Positions 1-64,000 of a stretch of DNA of 64,000 nucleotides are shown here, piece by piece. The stretch lies in the NCBI GenBank assembly GCA_017305535.1, contig JAFKKN010000010.1, positions 62,001 to 126,000 of the forward strand, given 5' to 3'. The stretch's first letter is position 1. Each line of letters opens with the position of its first letter. A model generated the notes under the pieces. The model was not told the origin of the DNA, did no database searches, and worked only from the letters and a program-made list of their open reading frames with translations. Source of the DNA: Hyphomicrobiales bacterium. Its GTDB lineage: Bacteria; Pseudomonadota; Alphaproteobacteria; Rhizobiales; Xanthobacteraceae. Made by a program: the position numbers and the translations under genes.

Positions 1-106
1 CGGTCAGTGGCGGCTGAAGGATAGCGGCGGCTACGATCTCGTCATCACCGACAACAAGACGGCGCCCAACATTCCGGCGGGAGGAAAGATGGAGCCGATC
101 GTCTGA
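1..106 (+). CDS. ABC transporter substrate-binding protein, C-terminal end (partial)
   Basis: Only the last 35 codons are in the window. They read GQWRLKDSGG, then DLVITDN, and end GGKMEPIV before a TGA at 104-106. Acidic/Gly tails of this type are common in periplasmic Leu/Ile/Val-type (Peripla_BP_6) binding proteins. The gene is followed after 63 bases by the ATPase and permease genes of a LIV-type transporter on the same strand, which is the expected binding-protein position. The assignment rests mainly on context because no diagnostic domain is visible. Ligand unknown; the downstream enzymes suggest a phenolic or related aromatic compound. Confidence 0.6.
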   Translation, partial: GQWRLKDSGGYDLVITDNKTAPNIPAGGKMEPIV

Positions 107-169
107 TCGCCTGAACCGACAAACGATTCGCGCTTCATCCATCCACGCCGATCTGGCGGAGCATTTCAC

Positions 170-888
170 GTGCCCATCCTTGAACTGGACCATGTCGTGA
201 AAAGTTTCGGCTCGCTGAAGGTCACTGATGATGTGACCTTCAGCGTCGAGCCGGGCGAGGCGCTTGGCATCATCGGTCCGAACGGGGCCGGCAAATCCAC
301 GCTCTTCAATCTGATTACCGGAAATGTCCGAGTCGATGCCGGCCGCGTCTCTTTCGACGGAGCCGACGTGACGCGAATGCAGCCCATGAATCGCTGTTAC
401 GCCGGCGTCGGACGCACATTCCAGATTCCGCAGCCATTCGAGAAGCTCACCGTCTTCGAGAATCTCGTGGTGGCCGCATCCATGGGATCCCGGAAAGCCG
501 AATCCGAAGTCACCGACCGCTGCGCGGAGATTCTCGTCAACACCGGCCTGATCGAACGCGCCAATGCGCTCGCCGGCGGCCTCGGCCTTTTGCAGCGGAA
601 GCGGCTCGAACTGGCCCGCGCGCTCGCCACCGATCCGAAACTGCTGCTGCTCGACGAAATCGCCGGAGGACTGACCGAGGCGGAATGCAAGTCGCTGATC
701 GAGACGATCCGCGCCATCCACGCTTCGGGCATCACGATTGTCTGGATCGAGCACGTGCTTCACGCACTGAATGCGGTGGTGCAGCGGTTGCTCGTCCTCA
801 ACTTCGGCAAGGTCGTCGATATCGGTACGCCCGAGGACATGATGGCCTCCAGCGCCGTGCGTGAGATCTATCTGGGGATCGAAGTCTG

Positions 889-889
<1 letters not shown>
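170..889 (+). CDS. LIV-type ABC transporter ATP-binding protein (LivG-like)
   Basis: A 239-residue cytoplasmic ATPase of a branched-chain amino acid (HAAT) type importer. Walker A is GPNGAGKST near residues 36-44, the Walker B region is LLLLDEIAGG, and an H-loop His lies in WIEHVLHAL. The signature region AGGLGLLQRKRLELARAL is degenerate compared with LSGGQ, as is usual in LivG. The start is a GTG at 170. Its stop overlaps the ATG of the next ATPase (TGATG), so the two should be translationally coupled. With the following ATPase and the two permeases it makes a complete importer. Linkage to aromatic-ring enzymes downstream suggests an aromatic substrate rather than an amino acid (inference). 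Confidence 0.92.
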
Positions 890-1592
<703 letters not shown>

Positions 1593-1596
<4 letters not shown>

Positions 1597-2456
1597 ATTG
1601 GGCGGATACCATTCTTCAGGGCATCCTGCTCGGCGGGCTCTACGCGCTGTTTGCCGCCGGACTGTCGCTCGTCTTCGGCATCATGCGGCTGGTCAATCTG
1701 GCGCACGGCGACCTGATTGTGCTCGCGGCCTACCTGATCCTCGTGCTCGTCGATACGCTCCACCTGAATCCGTTCGTCGCATTGGTGATCGCGATGCCGA
1801 TCATGTTCGGCGTCGGATGGCTGTTGCAGGCTTACGTCCTCAATCGCACCCTCGGGCCGGATATCCTGCCGCCGCTGCTCGTGACATTCGGCTTATCGGT
1901 TGTTCTTCAGAACGGTCTGTTGCAGGCCTATTCGGCGGACAGTCGCCGCATCCCTTCCGGATATCTCGATACGGCGTCGATCTCGATCGGCTCCTTGCAC
2001 GCCGGCGTCATGCCACTGCTCACCTTCGTGTCGGCGGTGGCGGTGATCCTGATCCTGAATCGCCTGTTGTACGCGACCGAACTCGGCCGCGCCTTCCGGG
2101 CGACATCGGACGACGCCGTCACCGCAGGCCTCATGGGCATCCAGCCGCATCGCACCTTCGCGATCGCGACCGGAATCGCGATGACGATTGTCGCCGTTGC
2201 CGCGCTCTATCTCGGCACGCGGTCGAACTTCGATCCGACCATCGGGCCGGCGCGTCTGATCTACGCGTTCGAGGCGGTGATCATGGGCGGCCTGGGATCT
2301 CTGTGGGGCACCTTGATCGGCGGCATCATTCTCGGGATGGCGCAGACCATCGGCGGCGCCATCAACCCTGAATGGCAGATCCTCGCCGGACACATCGCCT
2401 TCGTGCTGGTCCTGTTGTTTCGTCCGCGCGGCTTCTTCCCGCGCGCAGTGGATTAG
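1593..2456 (+). CDS. LIV-type ABC transporter permease (LivH-like)
   Basis: A 287-residue inner-membrane permease with about eight hydrophobic segments. The N-terminal GGLYALFAAGLSLVFGIMRL and following NLAHGDL are hallmarks of the LivH branch of BPD_transp_2. Near the C-terminus AFEAVIMGGLGSLWGTLIGG is the expected conserved segment. The start overlaps the LivF-like stop by four bases. It pairs with the LivM-like permease nine bases downstream to form the translocation path. Length matches the family, and nothing is missing. Confidence 0.92.
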
Positions 2457-2464
2457 GGGCGGAC

Positions 2465-3526
2465 ATGGACGGGCAAACCACGATCTGGCGCGTCGAAACG
2501 AAAACCAGCGCCTCGACCGCGTTCGCGATCCTCGCCGTGCTGGCGATCATCACCGGCCTCGCGGCGCCGATCTATCTTCCGCGCGCCATGCTGCAGGATC
2601 TGTTCTTCATTCTGACGATGCTGGCGCTCGCGCAAAGCTGGAATCTTCTGGCCGGATATGCGGGGCTGGTGTCGGTCGGCCAACAGGCCTTCGTCGGTCT
2701 CGGCGCGTATGTCATGTTCGCCGGCGTCGTTTTTCTGAAGCTCGATCCGCTGATTGCGATCCTGCTCGGCGGCATCGCGGCCGCGCTGCTCGCCATTCCT
2801 GCCGGCATCTTCGCCTTCCGGCTTCAAGGCGCTTACTTCGCGATCGGCACCTGGGTGATCGCCGAAATCGTGCGGCTGCTCGTGGCGCAATGGAAGATGC
2901 TGGGCGGCGGCACGGGCACGTCGCTACCCGCATCGGCCACGCGCCATATGCAGGGCGTCGATCTGGTGCATCGCCTGTTTGGTTTCCGCCCCGCGCAGGC
3001 GGTCGATGTGATCTGCTACTGGCTCGCGCTTCTGCTCGCGGTCGCCACCATTTTCATGGTCTACCGGCTGCTTCGGTCGCGTCACGGTCTCGCGCTCGCC
3101 TCGGTGCGTGACAATCAGGAGGCCGCGCGCGCGGTCGGCGTCGATGCGCGCCGCCTGAAAGCGCTGGTCTATCTGGCAAGCGCATTCGTGACCGGTCTCG
3201 TCGGCGCGCTGATCTATGTGCAGAAAGCGCGCATCTCGCCGGACGCGGCTTTCTCCGTCACCGACTGGACCGCCTACGTCATCTTCATCGTGGTGATCGG
3301 CGGTATCGGCACGATCGAAGGGCCGATCGTGGGCGTGCTGGTGTTCTTCGCCTTGCAGAAACTATTGGCCGACTTCGGCTCGATCTACCTGATGGTGCTC
3401 GGCCTGATCGGCATTGTCATCATGCTGTTCGCGCCGCAGGGGTTATGGGGCCTGTTCGCAAGCCGCACCGGCATTCAACTTCTACCCGTCCGACGTTTTC
3501 TGCGCGGCGGTCCCATCAAGAACTGA
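2465..3526 (+). CDS. LIV-type ABC transporter permease (LivM-like)
   Basis: A 353-residue permease taken from the ATG at 2465, just after the LivH-like stop; an in-frame start at 2372 would overlap LivH by 85 bases and was not used. Multiple membrane segments are visible. LAQSWNLLAGYAGLVSVGQQ and AFVGLGAY are classic LivM motifs, followed by a conserved region around VRDNQEAARAVGVDARRLK and the C-terminal VIGGIGTIEGPIVG. It completes the importer. A strong ribosome-binding site (GAGAGGAGGG) after its stop serves the monooxygenase gene, which starts 19 bases on, so transporter and catabolic genes are probably one transcript. Confidence 0.92.
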   Translation: MDGQTTIWRVETKTSASTAFAILAVLAIITGLAAPIYLPRAMLQDLFFILTMLALAQSWNLLAGYAGLVSVGQQAFVGLGAYVMFAGVVFLKLDPLIAILLGGIAAALLAIPAGIFAFRLQGAYFAIGTWVIAEIVRLLVAQWKMLGGGTGTSLPASATRHMQGVDLVHRLFGFRPAQAVDVICYWLALLLAVATIFMVYRLLRSRHGLALASVRDNQEAARAVGVDARRLKALVYLASAFVTGLVGALIYVQKARISPDAAFSVTDWTAYVIFIVVIGGIGTIEGPIVGVLVFFALQKLLADFGSIYLMVLGLIGIVIMLFAPQGLWGLFASRTGIQLLPVRRFLRGGPIKN

Positions 3527-3545
3527 CATCTGAGAGGAGGGCCCG

Positions 3546-5300
3546 ATGGCCGACATCACGACCGACGTTCTCGTTATCGGCACAGGCCCCGCGGGGTCCG
3601 CCGCCGCCGCGTTGTTGTCCACCTACGGCGTTGAGACCATGGTGGTCAATCGTTACCGATGGCTGGCTAATACGCCGCGAGCCCATATCACCAATCAGCG
3701 CACGATGGAGGTGTTGCGCGACCTTGGTCGCGACGTCGAGGACGAAGCGTACATGTTCGCTTCGCATCAGGACCTCATGGGCGAGAACGTGTTCTGTACG
3801 TCGCTCGTCGGAGAGGAAATCGGCCGCCTGAAGACGTGGGGGACTCATCCGTTGTCGCGCGCCGAGCATCTGCTGTCATCGCCAACTAAGATGAACGATT
3901 TGCCGCAGACCTTCATGGAGCCGCTGCTGTTCAAGACCGCATGTTCGCGCGGGGCTCAGGCGCGCATGTCGACGGAATACGAAAGCCACGTTCAGGATGA
4001 AGAGGGCGTCACCACGACGTTGCTCGATCGGCTGACCGGCAAGAAGCTCACGGTACGCTCGAAGTATCTGCTCGGCGCCGACGGCGGAAACTCCCTTGTC
4101 GCGCAGCATGCCGATCTGCCCTTTGAGGGCAAAATGGGAGTCGGTGGCTCGATGAACATCCTGTTCCGGGCCGACCTGTCGCGCCACGTCGCACATCGTC
4201 CGTCGGTGCTCTACTGGGTCGTGCAGCCGGGGGCGGACGTCGGCGGAATCGGCATGGGTCTCGTCCGCATGGTTCGCCCGTGGAACGAATGGCTCATCGT
4301 GTGGGGCTACGACATCGAGCAGCCGCCTCCCAAGGTCGACGAGGCTTTTGCCACCAAGGTCGCGCGCGATCTGGTCGGCGACCCGGAGCTCAAGATCGAT
4401 CTGATGTCGGTCTCGACCTGGACGGTCAACAACATGTACGCGACCAAGACGTCGAACGGCCGGGTCTTTTGCATGGGTGACGCGATTCACCGTCACCCGC
4501 CGTCCAACGGATTGGGATCGAACACGTCGATCCAGGACGCTTTCAATCTTGCCTGGAAGATCGCCTACGTCATTAAGGGACATGCCGGATCGAAGCTGTT
4601 GGACAGCTATACGCGCGAACGTGCGCCGATCGCCAAGCAGATCGTCACGCGCGCCAACAAATCGATCGACGAATTCGGCCCGATCTTCCAGGCGCTCGGC
4701 CTGCTGGATTCCATCGATCCGGTGAAGATGCAGCAGAACATGGATGCGCGCTGCGAAAGGACCGAGGATGCTGAACGGCAGCGGGCGAAGATTCGCGAGA
4801 CGATTGCCAATAAGGTCTACGAGTTCGACGCGCATGGCGTCGAAATGAACCATCGCTACAAGTCCGACGCGGTAGTCACCGACGGGCAGAAAGAGCCCGC
4901 CTTCGCGAAGGACCCCGAGCTGCACTTCCAGCAGACGACATGGCCGGGCGCACGTCTGCCGCACGCATGGCTGTTCGCCAAGGACGGTGAGAAAATCTCG
5001 ACGCTCGATCTCGCGGGACACGGCAGGTTTACGGTGTTGACCGGAATTGGCGGCGAGGCCTGGGTTGCCGCGGCGAAGAAGGTCGGCAAGGAACTGGGCA
5101 TCGAGATCGATGCCCATGTCATCGGACCGCGCCAGACCTGGCAGGATTTTACGGGGGACTGGGCGCGTGCGCGGGACGTCAGGGATAGCGGCGTCGTGCT
5201 GACGCGTCCGGATCAGCACGTCTGCTGGCGCCGCGAGACGGTGGCTGATGACCCCGCGGCCGAACTCCGCCGGGTGTTCAAGCAGATCTTGGCGAACTGA
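3546..5300 (+). CDS. FAD-dependent aromatic monooxygenase, TfdB / phenol hydroxylase family
   Basis: A 584-residue class A flavoprotein hydroxylase expected to use NAD(P)H and O2 to ortho-hydroxylate a phenol. The N-terminal FAD motif is VIGTGPAGSAAAALLS (residues 10-25). Next come TPRAHITNQRTMEVLRDLG, the GADGGNS motif near residue 180 and the second FAD motif GRVFCMGDAIHRHPPSNG near residue 308, followed by GSNTSIQDAFNLAWKIA. From memory of the family, the order and wording closely follow 2,4-dichlorophenol 6-monooxygenase (TfdB, about 598 residues). It sits 20 bases before a hydroxyquinol-type dioxygenase, so its product is probably a di- or trihydroxybenzene; a resorcinol- or hydroxybenzene-type substrate is plausible. 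The natural substrate cannot be read from sequence. Confidence 0.85.
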   Translation: MADITTDVLVIGTGPAGSAAAALLSTYGVETMVVNRYRWLANTPRAHITNQRTMEVLRDLGRDVEDEAYMFASHQDLMGENVFCTSLVGEEIGRLKTWGTHPLSRAEHLLSSPTKMNDLPQTFMEPLLFKTACSRGAQARMSTEYESHVQDEEGVTTTLLDRLTGKKLTVRSKYLLGADGGNSLVAQHADLPFEGKMGVGGSMNILFRADLSRHVAHRPSVLYWVVQPGADVGGIGMGLVRMVRPWNEWLIVWGYDIEQPPPKVDEAFATKVARDLVGDPELKIDLMSVSTWTVNNMYATKTSNGRVFCMGDAIHRHPPSNGLGSNTSIQDAFNLAWKIAYVIKGHAGSKLLDSYTRERAPIAKQIVTRANKSIDEFGPIFQALGLLDSIDPVKMQQNMDARCERTEDAERQRAKIRETIANKVYEFDAHGVEMNHRYKSDAVVTDGQKEPAFAKDPELHFQQTTWPGARLPHAWLFAKDGEKISTLDLAGHGRFTVLTGIGGEAWVAAAKKVGKELGIEIDAHVIGPRQTWQDFTGDWARARDVRDSGVVLTRPDQHVCWRRETVADDPAAELRRVFKQILAN

Positions 5301-5320
5301 AGCGACGACAGGAGCGGATC

Positions 5321-6199
5321 ATGGAAGACCACGAGAAGGGCTATTTCACCGAGAAAGATTCGGCCGACGTTGTGATCGGGCGCAACAAGAACGCCAAGGA
5401 TGAACGCCTGAAGGAGGTGATGGCGGTCATCATCCGGAAATTGCACGAGGCCGTGAAGGAAATCGAGCCGACACAGAAGGAATGGTTGGATGCCATCATG
5501 TTTCTGACGCGAACCGGCCAGATGTGCACCGACTGGCGGCAGGAGTTTATTCTGCTGTCGGATACGCTCGGCGTCTCGATGCTGGTCGACGCGATCAATC
5601 ACCGAAAGCCGGACGCAGCCTCCGAGAGTACGGTGCTCGGCCCATTCTATGTCGAGGATGCTCCCGAATTGCCGCTCGGCACCAACATCTGTCTCGACCG
5701 CAAGGGCCAGGACATGGTGATCTCCGGCGTCGTGCGCGACACATCCGGACGACCCATACCGAATGTGAAACTCGACGTCTGGCAAACCAACGACGATGGA
5801 TTTTACGACGTCCAGCAGAAGGGCTTGCAGCCGGATTTCAATCTGCGCGGCGTTTTCCGGACGGACAACACCGGAAACTATTGGTTCCGCGCTGTAAAAC
5901 CTCGCTTCTATCCGATCCCCGATGACGGCCCGGTCGGCCAGCTTCTGGCAAAACTCGGCCGGCACCCGTACCGGCCGGCGCATTTGCATTTCATCATCTC
6001 GGCCGACGGTTTCGAAACGCTCACGACCCATATCTTCGATCCGGACGACCCCTACATCGATTCAGACGCGGTGTTCGGCGTGAAGAAAAGCCTGCTCGCG
6101 AAGTTCGTCCGGGTGGACGATTCAGCGCGAGCCCAACAACTGGACTTTGATAATCCGTTCTGGGAGGTGAAATTTGATTTCGTGCTGGCGCCGAAGTGA
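5321..6199 (+). CDS. Intradiol dioxygenase, probable hydroxyquinol 1,2-dioxygenase
   Basis: A 292-residue non-heme Fe(III) dioxygenase that would cleave a trihydroxybenzene to maleylacetate. The N-terminal helical linker domain covers about residues 20-95, ESTVLGPFYVEDAP is at 102-115, and the catalytic beta domain follows. The four iron ligands of the family are visible as Tyr162, Tyr197, His221 and His223 (the last two in RPAHLHF). The VLGPFYVEDAP wording and length favour hydroxyquinol over catechol 1,2-dioxygenases. It follows the monooxygenase by 20 bases. No maleylacetate reductase, the usual next step, is present within the window; the downstream DNA is decayed mobile-element sequence. 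Confidence 0.85.
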   Translation: MEDHEKGYFTEKDSADVVIGRNKNAKDERLKEVMAVIIRKLHEAVKEIEPTQKEWLDAIMFLTRTGQMCTDWRQEFILLSDTLGVSMLVDAINHRKPDAASESTVLGPFYVEDAPELPLGTNICLDRKGQDMVISGVVRDTSGRPIPNVKLDVWQTNDDGFYDVQQKGLQPDFNLRGVFRTDNTGNYWFRAVKPRFYPIPDDGPVGQLLAKLGRHPYRPAHLHFIISADGFETLTTHIFDPDDPYIDSDAVFGVKKSLLAKFVRVDDSARAQQLDFDNPFWEVKFDFVLAPK

Positions 6200-6242
6200 G
6201 CAGTCAGTCTTGTTATTCTCCAACGCATTAATCTTATGATGT

Positions 6243-6640
6243 TGGGGAAGTCATCCGACTCCGCCAGACCGCTTCGGGCTGGAATATGCGACTCAGGCAG
6301 TGATCGATCTGTTCTCCCGACGAGTGGTCGGCTGGTCGATGAGCGCCGGCATGACGGCTCATTTGGTTGACGGCGGCATCGCGTGCGGCATGAGTCGCGC
6401 TCGCAATGTTGGGACGACGCGGTGATGGAGAGCTTCTTTTCGTCGCTCAAAACCGAACGCACAACGCGCAAGAACTACCGAACGAGAAACGTGGCCAAGG
6501 CGGATATGTTTGACTACATCGGGCGCTTCTACAATACGACCCGACGTCATTCGATAATTGGATACGTCAGCCGGTTGAGTTCGAACGAACGCTGGGTTTC
6601 GCCTAACTGGCTGTCCGTCAAACCGGCGGCGGCTCGTCTG
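6243..6640 (+). pseudogene. Decayed IS3-family transposase (OrfB, rve domain) remnant
   Basis: Three frame fragments of an IS3-type OrfB are readable in order. Around 6300 one frame gives VIDLFSRRVVGWSMSAGMTA. After a frame change, 6395-6560 gives WDDAVMESFFSSLKTER and DYIGRFYNTTRRHSIIGY, carrying the last catalytic-core motif with its Glu. A further one-base shift near 6564 is needed to read VEFERTLGFA before a stop. The start of OrfB and all of OrfA are missing, so it cannot be functional. The right edge of the element is probably near 6630-6640. It lies directly downstream of the dioxygenase gene and interrupts or abuts the integrase-like remnant. Confidence 0.75.
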
Positions 6641-6644
6641 AATC

Positions 6645-7080
6645 ATCGTCCCGGTGGGTCGCTCCTCGCAAGCAGCAGGCGATCCACCAGCGCTTCGTCG
6701 TCCATCCTCACCCCCGCCATAGCGGCGCTCGGACTGGGCCAGCGCAAGTCCCATTCCACGGAAGTACGTTCCTTGTGCCACGTCCATGTTCGTGGCGATC
6801 GGCGCGGCCTGGACGCCTTCGGTCATTTGCCGAAGGACATGGTATTTCGTCGGCACCATCCGCAAGCGCGGCAACCTCGTTCAAGAACGGGTTGACTTGG
6901 GCAACCGGACGACAAGCCGCCGCGCGATTGGTCGTTTGCAGGCTCATGGAGAGATGCGGGCGGCCGAATATCTTGGCCAGTGCATGAGGGGTACGGCGGC
7001 GCCAACAATAGACCGCTTGCCGGCGAGAGATGTGGAAAGCCAATTTCGGACACCCCCGTGCAGCCGCAATGTGTAGCAGA
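6645..7080 (-). pseudogene. Decayed tyrosine-integrase-like gene, N-terminal part
   Basis: On the minus strand three overlapping frames together resemble the N-terminal (DUF6538-type) region of tyrosine site-specific recombinases. YCWRRRTPHALAKIFGRPHL and SMSLQTTNRAAA come first, then after a shift near 6875 VPTKYHVLRQMTEG, then after another shift near 6710 DDEALVDRLLLARSDPP. No continuous frame or catalytic C-terminal domain (R-H-R-Y) is visible; it stops where the IS3 remnant begins. The position, immediately downstream of the 3' end of tRNA-Gln on the same strand, is where such integrases usually sit. The family call rests on N-terminal wording and context, so moderate confidence. Confidence 0.5.
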
Positions 7081-7141
7081 GCTGTACATCGGCTTCCCGG
7101 TCAGACCGGTTCCGTCAACAATTTCAGAGCAGCGGGGCTTC

Positions 7142-7216
7142 TGGCTGGGGCGGGAGGGATCGAACCTCCGTATGGGGGAATCAAAATCCCCTGCCTTACC
7201 GCTTGGCTACGCCCCA
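7142..7216 (-). tRNA. tRNA-Gln (anticodon UUG)
   Basis: Read on the minus strand this folds as a complete cloverleaf: acceptor stem TGGGGCG/CGCCCCA with G discriminator and encoded CCA, D arm AGCCAAGCGGTAAGGC, anticodon stem GGGGA/TCCCC with loop TTTTGAT (anticodon TTG at loop positions 3-5) and T arm GGAGGTTCGATCCCTCC. The UUG anticodon assigns glutamine. Its 3' end faces the decayed integrase-like gene, making it the likely attachment site of a former genomic island. The matching distal repeat was not found in the window. Confidence 0.96.
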
Positions 7217-7445
7217 ACAGGCCGGTCGGGCGGTGGCCATCTTGGTCACGGAATCCCTGTCCGGTGGAGGTCTGTCTATAGAGAGACGTGGCGGAGTTCA
7301 ACCGTCACCTCCGGTCATTTGGTACCGTTATCGACCGCGACAGAACGGTTTGATCGGCGGGGCGCGGAGGACGCGGCAAAGTATCTCCGGTCGCCGCGAA
7401 ATTCGAAATTCCCAACCATTGTCAGGAAGGCCCGCGCGCAACACC

Positions 7446-7706
7446 ATGTTTGCCGGATGGGTGACGGGTGGAGCCAGAATGTTGGCGCAGCAATTTGATG
7501 CTTACGGTGGCGTTGTTCCGCATGTGAGGAGTGGTCGCCAGCGCGCTGAAAGCGGCTCCGGCGCGCGCCGACGCGGACGGGTGGGGCCGGGCTTGTTCTG
7601 GCTGGCCGTCGCGCTGATCCTGCTGGCCCGCGTCGCTTGCTTCTCGACGGAGCAGGCGTCCGGATTTGCCAATGTCGAGAACGCCCGACAGGCCGACGTC
7701 AGATGA
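7446..7706 (+). CDS. Hypothetical small protein with one membrane segment
   Basis: An 86-residue frame from an ATG at 7446. The N-terminal half is unremarkable; a basic stretch (SGARRRGRVGPG) is followed by one strongly hydrophobic segment, LFWLAVALILLARVACF, and a short polar tail. This is a plausible single-pass inner-membrane protein with basic residues on the cytoplasmic side. The 3' end overlaps the convergent LysR gene by eight bases. No ribosome-binding site stands out and no family is recognised, so it may not be a real gene. No function is proposed. Confidence 0.35.
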   Translation: MFAGWVTGGARMLAQQFDAYGGVVPHVRSGRQRAESGSGARRRGRVGPGLFWLAVALILLARVACFSTEQASGFANVENARQADVR

Positions 7707-8622
7707 TCGTCAACGCAGCTTGATTTGGGAAAGTCTTCCGGTCGCCGAGCATCTTCTCGAAAATGCGCGCCGCGGGCATGACAACGCGCCCTGGCGACGC
7801 CAGCCGCCACAGGCTGCGTGCAATGGTCACGTCCCGCATCGGAATCAGTTTCAGCCGGCCTTGTTCGGCCTGATCGGCGACCGCGGCTTCCGACACGATC
7901 GAGACGCCGACGCCGGCGGCGACCACCTGCTTGATTGCTTCGGTACTGCCGATTTCGAGCGTGCGCGTCGGTTCGATGCCGTGCGCGGCGAGTGCCTGCG
8001 CCACCACCTCGCGAGTGCCGGAGCCGGGCTCGCGGACGATCATGATTTCATCGGCAAGCCGCTTCGGATCGATCGGCTGAGTGTCGCGTGCGAAGGGATG
8101 ATCCGGCGCGACGATCAGCGCCATGACATCGGTTTGCCACGGCACCGCTGTCAGCCCGCGCACCTCGACCGGGCCTTCGACGAGGCCGATGTCGATATCC
8201 TGATTGGCCATCTGCTCGGCGATATCGCGGGTGTTGGCGCTGACCAGAAACAGATCGACGTCGGGATGCGCGCGATGAAATGCGCCAAGGTAGCGCGCGA
8301 GCATATAGGTCGCGATGGTGGTGCTGGCGCCGATCCGCAGCGAGCCGTTGTGCAGGCCGCGCAGCGCGGAGAGTTCGTCCTCGGCGGCGCGCTCGACCGC
8401 GAACAGCGCCTCCGCATGGCGCGACAGCGCGAGGCCCTCGTCGGTCGGCACCACGCCCTTCGGCGTGCGATTGAGCAGGCGGCAGCCGACCTGCAATTCG
8501 AAGTCGCGGACGCCTTTCGAGATAGCCGGCTGGCTGATGTTCAGCGCCTCGGCGGCGCGCGAGAAGCTGCCGGTGCGGACGACCGCCGCGAACATGCGAA
8601 ACAAATGGAGGTTGAGCGACAT
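7699..8622 (-). CDS. LysR-family transcriptional regulator (divergent from YeiH)
   Basis: A 307-residue LysR-type regulator. The winged helix-turn-helix covers residues 1-60 (HLFRMFAAVVRTGSFSRAAE, then LNISQPAISKGVRDFE); the substrate-binding domain starts near residue 90 with GSLRIGASTTIATYML. The start ATG at 8622 is 91 bases from the divergent YeiH-family gene, the classic arrangement of an LTTR and its target. By analogy with enterobacterial YeiE/YeiH it probably senses a sulfur oxyanion or related ligand and controls the transporter (inference). A CCAAT-T-ATTGG palindrome lies in the shared promoter. Confidence 0.92.
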   Translation of the reverse strand: MSLNLHLFRMFAAVVRTGSFSRAAEALNISQPAISKGVRDFELQVGCRLLNRTPKGVVPTDEGLALSRHAEALFAVERAAEDELSALRGLHNGSLRIGASTTIATYMLARYLGAFHRAHPDVDLFLVSANTRDIAEQMANQDIDIGLVEGPVEVRGLTAVPWQTDVMALIVAPDHPFARDTQPIDPKRLADEIMIVREPGSGTREVVAQALAAHGIEPTRTLEIGSTEAIKQVVAAGVGVSIVSEAAVADQAEQGRLKLIPMRDVTIARSLWRLASPGRVVMPAARIFEKMLGDRKTFPNQAALTII

Positions 8623-8658
8623 AACCTATCTCTATCGGAGTATGAGAGAATAATATTT

Positions 8659-8669
8659 CCAATTATTGG
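8659..8669. promoter_or_regulatory. Candidate LysR operator in the lysR-yeiH intergenic region
   Basis: The sequence CCAATTATTGG is a perfect inverted repeat (CCAAT, central T, ATTGG) in the 91-base gap between the divergent regulator and the transporter. A second inverted repeat, TCCTTC (8685-8690) with GAAGGA (8697-8702), covers the likely ribosome-binding site of the transporter and could fold in its leader. Both are AT-rich sites in an otherwise GC-rich region. Role as regulator site is inference. Confidence 0.45.
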
Positions 8670-8713
8670 CGCTGCAACGCATATTCCTTCTGCATCGAAG
8701 GATATTCTTTTCC

Positions 8714-9784
8714 GTGTCAGATCAACTCCGCTCCGCCGGCCAGCCCGCCAGCCCATCCACCCTTGTGACCAGGATCGCGACGCTGCTGCCCGGCATCGCG
8801 TTGTGTGGCGTCGTCACCGCGCTTGCGGTTGGCGTTCAGGCCGTGCAGGAACGCACGCTGGGCCATCCCTATCTCGAAGCCATCGTGATCGCGATCCTGC
8901 TCGGCATGGCGTTGCGCTCGGCGTGGACGCCGGGCGTGAAATGGCGTTCCGGCATCGCCTACAGCGCCAAGCAACTGCTCGAGGTCGCCGTCGCGCTGCT
9001 CGGTGCGTCGGTGACCTTCGCGGTGATCGCGTCGTCGGGTGTGCTGCTGCTGGCGGCGATTGTCATCATCGTGGTGCTGACGCTGCTGGTGAGCTACGGC
9101 ATCAGCCGCGCGCTCGGACTGTCGACGCGGATGGCGATCCTGGTCGCCTGCGGCAATTCGATCTGCGGCAACTCGGCGATTGCCGCGGTAGCGCCGGTGA
9201 TCAACGCCAATTCCGACGATATCGCCTCGTCGATCTCGTTCACCGCCATTCTCGGCGTAATCATCGTGTTGGGATTGCCGATCCTGGTGCCGTTGATGAC
9301 GCTGTCCGAAACCCAGTACGGCATTCTCGCCGGGCTTACGGTTTACGCGGTGCCGCAGGTGCTGGCGGCGACGGTGCCGGTGGGGCTGGTCAGCGTGCAG
9401 ATCGGAACGCTGGTGAAACTGGTGCGAGTGATGATGCTGGGGCCGGTGGTGGCCTGCATCGCGCTCGGCGCGCGCCGGTTCGCGCGCGGCGGAGAGGGCC
9501 ACGCGGCGCAGCTCGGCTTCTTCAAGGCGGTGCCCTGGTTCATCGTCGCGTTCTTCGTGTTGGCGGCGTGCCGTTCGTTCGCGCTGATTCCCGATGCGGC
9601 GCTGCCGGTGATCCAGACGATCGCCAGCGTGCTCACCGTGCTGTCGATGGCGGCACTCGGCCTCGGCGTCGATCTGCGGGTGATCCGCGAGGTCGGCGGC
9701 AAGGTGACGGCGGCGGTGTCGCTGTCGCTGGTGTTTCTGGTCGGTGCTGGTCTGTTGCTGGTGCGTTTTATTCTGCCGGCCTAG
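8714..9784 (+). CDS. YeiH-family putative sulfate/sulfite-type exporter
   Basis: A 356-residue polytopic membrane protein starting at a GTG (8714) preceded by GAAGGA; an upstream in-frame start at 8666 is less likely because it adds an arginine-rich non-homologous end. About ten hydrophobic helices are visible. Family hallmarks are AIVIAILLGMALRSAW, KQLLEVAVALLGASVTF, LVACGNSICGNSAIAAVAPV and VYAVPQVLAATVP. The family (Cons_hypoth698/YeiH) is annotated as putative sulfate exporters without firm biochemical proof. It is divergent from its presumed LysR regulator. Its stop overlaps the convergent stop of the IclR regulator. Confidence 0.88.
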   Translation: MSDQLRSAGQPASPSTLVTRIATLLPGIALCGVVTALAVGVQAVQERTLGHPYLEAIVIAILLGMALRSAWTPGVKWRSGIAYSAKQLLEVAVALLGASVTFAVIASSGVLLLAAIVIIVVLTLLVSYGISRALGLSTRMAILVACGNSICGNSAIAAVAPVINANSDDIASSISFTAILGVIIVLGLPILVPLMTLSETQYGILAGLTVYAVPQVLAATVPVGLVSVQIGTLVKLVRVMMLGPVVACIALGARRFARGGEGHAAQLGFFKAVPWFIVAFFVLAACRSFALIPDAALPVIQTIASVLTVLSMAALGLGVDLRVIREVGGKVTAAVSLSLVFLVGAGLLLVRFILPA

Positions 9785-10578
9785 CCGCGCGACGGCCGAT
9801 GGCTCGCGTAGCCCAGCCGCAACGAGATATCGTGCGTGCAATCGAGCAGGGCTTTTGCAATCGGGCTGTGCCAGTCGGTATTGAAAGTGCCCGCCGGACC
9901 CATCGCGGTGATCGACAGCACCACCGCGCCGGTATGATCGAACACCGGCGCAGCGAACGCATTGACGCCGGGTAGCGGATCGCTGATCGCGCGGGTGATG
10001 CCGCGCTTGCGGACATCGGCCAGCATGGCTTCGGTCTCGGCGCTGTGCAGCGATTTTTTGCCGGAATAACCGACGCCGAGGCGGTCGAGCTTCGTGTCCA
10101 GCGCGGCTTTCACGACATTGGACGGAAGGAACGCGGCGAAGATGCGCCCCGTCGCCGTCTCCAGCATGCCCATCACCGAGCCGACGCGCATGACAATGTG
10201 AACCGGGTGACTCGACTCTTCGAGCCGCACCACGGTCGGGCCGTAGGTGCCCCACACCGATAGCGAAACGGCGTGATTGATCTCGCGCGCCAGCGCCGCG
10301 ATCCTCGGCGTGGCGATGCGAACGGCGGACAGGCGATGCAGGCTGATGAGGCCGAGTTCGAGCGCGAAGGCGCCGAACTCATAGTGGCCGGTGGCTTCGT
10401 TCTGTTCGATCAGGCCGAGACGCTGGAAACTGACGAGATAGGGATGCGCCTTGGCCGGCGTCATGCCGGCTTCGCGCGCCAGATCGCGCAGCATCATCGG
10501 CTCGAGGCTTCGCGCCAGCGCCCGCAGCAGTTGCCCGCCGACCTCGATCGATTGAATGCCGCGAGACTCTTTGCCCAT
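9781..10578 (-). CDS. IclR-family transcriptional regulator
   Basis: A 265-residue regulator. The N-terminal winged helix (SIEVGGQLLRALA, then LRDLAREAGMTPAKAHPYLV) is typical of IclR, and the effector domain follows with HAVSLSVWG near residue 105, TGRIFAAFLP near 142 and GVNAFAAPVFDHTGAVVLSI near 223. IclR proteins bind small aromatic or carboxylic effectors and control catabolic operons. It is the last of four minus-strand genes (binding protein, flavoprotein, SDR, IclR), only 26 bases after the SDR, so it probably controls that group. Convergent overlap with the YeiH stop leaves no room for a terminator between them. Confidence 0.93.
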   Translation of the reverse strand: MGKESRGIQSIEVGGQLLRALARSLEPMMLRDLAREAGMTPAKAHPYLVSFQRLGLIEQNEATGHYEFGAFALELGLISLHRLSAVRIATPRIAALAREINHAVSLSVWGTYGPTVVRLEESSHPVHIVMRVGSVMGMLETATGRIFAAFLPSNVVKAALDTKLDRLGVGYSGKKSLHSAETEAMLADVRKRGITRAISDPLPGVNAFAAPVFDHTGAVVLSITAMGPAGTFNTDWHSPIAKALLDCTHDISLRLGYASHRPSRG

Positions 10579-10604
10579 ATCGTGTGCTCTATACCTGCGG
10601 CGCG

Positions 10605-11372
10605 TTAGACCGCAAGGAAGCCGCCATCGACCGGCAGCGTCACGCCGCTGACATAGGACGCCATGTCGGAAGCGAGAAACACCACGGGGCCGACCAATTC
10701 ATCCGGCTGGCCGACGCGGCCGAGCGGGGTGCGACCGACGAAGCCGGCGAGCCGCGCGGGATCCTCGCGCGTGGCCTTGGTCATCGCGGTCTCGATCACG
10801 CCCGGTGCGATGGCGTTGACGCGAATGCCGTCGCGGGCAAGTTCGCGCGCCAGCGATTGCGTCAATAACTTCACGCCGCCTTTCGACGGCGAATAGCCAA
10901 GCGTATCGGCGACGCCGACGAAGGACGCGATGGAGCCGATGTTGATGATGCTGCCGTGCGTTTGTCGTAACGCCGGCAGAAAGGCATGGGTGACATTGAA
11001 GACGCCGTTGAGATTGACATCGAGCACGCGCCGCCAGTTGTCATGCGCGCGGGGCGAGTCGATGGTTTCGCGGATGATGATCCCGGCATTGTTGACGAGG
11101 ATCGCAATCGGGCCGATTTCCGCACCGATAGTTTTCGCGAGCGCCGCGCAGGCGTCCGTGTCGGTGACGTCGAGGTGAAATGACCAACTGCTCCGGCCGC
11201 GCGCAGCGATTGCCGTCGCCGTGTCCTTCGCCATTGCCGCATCGATATCGGTGACCACCACATCGGCGCCGTGCGCGGCGAGGCCGAGCGCGATGGCGCG
11301 GCCGTTGCCTTGTCCCGCGCCGGTCACCAGCGCCAGCCGTCCGTCGAGCAATTGCGGTTGCGATGTGCTCAT
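10605..11372 (-). CDS. Short-chain dehydrogenase/reductase (classical SDR)
   Basis: A 255-residue NAD(P)-dependent oxidoreductase with a Rossmann fold. The cofactor motif is TGAGQGNGRAIALGLA near residues 18-31, the NNAG motif lies in ILVNNAGII, the catalytic Ser is in INIGSIASF, and the Tyr/Lys pair appears as YSPSKGG. The PG motif NAIAPGVIETAM and C-terminal SYVSGVTLPVDGG are standard. It starts three bases after the KstD-like flavoprotein stop, so the two are surely co-transcribed and probably act on the same alicyclic or keto substrate. Substrate specificity cannot be read. Confidence 0.93.
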   Translation of the reverse strand: MSTSQPQLLDGRLALVTGAGQGNGRAIALGLAAHGADVVVTDIDAAMAKDTATAIAARGRSSWSFHLDVTDTDACAALAKTIGAEIGPIAILVNNAGIIIRETIDSPRAHDNWRRVLDVNLNGVFNVTHAFLPALRQTHGSIINIGSIASFVGVADTLGYSPSKGGVKLLTQSLARELARDGIRVNAIAPGVIETAMTKATREDPARLAGFVGRTPLGRVGQPDELVGPVVFLASDMASYVSGVTLPVDGGFLAV

Positions 11373-11375
11373 GGC

Positions 11376-13100
11376 TCAGGCCCCATGTGCTGCGGTGGAC
11401 GCGAGGTGGCGGCCGGCGATGTAACCGAACGTCAGCGCCGGGCCGAGCGTGATGCCCGCGCCCGGATAGTTGCCGCCCATGATGCTCGCCATGTCGTTGC
11501 CCGCCGCATAGAGGCCGGGGATCGGCTGGCCGTTGGCGTCGAGCGCGCGCGCGTTCTCGTCGGTCTTGATGCCGGCATAGGTGCCGAGATCGCCGATCAC
11601 CATCTTGATGGCGTAGAACGGGCCTTGTTCGATCGGCGCGATGCAGGGGTTGGGGCCATGCAGCGCATCGCCCTGATAGCGGTTGTAGGCGCGCGTGCCC
11701 TTGCCGAAGCGCGAGTCGCTGCCGTTGGCGGCTTCCGCGTTGAACTCCTTCACTGTCGTCTCGAAAGTCTTGGCGTCGATGCCGGCGGTCTTCGCCAGTT
11801 CACTGAGCGTCGCGCCGCGCATCAGGTAGCCGGTCTTGAGATGATGGCCGAGCGGCATCGGGAACGGTGGCACGCAACCGAGCCCGTATTTGCGCAGCGC
11901 ATGATGATCGCAGATCAGGTACGCGGCGATCTCCTCACCGGGCTTCGTTGCCTTCACCATGGCCTGCACGAAGTCGTGGTACGAATTGCCTTCGTTGGCA
12001 AAGCGGCGGCCATCGCGCATCACGGCGATGACGCCGGGTTTGGCGCGATCGATGAAGTGCGGCATCACGCCCTTGCTGCCGTCCTTGCGCGTCGTCACCG
12101 ACACCGGCACCCATGCGGCCGCGTTCGGCAGACGATCCTCGACGCTGCCGCCAGCGGTTTCCGCCAGCCGCAAGCCGTCGCCGGTGTTGCCGGTGGGGCC
12201 GGGGGAGTAATGTTCCGCCCCAGTCGGCGCGTGCGGGAACATCGCCTTGCGCCGTTCCACGTCATGCGGGAAGCCGCCGCAGGCGAGAACGACACCGCGC
12301 CGCGCATTGACGCGCACGTCCTTGCCCTCGTGCTGCACGATCGCGCCGCGCACCGCGCCGTTCTCGACGGTTAGCTCGCGCACCGGCGACGACAGCCACA
12401 GCGGCACCTTGAGATCGAACGCCGACTTGGCGAGACGGCCGGCGAGGGCGTTGCCGTTGGTCAGCGTCATGCCGCGGCCGTGCTTCATCACGTCGCGGAA
12501 ATGCTTCGACAATCGCTTGGCAACGTAGAACGCCGATGTCAGCGATTTCGTTGCGCGCATGAAGTGGATGATCTCCTTGCCGGAGCCCAGCATCATGCCA
12601 AACACCGTCAGTTCCGGCAGCGGCGCGCCGAGATGCCTGATGGCATCGCCGAGTTCGCGGCCGTCGAATGGACGCGTCACCATCGAGCGGCCGCCTTGCG
12701 TGCCGCCCGGCGCTTCCGCGTGATAATCGGGGAAGGTCAGCGGCATGTCGAAGCGCAGCGCGGTCTGCGTGGTGAAGAAATCCACCGCCTCGGGGCCGGC
12801 TGACAGAAACGCATCGACGCGCGCGGCGTCAAAATTGTTGCCGGCCTCGTGGCGCAGATAGGTGCGGGCGGCGTCCGGGGCTTCTTCAATGCCCCAGGCG
12901 CGCGCCAGCGAGGTGCCCGGAATCCACAGCCAGCCGCCGGAGCGGGCTGTGGTGCCGCCGAAGCGCGGCTCCTTCTCGACGATGAGGACCTTAAGGCCGC
13001 GATGCGCGGCGGTGACCGCCGCCGACATGCCGGCGGCGCCGGAGCCAACCACGAGCACGTCGCAATCGTAAGTGTTTGCCCCAAGAGTCCCGTTTGCCAT
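11376..13100 (-). CDS. FAD-dependent oxidoreductase, KstD / fumarate-reductase flavoprotein family
   Basis: A 574-residue flavoprotein, taking the ATG at 13100 because AGGG lies eight bases upstream; in-frame starts at 13106 and 13109 are too close to that site. The N-terminus has the FAD motif LVVGSGAAGMSAAVTAA and the FGGTTARSGGWLWIPG loop typical of 3-ketosteroid-delta1-dehydrogenases, and the C-terminus has GLYAAGNDMASIMGGNYPG and GITLGPALTFGYIAGRHL. Such enzymes desaturate keto rings or carry out related redox steps. Partners are the SDR three bases downstream and a binding protein upstream. Whether the substrate is a steroid is not shown; a simpler cyclic ketone is equally possible. Confidence 0.87.
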   Translation of the reverse strand: MANGTLGANTYDCDVLVVGSGAAGMSAAVTAAHRGLKVLIVEKEPRFGGTTARSGGWLWIPGTSLARAWGIEEAPDAARTYLRHEAGNNFDAARVDAFLSAGPEAVDFFTTQTALRFDMPLTFPDYHAEAPGGTQGGRSMVTRPFDGRELGDAIRHLGAPLPELTVFGMMLGSGKEIIHFMRATKSLTSAFYVAKRLSKHFRDVMKHGRGMTLTNGNALAGRLAKSAFDLKVPLWLSSPVRELTVENGAVRGAIVQHEGKDVRVNARRGVVLACGGFPHDVERRKAMFPHAPTGAEHYSPGPTGNTGDGLRLAETAGGSVEDRLPNAAAWVPVSVTTRKDGSKGVMPHFIDRAKPGVIAVMRDGRRFANEGNSYHDFVQAMVKATKPGEEIAAYLICDHHALRKYGLGCVPPFPMPLGHHLKTGYLMRGATLSELAKTAGIDAKTFETTVKEFNAEAANGSDSRFGKGTRAYNRYQGDALHGPNPCIAPIEQGPFYAIKMVIGDLGTYAGIKTDENARALDANGQPIPGLYAAGNDMASIMGGNYPGAGITLGPALTFGYIAGRHLASTAAHGA

Positions 13101-13161
13101 CGTCATCACCCTAGAAACTGACTCGAAATCTGTTTTGTTCGCAGATTTCCAACACGAAGAT

Positions 13162-13282
13162 CGTCGTCCCCGCGAAGGCGGGGACCCATACGCCGCAGCG
13201 ATTCGGTTCCATCAACCGAGGTGAGATTGTTGATAACAACCAACGCCAGGGGTTATGGGTCCCCGCCTGCGCGGGGACGACG
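13162..13282. repeat. Long extragenic palindromic repeat, copy 1 (paired inverted hairpin arms)
   Basis: Two arms of 27 bases (13162-13188 and 13256-13282) are inverted copies apart from one base. Each contains a GTCCCCGC/GCGGGGAC hairpin, and they bracket about 67 bases. The inner segment shares long stretches with the copy at 36114-36234, including ACGCCGCAGCG, the TTCCATCA region and ATAACAACCAA. A conserved left flank (TTTGCAACACGA-like) precedes the arm. It lies between the binding-protein and KstD-like genes and may limit transcription or stabilise mRNA ends (inference). Confidence 0.85.
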
Positions 13283-13333
13283 CCGAGATTGTTTGAGCGT
13301 CTTGTGACGAACTCATTTTGATCAGAATGGCTC

Positions 13334-14536
13334 TTACTTCTTGAGCAGTGGGCACTTGGATTCCGAGACCGGGCGATAAGCATCGTCGCCCTTGATGGTC
13401 TTGACGATCTCCAGATAGTCCCACGGCTCCTTGGATTCCGACGGCTTCTTCACCCGCGCGAGATACATGTCGCGGATGACACGGCCGTCTTCGCGCAGCT
13501 TGCCGCCGTGCACGAAGGTGTCCTCGATCGGCAGTTCGCGCATCTTGGCCATCACCTTGGCCGGATCGTCAGTGCCGGCGGCCTTGATCGCCTTGAGATA
13601 GTGCAGCACCGAGCCATAGACGCCGGTGTGGATCATGGTCGGCATCACGTTGGTCTTGGCGAAGAATTTCTTCGACCAGGCACGGGTCTTGTCGTCCATG
13701 TTCCAGTAGGAGGCGGTGGTCATGTAGGTGCCTTGCGCGCCCTGAAGGCCGATGGCGTGCACGTCGGTATCGAACATCAACAGGCCGACCAGTTTCTGCC
13801 CGCCCTTCACGAGGCCGAATTCGCCGGCCTGCTTGATGGCGTTGTCGGTGTCCTGACCGGCATTGGCGAAGGCGACGACGTTGGCTTTCGAATTCTGCGC
13901 TTGCAGCACGAAGGAGGAGAAGTCGGCGGTGTTGGTCGGATGCTTGACGCCGCCGATCACGGTGCCGCCCAACTGCTTGATGAAGTCGGTTGCATCCTTC
14001 TCGAGCTGATGGCCGAAGGCATAGTCGGCGGTGATGAAGTACCAGGACTTGCCACCTTCCGCGAGCACGGCGGAGGCCGTCACCTTCGACAGCGCATAGG
14101 TGTCGTAGGCAAAGTGCACGGTGTTGGGACTGCACAATTCGTTGGTCAACGAACTGGCGCCGGGGCCGGACAGCAGCGCGATCTTGTTGCGCTCCTTGGC
14201 CATGTTGTGGACCGCGATGGCGATTCCGGAATTCGGAATATCGGCGACGGCATCGACCTTGCCGTTATCGAACCATTCGCGTGCGATCTGCACGCCGACG
14301 TCGGTTTTCATCTGATGGTCGGCGCTGATGATCTCGATCTTCTTGCCGAGCACGGTGGGGCCGAACTCCTCGACCGCCATCTGGGCTGCGACCACGGAAC
14401 CCGGGCCGCTGTTGTCGCGTCCCCAGCTCGACAGGTCGGTCAGCACGCCGATGCGGACGACGTCGTCCGAGATTTGCGCTGATGCCGTCGTCGTCATTGC
14501 GGCGAGCAGGGCGCAGATCAGCAAAGGCTTCTTCAT
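13334..14536 (-). CDS. Periplasmic substrate-binding protein, Leu/Ile/Val (Peripla_BP_6) type
   Basis: A 400-residue secreted binding protein. The ATG at 14536 is chosen because GGGGAG lies eight bases upstream; five extra codons upstream are not needed. The signal peptide is MKKPLLICALLAAMTTTASA, with maturation expected before QISDDVVRIG. IGVLTDLSSWG, then AAQMAVEEFG, then KIEIISADHQMKTDVG match the N-terminal lobe. No permease or ATPase adjoins it, so it is an orphan that may feed another LIV system. The KstD-like, SDR and IclR genes downstream suggest a ligand catabolised by them. Confidence 0.9.
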   Translation of the reverse strand: MKKPLLICALLAAMTTTASAQISDDVVRIGVLTDLSSWGRDNSGPGSVVAAQMAVEEFGPTVLGKKIEIISADHQMKTDVGVQIAREWFDNGKVDAVADIPNSGIAIAVHNMAKERNKIALLSGPGASSLTNELCSPNTVHFAYDTYALSKVTASAVLAEGGKSWYFITADYAFGHQLEKDATDFIKQLGGTVIGGVKHPTNTADFSSFVLQAQNSKANVVAFANAGQDTDNAIKQAGEFGLVKGGQKLVGLLMFDTDVHAIGLQGAQGTYMTTASYWNMDDKTRAWSKKFFAKTNVMPTMIHTGVYGSVLHYLKAIKAAGTDDPAKVMAKMRELPIEDTFVHGGKLREDGRVIRDMYLARVKKPSESKEPWDYLEIVKTIKGDDAYRPVSESKCPLLKK

Positions 14537-14851
14537 ATGTTCACTCCCCATGGTTGTCCGCTCTGGCGGCGGCGGAATGGCGCATCAGCCCATACAGTTT
14601 TATTGGGGTCAAGTTTGATAATGGCGAAATCGTTTGTCAATATGAAATTAACGGAGCGATGTTCCCGAAATGATCTGCGATTGGACTCTCGTGCCGGTTC
14701 CGCGAAGGCGAATAACTGCGTTGTGTGTTTGCGGGAGCAGCGCCTCGAATGCGATTCGGCGAAGCGAGATGATTACTTCGCGGTGTGTTGCGTGATCGCA
14801 TTACGGTTGTATTGCACTGACGTTTGCAATTCGAAGTGATCATTCCGTCAT

Positions 14852-14868
14852 GATGTGATGATCACATC
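14852..14868. promoter_or_regulatory. Perfect 17-base palindrome in a 596-base intergenic region
   Basis: GATGTGAT, a central G and ATCACATC form an exact inverted repeat. It lies in the AT-richer gap 14537-15132 between the divergent binding-protein and H1-like genes, about 316 bases upstream of the first and 265 upstream of the second. The half-site TGTGA resembles CRP/FNR- or GntR-type operators, but the three-base spacing does not fit CRP. No other gene is supported in this gap. A regulatory role is inferred from symmetry and position only. Confidence 0.45.
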
Positions 14869-15132
14869 GTGTTGTCATCTCATCGGTACAAATTGAATCA
14901 CGCTAATCGTGTGAGTTGCGGATGCGGCGATGTGTGATAGTGGTTCGTTCCCGGCATTTGCATCCCGAGGTATGGGAATATCCGCAAAGGCTGGATTGAA
15001 GAGAACCATGAGCAAGCAAATGCTGCTGATGGAGTTATCGGTTCGATACGCGCCCGACGAACCCGCTTACGCCGGGCCGTGATATCTGATCCGCTCCATT
15101 CTCGGCGCGCTTGTGTCAACAAGGAGAAATCA

Positions 15133-15387
15133 GTGGCTCGCAAAGCTAAGACAGTCGCGCGGAAAACCAAGTCGGCGAAACCAGCGAAGAAGACGGTGAA
15201 GAAAACGGCACCGAAGGCGAAGAAGATCGCGCGCCGTCCTTATTCGAAGGCGGACATCAAGGAACTGCGCGCGCATTCGAAGGCGCGCACGCCGGTCGAG
15301 AAAATCGCGAAGCTAACCAAGCGGACTGTCGGCTCGCTGCGCCAGAAGGCCATGAAGCTCGGAATCGGCCTCGGCCATCAGCGCTGA
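15133..15387 (+). CDS. Histone-H1-like, Lys/Ala-rich DNA-binding protein with C-terminal helical domain
   Basis: An 84-residue, very basic protein starting at GTG 15133 behind AAGGAGA. Residues 1-40 are low-complexity K/A/T/P repeats (KTVARKTKSAKPAKKTVKK) like the tail of eukaryotic H1 or bacterial HctB/AlgP-type proteins. Residues 40-84, PYSKADIKELRAHSKARTP then VEKIAKLTKRTVGSLRQKA, look like a small SANT/HTH-like domain. It is probably a nucleoid-associated protein. It stands alone on the plus strand upstream of htpG and is separated from it by a palindromic repeat. Exact target and abundance unknown. Confidence 0.75.
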   Translation: MARKAKTVARKTKSAKPAKKTVKKTAPKAKKIARRPYSKADIKELRAHSKARTPVEKIAKLTKRTVGSLRQKAMKLGIGLGHQR

Positions 15388-15450
15388 GGGCCGGATTGAG
15401 AGTTCGTCATCCGGCAATTCGTTTTGCATGCGAATTCTCAACACGAAAAA

Positions 15451-15575
15451 CGTCGTCCCCGCGCAGGCGGGGACCCATAACCCCTGAACTTCGTTGTAGT
15501 CAAAGAAGCAACAACAAACGCTCTTTCTAATCTCAACGACACGGCGTCTGGGTCCCCGCCTGCGCGGGGACGACG
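15451..15575. repeat. Long extragenic palindromic repeat, copy 2
   Basis: The inverted arms at 15451-15477 and 15549-15575 are the same 27-base sequence as in the other long copies, and each is itself a GTCCCCGC/GCGGGGAC hairpin. The inner 71 bases differ from the copies near 13.2 and 36.1 kb. The left flank CAACACGAAAAACGTCGT matches them. The element occupies most of the gap between the H1-like gene and htpG, and could fold as a cruciform or terminate the H1-like transcript. Confidence 0.85.
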
Positions 15576-15699
15576 CTGTAAGTGGGGAAGCGTTGAGGAC
15601 ACTTGCGGCGATAGTATCCCCGGCGCTTGATCCGCGCCCGAGGCGCGCTATATCAAAATCCTCCCGTCCTATTTGAATGAGCAAGCCAGGATTTTGGTG

Positions 15700-17565
15700 A
15701 TGTCGACGATTGATGCCAGCAGCGAAGCCCAACCGTTTCAGGCCGAGGTGGCCGAGCTTTTGCAGCTCATGGTGCATTCGGTCTATTCCGAGACCGACAT
15801 CTTCCTGCGCGAACTGATCTCCAACGGCTCCGACGCCTGTGACAAACTGCGCTACGAGGCGATCGCCAGGCCGGAATTGATGGAGCAGGGCGGCCCGCTC
15901 GCGATTCGTATCGTCCCCGATAAGGCTGTCAACACGTTGGCGGTGATCGACAGCGGCATCGGCATGGATCGTCAGGAACTGATCGACAACCTCGGTACCA
16001 TCGCGCGTTCCGGAACCAAGTCGTTCGTGGCGCGGCTGAAAGAGGCGAAGGACGGCGCCAGTTTGATCGGCCAGTTCGGCGTCGGCTTCTACGCGGCCTT
16101 CATGGTGGCGGAACGTGTCGTGGTCACCAGCCGTCGCGCGGGCACCAATGAAGCCTGGGTGTGGTCCTCGTCCGGTGGGAGCGGCTTCACGGTGACGCCG
16201 GGCACGGCGGAGGATGTCGAGCGTGTCGCGCGCGGCACCGAGATCGTGCTGCATCTCAAGCCCGAGGCGAAGGATTATCTCGAACCCGCGCGGATCGAGC
16301 GCATTGTCCATGCCTATTCCGACAACATCCAGTTTCCCATCGAACTGGTGGCTGATGGCGGCGAACCGAAGCAGATCAATTCGGCCAGCGCGCTGTGGCA
16401 GCGTCCGAAATCCGAGCTGAAGCCGGAAGACTACGCGGCCGCCTACAAATCCATCGCGGGCGCGTTCGACGAGCCGGCGATGACGCTGCATTACCGCGCC
16501 GAAGGCCGGCAGGCTTACGCCGTGCTGCTGTTCGCGCCGTCGTCGAAGCCGTTCGATCTGTTCGAGCCGTCGCGCAAGGGGCGGGTGAAGCTCTACGTCC
16601 GTCGCGTGTTCATCACCGATGACGCCGACCTGCTGCCGCCCCATCTGCGGTTCATTCGCGGCGTGGTCGACAGCGAGGACCTGCCGCTGAACATCTCGCG
16701 CGAGATGTTGCAGAACAATCCGCAACTCGCGCAAATCCGCAAGGCGGTGACCGGCCGCGTGATCTCCGAACTGGAGACCTTGAGCGAGAAGGAGCCGGAG
16801 CAGTTCGACAAGATCTGGGATGCGTTCGGCCCGGTTATCAAGGAAGGGCTCTATGAGGATTTCGAGCGTCGCGAAAAGCTGCTGGCGTTGGCGCGTTTCA
16901 ACATCACGACGGGCAACCGCCGTTCGTTGAAACAATACGTCGCGGATTTCAAGCCGAACCAGACCGAGATCTATTTCCTGGTCGGCGACAGCATCGAGCG
17001 CCTGAAATCCAATCCGATGCTGGAGGCGGCCTCCGCGCGCGGCATCGAGGTGCTGCTGCTTACCGATCCGGTCGATGCGTTCTGGACCTCGGCGCAGCTT
17101 GATTTTGAAGGCAAGCCGCTGAAGTCGCTGAGTCAGGGCGATATCGATTTCGACCTGATCCCGCTGCTCGACGACAAGGACAAGGCGAAGGATGAGACGG
17201 CGGTGGATGAATCCGCTGTCGTCGCCGCGATCAAGGCGAGCCTCGGCGACCGCGTCGCCGACGTGAAGGTGTCGCGCCGCCTCACCACCAGCGCATCGTG
17301 CATTGTCGCCGGCAGTTTTGGACCGGATCGCGAACTCGAGCGGCTGTTGGCGCAGCAGCAGCGTGGTGGCCGGACCAAGCCGATCCTTGAGATCAATCCG
17401 CGCCATCCGCTGGTCGCGGCCGTCACCGCGACCGATGACACGACGCGGCGCGACGATCTCTCGTTATTGCTGCTGGAGCAGGCGCAAATCCTCGAAGGCG
17501 AATTGCCGGAAGATCCGGCGGCCTTCACCGCGCGGCTCAATCGCCTGGTGCTGCAAGCGACATAA
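15700..17565 (+). CDS. htpG: Molecular chaperone HtpG (Hsp90)
   Basis: A 621-residue cytoplasmic Hsp90. The N-terminal GHKL ATPase domain shows [20 protein letters not shown] (ATP/Mg Asn), [20 protein letters not shown] (Asp-Gly) and [16 protein letters not shown] (lid and glycine loop). The middle domain has [19 protein letters not shown], and the C-terminal dimerisation domain ends at residue 621. The ATG at 15700 is preferred; an in-frame TTG at 15673 would add nine residues. Length is normal. It appears monocistronic, flanked by a palindromic repeat and an AhpD-like gene. No heat-shock promoter was confidently identified. Confidence 0.97.
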
Positions 17566-17745
17566 CGTCGTTCGTATCAGCCGAAAGATGCAATGCCGCG
17601 CGCTTGCAACGTGCGCGGCGCGGGCGTTCAATCGAACCGCTAGGCGCAGCGTCCGGGTTGCTGCGATGACGGAGCCGTCATCTGTGTGGCGGCGATTGCA
17701 TCTCGTGTCTCGGTCTGCGCGACTTTGCAGATCAGGAGAACGAGA

Positions 17746-18090
17746 ATGTCGGACGGATTATATCCCGCAGCCACGCGCGAACTGGCCGAGAAGCGGCGGT
17801 CGCTCGCACCCGAGGCCGAAGCGGCGTTTCAGGCCTTCAGCCAGAAGGTGTTCGCGGAAGGCGCATTGCCGGTGAAGGTCAAACAACTGATCGCGGTGGC
17901 GGTCGCGCATACCACGCAATGTCCTTACTGCATTTCCGGCCACACCAAGGCGGCGCTGCGTCATGGCGCGTCGCAGGAGGAACTGATGGAAGCGATCTGG
18001 GTCGCCGCCGAAATGCGCGCTGGCGGTGCCTACGCCCATTCGCTGCTGGCAATTACTGAGATGGAGAAGATGGCCGCGAAGGGCGGGTAA
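17746..18090 (+). CDS. Carboxymuconolactone decarboxylase / AhpD-like protein
   Basis: A 114-residue protein starting at ATG 17746 behind CAGGAGAA. It has the AhpD-type redox motif, TTQCPYCISGHTKAA, with Cys59, Cys62 and His66, which in this family supports alkylhydroperoxidase or peroxiredoxin-reductase activity. The helical fold wording (VKQLIAVAVAHTTQ, then EELMEAIWVAAEMRAGGAYAH) is standard. It is 180 bases downstream of htpG and may be a stress protein. A palindromic repeat follows it. The true electron partner is unknown. Confidence 0.85.
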   Translation: MSDGLYPAATRELAEKRRSLAPEAEAAFQAFSQKVFAEGALPVKVKQLIAVAVAHTTQCPYCISGHTKAALRHGASQEELMEAIWVAAEMRAGGAYAHSLLAITEMEKMAAKGG

Positions 18091-18127
18091 GGAGGACGTC
18101 GAGGACAAACCTGTCCGGCGCATCCTG

Positions 18128-18202
18128 CGTCATTGCGAGCGAAGCAATTCAGTTCTTTCCTTAACGCTGGATTGCTTTGTCACCAACGCCCTCGCAACGA
18201 CG
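18128..18202. repeat. REP-type element (CGTCATTGCGAGCGAAG family)
   Basis: The left end CGTCATTGCGAG (18128-18139) and right end CTCGCAACGACG (18191-18202) are inverted, nearly complementary termini of a short element with an inner GCAATTCAG/TGGATTGC pairing. This wording is widespread in Bradyrhizobiaceae intergenic regions. It separates the AhpD-like gene from the LysR gene. Confidence 0.7.
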
Positions 18203-18298
18203 ATCGTGGTGCGCCATCGGCTTGACAGCCTGTGTCCGCGATCGGCTATACATAATTTCGTATTTGGCCGTGGTGCCATAACGAAATGATGGGTGGCC

Positions 18299-19246
18299 AT
18301 GGACCTGCGCCAGCTCCGCTATTTTATGGCGATCGTCGAACAAGGATCATTTTCCCGCGCGGCCGAGATGCTCAACGTCGCACAGCCGGCGCTGAGTCTT
18401 CACGTTCGCCATATGGAAGCCGAACTCGGCACGCCTCTGCTGGTGCGCAGTCCGCAGGGCGTGGTGGCGACCGAGGCGGGGCAGATCCTGCTGCGCAACG
18501 CACGCATCATCACCGATCAGTTCGCCATCGCGCAGCATGAGATCAAGGGGCACGAGGCGGAGCCGGTCGGCGAGGTGCGTCTCGGGCTGCCGGGAACCAT
18601 CAGCCAGTTTCTCTCGGTGCCGCTGATCGTCGAAGCGCGCCGGCTTTATCCCAAGGTCAAGCTGCGGATCGCGGAAGCGATGAGCGGTTTCGTGCTGGAA
18701 TGGATTCGCGAAGCGCGGATCGATCTCGCGGTGTTGTACGGACCGGCGCCGGATCGCTCGCTGGTGTCGTCGCCGCTGTTGACGGAAGATCTGTGGTTGC
18801 TCGGCCCCGCCGCGCCGATGGAGGGCATCAAGGCACCGGCATCGGAGAGTTGCACCTACAAGCGCGCGGCGGAGTTGCCGCTGATCCTGCCCAGCAGTCA
18901 TCACGGGCTGCGCGCGCTGCTGGAAAGAGAAGCGGCGAGCCATTCGCTGTCACTCAACACGGTGATCGAGGCGGATTCCTACGCCAATATCAAAGGGCTG
19001 GTCGGCGTCGGATTGGGCTATTCGATCCTGCCGTTTCACTCGATCGCGCAGGAGGTTGGGGCCGGTACTTTGCGTGCGTGGCGGGTGACGAAGCCGGCAT
19101 TGCGGCGCGACGTCCATCTGGTGCATTCGGTGGCGCGGCCGTTGACGCACGCGGCGACCAAGATCGAAGCGCTGTGCCGCGCCACATTGCTCGATCTCGC
19201 CGCCACCGGCCGCTGGCAAGGCGCGCGGGCGTTGAAGGGGGCATGA
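18299..19246 (+). CDS. LysR-family transcriptional regulator
   Basis: A 315-residue regulator from ATG 18299 (an in-frame GTG two codons upstream is possible). The HTH is MDLRQLRYFMAIVEQGSFSR followed by LNVAQPALSLHVRHMEAELG. The effector domain begins near residue 90 with VGEVRLGLPGTISQF and contains LPLILPSSHHGLRALLE, wording reminiscent of the nitrogen-assimilation (Nac/Cbl-like) LTTR group. No divergent target gene adjoins it, so its regulon is unknown. The preceding gap carries a REP element and a candidate AT-rich promoter (ATACATAATTTCG). Confidence 0.92.
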   Translation: MDLRQLRYFMAIVEQGSFSRAAEMLNVAQPALSLHVRHMEAELGTPLLVRSPQGVVATEAGQILLRNARIITDQFAIAQHEIKGHEAEPVGEVRLGLPGTISQFLSVPLIVEARRLYPKVKLRIAEAMSGFVLEWIREARIDLAVLYGPAPDRSLVSSPLLTEDLWLLGPAAPMEGIKAPASESCTYKRAAELPLILPSSHHGLRALLEREAASHSLSLNTVIEADSYANIKGLVGVGLGYSILPFHSIAQEVGAGTLRAWRVTKPALRRDVHLVHSVARPLTHAATKIEALCRATLLDLAATGRWQGARALKGA

Positions 19247-19317
19247 GCACGCGATCTGCTTGGATAAATTGAGGATGTGTTGAGAACCCATCCATCGTCA
19301 TGAAACTATCCGTCGTC

Positions 19318-19481
19318 ATGGCCGGATTTATTCCGGCCATCCACGAGTTAGCTGCAACGAGAAAGACGTGGATGGCCGGGACCATAGGCGAGCGAAGCGA
19401 CGCCGTTCTTCGAACGGCTATGGGCGAGCGAAGCGACGCCGTTCTTCGAACGGCTATGCCCGGCCATGACGGAGAGGTGGA
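19318..19481. repeat. Mosaic extragenic repeat with a tandem 36-base hairpin unit
   Basis: The outer part is the GTCATGGCCGG family: ATGGCCGGA (19318-19326) and TCCGGCCAT (19332-19340) form a hairpin, and GGATGGCCGGGA near 19371 and CCCGGCCATGAC near 19459 form the second. Inserted between the latter are two exact tandem 36-base units (19387-19422 and 19423-19458), each with the hairpin GCCGTTC-TTC-GAACGGC. A single copy of the unit, with one base change, occurs in the same context at 44233-44268. Confidence 0.85.
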
Positions 19482-19504
19482 GTTCTGGGAGTTTCCATAG
19501 TGCT

Positions 19505-20371
19505 CTACTTCGACGTCGCTCCCGCACCTTCACCCGCCGTCCATAACGCCTTAAGCCCGTCGCGATAGGTTGGATACGCGAGGTCGACGTTCAGGTCGCG
19601 TTTCAGCCGCGCGTTGGAGATGCGATTGTTGGTCGCGTAGAAGCTGCGCGCCATGTCGCTGAGCCCGGCGTCCGCGAAATCGATCTCCGGCGGCGGTGCG
19701 ATGCCCATTAATGAGGCGGCGAACGTCACCACATCCTGCGGCGGCGCGGGCTCATCGTCGCAGACATTCCAGATATCAGTCGTTTCGTGCGCGAAGGCGG
19801 CCGCGATGGACTGCGCGATGTCCGTGACGTGGATGCGATTGAAGACCTGTCCCGGCTTGACAATGCGACGCGCCGTGCCGGCCCGCAGATTTGTCAGCGC
19901 GTTGCGTCGCGGACCATAAATTCCCGCAAGTCGCAGGATGCTGGTGCGTTCGCCGGCAAGGGTCATCCATTCGCTCTCCGCCGTCGCACGGGCCGTGCGG
20001 CGTCCGGCGCTCGGCGCGACTGGTGCTGTCTCGTCGATCCATTGGCCGTTGTGATCGCCATAAACGCCGACCGTCGAGAGATAGACGATGCGCCGAATGC
20101 CGCTTGCCGCGATGATGGGGCCGAACGCTCGGAGCACCGGATCGCCGTTACCGGACGGCGGCACCGAGATCAGCAGCAAGTCCGCCTTCGCGAGAGTCTT
20201 GGCGATGATGGGATCGGCGCGGTCGGGACCAAAATTCAGTGTCTCGCAATCGCCTCTCGCCGCGTGGCGCGACGTGTCGCGGACAGTAGCGGTGATGTTT
20301 GCGTAGTCGCCGGCAAAGCGATCGAGAAAGTGACGGCAGCTATAGCCGAGGCCGAAGATGAATAGATTCAT
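19505..20371 (-). CDS. NAD(P)-binding epimerase/dehydratase-like protein (YeeZ-like)
   Basis: A 288-residue extended-SDR-type protein. The N-terminal nucleotide motif is MNLFIFGLGYSCRHFL (GxGxxC/S type), then IVYLSTVGVYGDHNGQWIDE with a conserved Ser/Thr and Tyr, then TSILRLAGIYGPRRNAL and NRIHVTDIAQSI. The normal YxxxK pair is not obvious; the sequence after VYG has no YxxxK. It resembles the YeeZ/NAD-dependent epimerase group whose role is uncertain. It lies 65 bases downstream of the cysteine desulfurase gene on the same strand, which could mean co-transcription. Confidence 0.75.
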   Translation of the reverse strand: MNLFIFGLGYSCRHFLDRFAGDYANITATVRDTSRHAARGDCETLNFGPDRADPIIAKTLAKADLLLISVPPSGNGDPVLRAFGPIIAASGIRRIVYLSTVGVYGDHNGQWIDETAPVAPSAGRRTARATAESEWMTLAGERTSILRLAGIYGPRRNALTNLRAGTARRIVKPGQVFNRIHVTDIAQSIAAAFAHETTDIWNVCDDEPAPPQDVVTFAASLMGIAPPPEIDFADAGLSDMARSFYATNNRISNARLKRDLNVDLAYPTYRDGLKALWTAGEGAGATSK

Positions 20372-20436
20372 GCCGTATCCCGGACGCGGTCAGCCAGGAC
20401 CGGCCTCTGAAGGTCGTGACGATTTCGACCTGCACT

Positions 20437-21585
20437 CTACGACGCGGAGGCCGTTCCAGCCATACACTTGCGCCACGCCTCGGCAAGCGCTTCCGCCGCA
20501 TCCTCGACCTCGCGTGTCGTGGTGGTCGCACCCAACGACAGCCGCACCGCGCCGAGCGCCTTGCGCTCGGGAACGCCCATGGCGCGCAGAATGGCGGAGG
20601 CTTCCTCGCGGTCGGCGTGACACGCCGAGCCGGTGGAGGCCATCACCTGCTGACATGCCTCCAGTACCGCGCGGCCGGAGGCGCCAGGAAACAGGACGTT
20701 GAGCGTATTCGGTAGTCGTGCGGTCGGGTGTCCCGTGAGAACGATGTCCGGAATGGTGTGTTGCAACCGCGCGAACAGATCGCGGGTCAGCACCACCATT
20801 TGCGCGGTGCTACCCTCACGCAGCCGCTCGGCGGCGAGACGGCAGGCTTCCCCGAGGCCGACGATGGAGGCGACGTTCTCGGTGCCGGGGCGGCGGCCGG
20901 ATTCCTGGCCCGCGCCGCGCAGTACCGATTGCGTGCGCACACCGCGCCTGACGTAAAGCACGCCGATCCCCTTCGGCGCATAGAGCTTGTGACCGGCGAT
21001 CGACAGCAGATCGATGTCGAGCGTTTTCACATCGACGGCGATTTTGCCGACGGCTTGCGCGGCATCGACATGGATCAGCGCACCGTGCTCGTGCGCGGAG
21101 GCGACGATCTCGGCGACCGGTTGCAGGACGCCGGTTTCGTTCTGGGCGTGGATCAGCGTGACGAGCCCCGCGCCGTCGCGGATGGCACGACGTGCATCGT
21201 CGGGATCGATGCGGCCGTCAGCTCCGACCCCGATGCGATGAACGGCGTAACCGTCTCGCGCCAGTTGATCGCACGGTTCGTCGGTTGCCGGATGCTCGAC
21301 CGTGCTGGTAACGATGGCGCGCTTGCCGCCGTTCGGTCCGATGCTGCCGCGAATGGCGATGTTGTTCGCCTCCGTGCCGCCGCTGGTGAAGATGATCTCC
21401 TCGGGTTCGGCGCCGATGAGTGCAGCGACATGACCGCGTGCGACAGCGATTGCATCTTTCGCAGCGTGGCCGAGCGCGTAGCTCGATGACGGGTTGCCGT
21501 ATTGCTCGCGCAGGAACGGCAGCATGGCATCGAGTACGCGAGGCGCGATCGGCGTGGTGGCGTTGTGGTCAAGATAGATCGGCAT
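20437..21585 (-). CDS. Cysteine desulfurase (NifS/IscS family)
   Basis: A 382-residue PLP enzyme that would mobilise sulfur (or selenium) from cysteine. The start is placed at the ATG giving MPIYLDHNATTP, preceded by GGACA; an in-frame ATG at 21606 would add seven residues. Key motifs are TSGGTEANNIAIRG, HVDAAQAVGK, the PLP lysine in SIAGHKLYAPKG, GGQE-like GAGQESGRRPGTEN, and the mobile-loop Cys in MASTGSACHA. No isc or suf partners adjoin it. Its closeness to a selenoprotein formate dehydrogenase locus suggests a role in Fe-S, Mo-cofactor sulfuration or selenium supply (inference). Confidence 0.92.
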   Translation of the reverse strand: MPIYLDHNATTPIAPRVLDAMLPFLREQYGNPSSSYALGHAAKDAIAVARGHVAALIGAEPEEIIFTSGGTEANNIAIRGSIGPNGGKRAIVTSTVEHPATDEPCDQLARDGYAVHRIGVGADGRIDPDDARRAIRDGAGLVTLIHAQNETGVLQPVAEIVASAHEHGALIHVDAAQAVGKIAVDVKTLDIDLLSIAGHKLYAPKGIGVLYVRRGVRTQSVLRGAGQESGRRPGTENVASIVGLGEACRLAAERLREGSTAQMVVLTRDLFARLQHTIPDIVLTGHPTARLPNTLNVLFPGASGRAVLEACQQVMASTGSACHADREEASAILRAMGVPERKALGAVRLSLGATTTTREVEDAAEALAEAWRKCMAGTASAS

Positions 21586-21605
21586 CGGCGTGTCCGAAAA
21601 TGACA

Positions 21606-21631
21606 ACGGGCGCGACCGAGGCCGCGCCCGT
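21606..21631 (-). terminator. Stem-loop after the transglutaminase-like gene
   Basis: Bases 21606-21614 and 21623-21631 form a perfect nine-base stem (ACGGGCGCG/CGCGCCCGT) with an eight-base loop. On the minus strand it lies 13 bases after the transglutaminase-like stop and is followed by TGTCATTTTCG, a weak U-rich tail. It probably separates that gene from the desulfurase gene. Confidence 0.5.
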
Positions 21632-21644
21632 CATGTCAGCGCGA

Positions 21645-22751
21645 TCAGGTTGCGGTGGCTTCCTTCGCCATCAGCGCGTAGCGGAAGTTGTCGGGGTCGA
21701 GGCAATCGAGCAGCAGCGACGCGCGCTCGGCCTGCGGATACATCAGGAAGCCGAGTTTCGGATGCTTGCCGTTCGGCAGCGCTACATCATGCGCAGTGTT
21801 GTAGGCGATCCAGTTGCCTTCCCACGCCCCGAACAGCGCCTTGCGCGCCGCGACAACTTTGGCGTCGGTGATCGGAAGATTGGTTGGCGGTTCTTCCAGC
21901 ATCACCTTGCGCACGTCGGCGGGATCGACTGGTACCCAACCGAAGCCGTCGAGAAAGACTTCGGCACGGCAGTGCTGTGCCTTGGTGACGTTGGCCGAAC
22001 CGGCGCCGAGGCTCTTGTAACCGAATTGCGAGGGCAACACGCGAAGGCCGTAGACGTCGCGCGCCGGCACACCGGCGGCGCGGGCGAGTCCGACATAAAG
22101 CGCGTTGAGATCGGCGCACTTGCCGCCGAGATTGCCGCTTTTGAGCATGGAGGCGACATCGCCGATGCCGCAACCTCGCGTGGAAGCGGTGCGCACCGTA
22201 TTCTCCACCACCCATTCGTAGATCGCGCGCGCCTTCTCGATGTCGGTTGAGGCTTTCGCTTCAGTGACGATCTTGTCCGAGGTCTGCTTGACGATGCCGT
22301 CGACCGGAATCAATTCGGTACCTTGAAGGTTGAGCTTGCGCTCGGCATCGCTGAGCGGGGGAGCTTTGCCCGGTTTACTAAGATCAATGGCGCGGTCGCG
22401 CGTCGCCACGCGACTGGTGACTTCGATCGTCGGCATGAACTCGTCGTCCTTCCAGATCACGTGCAGCATGTCCGCGCCGTATTTCGGATCGCGCACGCGT
22501 TCCACCTTGGCGGCGTTGCCTGTCCACTTGGTTTCGCCCGGACGGCTCCACTCGGTTTCGTTCACGGAGGGCAGCGGAATCCAGGCCTGCATTTTTCCGT
22601 CCGGCTTGGCGATCTCGAGCTTGGTGACGAGATCGACGCTGCGCCATGCGCCGGGATTCGGCGCAAAAACGGCCTGCGCCCACGCCGTGCCCGGCAGCGC
22701 CGCGGCGAGCGATAGCGCGGTGGTGCCTTGAATGAATTCGCGTCGGTTCAT
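21645..22751 (-). CDS. Tat-exported transglutaminase-like cysteine peptidase fold protein
   Basis: A 368-residue periplasmic protein. The N-terminus MNRREFIQGTTALSLAAALP is a twin-arginine signal with Ala-x-Ala cleavage near residue 26. The catalytic core of the transglutaminase-like superfamily is visible: Cys212 in GGKCADLNALYVGLARAAG, His260 in AQHCRAEVFL and Asp276 in GWVPVDPADV. The Tat signal is odd for a protein with no evident cofactor. The start overlaps the TlpA-like stop by four bases (ATGA), so the two are coupled. Substrate unknown; a peptide or protein cross-link/hydrolysis role is possible. Confidence 0.85.
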   Translation of the reverse strand: MNRREFIQGTTALSLAAALPGTAWAQAVFAPNPGAWRSVDLVTKLEIAKPDGKMQAWIPLPSVNETEWSRPGETKWTGNAAKVERVRDPKYGADMLHVIWKDDEFMPTIEVTSRVATRDRAIDLSKPGKAPPLSDAERKLNLQGTELIPVDGIVKQTSDKIVTEAKASTDIEKARAIYEWVVENTVRTASTRGCGIGDVASMLKSGNLGGKCADLNALYVGLARAAGVPARDVYGLRVLPSQFGYKSLGAGSANVTKAQHCRAEVFLDGFGWVPVDPADVRKVMLEEPPTNLPITDAKVVAARKALFGAWEGNWIAYNTAHDVALPNGKHPKLGFLMYPQAERASLLLDCLDPDNFRYALMAKEATAT

Positions 22752-23470
22752 CGTGTCGTCTCCTCACGTGGATTGTTGATTATTTGGATGGTGATGGGTT
22801 GGGTGCGGGATACCGCCGCCGGATACAGCGTTTCGATGGTCGTCAGCACGTCGGGCCGCGACCAGTCGAGGTCGCCTTCGATGAAAAGCCGCGGCGTGAG
22901 ATCGGGCGCGAGCACGACAGTCGACGGCAGCGCGCTCACTTGCCATGCCTTGGTGACGGCGCGGTCGCGGTCGAGCAGGACGGGAAAATTCACCGGCAGC
23001 TTTTCGAAGAAGGCACGCACCCGCAGATCGACTTCGGCGACATCAATGGCGACGATCTTCAACGGTTTGCCGCGAGCGATCTCCGTCAGCCGTTGCAGCG
23101 AGGTGATTTCGCGGACACAGGGCTCGCACCACGTCGCGAAGAAGTGCAGCAGTACGACGTTGCCCTTGAAGTCTTGCAGGTCGCGCGGCGTGCCGCGCAG
23201 GTCATCCAGACTGAAGGACCTCGGCGCTGCTTCAGTCCATGGCCGGAGAGCAGGCGTTTCCGATGCGGCGGGAAAGGGGGTGAAGCCTGCGAAGACGGCA
23301 GCCGCCAGCGCAGTCCACACAAGGAGCTTGCGTGGAAAACCGTCCGCGTCCTGATTCGATCTGGAAGATATTCGGCCCCGACCCGCGGGAGCGGTGCTTG
23401 CCGCCACGCTGCCCAGTTTGAGGTCGCTCGACAATCTCGTCAATAAGTCGAAGTGCGGCGAAATGCCCAT
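22748..23470 (-). CDS. TlpA/ResA-like thioredoxin-fold protein
   Basis: A thioredoxin-like protein with the redox motif FFATWCEPCVREI and a signal or anchor segment KLLVWTALAAAVFAGF, so it acts in the periplasm. The start is uncertain: the first ATG (23470) gives 240 residues with a long polar lead before the hydrophobic segment, and upstream in-frame codons reach 23548. The cis-Pro region reads SALPSTVVLAPD. It is coupled by ATGA overlap to the Tat-exported transglutaminase-like gene and is divergent from the formate dehydrogenase operon. A role in disulfide reduction of exported or haem proteins is plausible but not shown. Confidence 0.82.
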   Translation of the reverse strand: MGISPHFDLLTRLSSDLKLGSVAASTAPAGRGRISSRSNQDADGFPRKLLVWTALAAAVFAGFTPFPAASETPALRPWTEAAPRSFSLDDLRGTPRDLQDFKGNVVLLHFFATWCEPCVREITSLQRLTEIARGKPLKIVAIDVAEVDLRVRAFFEKLPVNFPVLLDRDRAVTKAWQVSALPSTVVLAPDLTPRLFIEGDLDWSRPDVLTTIETLYPAAVSRTQPITIQIINNPREETTR

Positions 23471-23548
23471 CGAGAGGGCGGTTCTTGCCGTTTCGCAGCG
23501 AAGTTCTTCGCAAAGATGTATTCTTGAGGAATAATTCAGCAAATGCAA

Positions 23549-23723
23549 AGAGATAACGCGTTGTTGCGACTGCGGTATCGCGACGCGGTATATTGTCGTG
23601 TGAAATGTTGTTGCCGGTTTTGCTGCTTTGACAGTGCATTGATATCGCCGTACTTTTTATTTTGACAAACTCTAAAGTTTGGGACGTCCCCCGTTGGGGG
23701 CCGGAATTTGGGAGGAATGTTCC
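23549..23723 (+). promoter_or_regulatory. Upstream region of the formate dehydrogenase operon
   Basis: No gene is supported here. Visible elements are a direct repeat GCGGTAT occurring twice with 13-base spacing near 23570-23595, a TTGACA near 23662 without a convincing -10 partner, the palindrome GGGACGTCCC near 23683, a small CCCC/GGGG hairpin just after it, and a strong Shine-Dalgarno GGAGGAA at 23711-23717 that fixes the alpha-subunit ATG at 23724. A sigma-54 or FNR-type site was not recognised. Confidence 0.35.
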
Positions 23724-26700
23724 ATGAACATGGAACTCTCGCGGCGCTCGTTTATGCTCGGGGCCGGCGCGGGTTTGGCGGGAACGAGTCTTGGGGCGCT
23801 TGGATTTGGTGAAATCGAAGCCGCTCACGCACTATCGATCCGGCCTTTCAAGCTCGCGCAGACCAAGGAAGTTCGCAGCCAGTGTCCTTATTGTGCGGTC
23901 TGCTGCGGCATGATGATTTTCGCGGCCGAAAGCAAGGTCGAGAAGGGCAAGATGGAAGTCACCCATATCGAGGGTGACGTGGACCATCCGGTCAATCGCG
24001 GAACGTTGTGCCCGAAGGGCGCCGGCGCGATCGACTACATCAAGTCGAAGTCGCGCGTTAAGTATCCGATGTATCGCAAGCCCGGCACGAACAGCTTCGA
24101 GCGTGTGAGCTGGGATTTCGCGATGGAGCGCATCGCGAAGCTGATGAAGGAAGATCGCGACGCCAACTGGGTCGAGAAGAACCGCGATGGCGTGACCGTC
24201 AACCGTTGGTTGACCACCGCGTTCCTCGCCGGCTCCTCGGTCGCCAACGAAGGCGGATGGGCGACGTTCAAGGTCTCGCGTGGCCTTGGGCTGTTACAGA
24301 TCGAAAACCAAGCCAGGATTTGACACGGACCGACGGTGGCCAGTTTGGGCCCCACATTTGGTCGCGGTGCAATGACGAACAGCTGGACTGACATCAAGAA
24401 CGCCGATGTCATCTGGATCATGGGTGGTAACGCAGCGGAAGCGCATCCCTGCGGATTCAAATGGGTCACCGAGGCGAAAGCCGAGCGTGGCGCCAAGCTG
24501 ATGGTGGTCGACCCGCGGTTCAACCGCTCGGCTTCGGTCGCGGATCACTATGCGCCGATCCGCTCCGGATCGGACATCGCGTTCCTGTCGGGTGTGATCA
24601 ACTACCTGCTCACCAACGACAAGATTCACAAGGAGTACGTGCGCAACTTCACCAACGCCGCGTTCATCGTGCGCGATGACTTCGAGTTTAACGAGGGTCT
24701 GTTCTCGGGATACGACGAGTCGAAGCGCTCCTATGATCGCAGCACCTGGGAATACAAGTTCGGTGACGACGGCTTCGCCATTCGCGATATGACGTTGCAG
24801 GATCCGCGCTGTGTCTTCCAGTTGATGAAGAAGCACTTCGCGCAATACACGCCGGAACTGGTCGAGCGCGTCTCGGGCACCCCGAAGGACAAGTTCCTGA
24901 AGGTTGCCGACTGGGTCGCGTCCACCGCCAACGGCGAGCGCGCGATGACAATCATGTACGCGCTCGGATGGACACAGCACTCCCATGGTGCGCAGAACAT
25001 CCGTTGCGCGGCGATGATCCAGCTTCTGTGCGGCAATATCGGTATTCCCGGCGGCGGCGTGAACGCATTGCGCGGTCACTCCAACGTGCAGGGCATCACC
25101 GACGTCGGCACCCTGACGGCGGCGATCCCGGGCTATCTGGCCCTGCCGACCGAACAGGAACCGACGCTGGAGTCGCACCTCGGCAAGCGTACCTTCAAGC
25201 CGCTGACGCCAAACCAGACCAGCTATTGGCAGAACTATCACAAGTTCTACGTCAGCTTCCTGAAGACGCAGTTCGGCGCCAATGCCACCAAGGAGAACGA
25301 GTTCGGCTACAACTACCTGCCGAAGCTTGATGGCATCTATGACTGCATCAAGATGTTCGACCTGATGCATCAGGGCAAGACCACCGGTCTCCTCTGTCAG
25401 GGCTTCAACCCCCTGATGGCGATTCCGAACACGAACAAGAGCCGGGAAGCGCTGTCGAAGCTGAAGTTCCTGGTCAGCATGGACCCGATCGAGACCGATA
25501 CGGCTCGGTTCTGGGAGAACCATGGCGAGTTCAACAACATCGATCCCGCCAAGGTTCAGACTGAAGTCTTCATGCTGCCGGTCACCTCGTTCGCCGAGGA
25601 AGAAGGCAGTGTGACCAACTCCAGCCGCCTCATCCAGTGGAAGTGGAAGGCTGCCGATCCCTACTTCGAGTCGAAGACCGACACGGAGATTCTCGCCGAC
25701 CTGTTCGTGCGTATGCGCAAGATGTACGAAAAGGACGGCGGCAAGGGTAAGGAAGCGCTGCTTGCGGTGGACTGGAGCTACAAGGACCCGCTGCATCCGA
25801 CTGTCGACGAGCTTCAGATCGAGCTCAACGGCAAGGCCTTGACCGACCTCAAGGACGCGGAAGGCAAGGTGGTTCGCGCCGCCGGCCAGCGGCTCGCCAC
25901 CTTCGGCGAAATGCGTGACGACGGTTCGACCGACGGCTGCATGTGGATCTACACAGGCTTCTACGGTCCGACCGGCAACATGGCGCAGCGGCGCGATAAT
26001 GCCGACCCGTCAGGGCTCGGTGTCTATCCGAGCTGGGGCTTCTCCTGGCCGGCCAACCGCCGCATCCAGTACAATCGCGCCTCGGCCGATCCTGACGGCA
26101 AGCCGTGGAGCGAGCGCAAGAAGTACATGTACTGGGATGGTCAGCGCTGGAGCGGTCCGGACGTTCCGGACTACGTGCCGACCATTCCGCCGGATCGGGC
26201 GGTGGGCCCCTTCATCATGAACGCGGAAGGCGTGTCGCGCCTCTGGGTTCGTGGCCTGATGGCCGACGGTCCGTTCCCGGTGCACATGGAGCCGTTCGAA
26301 TCTCCGGTCGGCAACCTGGTGTTCCCGAAACTCAAGGGCAACCCGGTAGCGCGGGTGTTCAAGTACGATATGGAGGCGCTTGGCACGTCCAAGGACTTCC
26401 CGATCGTTGGCACCACCTACCGCCTCACCGAGCATTTCCACTACTGGACCAAGACTGTTCACGCCAACGCGGTGATGCAGCCCGAGTTCTTCGTGGAGAT
26501 GTCGGAGGAGCTCGCCAAGGAGAAGGGCATCAAGCACGGGCAGCGCGTCCGGATCTGGTCCAAGCGCGGCGAGGTCAAGGGCAAGGCCGTCGTCACCAAG
26601 CGCCTGAAGCCGTTCAAGATCGACGGCAAGACGGTGCACGAGGTGGGCCTGCCGCTCAACTTCGGCTTCATCGGCGAAACCAAGAAAGCGTCACCGATCA

Positions 26701-26798
26701 ACTCGCTGACCTCGGCGATCGGTGACTCGAACTCGCAGACGCCTGAGTTCAAGGCGTTCCTTGTCAACGTCGAGCCCATTGCGGGCCCGGTGGCTTAA
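23724..26798 (+). CDS. fdoG: Formate dehydrogenase alpha subunit, selenocysteine-containing (FdnG/FdoG type)
   Basis: A 1024-residue catalytic subunit when the in-frame TGA at 24321-24323 is read as selenocysteine (residue 200). It oxidises formate to CO2 at a Mo(or W)-bis-MGD centre facing the periplasm. The twin-arginine signal LSRRSFMLGAG is at residues 5-15. The [4Fe-4S] ligands are Cys54, Cys57, Cys61 and Cys96, with Lys98 next to the cluster. The context around the UGA, ENQARI-U-HGPTVASLGPTFG, matches enterobacterial FdnG/FdoG, whose Sec is at 196. FGRGAMTNSWTDIKNADV and MGGNAAEAHPCGFKW follow. The beta, gamma, fdhE and sel genes downstream complete the system. Starts at ATG 23724 behind GGAGGAA. 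Confidence 0.96.
24321..24363 (+). promoter_or_regulatory. UGA Sec codon and bacterial SECIS-like hairpin
   Basis: The TGA at 24321 is followed at once by pairable segments: GACC (24328-24331) with GGTC (24360-24363), GTGG (24336-24339) with CCAC (24352-24355), and CC (24340-24341) with GG (24348-24349), leaving the apical loop AGTTTG with a GU step. Distance from UGA to loop (about 18 bases) and the GU loop fit bacterial SECIS elements recognised by SelB. The internal mismatches were judged by eye, not folded by software. Confidence 0.8.
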
Positions 26799-26813
26799 GG
26801 GGGAGGGCAACAG

Positions 26814-27752
26814 ATGTTTACACCGGTTCCTAACCCCACCACCAATCCGGTTGCCGCCAAGTTCGGCCAACAGGATCTGATCCGCCGTTCGGCTTCGTCC
26901 GTCACTGCGCCTGCCAAGCGGCAGACGGAGGTGGCGAAGCTGATCGACGTATCGAAGTGCATCGGCTGCAAGGCATGTCAGGTAGCGTGCCTTGAGTGGA
27001 ACAACCTCACCGAGGAAGTCGGCGTCAACGTCGGGGTCTACGACAACCCGCACGATCTGACGGCGAATACCTGGACGCTGATGCGCTACACCGAGTACGA
27101 GAATGCCGAGTCCGGCAATCTCGAGTGGCTGATCCGCAAGGACGGCTGCATGCATTGCGAGGACCCGGGCTGCCTCAAGGCGTGCCCGGCGCCCGGCGCC
27201 ATCGTGCAGTATTCCAACGGCATCGTGGACTTCGACCACGACAAGTGCATCGGCTGCGGCTACTGCATCAAGGGCTGTCCCTTCAACATTCCGCGCATCT
27301 CGCAGGTCGATCAAAAGGCCTACAAGTGCTCGCTATGCTCCGACCGTCTCGCGGTCGGTCAGGGACCCGCTTGCGCCAAGGCTTGCCCGACACAGGCCAT
27401 CGTGTTCGGCACCAAGGACGAGATGAAGCAGTGGGCCGACCACCGCATCAAGGATCTCAAGTCGCGCGGCTTCAAGAACGCCGGCCTCTACGATCCTCCG
27501 GGTGTCGGCGGCACGCATGTCATGTACGTGCTGCAACACGCGGACAAGCCGCAGATCTACGCGGGACTGCCCAACAACCCGTCGATCAGTCCGCTGGTCG
27601 AAGTGTGGAAGGGCGTCACCAAGTATGTCGGCCTGGCGGCGATCGGCGCCTTTGCGGCGTTCGGGTTCCTGCATCATGCCGTTGCCGGTGCGAACCGGGT
27701 GACAGCGGAAGATGAGAAGAACGCCGAGCGGCTGACGGAGGGACAACGATGA
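26814..27752 (+). CDS. fdoH: Formate dehydrogenase beta (iron-sulfur) subunit
   Basis: A 312-residue electron-transfer subunit carrying four [4Fe-4S] clusters. The Cys groups are visible as [52 protein letters not shown] and KCSLCSDRL followed by [13 protein letters not shown]-terminal hydrophobic helix ([20 protein letters not shown]) anchors it to the membrane. It passes electrons from the alpha subunit to the cytochrome b subunit. It starts 15 bases after the alpha stop behind GGGGGAGGG, and its stop overlaps the gamma start (ATGA). Length and motifs are normal for FdnH/FdoH. Confidence 0.96.
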
Positions 27753-28417
27753 GCAAATCGGAAGTCGACGCTGGAGACAGCGTGCACCCCGGCAAACCGG
27801 TCATCGTTGACCGGTATACCGTGGCGGCCCGCATCAACCACTGGATCACCGCGGTCAGCCTCGTGCTGCTCGCACTCTCCGGGCTGGCGTTGTTCACGCC
27901 CGCTTTGTACTTCCTCACCGGCCTGTTCGGCGGCGGCCAGTTGACCCGGATCATCCATCCGTGGATTGGCGTGGTGCTGTTCCTCTCGTTCATGGGGCTG
28001 TTCTTCCGCTTCTTCCGGCTCAATCTCTGGGAGAGGACCGACAGCGTCTGGATGAGCCGCATGCGCGACGTGCTGGCCAACGAGGAGAACAAGCTGCCGG
28101 AAGTCGGCAAGTACAATGCCGGTCAGAAGATGGTGTTCTGGTCGATGTCGCTGTTCATCCTGGTGCTCATCACCAGCGGCGTGGTGATCTGGGACCAGTA
28201 CTTCGGCAACTACTTCACCATCGAGCAGAAGCGGATCGCGGTTCTGATCCATTCGGCGACGGCTATCGTGGCGATCTGCGTCTGGATCGTTCACGTTTAC
28301 GCCGCGATCTGGGTGCGAGGTACGATCGGCGCCATGACCCGTGGCAAGGTCACCGGCGGCTGGGCCTGGCGGCATCACCGCCGCTGGCTCAAGGATCTGG
28401 TGACCGGCAAGAACTGA
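27749..28417 (+). CDS. fdoI: Formate dehydrogenase gamma subunit (cytochrome b556)
   Basis: A 222-residue inner-membrane dihaem cytochrome b with four hydrophobic segments. Likely haem ligands include His in [24 protein letters not shown], and the two in [20 protein letters not shown]. It takes electrons from the beta subunit and reduces quinone. Its start overlaps the beta stop by four bases. A strong hairpin (28428-28452) and a repeat element follow before fdhE, so the downstream genes may have their own or reduced expression. Confidence 0.94.
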
Positions 28418-28427
28418 AGACCTGCCT

Positions 28428-28452
28428 CGGCGCCGGTCGTAAGCCGGCGCCG
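28428..28452 (+). terminator. GC-rich stem-loop after the gamma subunit gene
   Basis: CGGCGCCGG (28428-28436) and CCGGCGCCG (28444-28452) form a perfect nine-base stem with loop TCGTAAG. There is no T run after it, so it is more likely an mRNA-end stabiliser or partial terminator that lowers fdhE-sel expression relative to the three structural genes. Confidence 0.45.
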
Positions 28453-28463
28453 ACGCACCAACA

Positions 28464-28564
28464 GAGCGTTTTCAAGCGAAGTGGATACCGGTTCGCGTCA
28501 AGAAAACGCGTCAAAACGAATCTGGAGCGCCGTTCCGATTTGATCGGAACGGAAGCGGCTCCAG
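28464..28564. repeat. Extragenic palindromic element between fdoI and fdhE
   Basis: It contains GAGCGTTTTC (28464-28473) with an inverted partner GAAAACGC (28502-28509), then CTGGAGC (28522-28528) paired with GCTCCAG (28558-28564), enclosing a perfect ten-base stem CCGTTCCGAT/ATCGGAACGG (28530-28539, 28543-28552) with loop TTG. This wording recurs in intergenic regions of Bradyrhizobiaceae (general knowledge). No gene is supported between 28418 and 28603. Confidence 0.7.
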
Positions 28565-28603
28565 CGTATGAATCCACGTGGCCCGTGGGGTTCGTGAGGT
28601 GCA

Positions 28604-29521
28604 ATGATGTCGCGCGTAGATACCACCCAGCCTGATCCTTCCGTTATTGGCAATATTCCGATCCCGCCGTTCGCGCGGTTGCCCGATCCGGTGCAAATCT
28701 TCACCGATCGCAGCGCACGGTTCGCCGCTTTGGCCGAAGGGCATGATCTGGCGCCCTACCTGAATTTCCTTTCCGGTCTTTGCGGTGTGCAGGCGTCCAT
28801 TCAGGACGGCTTGCCGGACCCCGCGCCGATCGATGCCGAAACGCTGGCGCGCGCCAGGGAACACAGGATGCCGCCGCTCGACCGCGTCGCCTTCAAGGCC
28901 GACAGCGCGTTCGAGGCTGCGTTCCAGCGGCTGCTCGATGCTGCCGTCGGGTTGGAGATGCCGTCGCCGGCCCGCGCGGCGCTGCTGCGCGTGACCGCCG
29001 CCGATGCCGCCGGGCGCGAGGCGATGTTGCAGAATGTGCTGGCGGAAGCCATTCCGTTCGAAGCGGTGGCCGAACACATCTTTGTCGCGGCCGCGTTGCA
29101 GGTGCATTTCGCGCGGCTCGCGGCGCGGCTCGACGACAAGTCGCTGCAATCGGTCGGCGACGGCGTCTGCCCGTGTTGCGGCAGCGCGCCGACCTCGACC
29201 GCTATCGTCAACTGGCGTCGGGCACCGGGCACGCGGTTCTGCGCCTGCTCGCTGTGCGGCACGATGTGGAACTACGTTCGCTCCAAGTGCACGCTGTGCG
29301 GATCGACCCGGAAAATCCTGTTCCAGGAAATCGAGGGCGTTGGCAATATCAAGGCGGAAACCTGCGACGACTGCCACGGTTACATGAAGATCTTCAACCA
29401 GCAGAAGGACGATCGGCTCGATCCGGTGGCCGATGACGTCGCCTCGCTCGGCCTCGATCTCCTTGTGCGCGAACTCGGTTTCCGACGCGGCGGCATCAAT
29501 CCGTTCCTGATCGGCTATTAG
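28604..29521 (+). CDS. fdhE: Formate dehydrogenase accessory protein FdhE
   Basis: A 305-residue cytoplasmic protein needed for activation or Tat proofreading of respiratory formate dehydrogenases. The C-terminal half carries the rubredoxin-like metal-binding Cys pairs: GVCPCCGSAP, FCACSLCGTMWNY, KCTLCGSTRK and ETCDDCHGYMK. The N-terminal helical domain has no motif. It starts at ATG 28604 (ATGATG) after the repeat element and ends ten bases before selA, whose Shine-Dalgarno (GGAGG) overlaps its stop region. Length matches family members near 305-310. Confidence 0.95.
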   Translation: MMSRVDTTQPDPSVIGNIPIPPFARLPDPVQIFTDRSARFAALAEGHDLAPYLNFLSGLCGVQASIQDGLPDPAPIDAETLARAREHRMPPLDRVAFKADSAFEAAFQRLLDAAVGLEMPSPARAALLRVTAADAAGREAMLQNVLAEAIPFEAVAEHIFVAAALQVHFARLAARLDDKSLQSVGDGVCPCCGSAPTSTAIVNWRRAPGTRFCACSLCGTMWNYVRSKCTLCGSTRKILFQEIEGVGNIKAETCDDCHGYMKIFNQQKDDRLDPVADDVASLGLDLLVRELGFRRGGINPFLIGY

Positions 29522-29530
29522 GAGGTTGCG

Positions 29531-30946
29531 GTGCGCGATCCCGGGCCCGCATTCAGGCGTATTCCGTCCATCGACGAGCTGCTGAAGACGCCGCTCGCCG
29601 CTGAAGCCATTGACCGTTTCGGCCGTCCCGCCTTGCTGGACGCGCTCCGGCATCGCGTCGAGGACGTGCGCGGCGCAGCGGCTGAGGGGCAGATGGCGGT
29701 GCCGAGCGCGGAGACGATCGTTGCATCAGCGGTCGCATCGCTGGAACGCGCTTCGCAGCCGAAGGTGCGGCCGGTCTTCAATCTCACTGGCACGGTGCTG
29801 CATACCAACCTCGGCCGCGCGCAGATCGCGGAAGCGGCTATTGAAGCGGCGACGGCAGCGATGCGCGACGCACTCGCGCTGGAATTCGACCTCGCCACCG
29901 GCAAGCGCGGCGAGCGCGACGATCTCGTCCGCGACCTCCTGTGCGAACTGACCGGTGCCGAGGATGCCACCGTCGTCAACAACAATGCCGGTGCGGTGCT
30001 GCTCGCCCTGAACACGCTCGGGCGTGGCAAGGAAGCGGTGATCTCGCGCGGCGAGTTGATCGAGATCGGCGGTGCGTTCCGGATGCCCGACATCATGGCG
30101 CGCGCCGGCACCAAACTGGTCGAGGTCGGCACCACCAACCGCACCCATGAGAAGGACTATGCGGCCGCGCTCGGCGCCAAGACAGGTCTCGTGCTCAAGG
30201 TGCATACGTCTAACTATCGTGTCGAAGGTTTCACCAAGAGCGTGTCCGGCAAGGCGCTGGCCGACATCACGCGCGCGCACAACGTGCCGCTGCTGAACGA
30301 TCTCGGCTCCGGTACGCTGGTCGATCTCACGCGCTACGGGCTGTCGCATGAGCAGACCGTGCGCGAGGCAGTGGCCGAGGGCGCCGATCTGGTGACGTTC
30401 TCGGGCGACAAGCTGCTCGGCGGGCCGCAGGCCGGCTTCATCGTCGGCCGCCGCGACCTGATCGCGCGCCTCAACAAGAATCCGATGAAGCGCGCGCTGC
30501 GCATCGACAAGGTGCGGCTCGCCGCCATCGAGGCGACGCTGCAACTCTACCGCGATCCCGATCGTCTGGCGGAGCGCCTGCCGACCATCCGCCTCCTAGC
30601 GCGCAAGCGCGATGAGATCGCCGCGCAGGCGGCGCGGCTGCTGTCCGCAGTCTCCGCTGCGATCGGTGCGCGCTATGTCGCGCGCGTCATCGATTGCGCC
30701 AGCCAAATCGGCTCCGGCGCGTTGCCGCAGGAGACCTTGCCGAGCGCCGGCATCGCCATTCGCGCAGCAGGCGCACGTGCGAGCGGCCGCGCGTTGATCG
30801 CGTTGGCGGCGGCGTTCCGTGGTCTCGACAAGCCGGTGATCGGCCGCATCGAGGAGCAGGCCTTCGTGCTCGATCTGCGCTGCCTCGAAGACGACGCCGG
30901 CTTCGTTCGCAATCTTGCGAGCCTCCAATTGGCGGAGCGCGCATGA
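29531..30946 (+). CDS. selA: L-seryl-tRNA(Sec) selenium transferase
   Basis: A 471-residue PLP enzyme that converts Ser-tRNA(Sec) to Sec-tRNA(Sec) with selenophosphate. It starts at GTG 29531 behind AGGAGG. The N-terminal RIPSIDELL and LTGTVLHTNLGRA are family marks. The PLP lysine is Lys294 in TFSGDKLLGGPQAG, very close to Lys295 of E. coli. LNDLGSGTLVDLTRYG precedes it. It lies between fdhE and the Sel1-repeat gene, and its stop overlaps the next start (ATGA). With selB, selC and selD in the same region all core Sec machinery is present. Confidence 0.97.
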   Translation: MRDPGPAFRRIPSIDELLKTPLAAEAIDRFGRPALLDALRHRVEDVRGAAAEGQMAVPSAETIVASAVASLERASQPKVRPVFNLTGTVLHTNLGRAQIAEAAIEAATAAMRDALALEFDLATGKRGERDDLVRDLLCELTGAEDATVVNNNAGAVLLALNTLGRGKEAVISRGELIEIGGAFRMPDIMARAGTKLVEVGTTNRTHEKDYAAALGAKTGLVLKVHTSNYRVEGFTKSVSGKALADITRAHNVPLLNDLGSGTLVDLTRYGLSHEQTVREAVAEGADLVTFSGDKLLGGPQAGFIVGRRDLIARLNKNPMKRALRIDKVRLAAIEATLQLYRDPDRLAERLPTIRLLARKRDEIAAQAARLLSAVSAAIGARYVARVIDCASQIGSGALPQETLPSAGIAIRAAGARASGRALIALAAAFRGLDKPVIGRIEEQAFVLDLRCLEDDAGFVRNLASLQLAERA

Positions 30947-31746
30947 TGGGCTGGCTCGATGCGTCACTCAAAGCCTTCCGCAGCAAACCGGCCGAGAAAA
31001 CCACGGCCCAACTGATGTCGGATGCGCTCGATGCCGCCGCTGGTAACGACTACGAGTCGGCTCTGGCGATCTGGGGCCCACTGGCGCAGCAGGGCGTGGC
31101 AAGGGCGCAGAACAACGTCGGCGTCTGCTTCAGCGAAGGCATGGGCGTCGCGCGCGACACTGCGCTGGCGTTCAAGTGGTTGACGCTCGCCGCCGAGAGC
31201 AGCGATATCATCGGCCAGCGCAATCTCGCGGATCTGTATTTCAAGGGCGAGGGCGTCGAATCCAACGCGGTGAAAGCCGCCGAACTCTATCGCGCGGCGG
31301 CGAAAGCGGGCGACGGCCCGGCGCAGGACATGCTGTCGTGGATGCTTTACGAGCAGCAGATGATCCCCGGCGATCTCGCCGAGGCCAAGAGCTGGGCGGA
31401 GGCTGCGGCCGCGCAAGGCGTGGTGCCGTCCATGACCCGGCTCGGCATGATCTATCACAACGCCATCGGCGTTGAGCGCGACGCGGCGGAAGCCGCACGC
31501 TGGTGGGACATGGCGGCGGCGCGCGGCGATGCCGACGCACAGGCGATGCTGGGCGCGGCCTATCAACTCGGCGCCGGCGTGCCACGCGACGCGGTGGCGG
31601 CGCTGATGTGGCTGTTGCGCGCGCAGGCCGGCGGTAGCGCATTGGCGGAATCGTTCCTGCAGCCGACTTACGCCGCGATGTCGGAAGCCGAAATCGAGCG
31701 CGCGCGCAAGCTGGCGAAATTGCCGCTCGGGGAGCCCGCGTCATGA
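30943..31746 (+). CDS. Sel1-repeat (TPR-like) protein inside the sel operon
   Basis: A 267-residue helical-repeat protein; ATG 30943 overlaps the selA stop, and its stop overlaps the selB start at 31743 (both ATGA). About six Sel1-type repeats of 36 residues run from residue 30 to 245, for example AQNNVGVCFSEGMGVARDTA, GQRNLADLYFKGEGVE and AQAMLGAAYQLGAGVPRDAV. There is no signal peptide, so it is cytoplasmic. Its position between the two key Sec genes, with translational coupling on both sides, suggests a scaffold or regulatory role in selenoprotein synthesis or formate dehydrogenase assembly. This is inference; no function is established here. Confidence 0.88.
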   Translation: MMGWLDASLKAFRSKPAEKTTAQLMSDALDAAAGNDYESALAIWGPLAQQGVARAQNNVGVCFSEGMGVARDTALAFKWLTLAAESSDIIGQRNLADLYFKGEGVESNAVKAAELYRAAAKAGDGPAQDMLSWMLYEQQMIPGDLAEAKSWAEAAAAQGVVPSMTRLGMIYHNAIGVERDAAEAARWWDMAAARGDADAQAMLGAAYQLGAGVPRDAVAALMWLLRAQAGGSALAESFLQPTYAAMSEAEIERARKLAKLPLGEPAS

Positions 31747-33854
31747 TCGTCGGCACCGCGGGCCACATCGATCACGGCAAGACCTCGCTGGTGCGGGCGC
31801 TCACCGGCGTCGATACCGATCGCCTCAAGGAAGAGAAAGCGCGCGGCATCTCGGTCGATCTCGGCTTCGCCTATCTGCCGACGCCGGACGGCGGCGTGCT
31901 CGGCTTCGTCGACGTACCGGGCCACGAGCGTTTCGTCCACAATATGCTGGCTGGTGCAAGCGGCATCGATTTCGTGTTGCTGGTGATCGCCGCCGACGAC
32001 GGCATCATGCCGCAGACGCTCGAGCATCTGGCGATCGTCAATCTGCTCGGCATCACGCGCGGCGCGGTCGCCATCACCAAGGCCGATCTCGTCAGCGAGG
32101 ATCGCCTCGCCGAGGTGCGCACCGAGATCGCCAACGCACTGGCGCTGACGCCGCTGAGCGACGTCGAAATGTTCGCGGTGTCGAGCCAGAGCGGGCAGGG
32201 CATCGACGATCTGCGCGCGCGGCTGTTCGCGGCGGCGCGCGAATGGCAGGCGCGCTCCGACAAAGGGCGTTTCCGGCTCGCGGTCGATCGCTCCTTCACG
32301 CTGTCCGGCACTGGCACCGTTGTCACCGGCACGGTGCTGTCCGGCAGCGTCAGCGTCGGCGATCAGGTGATCGTCAGTCCGTCGGGGCTGCAGGCGCGTG
32401 TGCGCGGCATTCACGCGCAGAACACCGTGGCCGAGACAGGTCGTGCCGGCGACCGCTGTGCGCTCAATCTTGCCGGCGACAGCGTCACCAAGGATGCGAT
32501 CTTGCGCGGCAATGTCGTGCTCGATCCCGAACTGCATGCGCCGGCGAATCGCATCGACGCCCGCGTCGAGGTGCTGGCGGGCGAGAGCAAACCGATCACG
32601 CAATGGATGCCGGTGCGGCTGCACCACGCCGCTGCCGAGGTCGGCGCGCGGATCGTGCTGCTCAGCGACGATCCGATTCCGCCCGGCGGCTACGCCTTCG
32701 TGCAACTGGTGCTGGACCAGCCAATTGCGGCGGCGGTCGGCGACCGCTTCGTGCTGCGCGACACTACGGCGCAACGGACCATTGGTGGCGGAATGTTCCT
32801 CGATCTGCGCGCCGCCGCGCGCAAGCGCCGCGCGCCGGAGCGCATCGCGCAGCTCGAGGCCAACGCCATCAGCGATCCGGAAGGTGCGCTTACGGCGCTG
32901 TTGAATTGCGCTGCCGGCTATACCGATTTCTCCGCCTTCATTCGCGACCGCGCGATCTCGGAAACCGAGCGCGAGGCGCTGGTGCAACGCATGAGCCTGC
33001 TGCGGCTCGTCACCGCGAAAACCGAGTTCGTTATCGCGCCAGCGGTCTGGCTGCGGATGAAGAACGACATCCTGACGACCCTGGCAAAATTCCACGCCGA
33101 GAATCCGAACCTCTCCGGCATCGGCCTCGAGCGCCTGCGGCTACAACTCGAACCGCGTTTGCCGACGCCGGCCTTCGCGGCGCTGCTGCAAGGGCTGGCG
33201 CGCACGCGGGACATCGCGCTCGACGGCGCGTGGATCCGCCTGCCGAGCCACGAGGTGCGGTTGACGCCGGGCGACGAAGCGTTGTGGAACAAGGTGCGGA
33301 TTTTTATCGGCGGCGAGGGGCGTTTCCGCCCACCGCGCGTGCGCGACATCGCGGGTTACACTGGCGTCGCCGAGCCCGAAGTGCGACGGCTGTTCAAGCT
33401 GGTCGGGCGCATGGGGCGCGTCGACGAGGTTGCGCACGATCACTTCTTCCTGCGCGCGACGGTTGCGGAAATGGTCGGCGTGATGGCGACCTTGTCGGAA
33501 CAGGCGGCCGATCATCAATTCACCGCCGCGCAATTCCGCGACAAATTCGACAACGGTCGCAAAGTCGCGATTCAGATACTTGAATTTTTCGACCGGCATG
33601 GTGTTACAATTCGCAGAGGCGATCTGCGCCGTGTCAACAAGCATCGGCTTGACCTGTTTCGCAGGCCGGCCGATGAAACGGGGCCGAATAACTCGGAGAC
33701 AAGTACGGCGCCGAAGATTGAATCGATTGGAAGAGCATCGTTCCCGGTGGGGCGTCCGGACTTCAAATCCGGGAAGGGCCGCGAGTCGGTTCTTGGTGGG
33801 TTCGACTCCCATTCTCTTCCGCCAACCCTCAACAAGCACGGGAGCGCGCGATGA
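31743..33854 (+). CDS. selB: Selenocysteine-specific elongation factor SelB; frame runs through selC
   Basis: The open frame gives 703 residues. The GTPase domain shows GHIDHGKTSLVRALTG (residues 7-22), the switch region RGISVDLGFAYLP, DVPGHERFVHNML and the base-recognition variant TKADLV. EF-Tu-like domains follow, then winged-helix repeats (HFFLRATVAEMVGVMATLSE, then HGVTIRRGDLRRVNKHRLDLF) that bind SECIS RNA. The recognisable protein ends near residue 650. The last 41 codons coincide with the tRNA-Sec gene (from codon 663) and a short linker before the TGA at 33852. No stop lies between. The stop overlaps the start of the following gene. Usual SelB length is about 610-680, so the tail may be an unusual extension. 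Confidence 0.93.
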   Translation: MIVGTAGHIDHGKTSLVRALTGVDTDRLKEEKARGISVDLGFAYLPTPDGGVLGFVDVPGHERFVHNMLAGASGIDFVLLVIAADDGIMPQTLEHLAIVNLLGITRGAVAITKADLVSEDRLAEVRTEIANALALTPLSDVEMFAVSSQSGQGIDDLRARLFAAAREWQARSDKGRFRLAVDRSFTLSGTGTVVTGTVLSGSVSVGDQVIVSPSGLQARVRGIHAQNTVAETGRAGDRCALNLAGDSVTKDAILRGNVVLDPELHAPANRIDARVEVLAGESKPITQWMPVRLHHAAAEVGARIVLLSDDPIPPGGYAFVQLVLDQPIAAAVGDRFVLRDTTAQRTIGGGMFLDLRAAARKRRAPERIAQLEANAISDPEGALTALLNCAAGYTDFSAFIRDRAISETEREALVQRMSLLRLVTAKTEFVIAPAVWLRMKNDILTTLAKFHAENPNLSGIGLERLRLQLEPRLPTPAFAALLQGLARTRDIALDGAWIRLPSHEVRLTPGDEALWNKVRIFIGGEGRFRPPRVRDIAGYTGVAEPEVRRLFKLVGRMGRVDEVAHDHFFLRATVAEMVGVMATLSEQAADHQFTAAQFRDKFDNGRKVAIQILEFFDRHGVTIRRGDLRRVNKHRLDLFRRPADETGPNNSETSTAPKIESIGRASFPVGRPDFKSGKGRESVLGGFDSHSLPPTLNKHGSAR
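33729..33824 (+). tRNA. selC: tRNA-Sec (anticodon UCA), nested within the selB frame
   Basis: A 96-base tRNA with encoded CCA. The acceptor arm begins GGAAGAG and ends CTCTTCC with G discriminator. The anticodon stem CCGGA/TCCGG holds the loop CTTCAAA, giving anticodon TCA. A long variable arm (GGGCCG...CGGTTC, with wobbles) and T arm TGGGTTCGACTCCCA follow. The eighth acceptor pair (C-T) is mismatched. The wording and long extra arm match bacterial selC. It begins exactly on a selB codon boundary and is fully covered by the selB frame in the sense direction. Confidence 0.96.
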
Positions 33855-34330
33855 CGGCTCAGCCCTTGACGGCGTTGCTCGACGATCTCGATCGGATCGC
33901 GCACGACGCCTCCATCAACGAAGAGAATTATCGCAAGGAAGCGGCAGTTCGCTTTCGCGAGTTGGAGCAGGATCGCGCCTTCGGTTTCCGGCGGCTCAAC
34001 CTGATGCGCACCGTGACCGCCGCGCTTGATGGTTGCGAGACAGAGGAAGATGCGATCCTGCGCGGCTCCACGGCCTTCCTGCATGAACTCGGGTGGAGTG
34101 GCACCAGCGAGACGCAGCAGGAGACACTGACGAATTTTTCGCCGGTAATCGCCGCGTGCTGGCGAGCGACGCAGCCGGTTTCACCCGAGGCGCAGACGCC
34201 AGCGGATTCGACGGCCATCATCGAGAAGCTGCGCGCGTTCGAGGCGTGGTTCGCCGAGCATCGCAACGGCCCGTTCCTCAGCATCATGGAGCGGGAAATC
34301 GTGGAGCTGCCGCTTGTCGAAACCTGCTAG
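33851..34330 (+). CDS. Hypothetical protein downstream of selC
   Basis: A 159-residue, acidic, mostly helical protein without signal peptide or membrane segment; no family is recognised. The N-terminal half is rich in charged residues (LDDLDRIAHDASINEENYRK, then RELEQDRAFGFRRLNLMRTV), suggesting an amphipathic or coiled region. The ATG at 33851 overlaps the selB stop (ATGA), so it should be translated by ribosomes that have crossed selC. Its own 3' end overlaps the next gene by 17 bases. Position makes a link with selenocysteine or formate dehydrogenase function plausible. Confidence 0.75.
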   Translation: MTAQPLTALLDDLDRIAHDASINEENYRKEAAVRFRELEQDRAFGFRRLNLMRTVTAALDGCETEEDAILRGSTAFLHELGWSGTSETQQETLTNFSPVIAACWRATQPVSPEAQTPADSTAIIEKLRAFEAWFAEHRNGPFLSIMEREIVELPLVETC

Positions 34331-34718
34331 GCGCAAGAAGCTCGACGACTTCCTGTTTGACGATTGGGTGGTGCGCGAATTCCAGCGTACCGGTGGTTTC
34401 ACCGCGCTGATCATTCTGGTGTCGACCGCCAATCTCGGCGTGCTGCCGCTGCGCTCGACCTTCACGCATGTGGTCGGCGACGAACTCGACTGGCATCACT
34501 TCACACTGTTGATGCGCGGCGCCAACGTGCCGTGGGATGGCGTGCTCTTGATGCCGATCGTTGATGACGACGGCGGCCCGGTGGAGGACGCCAGGGCCGC
34601 TGATGCGCTGCGCGAGTTGGAAGACCGCGTCAACGCCGACCGCATGGTGGTCAACGAAGGCCACTTCTTCGACACCTGGGGCCGCCGCATGAAGGTCGAG
34701 CCAGCGCAGGCGAACTGA
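34314..34718 (+). CDS. Hypothetical protein, second gene after selC
   Basis: A 134-residue soluble protein with no family recognised. It starts at TTG 34314 inside the 3' end of the preceding gene (17-base overlap), reading MSKPARRKKLDDFLFDDWVV. A hydrophobic strand-rich centre (GGFTALIILVSTANLGVLPL) is followed by a polar part ending NEGHFFDTWGRRMKVE. The overlap suggests coupled translation with the 159-residue neighbour. The TTG start is chosen because no closer ATG or GTG precedes the conserved-looking part. No function proposed beyond association with the sel operon. Confidence 0.7.
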   Translation: MSKPARRKKLDDFLFDDWVVREFQRTGGFTALIILVSTANLGVLPLRSTFTHVVGDELDWHHFTLLMRGANVPWDGVLLMPIVDDDGGPVEDARAADALRELEDRVNADRMVVNEGHFFDTWGRRMKVEPAQAN

Positions 34719-34787
34719 GGATTCTTTCCCGTCATAGCGAGCGAAGCGAAGAAATTCAGCTCACGCGTAAAGGCTGGAATCGAAGGC

Positions 34788-34820
34788 TCGTCATGGCCGG
34801 GACGAGTCCGGCCATGACGA
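34788..34820. terminator. Bidirectional stem-loop between the sel operon and selD
   Basis: TCGTCATGGCCGG (34788-34800) and CCGGCCATGACGA (34808-34820) form a perfect 13-base stem with a seven-base loop. It belongs to the GTCATGGCCGG repeat family and sits between the convergent 134-residue gene and selD. A CGTCATAGCGAGCGAAGCG fragment just before it (from about 34732) is another REP-type half element. A terminator role is inferred from position; there is no clear T run. Confidence 0.55.
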
Positions 34821-34852
34821 ATTTGGACACTTCCGTCAAAATCGAAAACTCT

Positions 34853-35902
34853 CTAGCTCTCGATCCGCACTTGCGCGGAACCGGTTTCGGCGTGGCCGAT
34901 GATCTTTGCCGACGTGAAGCCGGAATCAGCCACTTTCTTCAAAACCGCTTCGGCGTGATCCGGCGCGCAAGCGACTAGAAGTCCACCCGAAGTTTGAGGA
35001 TCGGCCAGCAGATCGCGTTGCCATTCCGGCATGCCGGGCGGCAGTACGATGGAGGCGCCGTAGCTTGCCCAGTTCCGTTTCGACGCGCCGGTGATGAAGC
35101 CGCCCTTGGCCAATTCGTTGGCGCGGGAGAATAGCGGTACTGCCTTGGCGTCGATCACCAGCGACAGTTTCGATTCTCGCGCCATCTCGAACGCGTGGCC
35201 GAGCAGGCCGAAACCGGTGACGTCGGTGATGGCATGAACGGCCCGGTCGGCCGACAGGTCGCCGCCGACGCGATTGAGCTGTGTGGTCGAGGCGACCATC
35301 TCGGCATAGCCGTCGCCGTCGAGCTGGCCTTTCTTGATGGCGGCGGAATAAACCCCGACGCCGAGGCCCTTGGTCAGGATCAGCGCATCGCCCGGCTTGG
35401 CGTCGGCGTTGCGGCGCACCTGTTCGGGCCGGCAGATGCCGATCACCGCGAGGCCGTAGATCGGCTCCGGCGCATCGATGGAATGGCCGCCGCCGATCGG
35501 GAAGCCGGCATCGGCGCAGACCGACGCGCCGCCGCGCAAAATCTCGCGCACCACCTCGACGGAAATCTTGTCGAGCGGCATGCCGAGGATCGCCAGCGCC
35601 AGGATCGGCTTGGCGCCCATGGCGTAGATGTCGGAGATGGCGTTGGTGGCGGCGATGCGGCCGAAGTCGAACGGATCGTCGACCACCGGCATGAAGAAAT
35701 CGGTGGTGGCGACGATGCAGGTGTTGTCGTCGACCTGCCAGACCGCGGCGTCATCGCCGGTGTCGGCGCCGACCAGCAATTGCCGGAACGGTGCGGCGGC
35801 GGGCTGACCGGCCAGCAGTTCCTGCAACACCGATGGCGCAAGCTTGCATCCGCAGCCGCCGCCATGGGCGAGGCTCGTGAGGCGGACGATGGGGGCGTTC
35901 AT
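34853..35902 (-). CDS. selD: Selenide, water dikinase (selenophosphate synthetase)
   Basis: A 349-residue ATP-dependent enzyme making selenophosphate, the selenium donor for SelA. It starts at ATG 35902 behind GGGAG; an in-frame TTG at 35908 is not needed. Catalytic Cys17 and Lys20 in [11 protein letters not shown] are at the same numbers as in E. coli SelD; position 17 is Cys, not Sec. The Asp-rich metal sites are in [13 protein letters not shown] and [16 protein letters not shown], and the glycine-rich [16 protein letters not shown] is present. It is convergent with the sel operon rather than part of it. Confidence 0.97.
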
Positions 35903-36113
35903 TGTCAAATCTCCCGATCGCGCCGCGCCGCGGCAGGCTCATCGGCATTCCGCGCGCCGCGCGGAGCAGAGAGACAATTCAGATCAGCAAACATAGGCCG
36001 GAACGCGCCGCCGATGCAAACGGACCATGCGTCGCATCGTGAGGTGCGTTCGGTGGAATAATTTCAGAACTTAATCGGAATTTGTTTTGCCGGTAGATTT
36101 GCAACACGAAAAC

Positions 36114-36234
36114 CGTCGTCCCCGCGCAGGCGGGGACCCAGACGCCGCAGCGGCTCGGCTCCATCATCAAGGCGAGTTTCTTTTATAACAACCAATGCCG
36201 GTGGTTATGGGTCCCCGCCTGCGCGGGGACGACG
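36114..36234. repeat. Long extragenic palindromic repeat, copy 3
   Basis: The arms 36114-36140 and 36208-36234 are exact inverted copies, the same 27-base arm as in the copy near 15.5 kb and, apart from one base, the copy near 13.2 kb. The inner 67 bases match the copy at 13162-13282 over most of their length. The left flank TTTGCAACACGAAAACCGTC is shared. It fills the gap 35903-36288 between selD and the acyl-CoA synthetase gene; no gene is supported there. Confidence 0.85.
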
Positions 36235-36288
36235 CGGTGGGTGGGGACACGTTTTGCGGGCGAATTCTATGCGAGTCAGAGAAGTCTC

Positions 36289-37839
36289 TCAAACTATGCG
36301 GCTCTTGCGGTCGCCCCAATAACGGTCGCGCAGCAGCCTCTTGTAAAGTTTGCCGGTCGGCAGGCGCGGCATCTCCTCGATGAAATCGATCGAGCGCGGG
36401 CATTTCTGTCTCGATAAATTCTTCAGGCAGAACTCCGTCAGTTCGTCGGCAAGCGCCTTGTCCGCTGCGATGCCCGGCATCGCCTGTACCACGGCTTTCA
36501 CCTCCTCACCCAGATCCTCGTTCGGCACGCCGAACACTGCGGCGTCGGCGACCTTCGGATGTGTGATCAGCAGGTTCTCGCATTCCTGCGGATAGATGTT
36601 GACGCCGCCGGACACGATCATGAAGGTCGCGCGGTCGGTGAGATAGAGGAAGCCGTCATCGTCGACGTAACCAATGTCGCCGACCGTGCTCATGCTGCCG
36701 TCGGCGGAGCGCGTTTCGGCGGTGCGCTTCGGATCGTTGAAATATTCGAACGGGGTCGCGGTCTTGAACCACAGCGTGCCGGGGGTTTCCTTCGGGCACG
36801 GCTGCATGTTCTCGTCGAGTACATGCAATTCGCCCAGCAGCACCTTGCCGACAGTGCCGCGATGCGCCTGCCATTGCGGCGTGTCGCAGGCGGTAAAGCC
36901 GAGCCCTTCGGTGGCGCCATAATATTCATGGATGATCGGTCCCCACCATGCGATCATCTGCTCCTTCACCTGCGGCGCGCAGGGCGCGGCGGCGTGGATC
37001 GCGATCTCCAGTGAAGAGGTGTCGTAACGCTTGCGCACATCGTCCGGCAGTTTCAGCATGCGCGAGAACATCGTCGGCACGAGTTGGGTATGCGTGGGAC
37101 GATATTTTTCGACCAGTTGCAGGTAATGCTCGGGGTCGAACTTCTCCATGATGATGGCGGTGCCACCGTTGCGGATTACCAGGTTGACCGCTGCCTGCGG
37201 CGCGGAGTGATACAGCGGCGCCGGTGACAGGTAGTTGAGCCCTTCGCGGTAATGCCATAGCTGGTTGAGAAAACCGAACAGCGGCAAGCCCTGCGCCGGA
37301 GGCTGCTCAGGCAGCGGTCGCACGATGCCTTTCGGCCGTCCGGTGGTGCCGGACGAATACAGCATCGCGGTGCCGAGGCTTTCGTCCGCGATCGGCGTGG
37401 CGGGGAAGCCCGCGGTGGCTTCGTCCAGATTGAGGATGGTGCTGCCGTTGCCCGGCCCGTCGACGACGAGGCTGACTTCGACCTTGGGACATTGGCGCAG
37501 TGCTTCCTCGGCCACGGCGCGCTTCTCCTCGGAGAAGATCAGTACGCGGGATTCGCTGTTGATGAGGATGTAGGCGAGTTCGTCGGCCTTCAGAAACGAG
37601 TTGATGCAGGTGAAGTACAGCCCCGCGCGCTCGCCAGCACCGCAGCTTTCGAGATAGCGCGAATTGTTTTCCATGAAGATGGAATAGTGATCGAGGCGGT
37701 TCAGCCCGCGCGAGCGCAGGAAGTGCGCCAGCCGGTTGGTGCGTGCTTCCAGTTCGGCATAGCTGACGGTCTCGCCGGTGCTCGCCATGATGAAAGCGGG
37801 TTGATTGGCGCGCGCCGCAACGTGGGTGCCCGGATACAT
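36289..37839 (-). CDS. Acyl-CoA synthetase (AMP-forming, ANL superfamily)
   Basis: A 516-residue enzyme from ATG 37839 (MYPGTHVAARANQPAFIMAS); a longer in-frame start upstream adds only arginine-rich sequence. The P-loop motif is AMLYSSGTTGRPKGIVRPLP, the A5 motif is HEYYGATEGLGF, the A7 region is TVGDIGYVDDDGFLYLTDRA, and the C-terminal acylation-site region is LPRLPTGKLYKRLLR-like (MPRLPTGKLYKRLLRDRYW). It activates a fatty or aromatic acid as CoA thioester. The preceding gap 37840-38134 has no supported gene. Substrate class cannot be assigned. Confidence 0.9.
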   Translation of the reverse strand: MYPGTHVAARANQPAFIMASTGETVSYAELEARTNRLAHFLRSRGLNRLDHYSIFMENNSRYLESCGAGERAGLYFTCINSFLKADELAYILINSESRVLIFSEEKRAVAEEALRQCPKVEVSLVVDGPGNGSTILNLDEATAGFPATPIADESLGTAMLYSSGTTGRPKGIVRPLPEQPPAQGLPLFGFLNQLWHYREGLNYLSPAPLYHSAPQAAVNLVIRNGGTAIIMEKFDPEHYLQLVEKYRPTHTQLVPTMFSRMLKLPDDVRKRYDTSSLEIAIHAAAPCAPQVKEQMIAWWGPIIHEYYGATEGLGFTACDTPQWQAHRGTVGKVLLGELHVLDENMQPCPKETPGTLWFKTATPFEYFNDPKRTAETRSADGSMSTVGDIGYVDDDGFLYLTDRATFMIVSGGVNIYPQECENLLITHPKVADAAVFGVPNEDLGEEVKAVVQAMPGIAADKALADELTEFCLKNLSRQKCPRSIDFIEEMPRLPTGKLYKRLLRDRYWGDRKSRIV

Positions 37840-38134
37840 TCTGTGTCGACTCCCTGATGGATGGTCCCGCCGGGTTGGCCCGGTCGTTGGTGAAGGACGG
37901 ACAGAATATCGCCGCCAAGGCGGCTGGCAAGACGGGACGGCGAGGTGCGACACTGGCGTTATTCCAACGACGCAATGGTAAAAATTGCGGGATCGTCTAT
38001 AGAGGCGTCGGTCTCATCCACGCTATTGGATACGCATGCCGGTCCGGACGTCAGCTTTACGTATCTCGCCAGTCAGACGATGTTGCGATGCAGCGGAGGC
38101 GTTGCCCGCAGCCGTTGTGACAGGCAGATAGATC

Positions 38135-39814
38135 ATGACGGATCTCGCGCGCGAAGCGGTGGACGACTACGGCGCGGGATTGCCTGGCAAGGCGGACAAT
38201 TTTTTCATTTGGCGGATGGTGCGCGCGGTGTTGTCGCGCGATCCTTACGATCTGGCGTCGCTGGTATTGCTCGCGGTGCTGGTCGGACTGGTGATCGCGA
38301 CGTTCCGAGACTATGCCATCACCAATGACGAATGGATTCAGCATCGCTATGGCGAATTGATCGTCGCTTACTATAAGAGCGGCTTCACGGACCGCGCGGT
38401 GTTTGAACTCGACAACCTGTATCTTTACGGCGGGTTGTTCGATAGCGCGGCGATCCTGCTCGGTCGCATCGTGCCGATGGATATTTACGATCTGCGTCAT
38501 CTGCTGTGCGGGCTGATCGGCGTCGGCGGTTTGGCGGCCGCGATGGCAACCGCGCGGATGATCGCAGGCGCGCGGGCCGGATGGCTGACCGGACTGGCGC
38601 TCGCGGTGTGCGGCTCGTGGTACGGCACCATGTTTCATCACAGCAAGGACATTCCGCTCGCGGCCGCGATGGCCGGCGCGCTGTATTTCCTGATGCGCGC
38701 GGCGCGCGATCTGCCGAATCCGAAGCCGCGCCATATCGTCGGCTTCGGGCTGATGACCGGTGCGGCGCTCGGCATCAAGGTGCTTGGCCTGTTGCTGGTC
38801 GGCTATGTCGGCGTGATGATCCTGCTCAGCATCCCGGCTTCGATGCCGCTGACTTCCCGCGAGGCGCGGCGCTTCGTCTGGGCCTCGTTCATCCGGTTCG
38901 TCCCGGCGCTGGCGATCGCCTATGTCATCATGATCGTGACATGGCCGTGGTCGGCGCTGTCGCCGCTCAATCCGATCCGTGGCTTGTTCAGCTTCGCGGA
39001 GTTTCACTACAACATCCGCACCGTGCTCGACGGCACCGTGTATCGGATGGCGACGATCCCGCGTCTCTACGTGCCGATCTACATTCTGATCAAGCTGCCA
39101 TTGCTGGTGCTGGCTGGCGCGATGCTGGCGATGGCGTTTGCCGCGTCCGCGGTCATCGCGAGAGTCGGGCTGGACCGGCGCGCGCGCAACGAGGTGGCGA
39201 TGGTGAGTTTCGCCGCGATCTTCCCGGTGTTGTGCGAGGTGGTGGCGCATGGCCCGGCGTTTTGCGGGCTGCGCCATTTCCTGTTCGTGCTGCCGCCGAT
39301 CGCCATTCTGGCCGGGATCGGTTTGGACCGCATCGTGGCGCGGCTGTCCGCGATGCGTCGCCAACTCGGCATCGCGGCGCTGGCGATTGTGGTCGTCGGC
39401 TTCGGCTGGAATGCGGTGACGCTGGTTCGTCTGCACCCTTACGAATATCTGGTGTTCAATCCGCTGGTCGGTGGCCTCGAAGGTGCGTCGCGCCGCTACG
39501 CCATGGACTACTGGTTCACCATCATGCCGGAGGCGGTGGACGGGTTGGAAGCCTATCTCGACCGCACCGAGCCGGGGGCAAGCCGCGATCCCAGGCACAG
39601 CTATTCAGTGGCGATCTGCGGTGAGCGTGCGGCGTTCCTGAAAAAGGCCAGGCCGCATTTTCACTGGGCCGAAGTCTGGGAGACCGCTGATTTCTTCATC
39701 GCCCCGACCCACATGAATTGCGACCGCGACAGCCAGGGCAAGGTGGTGGTGACGGTCAAGCGCCTCGGTGTTCCGCTCGGTTATGTGAAGGATCAGCGGG
39801 CCCGACGGTCGTAA
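38135..39814 (+). CDS. Polytopic membrane glycosyltransferase-like protein (GT39/ArnT-like)
   Basis: A 559-residue integral membrane protein with about ten hydrophobic helices. The first extracytoplasmic loop contains ITNDEWIQHRYGELI, matching the acidic (D/E) motif region of GT-C enzymes such as PMT and ArnT, which use polyprenyl-phosphate sugars. GTMFHHSKDIPLAAAMAGAL and HGPAFCGLRHFLFVLPP are further conserved-looking segments. The C-terminal 100 residues are soluble. It probably transfers a sugar to lipid or protein on the periplasmic side. Neighbours give no hint of pathway. Confidence 0.7.
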   Translation: MTDLAREAVDDYGAGLPGKADNFFIWRMVRAVLSRDPYDLASLVLLAVLVGLVIATFRDYAITNDEWIQHRYGELIVAYYKSGFTDRAVFELDNLYLYGGLFDSAAILLGRIVPMDIYDLRHLLCGLIGVGGLAAAMATARMIAGARAGWLTGLALAVCGSWYGTMFHHSKDIPLAAAMAGALYFLMRAARDLPNPKPRHIVGFGLMTGAALGIKVLGLLLVGYVGVMILLSIPASMPLTSREARRFVWASFIRFVPALAIAYVIMIVTWPWSALSPLNPIRGLFSFAEFHYNIRTVLDGTVYRMATIPRLYVPIYILIKLPLLVLAGAMLAMAFAASAVIARVGLDRRARNEVAMVSFAAIFPVLCEVVAHGPAFCGLRHFLFVLPPIAILAGIGLDRIVARLSAMRRQLGIAALAIVVVGFGWNAVTLVRLHPYEYLVFNPLVGGLEGASRRYAMDYWFTIMPEAVDGLEAYLDRTEPGASRDPRHSYSVAICGERAAFLKKARPHFHWAEVWETADFFIAPTHMNCDRDSQGKVVVTVKRLGVPLGYVKDQRARRS

Positions 39815-39856
39815 CCCTGCTGCCCCGGGGCCGATAATTGTGTTAATGATACTGCC

Positions 39857-41962
39857 ATGAACGCCAACGTCAAAATCGAAATCGGCCACTCCACCTGTCC
39901 GCACGATTGTCCGTCCGCCTGTGCGCTCGATGTCGAGGTGATCGACGGCTCGACCATCGGCCGGGTGCGCGGCTCGAAGTTGCAGACCTATACCGCCGGC
40001 GTCGTCTGCGCCAAGGTCGGGCGCTACAGTGAGCGCATCAATCATCCGGATCGCGTCAGGTATCCGCTGCGTCGGGTCGGCGCGAAAGGTGAGGGCCGTT
40101 TCGAACGCATCTCGTGGGATGAGGCGCTGGACGAGATCGCCGCGCGTTTCAATGCGGCGGAACGTGAATTCGGCGGAGAGTCAGTCTGGCCCTATTACTA
40201 TGCCGGCACCATGGGGCTTGTGATGCGCGACGGCATCAACCGCCTGTCGCACGTCAAGAAGTATTCGCGTTTCTACAGCACCATCTGCTCGACCATCGCG
40301 TGGGCCGGTTACGGCGCGGGCACCGGCAAGGTGATGGGCGTCGATCCGCGCGAGATGGCGAAGTCCGATCTCGTGGTGATCTGGGGCACCAATCCCGTCT
40401 CCACGCAGGTCAACGTGATGACCCACGCCACCCGCGCGCGCAAGGAGCGCGGCGCGCGTATCGCGGCCGTCGACGTCTACGACAACGAGACGATGAAGCA
40501 GGCCGACATCAAGATCCTGCTGCGGCCGGGCACCGATGGCGCGTTCGCCTGTGGTGTGATGCATGTGCTGTTTCGCGAAGGCTTTGCCGATCGCGCCTAT
40601 CTTGCGAAATATACCGACTGTCCCGACGAGCTTGAGGCGCATCTCGCAAGCCGCACGCCGGAATGGGCGTCGGCGATTTGCGGCGTGCCGGTCGCGGAGA
40701 TCGAAGCTTTCGCGCGGGCGGTGGGTGAGACGAAACGCTCGTACTTCCGCCTCGGTTACGGCTTTACCCGCAGCCGCAACGGCGCGGCACAGATGCATGC
40801 GGCGTTGTGCATTCCCGCCGTCACCGGCGCGTGGCAGTACGAAGGCGGTGGCGCGTTCTTCAACAACGGTGCGATCTGGAAGTTCGACAAGACGCTGATC
40901 GAAGGGCTCGACGTCGTCGACAAGAGCACGCGGCGGCTCGATCAGTCCAAGATCGGTCGCATCCTCACCGGCGATTCCGAGGCGCTGAAGGGCGGCGGTC
41001 CGGTGAAGGCGATGCTGATCCAGAACACCAATCCGGTGACGGTGGCGCCGGAGCAGGCGCTTGTGCGGCAGGGTTTTGCGCGTGAAGATCTGTTCGTCGC
41101 GGTGCATGAGCAGTTCATGACCGAGACCGCGCAGATGGCCGATATCGTGCTGCCCGCGACGATGTTTCTTGAGCACGACGACCTCTATTACGGCGGTGGC
41201 CATCAGCATATTTCGGTCGGCGCCAAGCTGGTCGAACCGCCCGGCGAATGCCGCTCCAATCATGAAGTGTTGCAGGGGATCGCGAAGCGCGTCGGCGCGA
41301 AGCATCCGGCGTTCGAGATGACCGCGCGCGAAGTGATCGATGGGACGTTGCAGGCCAGCGGCCATGGCAGCGTCGAAGGCCTGCTGGCCGATCTGTGGCG
41401 CGACTTGCAGCCGGATTTCCGCGCCTCGCATTTTCTCGACGGCTTCGGCCACAGCGACGGCAAGTTCCACTTCAAGGCGGATTGGCCGAACGTGCCGGTG
41501 CCGGTCAACGAGCGCAACGGCGCGTGGGACAAGATGCCGGCTCTGCCGGATCATTGGGCGGTGATTGAGGCTGCGGACGAGGTGCATCCGTTCCGGCTCG
41601 CCACCAGTCCGTCGCGGAGTTTCCTCAATACCACGTTCAACGAAACGCCGTCATCGAAGGCGCGCGAGGGCGTGCCGTCGGTGATGATCCATCCCGATGA
41701 TGCGCGCGGCCTCGATATCGTCGATGGCGATCTGGTGACGCTCGGCAACACGCGCGGCGAGACGCATCTCACCGCGCGGCTGTTTCCCGGCGTGCGGCGC
41801 GGCGTGCTGATCGCGGAATCGGTGCACCCGAACCACGCTCATGTCGGCAATCGCGGCATCAACATGCTGACCGGCGCGGAAGCGGTCGCGCCCTATGGCG
41901 GCGCGGCGTTCCACGACAACAAGGTGTGGGTGCGCAAGGCGGCTGCGGGATTGTCGCGCTGA
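39857..41962 (+). CDS. Molybdopterin oxidoreductase (DMSO reductase superfamily), cytoplasmic
   Basis: A 701-residue catalytic subunit expected to bind bis-MGD and one [4Fe-4S] cluster, with ligands Cys14, Cys18, Cys22 and Cys51 (STCPHDCPSACAL and GVVCAKVGR). There is no Tat signal, so it is cytoplasmic. The central domain has WGTNPVSTQVNVMTHATRAR, and the C-terminal molybdopterin-binding domain SPSRSFLNTTFNE and VMIHPDDARGLDIVDGD. No Fe-S or membrane partner subunit is adjacent. It is translationally coupled (TGATG) to an isopropylmalate-dehydrogenase-like gene. The physiological substrate is unknown; this group contains many unassigned single-subunit enzymes. Confidence 0.87.
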   Translation: MNANVKIEIGHSTCPHDCPSACALDVEVIDGSTIGRVRGSKLQTYTAGVVCAKVGRYSERINHPDRVRYPLRRVGAKGEGRFERISWDEALDEIAARFNAAEREFGGESVWPYYYAGTMGLVMRDGINRLSHVKKYSRFYSTICSTIAWAGYGAGTGKVMGVDPREMAKSDLVVIWGTNPVSTQVNVMTHATRARKERGARIAAVDVYDNETMKQADIKILLRPGTDGAFACGVMHVLFREGFADRAYLAKYTDCPDELEAHLASRTPEWASAICGVPVAEIEAFARAVGETKRSYFRLGYGFTRSRNGAAQMHAALCIPAVTGAWQYEGGGAFFNNGAIWKFDKTLIEGLDVVDKSTRRLDQSKIGRILTGDSEALKGGGPVKAMLIQNTNPVTVAPEQALVRQGFAREDLFVAVHEQFMTETAQMADIVLPATMFLEHDDLYYGGGHQHISVGAKLVEPPGECRSNHEVLQGIAKRVGAKHPAFEMTAREVIDGTLQASGHGSVEGLLADLWRDLQPDFRASHFLDGFGHSDGKFHFKADWPNVPVPVNERNGAWDKMPALPDHWAVIEAADEVHPFRLATSPSRSFLNTTFNETPSSKAREGVPSVMIHPDDARGLDIVDGDLVTLGNTRGETHLTARLFPGVRRGVLIAESVHPNHAHVGNRGINMLTGAEAVAPYGGAAFHDNKVWVRKAAAGLSR

Positions 41963-43041
41963 TGGCGGCGCTCGAAGCATTTCACATCGCGGTGCTTGCG
42001 GGCGACGGCATCGGCCCCGAGGTGATGGCACCGGCGCTGGGGGTGCTGCGACGGATCGAGGCGACAACTACACTTAAATTCCGCTTCACGGACGCACCTG
42101 CCGGCGCAACCCACTATCAGCAGACCGGCAAATCGATGCCGGAGTCGACCATCAAGCTCTGCGACGAGGCCGACGCCATTCTGCTCGGCGCCTGCGGGCT
42201 GCCGCATATCCGCTACCCCGACAATACCGAGATCGCGCCGCAGATCGAATTGCGGATGATCTTCGATCTCTATGCCGGCGTGCGGCCCGCGCGGCTCATT
42301 CCCGGCGTGCCGAGTCCGATCGTCGGCGCGGCGGAGCATGGCATCGACCTGGTGCTGATCCGTGAGTCCACCGAAGGCCTGTTCGCCTCGATGGGCAAGG
42401 GCGTCGTCACCGCCGACGAGGCGCGCGAGACCATGGTGATCACGCGCAAGACGTCGCAGCGGCTGTTCGAGTTTTCCTTCCGTCTCGCGGAACGCCGCAA
42501 GGCGCGCGGCAGGAAGGGGCAACTGGCCTGCGTCGACAAGGCGAATGTGTTCAAGGCATTTGCCTACTTTCGCGGCCTGTTCGATGAAGCGGCGGCGCGC
42601 CATCCTGATGTCGAAACGTCCCGCGTCTATGTCGATGCCTGCTCGGCGATGCTGGTGAAGCGGCCGTGGGATTTCGACGTGCTGGTAACCGAGAACATGT
42701 TCGGCGATATCCTCTCCGATCTCACCGCCGGGTTGATCGGCGGGCTCGGCATGGCGCCTTCCGCCGACATCGGCGACCGCCATGCGGTATTCCAGCCCTG
42801 TCATGGCACCGCGCCGGACATCATGGGGCAGGGCAAGGCCAACCCCACCGCGATGATCCTGTCGGTCGCGCTGCTGCTGGACTGGCTGGCCGACAAGCAT
42901 CGACTTCCCGAAGCAGCCACAGCCGCCGTGCGCATCGAGCGCGCGGTTGACAAGGCCTATGCAGATGGCATCAAACCGATGGAGTTCGGTGGCCGCGACG
43001 GCACGGCGGAGATCGCCCGCGCCGTCATCGCCGGACTGTAA
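41962..43041 (+). CDS. Isocitrate/isopropylmalate dehydrogenase family protein
   Basis: A 359-residue NAD(P)-dependent beta-decarboxylating dehydrogenase. It starts at ATG 41962, sharing a base with the molybdoenzyme stop. The N-terminal nucleotide-fold segment AVLAGDGIGPEVMAPALGVL, the substrate loop LIRESTEGLFASMG, the Lys in CVDKANVFKAF, and the metal Asp residues in TENMFGDILSDLTAGLIGGL are visible. CHGTAPDIMGQGKANP follows. Compared with LeuB the substrate loop ESTEGLFASM is closer to tartrate or other malate-type dehydrogenases, so the substrate is probably a hydroxy-dicarboxylate other than isopropylmalate. Confidence 0.87.
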   Translation: MAALEAFHIAVLAGDGIGPEVMAPALGVLRRIEATTTLKFRFTDAPAGATHYQQTGKSMPESTIKLCDEADAILLGACGLPHIRYPDNTEIAPQIELRMIFDLYAGVRPARLIPGVPSPIVGAAEHGIDLVLIRESTEGLFASMGKGVVTADEARETMVITRKTSQRLFEFSFRLAERRKARGRKGQLACVDKANVFKAFAYFRGLFDEAAARHPDVETSRVYVDACSAMLVKRPWDFDVLVTENMFGDILSDLTAGLIGGLGMAPSADIGDRHAVFQPCHGTAPDIMGQGKANPTAMILSVALLLDWLADKHRLPEAATAAVRIERAVDKAYADGIKPMEFGGRDGTAEIARAVIAGL

Positions 43042-43073
43042 CGAACAACAAACGAGCCTGAGGACTGGACGCC

Positions 43074-44129
43074 ATGAAGAGTTTCAAGGTCACCGATTTC
43101 AACGCACCCTTGACGGAGGTGAATGAGCCGACGCCGCAACCGACCGGAACGCAGGTGCTGATCAAGGTGAAGGCCGCCGGCGTCTGCCACAGCGATCTGC
43201 ACATCTGGGAAGGTGGTTACGATCTCGGTCACGGCCGCAAGCCGCTGTCGCTGAAGGATCGCGGCGTGTCGCTGCCGCGCACCATGGGTCATGAGACGGT
43301 CGGCGAAGTGGTGGCGATCGGGCCTGATGCCAAAGGTAATCTCAAGGTCGGCGATATCTGTCTGGTCTATCCGTGGCTCGGCTGTGGCAAGTGCGAACTC
43401 TGCCTCGCGGATCAGGAGAACATGTGCCTGAAAGGCAATTCGCTCGGTGTGTTCTGCGACGGCGGGTATGCCGACTACATGACGGTGCCGAACGCGAAGT
43501 ATCTCATCAACCTGAAGGGCCTCGATCCGGTCACCGCCGCGCCTTACGCCTGCTCCGGCGTCACCACCTACAGCGCGCTGAAGAAGGTGGAATCGGTGCT
43601 GCATCATCCGATCGTTATTTTCGGCGCGGGCGGCCTTGGCTTGATGGCCTTGTCGCTGCTCAAGGCGATGGGCGGGAAGGGCGCGATCGTGGTCGATATC
43701 GATCCGCGCAAGCGCGAAGCCGCCATCGCGGCTGGCGCGATTGGCGCCGTTGATGGCGCTGCTGCCGACGCCGTCGAGCAGATCGCAGCAAAAGCGGGTG
43801 GTCCAGTTTATGGCGCGATCGATCTGGTCGGCAATGAGCAGACCGCGCAACTCGGCTTCGATTGTTTGACCAAGGGCGGCAAGCTGGTGATGGTCGGCCT
43901 GTTCGGTGGCGGCGCGCCGTGGGCGTTGCCGTTGATCGCGATGAAGGCGGTGACCATTCAGGGTAGCTATGTTGGTAACCTGCGCGAAACCGAAGAACTG
44001 CTCGATCTGGTGCGCACCAAGAAAATCCCGCCGATCCCGGTCACCACGATGCCGCTCGAGAAAGCCGACGCCGCGCTGCGCAGCCTCAAGGAAGGCAAGC
44101 TGGTCGGTCGTGCGGTGCTGACGCCCTGA
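43074..44129 (+). CDS. Zinc-dependent alcohol dehydrogenase (MDR family)
   Basis: A 351-residue NAD(P)-dependent alcohol dehydrogenase. Catalytic zinc ligands lie in AGVCHSDLHIWEGG (Cys, with His/Asp relay) and MGHETVGEV; structural zinc ligands are the four Cys of LGCGKCELCLADQENMCLKG. The nucleotide motif is IFGAGGLGLMALSLLKAMGG followed by an acidic residue in VVDIDPRKR, favouring NAD. It starts 32 bases after the preceding gene behind CTGAGGA, so it may be in the same transcript. Substrate unknown. A repeat hairpin follows. Confidence 0.93.
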   Translation: MKSFKVTDFNAPLTEVNEPTPQPTGTQVLIKVKAAGVCHSDLHIWEGGYDLGHGRKPLSLKDRGVSLPRTMGHETVGEVVAIGPDAKGNLKVGDICLVYPWLGCGKCELCLADQENMCLKGNSLGVFCDGGYADYMTVPNAKYLINLKGLDPVTAAPYACSGVTTYSALKKVESVLHHPIVIFGAGGLGLMALSLLKAMGGKGAIVVDIDPRKREAAIAAGAIGAVDGAAADAVEQIAAKAGGPVYGAIDLVGNEQTAQLGFDCLTKGGKLVMVGLFGGGAPWALPLIAMKAVTIQGSYVGNLRETEELLDLVRTKKIPPIPVTTMPLEKADAALRSLKEGKLVGRAVLTP

Positions 44130-44158
44130 TATTCTTGGTCATAACCGATCTCTTCCGT

Positions 44159-44281
44159 CATGCCCGGCCTTGTGCCGGGCATGCACGTCTTACGGGCCGT
44201 GCAAGATCAAAGACGTGGATGGCCGGGACATAGGCGAGCAAAGCGACGCCGTTCTTCGAACGGCTATATCCGGCCATGACG
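44159..44281. repeat. Mosaic extragenic repeat between convergent genes
   Basis: CATGCCCGGC (44159-44168) and GCCGGGCATG (44174-44183) form a perfect ten-base hairpin with loop CTTGT that could terminate both convergent genes. It is followed by GTGGATGGCCGGGACATA, one copy of the 36-base hairpin unit (44233-44268, one base different from the tandem pair near 19.4 kb) and CCGGCCATGAC. The unit sits at the same place within the same host repeat as at 19.4 kb. Confidence 0.8.
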
Positions 44282-44340
44282 AGTTGTTGGTTCTATCTGA
44301 ACGAGACTTGTTCTGGGTTAGGCTGGCGTCGCTCTGCCAT

Positions 44341-46131
44341 TCACCGGAAATACATTTCCTGATTGCGGCGTTCCAGTTCCTCGCCGAACACGCGGAGCGC
44401 GTGGGTTTCGCTGACGGTGCCGATCGGCGTGCGGTCGTCGGCGTTGTCGACCACCACCAGCACGTCGGCCTCGGTGGACTCGAATGCCGCCATGATGTCG
44501 CGGATCGACATCTGCGGTTGCAGGAAGACGTCGCGTTGTCGCGCCAGTTCCGCGATCGGATGATCGCCGGCGATCTCCGTCGAGTGCAGCTCCGAGAGGT
44601 GCGCGATGCCCCCATAGCGGCCGTCCGGCGCGCGCAGCACCACCTGCTTCAGGCGCCCTGGCGGAAACAGCTTCTGTGCTTCGGCGATCGACATCTGGCC
44701 GGGCGTGGTTTCGAAATCGGATCGCATCAAGGTCGCCGCGTTGAACTGCTTGATCCAGCCGACATCCTGCGGGCCGCGGATGACCTCGCCGCGCAGATGG
44801 AAGCGCCAGGTCGCGAAGCTGTAGCCGAACAGTTCGCGCACGATCAGCGCGGAAACTGATGAGGCGACGATCGCACCGACCGTCAATGAAAACTGGCCGG
44901 TCACTTCCAGCGCCAGACAGATCATTGCAAACGGCGCGCCGAGAATGCCGGTGCCGAGCGCCGCCATCGCCGCGATGGCGGCGGTGCCCGGCTGGAGTGC
45001 GAGTGTGGGAGACACCATCGTCGCGAGCGTGCTGTAGAGCATCCCGATCAGCGCGCCGAGCATCAGCGAGGCGAAGAACAGGCCGCCGCGAAAACCGGAG
45101 CCGAGCGACACCGATGACGCCAGCGACTTGAGAATAATGGTGGTTGTCAACAGCAACCACGGCGGCTGGCTGACCAGCATCATTTGCATCGCGCCATGGC
45201 CGGCGCCGAGCACTGTCGGTGTCAGCAATGCCATACCGCCGAGCAGGGCACCGCCGATGATCGGCCGCAGCGCGCCCTTGAACCATCGCAGCCGATGGAA
45301 CGCCCGCTCGGAGGTCGCGATCATCAGCATCAGGGCGATGCTGGCCATGGCGCAGATCAGCCCGATCAGCACCGCCTGGCCGATCATCTCGATCGACACC
45401 GGCGTCGGATATCCGGCGATTTGCAGAAAGGATTGCTGGTTGAGTTGCCGTGCCACCAGCCACGCCGCCACTGCGCTGCCGACCACCGGCACCAGATTGG
45501 CGGCGGTGTAGGCGCCGAGTACCACTTCGAACGCATAGAACGAGCCGGCGAGCGGCGCGTTGAAGGCGGCACTGATCGCGCCCGCCGCGCCGCACGCCAC
45601 CAGCAGCCGCATGTCGCTGCGCCGCGCCGATAGTTTGCGGCCGAAATAGGAACTGAACGCGGCGCAGATCTGCGTATAGCCGGCTTCGAGGCCGACCGAG
45701 CCGCCGAAGCCATTCGACACCAAGGTCTGAAACGAGATCAACAGACTGCCGCGCATCGAGACGCGGCCGCCGAGCAAAGCGTTGGCTTCGATGGCGTCCG
45801 CCATCTGGCTCTTCAGCCGGTTGCCGACGAGCCATGCGATCAGCGCCAGGGCCACGCCGCCGCAGATCGGAACGAACAGGGTTCGCCGCCACGGGATCGT
45901 TCCCGTGGCGCTCAGCCGTGCATCGAAGGGGATGTCGAACAGGATTGCGTGGATGGTTTCGCTGAGCGACGCGATGATCGCCACCAACAGCCCGCTCAGC
46001 AGGCCGATGACGATGGCCACCAGCATGACGCCGAGATCATGATTGCGGACGTAGTTCCGTACCGCTTGCGGCAGCAGGCGGCCGCTTGTTTGCGGCTTCT
46101 GCACGACAATCGGTTGTTCGGCGTAGCTCAT
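44341..46131 (-). CDS. CLC-family chloride channel/transporter with C-terminal CBS domains
   Basis: A 596-residue membrane protein from ATG 46131. About ten to twelve hydrophobic helices cover residues 35-430. The gating glutamate is Glu149 in GGSVGLEAGYTQI, equivalent to Glu148 of EcClC. The third selectivity segment is GSGFRGGLFFASL. The C-terminal 150 residues form a pair of CBS domains (around FETTPGQMSIAEAQKLFPP and MSIRDIMAAFESTEADVLVV) that may bind adenine nucleotides. It is probably an H+/Cl- exchanger or fluoride-insensitive anion channel of the inner membrane. It is not clearly in an operon. Confidence 0.9.
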   Translation of the reverse strand: MSYAEQPIVVQKPQTSGRLLPQAVRNYVRNHDLGVMLVAIVIGLLSGLLVAIIASLSETIHAILFDIPFDARLSATGTIPWRRTLFVPICGGVALALIAWLVGNRLKSQMADAIEANALLGGRVSMRGSLLISFQTLVSNGFGGSVGLEAGYTQICAAFSSYFGRKLSARRSDMRLLVACGAAGAISAAFNAPLAGSFYAFEVVLGAYTAANLVPVVGSAVAAWLVARQLNQQSFLQIAGYPTPVSIEMIGQAVLIGLICAMASIALMLMIATSERAFHRLRWFKGALRPIIGGALLGGMALLTPTVLGAGHGAMQMMLVSQPPWLLLTTTIILKSLASSVSLGSGFRGGLFFASLMLGALIGMLYSTLATMVSPTLALQPGTAAIAAMAALGTGILGAPFAMICLALEVTGQFSLTVGAIVASSVSALIVRELFGYSFATWRFHLRGEVIRGPQDVGWIKQFNAATLMRSDFETTPGQMSIAEAQKLFPPGRLKQVVLRAPDGRYGGIAHLSELHSTEIAGDHPIAELARQRDVFLQPQMSIRDIMAAFESTEADVLVVVDNADDRTPIGTVSETHALRVFGEELERRNQEMYFR

Positions 46132-46269
46132 GCGGAACCGGCGGCAGGCGGACATCAAGCCGACCGTGGCCGGGCTTTGCGAAGTCTCTCGTGCTTGGGA
46201 GGCGCAGCGAATTGACGCGGCCTGCTTATCGCAGACCTTGCGGGCGAACCAGTGTCATTTCCGTGAACG

Positions 46270-46300
46270 CCGGCGCATGGCGGATATGTCCATGCGCCGG
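46270..46300 (-). terminator. Perfect stem-loop downstream of the serine hydrolase gene
   Basis: CCGGCGCATGG (46270-46280) and CCATGCGCCGG (46290-46300) pair over 11 bases with a nine-base loop. On the minus strand it lies 32 bases after the hydrolase stop. It lacks a T run, so it may be an intrinsic terminator of low efficiency or an mRNA stabiliser. Confidence 0.4.
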
Positions 46301-46332
46301 TCGCTTCCGAGCACGAGGCCGTCTGCCGGGCC

Positions 46333-47637
46333 CTACAGGTTGCTGTCGGTGATCGCCGAATAGACCAGCGAGCGCAGTTCGCGGCGCACCGGATAGGCGT
46401 TCGACGGCAGCACCTGGGTCATGAAGATGGCGACCAGATCCTCCGCCGGATCGACCCAGAACGAGGTGGTGGCCGCGCCGCCCCAGGCGTACTCGCCGGG
46501 GCTGCCCGGAAGCAGCGTCTGCGCCGGGTCCATGGTCACCGAGAAGCCGAGGCCGAAGCCGACGCCGGCATAGGTCGCCTCGCTGAACAGCGAGCGGGAC
46601 AGTTGCGTCAGGTCCTTGTTGCCGGGCAGGTGATTGGTGGTCATCAGCGCCAGTGTCTTCGGGCCGATGAACCGGGTGCCGCCGAGTTCGCCGCGATTGA
46701 GCAGCATCCGGCAGAAGGCGAGATAGTCCGCCGCCGTGGAGCACAGCCCGCCGCCGCCGGAGATGAACGAGGGCGGTTCGAGGAAACTTGAGGTGGTCGG
46801 GTCGTCCTGAAGGTACAGCGCGGCGCCACCGGTGCCGGGCGAGGTGATCGACGCGAAGCCGCCGGGGCTGGCGTTGTAGCAGGCGGCGAAGCGGTGCGCC
46901 TTGTCCTTGGGAACGAAGAAGTCGGTGTCCACCATGCCGAGCGGATCGAAGATGCGTTCCTTGAGGAATTGCTGGAACGGCTTGCCTGAAATTTTCTCGA
47001 TCAGGTAGCCGAGCACGTCGGTGGAGACGGAATAATTCCAGGCCTCGCCCGGCGAGAATTCCAGCGGGATCTGCGCGAGATCGTCGATCATCGACTGCAT
47101 GGTGCCGGCCTTCTCGACCTCGCCGATCTTCTTTTCGCGATAGGCGGCGTCGACATTGCCGCGCTGCTGGAAGCCGTAAGTCAGCCCCGAGGTGTGTCGC
47201 AGCAGGTCGACGATCTGCATCGGCCGGCTCACGGGCCGCGTCAGGAACCCTGGCGCGACGCCGGCGACGAACACCCGCAGGTCCTTCCATTGCGGGATAT
47301 ATTTGTGCACCGGCTCGTCGAGCGCGACGCGGCCTTCCTCCACCAGCATCATGAAGGCGACCGAGGTGATCGGCTTGGTCATCGAGTAGATGCGGAAGAT
47401 GGTGTCGTCCTTCACCGGCACCTTGCGTTCGAGATCGGCATAGCCTTGCACGCCGGAGTGGGCGATGGCGCCGCGCCGGTAGACCAGGGTCCGGGTGCCG
47501 GGGAAGCGGCCGCCGTCGATGTAGAGGCGCTTGAGGTGATCCTCGATGCGGCCGAGCCGCGCGCCCGACATGCCGAGACTTTCGGGCGCGGCGGTTGACG
47601 GCGTCAGGCTGGACGCGGACTTGGTGTGGTCGAGCAT
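46333..47637 (-). CDS. Serine hydrolase / esterase, beta-lactamase class C fold
   Basis: A 434-residue enzyme of the beta-lactamase/EstB family. The catalytic Ser and Lys are in FRIYSMTKPITSVAF (SxxK), and the Tyr is in WNYSVSTDVLGYLIEK (YxN-like, here YSV). WGGAATTSFWVDP near the C-terminus is the KTG-equivalent region. There is no signal peptide, so it is cytoplasmic and probably an esterase rather than a resistance enzyme. It stands alone, with a stem-loop after it. Substrate unknown. Confidence 0.88.
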   Translation of the reverse strand: MLDHTKSASSLTPSTAAPESLGMSGARLGRIEDHLKRLYIDGGRFPGTRTLVYRRGAIAHSGVQGYADLERKVPVKDDTIFRIYSMTKPITSVAFMMLVEEGRVALDEPVHKYIPQWKDLRVFVAGVAPGFLTRPVSRPMQIVDLLRHTSGLTYGFQQRGNVDAAYREKKIGEVEKAGTMQSMIDDLAQIPLEFSPGEAWNYSVSTDVLGYLIEKISGKPFQQFLKERIFDPLGMVDTDFFVPKDKAHRFAACYNASPGGFASITSPGTGGAALYLQDDPTTSSFLEPPSFISGGGGLCSTAADYLAFCRMLLNRGELGGTRFIGPKTLALMTTNHLPGNKDLTQLSRSLFSEATYAGVGFGLGFSVTMDPAQTLLPGSPGEYAWGGAATTSFWVDPAEDLVAIFMTQVLPSNAYPVRRELRSLVYSAITDSNL

Positions 47638-47751
47638 TGATTTTCTCCTGGGACGGCCGCAGTTTCGGCATGGATGGCGGCTATTTCACAACGTCCGCGC
47701 GCGCGGCACAAGCCGGTCCAAAGCGGACACCGGAACCAACGGAATTTCGTG

Positions 47752-48603
47752 ATGGCGAAGCGATCCAGTGCACACCCCTTTGGTGCGACGCGTGTGAATG
47801 TGCCGGCGATCGGGCAGGGCACCTGGTACATCGATCACGGCGACCGCAAGAAGGCAGTCGACGCGCTGCGACGCGGTCTCGATCTCGGCATGACCCATAT
47901 CGACACCGCCGAAATGTATGGCGACGCCGAACCGGTGGTGGCGGAGGCCATCGCCGGGCGACGCGACGAGGTGTTCCTCGTCTCCAAGGTCTTGCCGAGC
48001 AACGCCTCGCGGCGCGGCACCATCACCGCCTGCGAGCGATCTCTGAAACGGCTCAAGACCGACCGGCTCGATTGCTATCTGCTGCATTGGCGTGGGTCGT
48101 ATCCGCTGGCGGACACGGTGGCGGCATTTGAGCAGCTTGTCACTGAGGGCAAGATCAAAAGCTGGGGCGTCAGCAATTTCGATGCCGATGATCTCGATGA
48201 GCTGCTGGAAGTCGCGGGCGAGGGCCGCATCGCCTGCAATCAGGTGCTCTATCATCTGCGCGAGCGCGCCATCGAGCATGCGGTGATCCCGTGGTGCGAG
48301 GCGCATGGCATTGCGGTGGTGGCTTACTCGCCGTTCGGCCATGATGATTTTCCGACAGCGAATTCGGTGCAGGGCCGCGTGCTTGCGGAGATCGCATCCG
48401 CGCATGGCGCGACGCCACGTCAGGTGGCGCTGAGTTTCCTCGTCCGCCGTCCCTCGGTGTTCGCGATCCCGAAGGCGGCGACAGTCGCCCACGCCGCCGA
48501 CAATGCCGACGCACTCCACCTGAAATTGTCGGCGGCCGATGTCGCCCGCATCGAGAAGGCGTTTCCGCGCGGCGAGGCACCGCGTTCGCTGCCGATGCTT
48601 TAG
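47752..48603 (+). CDS. Aldo/keto reductase
   Basis: A 283-residue NADPH-dependent oxidoreductase with a TIM-barrel fold, starting at ATG 47752. The catalytic tetrad is visible as Asp51, Tyr56, Lys79 and His112 (HIDTAEMYGDAE, LVSKVLPSN and LLHWRG). SWGVSNFDADDLDELLE and the nucleotide-binding IPKAATVAHAADNADAL follow. Length and wording match bacterial AKRs that reduce glyoxals and other aldehydes. The EamA-like exporter starts about 95 bases later. No regulator adjoins it. Confidence 0.93.
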   Translation: MAKRSSAHPFGATRVNVPAIGQGTWYIDHGDRKKAVDALRRGLDLGMTHIDTAEMYGDAEPVVAEAIAGRRDEVFLVSKVLPSNASRRGTITACERSLKRLKTDRLDCYLLHWRGSYPLADTVAAFEQLVTEGKIKSWGVSNFDADDLDELLEVAGEGRIACNQVLYHLRERAIEHAVIPWCEAHGIAVVAYSPFGHDDFPTANSVQGRVLAEIASAHGATPRQVALSFLVRRPSVFAIPKAATVAHAADNADALHLKLSAADVARIEKAFPRGEAPRSLPML

Positions 48604-48698
48604 CCAGCGTTCGATTCGCCAGACGCATATCGGCATCCTGTTTTCGTGTCTTGTCGTTCGGGCGCGATTCGCGTTTGGTCCGGTTTTCCTTTGGCCCT

Positions 48699-49706
48699 GT
48701 GACTCGAGCCACCGCTTTGTCTCCGCCCACCGCGCCGGTTACGGCTTTCGCCGATCAGATTCCCGCAAGCCCTGCCGCGCCGCGCCGTGCCGCCGAGCGC
48801 GCCCCGCAACGGACCGACCGGCCGTTCCGCGGCATCGCGCTGGTGATCGCCTCTACCGTGTTCCTCGCGTGTTCGGACGCGCTGGCGAAATATCTCACGC
48901 GCGGCCTGCCGGCGGTCGAGATCGCCTGGATTCGCTTCTTTGTGTTTCTCATCATCATGATGCCGGCGGTGCTGATGCGGCGCGGCGGCAACGTGCTCGC
49001 CACGAAGCGCCCGGTGATCCAGGTGCTGCGCGGCATCGGGCTGGTGTCGTCGTCGCTGTTCTTCATCTGGGGCCTCGGTTATCTGCCGATCGCGGAAGCC
49101 TCCGCCACTGCCTTCATCGCGCCGATGTTCGTCACCTGCCTGTCGATCGTGATGTTGTCTGAAAAGGTCGGCGTGCGGCGCTGGATCGCCACCCTCGTTG
49201 GTCTGGTCGGCGTCTTGATCGTGGTGCGGCCCGGCACTGCGGCATTCCATGTCGCGGCGTTCTTCCCGATCGTTTCGGCGTTGGGCTGGGCCTTCGCGCT
49301 GGTGCTGACGCGGCAGATCGCGGGCGTCGATCGTCCGGTGACGACCATGGCTTATTCCGCCATCGTCGGTTTCGTCGTGCTGTCGCTGCTGGTGCCGTTC
49401 TTCTGGGTGACGCCGACCTGGCAGCAGGTCGGCATCGCGGTTTTGATCGGCATCTCGTCGACGCTCGGCCACTGGATCGTGGTGCTGGCCTATCGCCACG
49501 CCGACGCGTCGGTGCTGGCGCCGTTCACCTACAGCCAGTTGGTGTGGGTGAGCGTGCTGGGCTTCTTGATGTTCGCGGAAATTCCGGATCGCTTCACCGT
49601 GCTCGGCGCGTGCATCATCATCTGCAGCGGCCTCTACATCGCGCATCGCGAGCGCATCCGCAAAACGCAGATGCGCGATACGCTGGAGCGTGCGCCGGGG
49701 GCGTGA
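48699..49706 (+). CDS. EamA/DMT-superfamily membrane transporter
   Basis: A 335-residue protein from GTG 48699; an in-frame TTG at 48651 would add 16 residues. A polar, proline/alanine-rich N-terminus of about 40 residues is followed by ten hydrophobic helices in two EamA repeats, with ALVIASTVFLACSDALAKYL opening the first and VSALGWAFALVLTRQIAG the second. VRRWIATLVGLVGVLIVVRP is the usual end of the first repeat. Such proteins export metabolites or amino acids. Ligand unknown. Confidence 0.87.
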   Translation: MTRATALSPPTAPVTAFADQIPASPAAPRRAAERAPQRTDRPFRGIALVIASTVFLACSDALAKYLTRGLPAVEIAWIRFFVFLIIMMPAVLMRRGGNVLATKRPVIQVLRGIGLVSSSLFFIWGLGYLPIAEASATAFIAPMFVTCLSIVMLSEKVGVRRWIATLVGLVGVLIVVRPGTAAFHVAAFFPIVSALGWAFALVLTRQIAGVDRPVTTMAYSAIVGFVVLSLLVPFFWVTPTWQQVGIAVLIGISSTLGHWIVVLAYRHADASVLAPFTYSQLVWVSVLGFLMFAEIPDRFTVLGACIIICSGLYIAHRERIRKTQMRDTLERAPGA

Positions 49707-49760
49707 ATGCGTCGCTTCGACAAGTCACGATCAACTCGGTGCGGATTTAGGATGTAAGCC

Positions 49761-50051
49761 ATGAAATCCTATCTGGTGCTGGATTTGGCGGTGAATGACT
49801 TCGGTGGCTTCAAAAAATACATCGCCGAAATTCCGGCTTTCATCGCAAAGCATTCGGGCAGATACTTGGTTCAGGGGGCTGAGCCAACGACCATTGAGGG
49901 TGATTGGAAACCGGAACGCATGGTCATCCTCGAATTTCCTGAGCGCGAGAGAGCGGAAGCATTTCTGAGCGATCCCGAAATTCAAAGTCTTTTTAAAGTT
50001 CGCCATGACACCACGACCAGCAAGCTCGTTCTCGTCGACGGATGCACATAG
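49761..50051 (+). CDS. DUF1330-type small protein (dimeric alpha-beta barrel)
   Basis: A 96-residue cytoplasmic protein. SYLVLDLAVNDFGGFKKYIA, the GGRYL-like SGRYLVQGAEPTTIEG and PERMVILEFPERERAEAFL are typical of the DUF1330 family of ferredoxin-like dimers. The family has no established reaction. It is convergent with the Lrp-type gene, nine bases apart. Codon use here is less GC-rich than in neighbours (for example AAAAAATAC), which may mean a more recent origin. Confidence 0.75.
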   Translation: MKSYLVLDLAVNDFGGFKKYIAEIPAFIAKHSGRYLVQGAEPTTIEGDWKPERMVILEFPERERAEAFLSDPEIQSLFKVRHDTTTSKLVLVDGCT

Positions 50052-50060
50052 CTCACATCC

Positions 50061-50522
50061 TCACACCGGCAGCGCAATCGAATACTTCACCTGACTGAGC
50101 GCGAAGCTGGACTCGATGGAGGCGATGCCGTCGAGCCGGGTCAGCTTGGTTTTCAGGAACGTCTCGTAGGAGGCGAGGTCGGCCACCACGACGCGCAGCA
50201 GGTAGTCGCGGTTGCCGGTCATCAGGTAGCATTCCAGCACTTCCTCCCAGCCTGAAATCGCTTTGGCGAAGCGGTCGAGATCTTCCTCTTTCTGCCGCGC
50301 CAGTTTGATCGAGATGAAAACGCTGACATGCAGTCCGAGCGATTGCTGATCGACGGTCGCGACATAGCGGGTGATGACGCCGCGCTCCTCCAGCAGTTTC
50401 ACGCGGCGATGGCACGGCGACACCGAGAGCCCGACCTTGTCGGCCAGCTCCTGCATGGTGATGCGGCTGTCCCGCTGCAACAGGGAGATGATCTTGCGGT
50501 CGATGGCGTCGAGGGTTGTCAT
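50061..50522 (-). CDS. Lrp/AsnC-family transcriptional regulator
   Basis: A 153-residue regulator. The HTH is DAIDRKIISLLQRDSRITMQ, then ELADKVGLSVSPCHRRVKLLE, and the RAM effector domain follows (ARQKEEDLDRFAKAISGWEE, then ECYLMTGNRDYLLRVVVADL). It is divergent from the PDH-E1-like gene with 135 bases between, holding a perfect palindrome. In Pseudomonas putida an Lrp-type MdeR controls mdeAB (methionine gamma-lyase and 2-oxobutyrate dehydrogenase E1), so an analogous amino-acid-responsive role is likely here (inference). Confidence 0.94.
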   Translation of the reverse strand: MTTLDAIDRKIISLLQRDSRITMQELADKVGLSVSPCHRRVKLLEERGVITRYVATVDQQSLGLHVSVFISIKLARQKEEDLDRFAKAISGWEEVLECYLMTGNRDYLLRVVVADLASYETFLKTKLTRLDGIASIESSFALSQVKYSIALPV

Positions 50523-50554
50523 TGGAATGCGATCATCGAAAATTTCGGGAATTC

Positions 50555-50569
50555 TGGGATATTATCCCA
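50555..50569. promoter_or_regulatory. Perfect 15-base palindrome, candidate Lrp-type operator
   Basis: TGGGATA, a central T and TATCCCA form an exact inverted repeat, 32 bases upstream of the regulator start and 88 bases upstream of the divergent enzyme start. The surroundings are AT-rich (GAAAATTTC, CAATATTTCC), as expected for Lrp/AsnC sites of 15 bases with dyad symmetry. It could mediate autoregulation and control of the PDH-E1-like gene. Confidence 0.6.
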
Positions 50570-50657
50570 ATATTTCCCCGCGTGATGCGAAAATTGAGAA
50601 ATTTGACGCTCCGCGCCGCGCTACCATCGGACCCGCTCAAACTGTGAGTCCACACCC

Positions 50658-53054
50658 ATGCCGATCGAACCGCGCCGCCTCGAACTCCTGTCAGCCCTGT
50701 CGCGCAAAGTGTTGTGGCTGTCGTCCTGGACCATCCATCACGCCAACCACATTCGCCCCAATGCCGACGGCCTGAAAGTCGGCGGCCATCAGGCGTCGTC
50801 CGCCTCGCTCGCGACCATCATGTCGGCGTTGTATTTCTCGGTGCTCAAACCTGAGGATCGCGTCGCGGTGAAGCCGCATGCCAGCCCGATCTTCCACGCG
50901 ATCCAGTATCTGTTCGGGCATCAGACCCGCGAGAAGCTGGAGAATTTTCGCGGCTACAAGGGCGCGCAATCCTATCCTTCGCGCACCAAGGATATCGACG
51001 ATGTCGATTTCTCCACCGGCTCGGTCGGGCTGGGTGTGGCGCAGACGCTGTTCTCGTCGCTGGTGCAGGACTACGTCAGCGCCCACGGTTTCATGAAGGA
51101 GCGCCGCGAAGGCCGCATGATCGCGCTGGTCGGCGATGCGGAGATGGACGAGGGCAACATCTTCGAGGCACTCTTGGAAGGCTGGAAGCACGGCCTGCGC
51201 AATACGTGGTGGATCGTCGATTACAATCGCCAGAGTCTCGACGCGGTGGTGCGCGAAGGACTGTGGGAAAAATTCGAGACCATGTTCCGCAACTTCGGTT
51301 GGGATGTGGTGATTGTGAAGTACGGCAAACTGATGCAGGCGGCGTTCGCGGAGCCGGGCGGCGAGGCGCTGCGGCGCTGGATCGATAACTGTCCCAATCA
51401 GGTCTACGCGGCGCTGTGCTTTCAGGGCGGCGCGGCGTTCCGCAAGCGCTTGCAGGACGAGATCGGCGATCAGGGCGAGGTCAGCGCGCTAATCGAGCGG
51501 CGCAACGATGCCGAGTTGCTGGCACTGATGTCGAATCTCGGCGGCCACGACATGGCGAGCATGCTGGAGGCGTTCGAGGCCATCGATCACGATCGCCCGG
51601 TGTGCTTCATCGCCTATACCATCAAGGGCGTCGGTCTGCCGTTCCAGGGCCACAAGGATAACCATGCCGGGCTGATGACGCCGGCGCAGATGGACGCCTT
51701 CCGCGCCGCGCAGAATATCCGGCCGGGGCACGAGTGGGACAAGTTCGAAGGGCTGGCGCAGTCGTCCGCCGAACTGGAAGCCTTCGTCAAAGGCGCGTCC
51801 TTCATTCGCGATGGCCGGCGGCGGCTGGAAACGCCGACCATCGACGTGCCGGAGCAACTGGCGTTTCCTGCTTCCGCGCAGATGTCGACGCAGCAGGGTT
51901 TCGGGCTGGTCCTCAACGAACTCGCGCGCGGCGACAGCGAGCTTGCCGCACGCATCGTCACCGCGTCGCCTGACGTCACGGTGTCGACCAATCTCGGCGC
52001 GTGGGTGAACCGGCGCGGGCTGTTCGCCAAGGCGGCGATGGCGGACGTGTTCAAGAAGGAGAAGATTCCTTCGACATTTACATGGGATTATTCACCGAAG
52101 GGCCAGCACATCGAACTCGGTATCGCCGAGATGAATCTTTTCATCCTGATGTCGGCGCTCGGCCTGTCGCATTCCATCAACGGCGCGCGATTGCTGCCGG
52201 TCGCGACATTGTACGATCCCTTCATCGAGCGCGGCCTCGATGCGCTGAACTACGCCTGCTATCAGGACGCGCGTTTCATGGTGGCGGCGACGCCGTCCGG
52301 CATCACGCTGGCGCCGGAAGGTGGCGCGCATCAGTCGATCGCGACGCCTTTGATCGGCATGGCGCAGGATGGGCTGGCGTCGTTCGAGCCGGCCTTCGTC
52401 GACGAACTCGCGACGATCATGCGCTGGGGTTTCGACCACATGCAGCGCGATCTCGACGACAAGGGCAGTGCGCGCGATGGCACCCGCAGCGGTGGCTCCG
52501 TCTATCTGCGATTGTCGACGCGTACCATTGAGCAGCCGAAGCGGATCATGACGCCCGAACTGCAACGCGACATCGCCGACGGCGCCTATTGGCTGCGCAA
52601 GCCGGGGCCCAACGCCGAAGTGGTGGTGGCCTATACCGGCGCGGTGGCGCCGGAGGCCATCGAGGCGGTCGGACTGTTGGGCGAGAGCCGCCGCGACATC
52701 GGGCTATTGGCGATCACCTCGGCGGATCGTCTTCACGCCGGTTGGACCGCCGCGCGCCGGATGCGCCGCGAGCGGCGAGGCGCGGCCTACATGAGCCATA
52801 TCGAGACACTGCTGGCGCCGCTGCCGCGCGATTGCGGCATCGTCACGGTGCTGGACGGCCACCCGGCGACGCTGGGCTGGATCGGCGCGGTCTGCGGCCA
52901 CCGCATGGAAGCGCTCGGCGTCGAGCACTTCGGCCAGACCGGTTCGATAGATGATCTCTATCGGCACTACGGCATCGACGCCAACGCTATTCTCGATGCG
53001 GCGGAAGGTCTCACCACCGGCCGCCCGGTGCGGCATCGGAAGATGGCGGTGTAG
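50658..53054 (+). CDS. Pyruvate dehydrogenase E1-like (homodimeric AceE/MdeB type) 2-oxoacid dehydrogenase
   Basis: A 798-residue thiamine-diphosphate enzyme of the transketolase-like E1 class. The TPP motif is LVGDAEMDEGNIFEALLEGW ending in WWIVDYNRQSLD. The second domain opens near residue 400 (STQQGFGLVLNELARGDSEL), and the GQHIELGIAEMN segment holds the catalytic-base Glu region. It is shorter than AceE (about 887) and close to MdeB, a 2-oxobutyrate dehydrogenase. No E2 or E3 gene is nearby, so it must borrow them or act alone. It is divergent from an Lrp regulator, which supports an amino-acid catabolic role. The exact 2-oxoacid is unknown. Confidence 0.85.
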   Translation: MPIEPRRLELLSALSRKVLWLSSWTIHHANHIRPNADGLKVGGHQASSASLATIMSALYFSVLKPEDRVAVKPHASPIFHAIQYLFGHQTREKLENFRGYKGAQSYPSRTKDIDDVDFSTGSVGLGVAQTLFSSLVQDYVSAHGFMKERREGRMIALVGDAEMDEGNIFEALLEGWKHGLRNTWWIVDYNRQSLDAVVREGLWEKFETMFRNFGWDVVIVKYGKLMQAAFAEPGGEALRRWIDNCPNQVYAALCFQGGAAFRKRLQDEIGDQGEVSALIERRNDAELLALMSNLGGHDMASMLEAFEAIDHDRPVCFIAYTIKGVGLPFQGHKDNHAGLMTPAQMDAFRAAQNIRPGHEWDKFEGLAQSSAELEAFVKGASFIRDGRRRLETPTIDVPEQLAFPASAQMSTQQGFGLVLNELARGDSELAARIVTASPDVTVSTNLGAWVNRRGLFAKAAMADVFKKEKIPSTFTWDYSPKGQHIELGIAEMNLFILMSALGLSHSINGARLLPVATLYDPFIERGLDALNYACYQDARFMVAATPSGITLAPEGGAHQSIATPLIGMAQDGLASFEPAFVDELATIMRWGFDHMQRDLDDKGSARDGTRSGGSVYLRLSTRTIEQPKRIMTPELQRDIADGAYWLRKPGPNAEVVVAYTGAVAPEAIEAVGLLGESRRDIGLLAITSADRLHAGWTAARRMRRERRGAAYMSHIETLLAPLPRDCGIVTVLDGHPATLGWIGAVCGHRMEALGVEHFGQTGSIDDLYRHYGIDANAILDAAEGLTTGRPVRHRKMAV

Positions 53055-53207
53055 TTCATTTCTTGCGTTAACACGCTGATGTGACCAGATGCGCTGCTTG
53101 CAATGGCGGGTCGCGTCGGGCGGGTTCATTTCGGCCCGGTTTCGTGCAAGAATGGCGACCGAACGTTTCCCGTTCTTTCCAATCCCGCAGGTTTGTGAGG
53201 TTTCGTC

Positions 53208-54638
53208 ATGGTCAATCGCATGCAGTTTTACATCGACGGCGCTTGGGTCGATCCCGTCGTCAAGAAGTCGACGCCGGTGGTGAATCCGGCCACCGAGGAG
53301 GCCATGTACGAGATCGCGCTGGGCTCCAAGGCCGACGTGGACAAGGCGGCCGCTGCCGCGAAGCGCGCCTTCGAGACGTTCTCGCAAACCACCCGCGAGG
53401 AGCGCGTGGCGCTGCTGGAAAAGATCATCGCCGTCTACAAGACGCGCCTGAAGGATATCGGCGCGTCGGTATCCGACGAGATGGGCGCGCCGCTGCCGAT
53501 GGCAGAGAAGCTGCAAGCGGGCGCGGGCCTCGGTCATCTGATGACCACGCTCGACGTGCTGAAGAACTATCAGTTCGAGGAGTCGGTCGGCTCCGCGGTG
53601 GTGGTGCGCGAGCCGATCGGTGTGGTCGGCATGATCACTCCCTGGAACTGGCCGCTGAACCAGATCGCCTGCAAGGTGGCTCCTGCGCTCGCCGCGGGCT
53701 GCACCATGATCCTGAAGCCGTCGGAATACACGCCGACCTCGGCGCTCATTTTCGCGGAAATCCTCCATGAAGCGGGCGTGCCGAAGGGTGTCTTCAACCT
53801 CGTCAACGGTCTTGGCCCGGATGTCGGCGCCGCGATGAGCGAGCATCCGGATATCGACATGATTTCGTTCACCGGTTCGACCCGCGCCGGCATCGACGTC
53901 GCCAAACGCGCCGCACCGACGGTGAAGCGCGTCAGCCAGGAACTTGGCGGCAAGTCGCCGAACGTCATTCTGGAAGACGCTGATCTGGTGAAGGCGGTGG
54001 GCGGCGGCGTGGCCCATATGTTCAACAACTCGGGCCAGTCGTGCAACGCGCCGTCGCGCATGATCGTGCCGCTGTCGAAGATGAAAGAAGTCGCCGCCAT
54101 CGCCAAGGGCGTCGCCGACAAGACCAAGGCGGGCGATCCACGCGCCGAAGGCACCACCATCGGCCCCGTCGTCAACCGCAACCAGTGGAACAAGATCCAG
54201 GATCTGATCCAGAAGGGCATCGACGAAGGCGCGACCCTGGTCGCCGGTGGTCCCGGTCTGCCGGAAGGCGTCAACAAGGGCTTCTACGTGCGCCCGACCG
54301 TGTTCGCCGACGTCACTGAGAACATGACCATCGCGCGCGAGGAAATCTTCGGGCCGGTGCTCGCGATCATGGGTGCGAAGGATGAAGCCGACGCCGTGCG
54401 GCTCGCCAACGACACACCGTATGGTCTGGCCGGTTATGTGTCGGCCGGCACCGTCGAGCGCGCGCGCAAGGTTGGTCGCCAGATCCGCGCCGGCAACGTC
54501 AATCTGCAAGGCATGCCGAACGACCGCACCGCGCCGTTCGGTGGCTACAAGCAGTCCGGCAACGGCCGCGAGTGGGGCAAGTTCGGCCTCGAGGACTTCC
54601 TCGAGGTGAAGGCCATCGCCGGCTTCAACGCCGCGTAA
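53208..54638 (+). CDS. NAD(P)-dependent aldehyde dehydrogenase
   Basis: A 476-residue aldehyde dehydrogenase. Key residues are Asn147 in ITPWNWPLNQ, Lys170 in MILKPSEYTP, Glu245 in SQELGGKSPN and the nucleophile Cys279 in NNSGQSCNAPSRM, all at standard spacing. EIFGPVLAIM and NAAFGG-like NDRTAPFGGYKQSGNGRE close the protein. It starts at ATG 53208 after a GAGG-type site. It follows the PDH-E1-like gene by 153 bases and ends at a strong terminator. The aldehyde substrate is not determined. Confidence 0.95.
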   Translation: MVNRMQFYIDGAWVDPVVKKSTPVVNPATEEAMYEIALGSKADVDKAAAAAKRAFETFSQTTREERVALLEKIIAVYKTRLKDIGASVSDEMGAPLPMAEKLQAGAGLGHLMTTLDVLKNYQFEESVGSAVVVREPIGVVGMITPWNWPLNQIACKVAPALAAGCTMILKPSEYTPTSALIFAEILHEAGVPKGVFNLVNGLGPDVGAAMSEHPDIDMISFTGSTRAGIDVAKRAAPTVKRVSQELGGKSPNVILEDADLVKAVGGGVAHMFNNSGQSCNAPSRMIVPLSKMKEVAAIAKGVADKTKAGDPRAEGTTIGPVVNRNQWNKIQDLIQKGIDEGATLVAGGPGLPEGVNKGFYVRPTVFADVTENMTIAREEIFGPVLAIMGAKDEADAVRLANDTPYGLAGYVSAGTVERARKVGRQIRAGNVNLQGMPNDRTAPFGGYKQSGNGREWGKFGLEDFLEVKAIAGFNAA

Positions 54639-54658
54639 GCGACACTGACTCACAACAG

Positions 54659-54700
54659 CGCCGGGGCGGGAGATGATCCCGCCCCGGCGTTTTTGTTTTT
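54659..54700 (+). terminator. Strong rho-independent terminator
   Basis: Bases 54659-54671 and 54677-54689 form a perfect 13-base GC-rich stem (starting CGCCGGGGCGGGA) with loop GATGA, followed at once by TTTTTGTTTTT. It lies 20 bases after the aldehyde dehydrogenase stop and is the clearest intrinsic terminator in the window. Confidence 0.95.
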
Positions 54701-54709
54701 GGCGACGGC

Positions 54710-54815
54710 GTCATCCTGAGGTGCTCGGGCGAAAGCCCGAGCCTCGAGGGATGGTCGTTGTGGGCCACCCTTCGAGGTTCGCCGCAAGCGCGGCTCACAC
54801 CTCAGAGTGACGGCT
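54710..54815. repeat. Branched extragenic palindromic element (CGTCATCCTGAGGTG type)
   Basis: The ends CGTCATCCTGAGGTG and CACCTCAGAGTGACG are inverted. Inside are three further hairpins: GCTCGGG-CGAAAG-CCCGAGC, CCTCGA..GGTC with ..CCCTTCGAGG, and GCCGC-AAG-CGCGGC. The whole can fold as a multi-armed cruciform. It lies between the terminator and the convergent enoyl-CoA hydratase gene. Confidence 0.8.
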
Positions 54816-54829
54816 GGTTTTATTTCGCG

Positions 54830-55612
54830 TCACTTCGACTTGGTGAGAAATTTGTCCACGGCCTTGCGGAATTCATCGTGCCGCATGCAGCCGGTGATGT
54901 TTTCGACTTCCGCATCGAGTTGTTGCGCGACTGACGTAAACCGCGACTGATGGATCAGCGCCTTAGTGGCGGCGATCGCGGCCGGCGCGTTCTGGGCGAT
55001 GCGCTGCGCCAGTTCGCGCGTCGCCGCCTTCAGGTCGGCCGCAGGCACCAGCTTGGCGATCATCCCCCAATCGTAGCCTTGTTGCGCCGAGAAGCTGCCG
55101 TCGGCGAGGAAAATCTGCATCGCGCGCCGCGCGCCGACGATCTCGGTGACGCCGATGGTGCCGCCGCCGTCCGGTGAAATACCGAGCTTATGATAGGCCG
55201 CGGTGAATTTCGCATCATCCGCCGCAATGCACATGTCCGCCATGAAGGCGAGCGACAGACCGGCACCGGCGGCCGAGCCGTGCACGCTGGAAAGGACCAC
55301 CTTGGGCATCCGCCGCAGCGCGGTGGTGAAGGCGTGGAAATGCTTCAGCAACTCGCGGATCACCGGCTCGAGATTATCCATCGAGGCGCCGAACACCTGA
55401 ATGTCGCCGCCGCCGCAGAACGCGCGCCCCGCGCCCTCGATCACCAGCACGCGGATCTTGTCGTCGGCTTCGACCTGCACGGCGAGCTGCTCCAGCCGTT
55501 GCGCGATCGCGAGATTGATCGAGTTGAAGGCATTCGGCCGGTTGAGCGTCAGGGTTGCAACGGGGCCGTCGATGGCAAGCAGGGCAGGCTGATCGGAATC
55601 CGGAGTGGACAT
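54830..55612 (-). CDS. Enoyl-CoA hydratase/isomerase family protein
   Basis: A 260-residue crotonase-fold protein from ATG 55612; an in-frame start at 55657 would add 15 residues. The oxyanion-hole segments are GAGRAFCGGGDIQVFG and SSVHGSAAGAGLSLAFMADM. The usual Glu pair of hydratases is altered: the region reads YHKLGISPDGGGTIGVTEIV, where the second position is Asp-Gly-Gly-Gly, so the reaction may be isomerisation or hydrolysis rather than hydration. It is convergent with the aldehyde dehydrogenase. The substrate is unknown. Confidence 0.88.
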   Translation of the reverse strand: MSTPDSDQPALLAIDGPVATLTLNRPNAFNSINLAIAQRLEQLAVQVEADDKIRVLVIEGAGRAFCGGGDIQVFGASMDNLEPVIRELLKHFHAFTTALRRMPKVVLSSVHGSAAGAGLSLAFMADMCIAADDAKFTAAYHKLGISPDGGGTIGVTEIVGARRAMQIFLADGSFSAQQGYDWGMIAKLVPAADLKAATRELAQRIAQNAPAAIAATKALIHQSRFTSVAQQLDAEVENITGCMRHDEFRKAVDKFLTKSK

Positions 55613-55754
55613 GCGGTAAAACCTTTCGCGTGAAAGCAGGCGTGCATTAAACGCCATTCACGCCGTTGATGACAAGCGGGCCGGATCGTGCATCATGCCC
55701 GCCGACTTGGTCGCCCACGAGGTGTTGGGTCAATAATTGGCGGGACACAAGGTG

Positions 55755-56975
55755 ATGACGAAAGAAACGGTTCTGATCGTCGGTGCGGGACATGCCGGAT
55801 TTCAGGTCGCGGTGTCGCTGCGGCAAGCCGGCTATACCGGTCCCGTGCGTCTGATCAACGACGAAGCGCTCCTGCCTTATCAACGCCCGCCGTTGTCGAA
55901 GACATATCTCAAGGGGGCGGGCGGCGCGGAGAGCGTGCTGTTTCGGCCGGCGAAGTTTTACGCCGATCAGGCCATCGAACTGTTCGAGGGGCACGTCGTC
56001 GCCATCGATCGCGCGCGGCATAGCGTGCGGCTCGGCTCCGGCGCGGAATTGTCCTACGGCCATCTGGTGCTGGCGACCGGCGCGCGCAATCGCCTGCTCG
56101 ATGTGCCGAACGCCAACCTCGACGGCGTGATGTATCTGCGCAACTTCGCCGAGAGCGAGACACTGCGCACTCATATCAAAGCCGGGCAGCGGCTGGTGGT
56201 GATCGGTGCCGGATTCATCGGATTGGAATTTGCCTCCACGGCGCGCGCCAAAGGGCTTGAAGTCGACGTGCTCGAACTCGCGCCACGTGTGATGGCGCGC
56301 GCGGTAACGCAGGACATCTCGGCTTATTTCGAGCGCAAGCATCGCGAGGCCGGCATTCGCATTCACTTCGGGGTGCGGGCGACGGAGATCGAAGGCGCAC
56401 ATGGCAAGGTGACCGGCGTGTCTCTCAGCGACGGACGGCAGATGCCGGCGGACCTCGTGGTGGTCGGCGTCGGCGTGCTGCCGAACGTCGAACTCGCCGC
56501 CGAGGCTGGCTTGCCCGTTTCCGCCGGCATTGTCGTTGACGCGCAGCTCCTCACTGCCGATCCGGATATCTCCGCCATCGGCGATTGTGCGCTGTTCGAG
56601 AGCCCGCGCTTTGGGGCGCCGCTGCGGCTGGAGTCGGTGCAGAACGCCACCGATCATGCGCGCTGCGTCGCCGCGCGCCTCACCGGCAAACCGGAAACCT
56701 ATGACGGGCTGCCGTGGTTCTGGAGCGATCAGGGCACCGACAAATTGCAGATGGCGGGGCTCACGGCCGGTTTCGATCATGCGGTGTTGCGCGGCGATCC
56801 CGAACAGGGTGCGTTCTCGGTGTTTTGCTACAAGGCGGATCGCATGATCGGGGTCGAGTCGGTCAATCGCGCCGGCGACCACGTCTTCGGCCGCCGCATG
56901 CTCGCCGCCGGCCGTTCGATTACGCCGCAGCAGGCGGCCGATATGAGTTTCGATCTGAAGCAGGCGATGGCGTGA
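55755..56975 (+). CDS. FAD-dependent ferredoxin reductase (putidaredoxin-reductase type)
   Basis: A 406-residue NAD(P)H-dependent flavoprotein from ATG 55755; earlier in-frame GTG/TTG codons add up to six residues. The FAD motif is VLIVGAGHAGFQVAVSLRQ, the NAD motif VVIGAGFIGLEFASTARAKG, and LLPYQRPPLSKTYLKG and DISAIGDCALFE are hallmarks of the group that reduces [2Fe-2S] ferredoxins for P450s and ring dioxygenases (for example putidaredoxin reductase). No ferredoxin is adjacent. A cytochrome P450 begins about 7 kb away at the right edge, a possible partner. Confidence 0.92.
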   Translation: MTKETVLIVGAGHAGFQVAVSLRQAGYTGPVRLINDEALLPYQRPPLSKTYLKGAGGAESVLFRPAKFYADQAIELFEGHVVAIDRARHSVRLGSGAELSYGHLVLATGARNRLLDVPNANLDGVMYLRNFAESETLRTHIKAGQRLVVIGAGFIGLEFASTARAKGLEVDVLELAPRVMARAVTQDISAYFERKHREAGIRIHFGVRATEIEGAHGKVTGVSLSDGRQMPADLVVVGVGVLPNVELAAEAGLPVSAGIVVDAQLLTADPDISAIGDCALFESPRFGAPLRLESVQNATDHARCVAARLTGKPETYDGLPWFWSDQGTDKLQMAGLTAGFDHAVLRGDPEQGAFSVFCYKADRMIGVESVNRAGDHVFGRRMLAAGRSITPQQAADMSFDLKQAMA

Positions 56976-57052
56976 GATAGATGATTGAGCGACGGCGCGG
57001 TGTTGAAACCTCATCGAAGTTTATTTGCGCGTCGATTTGCAACACGATCAGC

Positions 57053-57078
57053 GTCGTCCCCGCCTGCGCGGGGACGAC
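57053..57078. repeat. Short palindromic repeat (single GTCGTCCCCGC hairpin)
   Basis: GTCGTCCCCGC, loop CTGC, GCGGGGACGAC: a perfect 11-base stem, the same hairpin as one arm of the long repeats, with the same TTTGCAACACGATC left flank. It lies between the ferredoxin reductase and the convergent PfkB kinase genes and may serve as their shared terminator. Confidence 0.8.
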
Positions 57079-57157
57079 GCGGAAATTGTTGGGGCTTCGC
57101 GATAAATTGCATCTTGAGTGAGATTATGGGCTGACGGCAGCTCTTGGCACGCCATTC

Positions 57158-58087
57158 TCACGGCCGCACAGCGCGCAGTTTACCCGCAGGTTTCTGAAAC
57201 TCCTCGCGCACCACGGCGATATCGGCGAGCGTCGGCAGGCCGGCTTCGTTGCCGAGATGCTGGATTTTGTGCGTGGACGCCGCCTGCGCGAAAGCAAAAT
57301 GCTCCTGCCAGCTTTTCGATGGGTCGCTGAGATAGGAATAAACGTAGGCGCCGTGGAAAACGTCGCCGGCGCCGTTGGTATCGATGACGCGCGGTGCCGG
57401 CACCTTCAGCGCCGGCACCTCGCGCACCACGCCGGTTTCGTCATACCAGACCAGCCCGCGCTCGCCGAGCGTCACCCCGCCGATGCGGCAGCCGCGCGAC
57501 TTCAGGTAATCCAGCATCGCGCGTGGGCTCAACTCCATCTGTTCGCAGAGTCGCTCGGCGACCATCGCCACGTCGATGAATTCCAGCAACTCATGCGTAT
57601 TGTCGCGCAGGCCGCCACCGTCGAGCGAGGTGAGGATGCCGGCCTCGCGACAGAGCTTTGCATAATGCAGCGCGGCCTCGGGCTGATGGCCGTCGACATG
57701 CAATGCGCGGCAGCCGGTCAGGTTCAGCATCGGGAACGGATGCAGATGATCGTCGTCGCGGCAACGTACGATGGCGCGCTTGCCGTCCTTCGGCATGATG
57801 AACGACAGCGACGACGTTCTCACTTTCCGCGCGTGCAGCGGAATGCCGTACTTCACCGCCATGTCCTGAAACATGCGGCCGAGCCAGTCGTCGGCGACGG
57901 TGGTGAGAAGGTCCGGCACGATACCGAGCCGTGCGCAACAGAACGCCGCCGTCACCGCATTGCCGCCGAATGATACCGCGTAAGCGGAAGCGACGTGCTT
58001 CTCGTCGCCGGTCGGCATGTGATCGGTGAGAAACGTCACGTCGATGTAGGTTTGTCCGATGAAAAGCGCCTGCATCGTTCGGTCCAT
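57158..58087 (-). CDS. PfkB-family sugar kinase
   Basis: A 309-residue ribokinase-type kinase. The N-terminal FIGQTYIDVTFLTDHMP, glycine pair AVSFGGNAVTAAFCCARLG and the C-terminal signature APRVIDTNGAGDVFHGAYVY with the catalytic Asp identify the family. The start is ATG 58087, with an alternative at 58075. It is divergent from the glutamate dehydrogenase gene across a 183-base gap. The sugar or nucleoside it phosphorylates cannot be read, but it may act with the enolase-like run next door. Confidence 0.9.
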   Translation of the reverse strand: MDRTMQALFIGQTYIDVTFLTDHMPTGDEKHVASAYAVSFGGNAVTAAFCCARLGIVPDLLTTVADDWLGRMFQDMAVKYGIPLHARKVRTSSLSFIMPKDGKRAIVRCRDDDHLHPFPMLNLTGCRALHVDGHQPEAALHYAKLCREAGILTSLDGGGLRDNTHELLEFIDVAMVAERLCEQMELSPRAMLDYLKSRGCRIGGVTLGERGLVWYDETGVVREVPALKVPAPRVIDTNGAGDVFHGAYVYSYLSDPSKSWQEHFAFAQAASTHKIQHLGNEAGLPTLADIAVVREEFQKPAGKLRAVRP

Positions 58088-58270
58088 CGTTTATGGGGGC
58101 GGAATCTTGCGTCCATTAGCGCCGCTTATCACGCTCCATTGCAACTATTAATTCGCAGTCGACCGCAACCCTGCGTTACAACTGTTGCATCATTGCGGCG
58201 ATGATCCGCGCTTGTGTTGAACGATCTTCGGCAGCGTCGGGTTCCCGCGATCGAGCGATGGAGGTCTATC

Positions 58271-59530
58271 ATGTCGGTCTATTCCGGTGCGGTCTTCGAT
58301 ATGGCGGCGCGGCAGTTCGCCGTGATTGCCGATCATCTGGCTATTCCGCATGACGAGCGAGATCGACTGCTGTTGCCGAAGCGCGCCATCACCGTGTCCT
58401 GTCCGATCCATTGCGACGACGGCACCATCGCGGTGTTCGAGGGCTATCGCGTGCAGCATCACCTGACGATGGGACCGACCAAGGGCGGCACGCGCTTCGC
58501 GCCCAGCGTGGATATCGGCGAGGTCGCGGCGCTGGCAATCTGGATGAGCTGGAAATGCGCGCTGGTCGGCTTGCCCTATGGTGGCGCGAAAGGTGGCATC
58601 CGCGTCGATCCGTCGTCGATCTCGAAGCGCGAGCTGGAGGGGCTGTCGCGCCGCTACATGCAGGAGATGATCCCGTTCGTCGGTCCGCATACCGACGTGA
58701 TGGCGCCGGATATGGGCACCAACGAGCAGGTGATGGCGTGGTTCATGGACACCTATTCGATGTATCAGGGCCGCACCGTCACCGAGATCGTCACCGGCAA
58801 GCCGGTGAGTTCGGGCGGCACACTCGGGCGGCGTGAGGCGACCGGGCGCGGCGTCGCCTATCTCGCCAAGCGCGTGCTGGGCGATTTGCAGATCGCGCCG
58901 GCGAAAGCGACAGCTGTGGTGCAGGGGTTCGGCAATGTCGGCTCCCATGCCGCCGCCGAACTACACCGCTTCGGCGTGAAGGTGATCGCGGTGAGCGATC
59001 ACACCGGAGGGCTGCACAGCGCCGCCGGGCTGGATATTCCGGCGCTGGTCCGCCATGCGGCCGCGCATGGCAGCATTGCCGGCTTCTCCCGCGAGCTGCA
59101 ATGCGATCCCGCCGAGGTGCTGACGCTGCCGTGCGATGTGCTGGTGCCGGCGGCGATGGAGCAGGTGATCGATGCCGACATCGCCTCGAAGCTGAAATGC
59201 CGCGTGCTGGCGGAAGGCGCCAACGGCCCGACCACGCCGGAGGCCGACCTCGTGCTGGCCCAACGGCAGGACGAGATTTTCGTCCTGCCCGACATCCTGT
59301 GTAACTCCGGCGGCGTGGTGGTGAGCTATTTCGAATGGGTGCAGGACCTTCAGCAATTGTTCTGGGAGGAGGAGGAAGTGACCCGGCGCGAATATCACAT
59401 CCTGGATCGCGCTTTCGATCAGATGGTGACGCGCGCCGGCAAGGACGGAATCTCCCATCGCACCGCCGCGATGGCGATCGGCGTCGAAAGGGTGCGCGCC
59501 GCCAAGCAGACGCGGGGGCTGTTTCCATAA
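58271..59530 (+). CDS. Glu/Leu/Phe/Val dehydrogenase (glutamate dehydrogenase type)
   Basis: A 419-residue amino-acid dehydrogenase from ATG 58271 behind GGAGG. The substrate domain shows LTMGPTKGGTRFAPSVDIGE and GLPYGGAKGGIRVDPSSIS (catalytic Lys), and the NAD domain VVQGFGNVGSHAAAELHRFG. The length and wording fit hexameric catabolic or NAD-type GDH. It would interconvert a 2-oxo acid and amino acid with ammonia. The kinase gene begins 52 bases later on the same strand, so it may be the first gene of the enolase-like run. Confidence 0.93.
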   Translation: MSVYSGAVFDMAARQFAVIADHLAIPHDERDRLLLPKRAITVSCPIHCDDGTIAVFEGYRVQHHLTMGPTKGGTRFAPSVDIGEVAALAIWMSWKCALVGLPYGGAKGGIRVDPSSISKRELEGLSRRYMQEMIPFVGPHTDVMAPDMGTNEQVMAWFMDTYSMYQGRTVTEIVTGKPVSSGGTLGRREATGRGVAYLAKRVLGDLQIAPAKATAVVQGFGNVGSHAAAELHRFGVKVIAVSDHTGGLHSAAGLDIPALVRHAAAHGSIAGFSRELQCDPAEVLTLPCDVLVPAAMEQVIDADIASKLKCRVLAEGANGPTTPEADLVLAQRQDEIFVLPDILCNSGGVVVSYFEWVQDLQQLFWEEEEVTRREYHILDRAFDQMVTRAGKDGISHRTAAMAIGVERVRAAKQTRGLFP

Positions 59531-59582
59531 GGTTGCGGCCTGGCTACCATTCTGCAAAGACTGGCGGCACAGGAGCAATCGT

Positions 59583-60614
59583 TTGACATCGTCCTCGCCC
59601 GACCTCTCCGACAATGCCGTGCCCGATGCCGTCATTGCGTTTTTACGCGAAGCCGGCCTAGTGCCATCGAGCCTCACGCCGCGTTTCACGCCGCTGACTG
59701 GCGGCGTGGCGTCCGACATCTGGATGGTCGCGGCGGGAGATCGCACTTTCGCCGTGAAGCGCGCGTTGCAGAAGCTGCGCGTCGCGCGCGACTGGCAGGT
59801 GCCGGTGACGCGCAATGTCAGCGAGGTCGATTGGCTGCGCGCGGCGGCGAAGGTGGTGCCGGATGCGGTGCCGCAGGTGCTGGCGCACGATCCGGAGATC
59901 GGCGCCTTCGCGATGGCCTATCTCGATCCGGGGCATCATCCGGTGTGGAAGGCGGAGCTTGCGGCGGGGCGCGCGGACCCGGCCTTCGCCGCGCGTGTCG
60001 GCGACACTGTCGCGGCGATCCACGCCGCCACCGCGCATTCCGCTGAGCTGGCAAAGCAGTTCGCCAACGACGCGCTGTTTCACGCGATCCGGCTCGAACC
60101 CTATCTCGAAGCCACAGCCCCGGCGCATCCCGACATTGCCGATGCGCTGATGCGAATGTCGCGCGAGACGCTGGCGACGAAGATCGCGCTGGTGCATGGC
60201 GACGTCAGCCCGAAAAACATTCTGGTCGGCCCGAACGGTCCGGTGTTTCTCGATGCCGAATGCGCCTGGTACGGCGACCCGGCGTTCGATCTCGCGTTCT
60301 GTCTCAATCACATGCTGCTGAAATGCCTGTGGACGCCGCGCGCGCGGGCAGCGTTCCTTGCCTGTTTCGATGCGCTGGCGGCCGCCTATCTCGCGCGGGT
60401 TGACTGGGAGCCCGTCGCCGAACTTGAACGCCGCGCGGCGCGGCTGTTGCCGGCACTGTTTCTCGCGCGCGTCGACGGCAAATCGCCGGTGGAATACATC
60501 ACGGATGAAAACGACAAGGCGCGCGTGCGTCGTGTCGCGGCGCCGTTGATCGCGTCACCGCCGTCGCGATTGGCCGATGTGCGCGATGCCTGGACCAGGG
60601 AGCTTGCCGAATGA
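59583..60614 (+). CDS. APH-family (aminoglycoside-phosphotransferase-like) small-molecule kinase
   Basis: A 343-residue kinase-fold protein starting at TTG 59583 behind AGGAG. The nucleotide Lys is in RTFAVKRALQKL, the catalytic loop is LVHGDVSPKNILVG (HxDxxxxN), and the metal segment is FLDAECAWYGDPAFDLAFCL. This pattern is like methylthioribose and choline kinases rather than drug-resistance enzymes. Its stop overlaps the start of the enolase-like gene (ATGA), so its product probably feeds that enzyme. The phosphorylated metabolite is unknown. Confidence 0.85.
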   Translation: MTSSSPDLSDNAVPDAVIAFLREAGLVPSSLTPRFTPLTGGVASDIWMVAAGDRTFAVKRALQKLRVARDWQVPVTRNVSEVDWLRAAAKVVPDAVPQVLAHDPEIGAFAMAYLDPGHHPVWKAELAAGRADPAFAARVGDTVAAIHAATAHSAELAKQFANDALFHAIRLEPYLEATAPAHPDIADALMRMSRETLATKIALVHGDVSPKNILVGPNGPVFLDAECAWYGDPAFDLAFCLNHMLLKCLWTPRARAAFLACFDALAAAYLARVDWEPVAELERRAARLLPALFLARVDGKSPVEYITDENDKARVRRVAAPLIASPPSRLADVRDAWTRELAE

Positions 60615-61897
60615 GCGATACGCGGATTGCGGACATCAAGGGGCGACGGGTGTGGGATTCGCGAGGCCGCCCCACCGTGGAAGTCGATGTCCGATTGAAA
60701 AGCGGGGCGTCGGGTCGTGCGATCGCGCCTGCCGGCGCGTCGATGGGCAGCGGCGAGGCGGTGGACCTGCGCGATGGTGGCGCAAAGCTCGGCGGCTACG
60801 ATGTCGGCCGTGCAGTGAACGCGGTCAATAGCGAGATCGCGGTAGCGCTTGCGAGCATGGATGCTGCGGATCAAGCGGCGATCGACCAAGCGATGATCGC
60901 GCTGGATGGTACCGCCAATAAAGGACGGCTCGGCGGAAATGCCATCGTCGCCACCTCGATGGCCGTGTTGCACGCGGCAGCCGCCGCCAGCGGCGTGCCG
61001 TTGTGGCAGCATCTCGCGCAGGATCGCAAAGTGCGGATTCCGCTGCCGGAGATTCAGATTTTCGGCGGCGGCGCACACGCGGCGCGACGCGTCGATATCC
61101 AGGATTTCATGGTGATGTGTCCCGGTGCTGCGTCCTTCGCTCAGGCGCTGGAATGGACGGCCGAGGTCTATCTTGCCGCGGGCCACATCATGAAGCAGGC
61201 CGGCAAATTGCAAGGCGTCGCCGACGAGGGCGGTTACTGGCCGGCATTTCGCAGCAACGAGGAGGCACTCGATACGCTTGTGGCGTCGATCCTCAAGGCG
61301 GGTTTCAAGGGCGGCGACGATGTCGCGATCTCGCTCGACGTCGCGGCATCGGAGTTTGGCAAGAACGGCACCTATACGCTGGCGCTCGATGACCGGAAGC
61401 TCGACACAGGCGCAATGATCGACATGCTCGGCCGCTGGTGTGAAGCCTATCCGATCATCTCGATCGAGGACCCGGTCGCGGAAGACGATGCCGAGGGCTT
61501 TGCCGCATTCACGCGCGCTTATGGCGATCGTTGTCAGGTGATCGGCGACGATTTTCTCGTCACCAATGCCGCGCGTGTGGGCAAGGCGGCGGCCGACGGT
61601 GCAACGACGGCGGTGCTGATCAAGCCCAATCAAGCTGGCACCATCACCGAAACACGGGCTGCGCTGGACGCCGGCAAGGCGGCGGGCTTCGGTACCATTG
61701 TCTCGGCACGCTCCGGCGAGACCGAGGACGTCACCATCGTGCATTTGTCGATCGGCTGGGATGCGGGGCAGCTCAAGGTGGGTTCGTTCTCGCGCTCGGA
61801 GCGGATGGCGAAGTGGAATGAGTGCTTGCGCATCGAGGAAACGCTCGGACGCGACACAGTGTTCGCCGGACGCGGCGCGCTCGGGTTTCGGCGATAG
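60611..61897 (+). CDS. Enolase-superfamily protein, enolase paralogue with altered substrate loop
   Basis: A 428-residue protein close to enolase in length and layout. Conserved are the metal ligands Asp243, Glu286 and Asp313, the acid/base residues Glu206 (VADEGGYW) and Lys338 (VLIKPNQAGT), and Lys389. Altered are the catalytic loop, AGASMGSGEA at 41-50 in place of SGASTG, and the phosphate-side motif SARSGETED in which His is replaced by Ala366. It may therefore act on a phospho-hydroxyacid other than 2-phosphoglycerate, or be a weak enolase. It is coupled to an APH-type kinase before it, with a VOC protein 17 bases after it. Confidence 0.88.
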   Translation: MSDTRIADIKGRRVWDSRGRPTVEVDVRLKSGASGRAIAPAGASMGSGEAVDLRDGGAKLGGYDVGRAVNAVNSEIAVALASMDAADQAAIDQAMIALDGTANKGRLGGNAIVATSMAVLHAAAAASGVPLWQHLAQDRKVRIPLPEIQIFGGGAHAARRVDIQDFMVMCPGAASFAQALEWTAEVYLAAGHIMKQAGKLQGVADEGGYWPAFRSNEEALDTLVASILKAGFKGGDDVAISLDVAASEFGKNGTYTLALDDRKLDTGAMIDMLGRWCEAYPIISIEDPVAEDDAEGFAAFTRAYGDRCQVIGDDFLVTNAARVGKAAADGATTAVLIKPNQAGTITETRAALDAGKAAGFGTIVSARSGETEDVTIVHLSIGWDAGQLKVGSFSRSERMAKWNECLRIEETLGRDTVFAGRGALGFRR

Positions 61898-61914
61898 CCT
61901 TTGGGAGCCTTCAG

Positions 61915-62754
61915 ATGATTATCGGATTGGATCACGTCGTCGTTCTCGTCCGCGACATCGAGGCGGCGACATCGGCCTATGCCGTGCTGCTCGGCCGCAA
62001 GCCGGCGTGGCGCAGCGCTGACGAAACGTCCGCGTCGGCATTTTTCACGCTCGACAACATGTCGGTGGAACTGCTGGCGCCAGCGGCGGGCGCGGCAGGC
62101 GATCATATCCGCAGCACCATCGACGCGAACGGCGAGGGACTGGCGAGCCTCTGCCTGCGCGTCGAGGGTATCGCCGACTGGCACCGGCGGCTGGATCGCC
62201 TCAATCTGAAGCCGGAAGCGGTCAGCGACGGTAGCAGCCGCAATCTGCTCGACGGTGCATCGCTGTCGTGGAAGCGCACCCGCGCGGCGACCGACGCGGC
62301 GCATGGCGTGCGGTTGTTTTTTCTCGACATGAATGGTCAACGCCCGGTTTCGGAGGTCAGCACAGATGCGCCGATCACCGGGCTCGATCATGTGGTGGTC
62401 GAGACCGCCGATCCCGAGCGCGCCGCGGCGCTGTACGGTGCGCGGCTCAGGCTCGATATGCGGCTCGATCGTTCGCACGCGGACTGGGGACACCTGATGT
62501 TCTTCCGCTGCGGCGATCTTATCGTCGAGACGGTGAAACGCGCAGGCAAGGATTATTCCGATGGCCGGGACCGGCTGTGGGGGTTGAGTTTTCGTGTCGA
62601 CGATATTGCGGCGGCGCGGAAGCGAATGCTGGCGTCCGGCATCGATGTGTCGGAGCCGCGCGCGGGGCGCAAGCCGGGCACACAAGTGGCGACAGTGCGC
62701 AGCGGCACTTGTGGCGTGCCGACGATTTTGCTTCAGCCGCCGGCGCGAGTGTAA
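61915..62754 (+). CDS. VOC-superfamily (glyoxalase-like) two-domain protein
   Basis: A 279-residue protein from ATG 61915 behind GGGAG. Two VOC repeats start at MIIGLDHVVVLVRDIEAATS and, near residue 155, ITGLDHVVVETADPERAAAL. His in each LDHVVV and an acidic residue at the strand end are candidate metal ligands. It resembles glyoxalase-like or dioxygenase-like proteins of the PF13468/VOC type. Its place at the end of the kinase/enolase-like run suggests it handles an intermediate of the same pathway, but the reaction is unknown. Confidence 0.82.
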   Translation: MIIGLDHVVVLVRDIEAATSAYAVLLGRKPAWRSADETSASAFFTLDNMSVELLAPAAGAAGDHIRSTIDANGEGLASLCLRVEGIADWHRRLDRLNLKPEAVSDGSSRNLLDGASLSWKRTRAATDAAHGVRLFFLDMNGQRPVSEVSTDAPITGLDHVVVETADPERAAALYGARLRLDMRLDRSHADWGHLMFFRCGDLIVETVKRAGKDYSDGRDRLWGLSFRVDDIAAARKRMLASGIDVSEPRAGRKPGTQVATVRSGTCGVPTILLQPPARV

Positions 62755-62778
62755 CGCGGCAAATCATATGCTCTCGGT

Positions 62779-62804
62779 GTCGTCCCCGCCTGCGCGGGGA
62801 CGAC
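62779..62804. repeat. Short palindromic repeat (single hairpin) between convergent genes
   Basis: A perfect 11-base GTCGTCCCCGC stem with loop CTGC, identical to the 57.05 kb copy. It lies 24 bases after the VOC stop and 36 bases before the TauE-like stop, a position that suits a shared terminator. The inverted left flank (GTTGCAGGTC) is on its right here. Confidence 0.8.
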
Positions 62805-62840
62805 GCTTTGCGTGTTGCAGGTCTGCGTACAAAGCCAATT

Positions 62841-63602
62841 CTACTGCATCAAACCGCGCGCGCCTTGCCACAGCAGCGCGGCGGAGATGATGAACAGCAG
62901 CACGTAAGCGATCTGGTAGAACAATCCCGTCGGCGTCTTCCGCACCAGCCAGACGCCAGCAAGGTTCGCGGCAGCGGCGATGGGAAGCAATATCAGCGAC
63001 GTGGTGAAGTTGGCCGTCGTGAACTGGCCGAGCGTGAGGTACGGCCCGATCTTCAGCGCGTTGATCACGGCGAAGAAGATCGTGGTGGTGCCGACCAGCG
63101 TGAGCTTTGGCAGCCGTTGCGGCAGCACGTAAACCTGGAACGGCGGCCCGCCGCCTTGCATCATGAACGAGGTGAAGCCGGACACGCCGCCCCAGAATAT
63201 CCCGCCGGCGACGTGCCCTCTTGTTGGCGCTTCGGCCTTGCGTTGCAGCCACATGTTGGCGACGAAGGCGACGCCGACCAATCCCACGATGATGCGGATG
63301 GTGTCGTCGGAGACGTAGGACGCCGTCAGCCACGCCAGCGCCATACCGGTGAGTGCACCGGGCAGCATGATCTTGAGGTTGGTTGCATCCCAGTCGCGGC
63401 GATAGACGTAGAGCGAAATCAGATCCTGTGTGATCAGCACCGGCAGGATCAGCGCGGCGGCCTCTAACGGCGGCAGATAAAGCGCGACCAGCGGCGTCGC
63501 CGCAGTGCCGATGCCGGCAAACCCGCCTTTCGACAGCCCGAGCAGGATCACCGCTGGAATCGCGACCGCGTAAAAAAACGGTTCAGTGATGAGAGGCGGC
63601 AC
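62841..63602 (-). CDS. TauE/SafE-family membrane transporter
   Basis: A 253-residue polytopic protein starting at GTG 63602. About eight helices are visible; IPAVILLGLSKGGFAGIGTA and the inverted repeat GGVSGFTSFMMQGGGPPFQV are the two family signatures. TauE/SafE proteins export sulfite, sulfoacetate or similar anions. It begins 18 bases after the P450 stop on the same strand and may be co-transcribed with it. The transported anion is unknown. Confidence 0.88.
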   Translation of the reverse strand: MPPLITEPFFYAVAIPAVILLGLSKGGFAGIGTAATPLVALYLPPLEAAALILPVLITQDLISLYVYRRDWDATNLKIMLPGALTGMALAWLTASYVSDDTIRIIVGLVGVAFVANMWLQRKAEAPTRGHVAGGIFWGGVSGFTSFMMQGGGPPFQVYVLPQRLPKLTLVGTTTIFFAVINALKIGPYLTLGQFTTANFTTSLILLPIAAAANLAGVWLVRKTPTGLFYQIAYVLLFIISAALLWQGARGLMQ

Positions 63603-63620
63603 GGTGACTTTCGAGATGCA

Positions 63621-64000
63621 TCACGCGCCGAGCTTGCATGGCACGCTGGTGAAGCCGCGGAAGCGGGCGCGTCCGCCCCGCACCGGTTCGCCGGCCAGTT
63701 CGTAGCGCGGGAAGCGTGCGAGGAAATGCGAGATGGCAATGGCGCCTTCGAGCCGCGCCAGCGCCATGCCGGCGCATTGATGCACGCCGGTGCCGAAGGC
63801 GAGGTGACGGTTCGGCGTCCGTGCGATGTCAAAGCGCTCGGGATCGGGAAACTGCGCCGGGTCGCGATTGGCGGCGCCGATGCACAGCGTCACCGATGTT
63901 TGCGGCGGTAAAGTCACGCCGCCGAGTTCGACGGTTTCGGTGGTCATGCGATTGCCGAGCTGGTTCGAACTTTCGAACCGCAGGATTTCCTCGACGGCGG
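63621..64000 (-). CDS. Cytochrome P450, C-terminal part (continues beyond the window)
   Basis: About 126 C-terminal residues are visible. They include VEEILRF (the segment before the conserved Arg of the K'-helix region), the meander PAQFPDPERFDIAR and the haem-binding loop LAFGTGVHQCAGMALARLEG with the axial Cys. This is a bacterial class I type that normally needs a ferredoxin and reductase. A reductase of that class lies at 55755-56975. The N-terminal two thirds are outside the window, so substrate and subfamily cannot be judged. Confidence 0.93.
   Translation of the reverse strand, partial: AVEEILRFESSNQLGNRMTTETVELGGVTLPPQTSVTLCIGAANRDPAQFPDPERFDIARTPNRHLAFGTGVHQCAGMALARLEGAIAISHFLARFPRYELAGEPVRGGRARFRGFTSVPCKLGA

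Follow-up and report, generated by a model that had tools for sequence, protein, structure and literature searches.

A tRNA-Sec gene nested in selB appears to be held in the selB reading frame by selection

The window analysed here is a stretch of 64,000 nucleotides from a Hyphomicrobiales bacterium (assembly GCA_017305535.1, contig JAFKKN010000010.1); all coordinates are those of the window. It holds a compact formate dehydrogenase–selenocysteine cluster. A SECIS_3 element, a signal for selenocysteine insertion, lies on the plus strand at 24318..24376 (RF01989, 71.4 bits against a gathering score of 63), upstream of selB and selC and on the same strand as these. Further along the plus strand are fdhE, coding for a formate dehydrogenase accessory protein with FdhE domains (28604..29521), and selA for selenocysteine synthase (29531..30946; PF03841, 539.5 bits). 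An open reading frame for a Sel1-repeat protein (30694..31746, plus strand) is listed from a TTG, and its real start is perhaps downstream. Its TGA overlaps the ATG of selB as ATGA. The gene selB, for the selenocysteine-specific elongation factor, occupies 31743..33854 on the plus strand (ATG start, 703 codons and a TGA). Its TGA in turn overlaps the ATG of ORF2 (33851..33853) as ATGA; ORF2 (33851..34330, plus strand) codes for 159 amino acids and has no match in Pfam or NCBIfam. A gene on the minus strand (34853..35908) has AIRS and AIRS_C domains (AIR synthase-related), and the name selD was inferred for it from these domains and from its context. A tmRNA gene was found in the same genome.

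The SelB protein was identified by TIGR00475 over residues 1–630 (419.5 bits against a cut-off of 242.25) and by the Pfam domains GTP_EFTU, SelB-wing_2 and SelB-wing_3, and its folded part stops near residue 639. From residue 640, a linker of 22 selB codons (33663..33728, plus strand) leads to the first base of selC. The tRNA-Sec gene selC (33729..33824, plus strand; 96 nt including an encoded CCA) was called by ARAGORN with the anticodon tca, that is UCA, and confirmed by RF01852 with 75.5 bits (gathering score 47). Among the matches listed it is the top tRNA-Sec match of the genome, the next one scoring 52.7 bits; scores of 50–55 bits are common across relatives among the matches listed, and these are probably other long-arm tRNAs.

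The entire selC gene lies within the selB frame, on the same strand and in frame 0, as codons 663–694. The distance from the selB start is 33729 − 31743 = 1986 = 662 × 3 nt, and the 96 nt of the tRNA are also a multiple of three. Behind the CCA, nine further selB codons and the TGA make up a segment on the same strand (33825..33854), so that the stop at 33852..33854 is 27 nt past selC. The preliminary description had selB open across all of selC, with codon 663 starting on the first tRNA base, which agrees with the coordinates, and took the TGA at 33852, overlapping the following ATG, as the next stop, as is seen in the sequence. It also ascribed a 41-residue C-terminal tail to the tRNA sequence. 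There are indeed 41 codons from the first tRNA base to the stop, but only 32 of them are tRNA and nine lie beyond. Its argument that a cut at the 5' end of the tRNA takes away the sole stop of selB holds from the coordinates. Judged from the window alone, the nesting is unremarkable, the linker being short (22 codons) and the tRNA stop-free in all three forward frames. A true nested gene within a translated selB is the best explanation of these sequence features.

A consensus scan of 33300..34400 returned no promoter-like and no terminator-like sites, although these zeros say little with 0.3 and 1.1 sites, respectively, expected in shuffles. The gap of 26 nt between the tRNA and ORF2 leaves small room for a terminator. 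The best sigma-70 match upstream of selC scored 8 in the window on a scale of 12, and over 53 representatives the mean was 7.00, compared with 6.99 in shuffles and 6.89 inside selB. With the genes so packed and no promoter-like site, the simplest reading is that selB, selC and ORF2 are likely co-transcribed. Folding in context disfavoured the cloverleaf in the window, the probability of the acceptor stem being 0.06 when 60 nt of upstream sequence were included and 0.38 with 120 nt. Nevertheless, nested tRNAs as a group folded no worse than 46 non-nested ones of 96 nt (means 0.80 and 0.74; 0.82 and 0.65), and the context fold was set aside as evidence.

Related loci were collected using only the SelB C-terminal domain (window 32823..33657) as the query, so that they were not chosen by their tails. 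Matches were obtained in 26 of 397 genomes from the order, 114 of 391 from the family, 49 of 385 from the class and 49 of 398 from the phylum; these genome sets overlap, and every listed place was taken. The resulting 238 loci gave 236 with a SelB match and 233 after copies were removed (the duplicate L347, and L270 and L300, whose stretches were identical). The selB stop comes after selC in 103 of the 233, here termed nested, inside the tRNA in 10 and before selC in 68; for the remaining 52, ARAGORN called no selC within the fetched stretch. Included in the 103 are a remnant copy (L306) and a locus open at the contig end (L237). Where the sequence was without the usual initial GG, the tRNA 5' end was shifted by up to 3 nt from the ARAGORN call. 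A set of 80 named loci, the best-scoring of 374, is biased to long tails and was excluded from the frame counts; several of the closest among them are labelled Hyphomicrobiales, Xanthobacteraceae or Bradyrhizobiaceae.

Conservation of the stop-free overlap in related genomes had been suggested beforehand as a check on function, and it is borne out for near kin only. Nested loci make up 17 of 17 at a SelB C-domain identity of at least 70% (a count that includes the window itself and the remnant L306), 31 of 32 at 60–70% and 54 of 85 at 50–60%, but 0 of 6 at 46–50% and 1 of 93 below 46%. A quick tree was calculated from 130 rows, 102 of them nested, and 277 columns, with SH-aLRT as its only branch support and 35 of 127 inner branches open; the row of L306 is only 19% filled, and the nested locus L133, below 46% identity, was left out. 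At least 12 changes between the nested and non-nested states occur on this tree. Together with its rarity among the distant SelBs, this marks the nesting as dispensable.

Where selC is nested, the frame hardly varies. Of the 103 nested loci, 102 have selC in frame 0, whereas the 68 control loci, in which selB stops ahead of selC, are distributed over the three frames as 23/22/23. The 10 loci whose selB stop falls within the tRNA gave 4/3/3, and for these and the nested loci together 106 of 113 stop-free linkers run into frame 0. Restricting the count to near relatives (SelB C-domain identity of at least 46%) left frame 0 in 101 of 102 nested loci, against 6/7/6 in the control. The length of selC is 96 nt in all 103 nested loci, and their linkers take 26 different lengths between 21 and 144 nt, which are multiples of three except in one locus (L220, 56 nt). 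In this off-frame exception the last stretch of SelB is altered, and the tRNA is then crossed in another frame.

An open tRNA could let any frame pass: all three frames are stop-free in 88 of 103 nested loci, and frames 1 and 2 taken singly in 92 and 99. Linker shifts of 1 and 2 nt were simulated in 101 loci, and 79% and 77% of the linker sites, respectively, remained nested. Because most of the simulated shifts stay nested, the excess of frame 0 does not follow from how a nested locus is defined; the same simulation, and the 88 loci open in every frame, led to the rejection of tRNA openness as what locks the frame. On the tree, linker length must have changed 53 times or more among nested loci, and a single nested row is off frame. 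Corrected for survivorship, the probability that 52 of 53 length changes would be multiples of three is about 2e-20, an approximate value in which the changes are taken as independent and all but one as multiples of three. From these comparisons, the selB frame through selC appears to be kept by selection and not by chance.

The peptide encoded by the linker is another matter. Among 27 pairs of kin, the linker differences at the three codon positions number 106/98/131, compared with 511/385/1619 in the SelB core, and equal rates across the linker codon positions were not rejected (P 0.07). The pairs were limited to linkers of equal length and at least 50% identity, which removes the pairs that have changed most. 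Linker residues look nearly free of constraint in this sample; what is maintained would thus be the frame and not the peptide of the linker. The model of SelB has a pLDDT below 50 over residues 642–703, and the tail is without a predicted fold.

The end of translation behind selC is also distinctive. Of 101 nested frame-0 loci, 89 have a frame-0 stop no more than 36 nt behind selC, compared with 10 of 100 for frame 1 and 8 of 100 for frame 2. The non-nested values for frames 0, 1 and 2 are 16 of 61, 15 of 67 and 22 of 65. Part of the frame contrast arises because frames 1 and 2 are poor in stops where ORF2 is coded. An ATGA-type overlap (with ATG, GTG or TTG) with a reading frame of at least 60 codons is present in 60 of 102 nested loci, and a member of the ORF2 family follows selC in 60 of the 62 nested loci that are coupled and in 14 of the 40 that are not. 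In the window, a Shine–Dalgarno-like GGGAG precedes ORF2 on the plus strand (33840..33844). Since this site is 3' of the tRNA, a processed ORF2 message would retain it, and since it would survive processing, ORF2 need not fall with SelB.

The frame and the near stop could be combined in the following model. The operon transcript carrying selB and selC would have one of two fates, a complete selB message or a precursor of tRNA-Sec. RNase P, cutting at 33728/33729, would separate the selB message from its sole stop. tmRNA acts on nonstop messages; it would rescue the ribosomes on the nonstop selB message, and the product would be destroyed. Conversely, a ribosome crossing selC would prevent the tRNA from folding. 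The output of SelB and of tRNA-Sec would in this way be tied together and surplus SelB avoided. A stop inside the tRNA, as in 10 loci, is also 3' of the RNase P site and would be lost alike. The frame lock, the near stop, the nearly unconstrained linker, the absence of a promoter signal ahead of selC in the scans and the tmRNA gene speak for this model; a nesting that is dispensable, and an ORF2 that need not fall with SelB, speak against it. As an explanation of the nesting, the either/or nonstop model could equally well turn out right or wrong. Its stronger form, put forward tentatively and with doubt slightly in the lead, is a transcript-level switch under selection: each transcript would end up as a tRNA-Sec or as a message for full-length SelB and never as both, tmRNA would clear the remains, and the ratio would be set by how often RNase P outruns the ribosome. 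Strict adherence to frame 0 would call for something more, a near stop, coupling or a peptide, because the nonstop switch needs only an open frame. The cost of frames 1 and 2 may be a long tail or the loss of the near stop.

Several other explanations of the arrangement were weighed. The promoters of alphaproteobacteria can match the consensus weakly, and selC might have a promoter of its own inside selB, of a type outside consensus scans, with the overlap mattering for packing only. The absence of promoter-like sites in 33300..34400 and a mean sigma-70 score no better than that of the shuffles speak against this, and the frame lock would be left unexplained; such a promoter is improbable as the answer. 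A chance run-on, in which the selB stop was lost and translation drifted through selC without consequence, would arise easily across a short linker and a tRNA that is mostly open in all frames, and several lineages, with their at least 12 changes of state, do without nesting. It is disfavoured and very improbable, given the survivorship-corrected probability of the frame lock and a near stop far more frequent in frame 0 than in the other frames. Coupling to ORF2 would place the purpose downstream: selB ribosomes would be kept running to the ATGA to start ORF2, and selC would be incidental between them. The frequent ATGA-type overlap, the presence of the ORF2 family in nearly all coupled loci and the ATGA between the Sel1-repeat gene and the start of selB itself are as expected for such coupling. 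Nevertheless, nested loci in which no ORF2-family member lies within 200 nt are still in frame 0 in 26 of 26 cases, with a stop within 36 nt in 25 of 26 for frame 0, against 1 of 25 and 3 of 26 for the other frames; this set includes two loci coupled to another reading frame and excludes L306 and L246. Moreover, coupled ORF2 genes often have a site of their own, an SD-like 4-mer preceding ORF2 in 44 of 60 coupled loci, compared with 22.8 expected from shuffles. Coupling was rejected as the sole cause, since frame and near stop persist in the ORF2-free loci, and is unlikely as the main explanation. Translation across selC, ending just behind it, seems from these loci to be maintained for its own sake.

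The residues encoded by the tRNA might instead have a function in SelB, for instance as a basic tail that binds RNA and is carried by a flexible, acidic linker. A single fixed frame and the mean net charges over 101 loci (linker −1.9, tail +2.8) would suit this idea, but the tRNA read in frame 1 or 2 would be as basic (+3.4 and +3.5). The tail residues are conserved in 27 aligned SelBs, although conservation of the tRNA alone would produce the same. The synonymous share of codon differences between nearest neighbours in frame 0 is higher for nested tRNAs (40 of 134) than for the whole non-nested set (61 of 275). It equals that of the nearer non-nested tRNAs, from loci with a SelB identity of at least 40% (35 of 120, a comparison low in power with 18 distinct tRNAs), and frames 1 and 2 of the nested tRNAs gave 25 of 126 and 36 of 131, the latter close to frame 0. 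The low pLDDT of the tail, and the persistence of lineages with a stop inside or before the tRNA, also argue against a functional peptide. These mixed and weak results do not clearly point to conservation of a tRNA-coded peptide, and a role for it is judged quite unlikely.

If the either/or model is true, a tRNA and its carrier factor would be balanced without a regulator, through a race between RNase P and the ribosome. The frame lock supplies evidence of selection for an oddity that has been described before, and natural comparisons are offered by lineages whose selB ends ahead of selC or within it.

The nesting of selC in selB was reported for Rhizobiales and other Alphaproteobacteria in 2021 (Mukai 2021, Int J Mol Sci 22:4605, PMC8124441), in a paper that also describes selB stops overlapping the start that follows, remnants, and cases of partial overlap. 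It was proposed there that tRNA processing gives a nonstop selB mRNA, making SelB and tRNA-Sec alternatives (PMC8124441). The model is restated in two reviews (PMC9312934 and PMC13188914), and no experimental test of it was found in the open-licence PMC literature. Arrangement and either/or idea are thus already known (PMC8124441), and the interpretation in the preliminary description is reasonable but not new. The model described above is in essence that of Mukai 2021 (PMC8124441), with the tmRNA step and the competition between ribosome and folding added from general knowledge. What is new here is the quantitative evidence for selection on the nested frame. Three parts of it go beyond the 2021 text: the frame-lock count with non-nested loci as controls, the test for a near stop and the test of the linker.

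Compared with the nested loci of Mukai 2021 (PMC8124441), the window has the same 96-nt tRNA-Sec wholly in the selB frame, a selB stop that likewise overlaps the start behind it, and adjoining selA and formate dehydrogenase genes; the arrangement is without any difference. The processed ORF1/2 message is leaderless according to Mukai 2021 (PMC8124441), whereas that of the window would keep a 26-nt leader with GGGAG. In Dyella and Luteibacter, the selB stop is inside selC and likewise 3' of the tRNA 5' end (Mukai 2021, PMC8124441). The window differs from this partial overlap in that its stop comes after the tRNA. Two loci from the named set, L102 and L107 of Dyella, show the partial overlap. 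In Escherichia coli, cleavage of a hairpin in arfA by RNase III gives a nonstop mRNA, and arfA expression is held down by tmRNA. By analogy, and at the level of the model only, cleavage before the stop would in both cases yield a nonstop message cleared by tmRNA, but arfA is another gene and is cut at an RNase III hairpin, not at a tRNA. The mitochondria of Armadillidium have a tRNA-Lys within cox1 (Mukai 2021, PMC8124441). As in the window, a complete tRNA is contained in a coding frame and in the same direction, although the genes are different and the genome is a compact mitochondrial one.

In a relative of the same genus, a second copy of selC lies in the interval 7604-9902 of the locus L352 (G003:C107), and 93 of its 96 bases are identical to the selC of the window. 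The copy is nested within a piece of C-terminal SelB sequence 102 codons long, and this piece is immediately followed by a complete ORF for a divergent SelB, listed with 616 aa and sharing 36.5% identity across residues 2-354. Tblastn detected no further portion of the window-type SelB, in which selC lies within the selB frame, in the 18-kb locus. Judged from sequence, L352 appears to hold a relic of the nested selB-selC arrangement, captured by a second type of selB.

The divergent SelB was also found in another relative of the same genus (L353, G001:C107, 8449-10384), with a different tRNA-Sec located just upstream. This tRNA-Sec shares 53 of 96 bases, compared by position, with that of the window. 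Matches to selA and selD lie near the pair, and a search of the genome with the SelB C-terminal domain detected no window-type SelB.

Among the nested loci, the sole off-frame case is L220 (G108:C1), where the open frame extends 134 nt beyond selC. Its sequence suggests that the SelB end is frame-shifted, either by a real change or by a sequencing error. On a Phyllobacterium zundukense plasmid (L351, NZ_CP104969.1), selC (4460-4555) is in frame inside a selB match (2501-4582). The gene table of this record, known to be incomplete, contains selA and the next ORF without selB between them, and two locus tags are absent. The nested selB may have been labeled a pseudogene or lost during annotation.

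In the tRNA-Sec of the window (33729-33824), the eighth acceptor pair appears, by eye and from the window sequence alone, to be a C-U mismatch. ORF2 of the window (33851-34330, + strand), whose ATG overlaps the selB TGA, has no match in Pfam or NCBIfam; its family is found 3' of selC in 74 of 102 nested loci.
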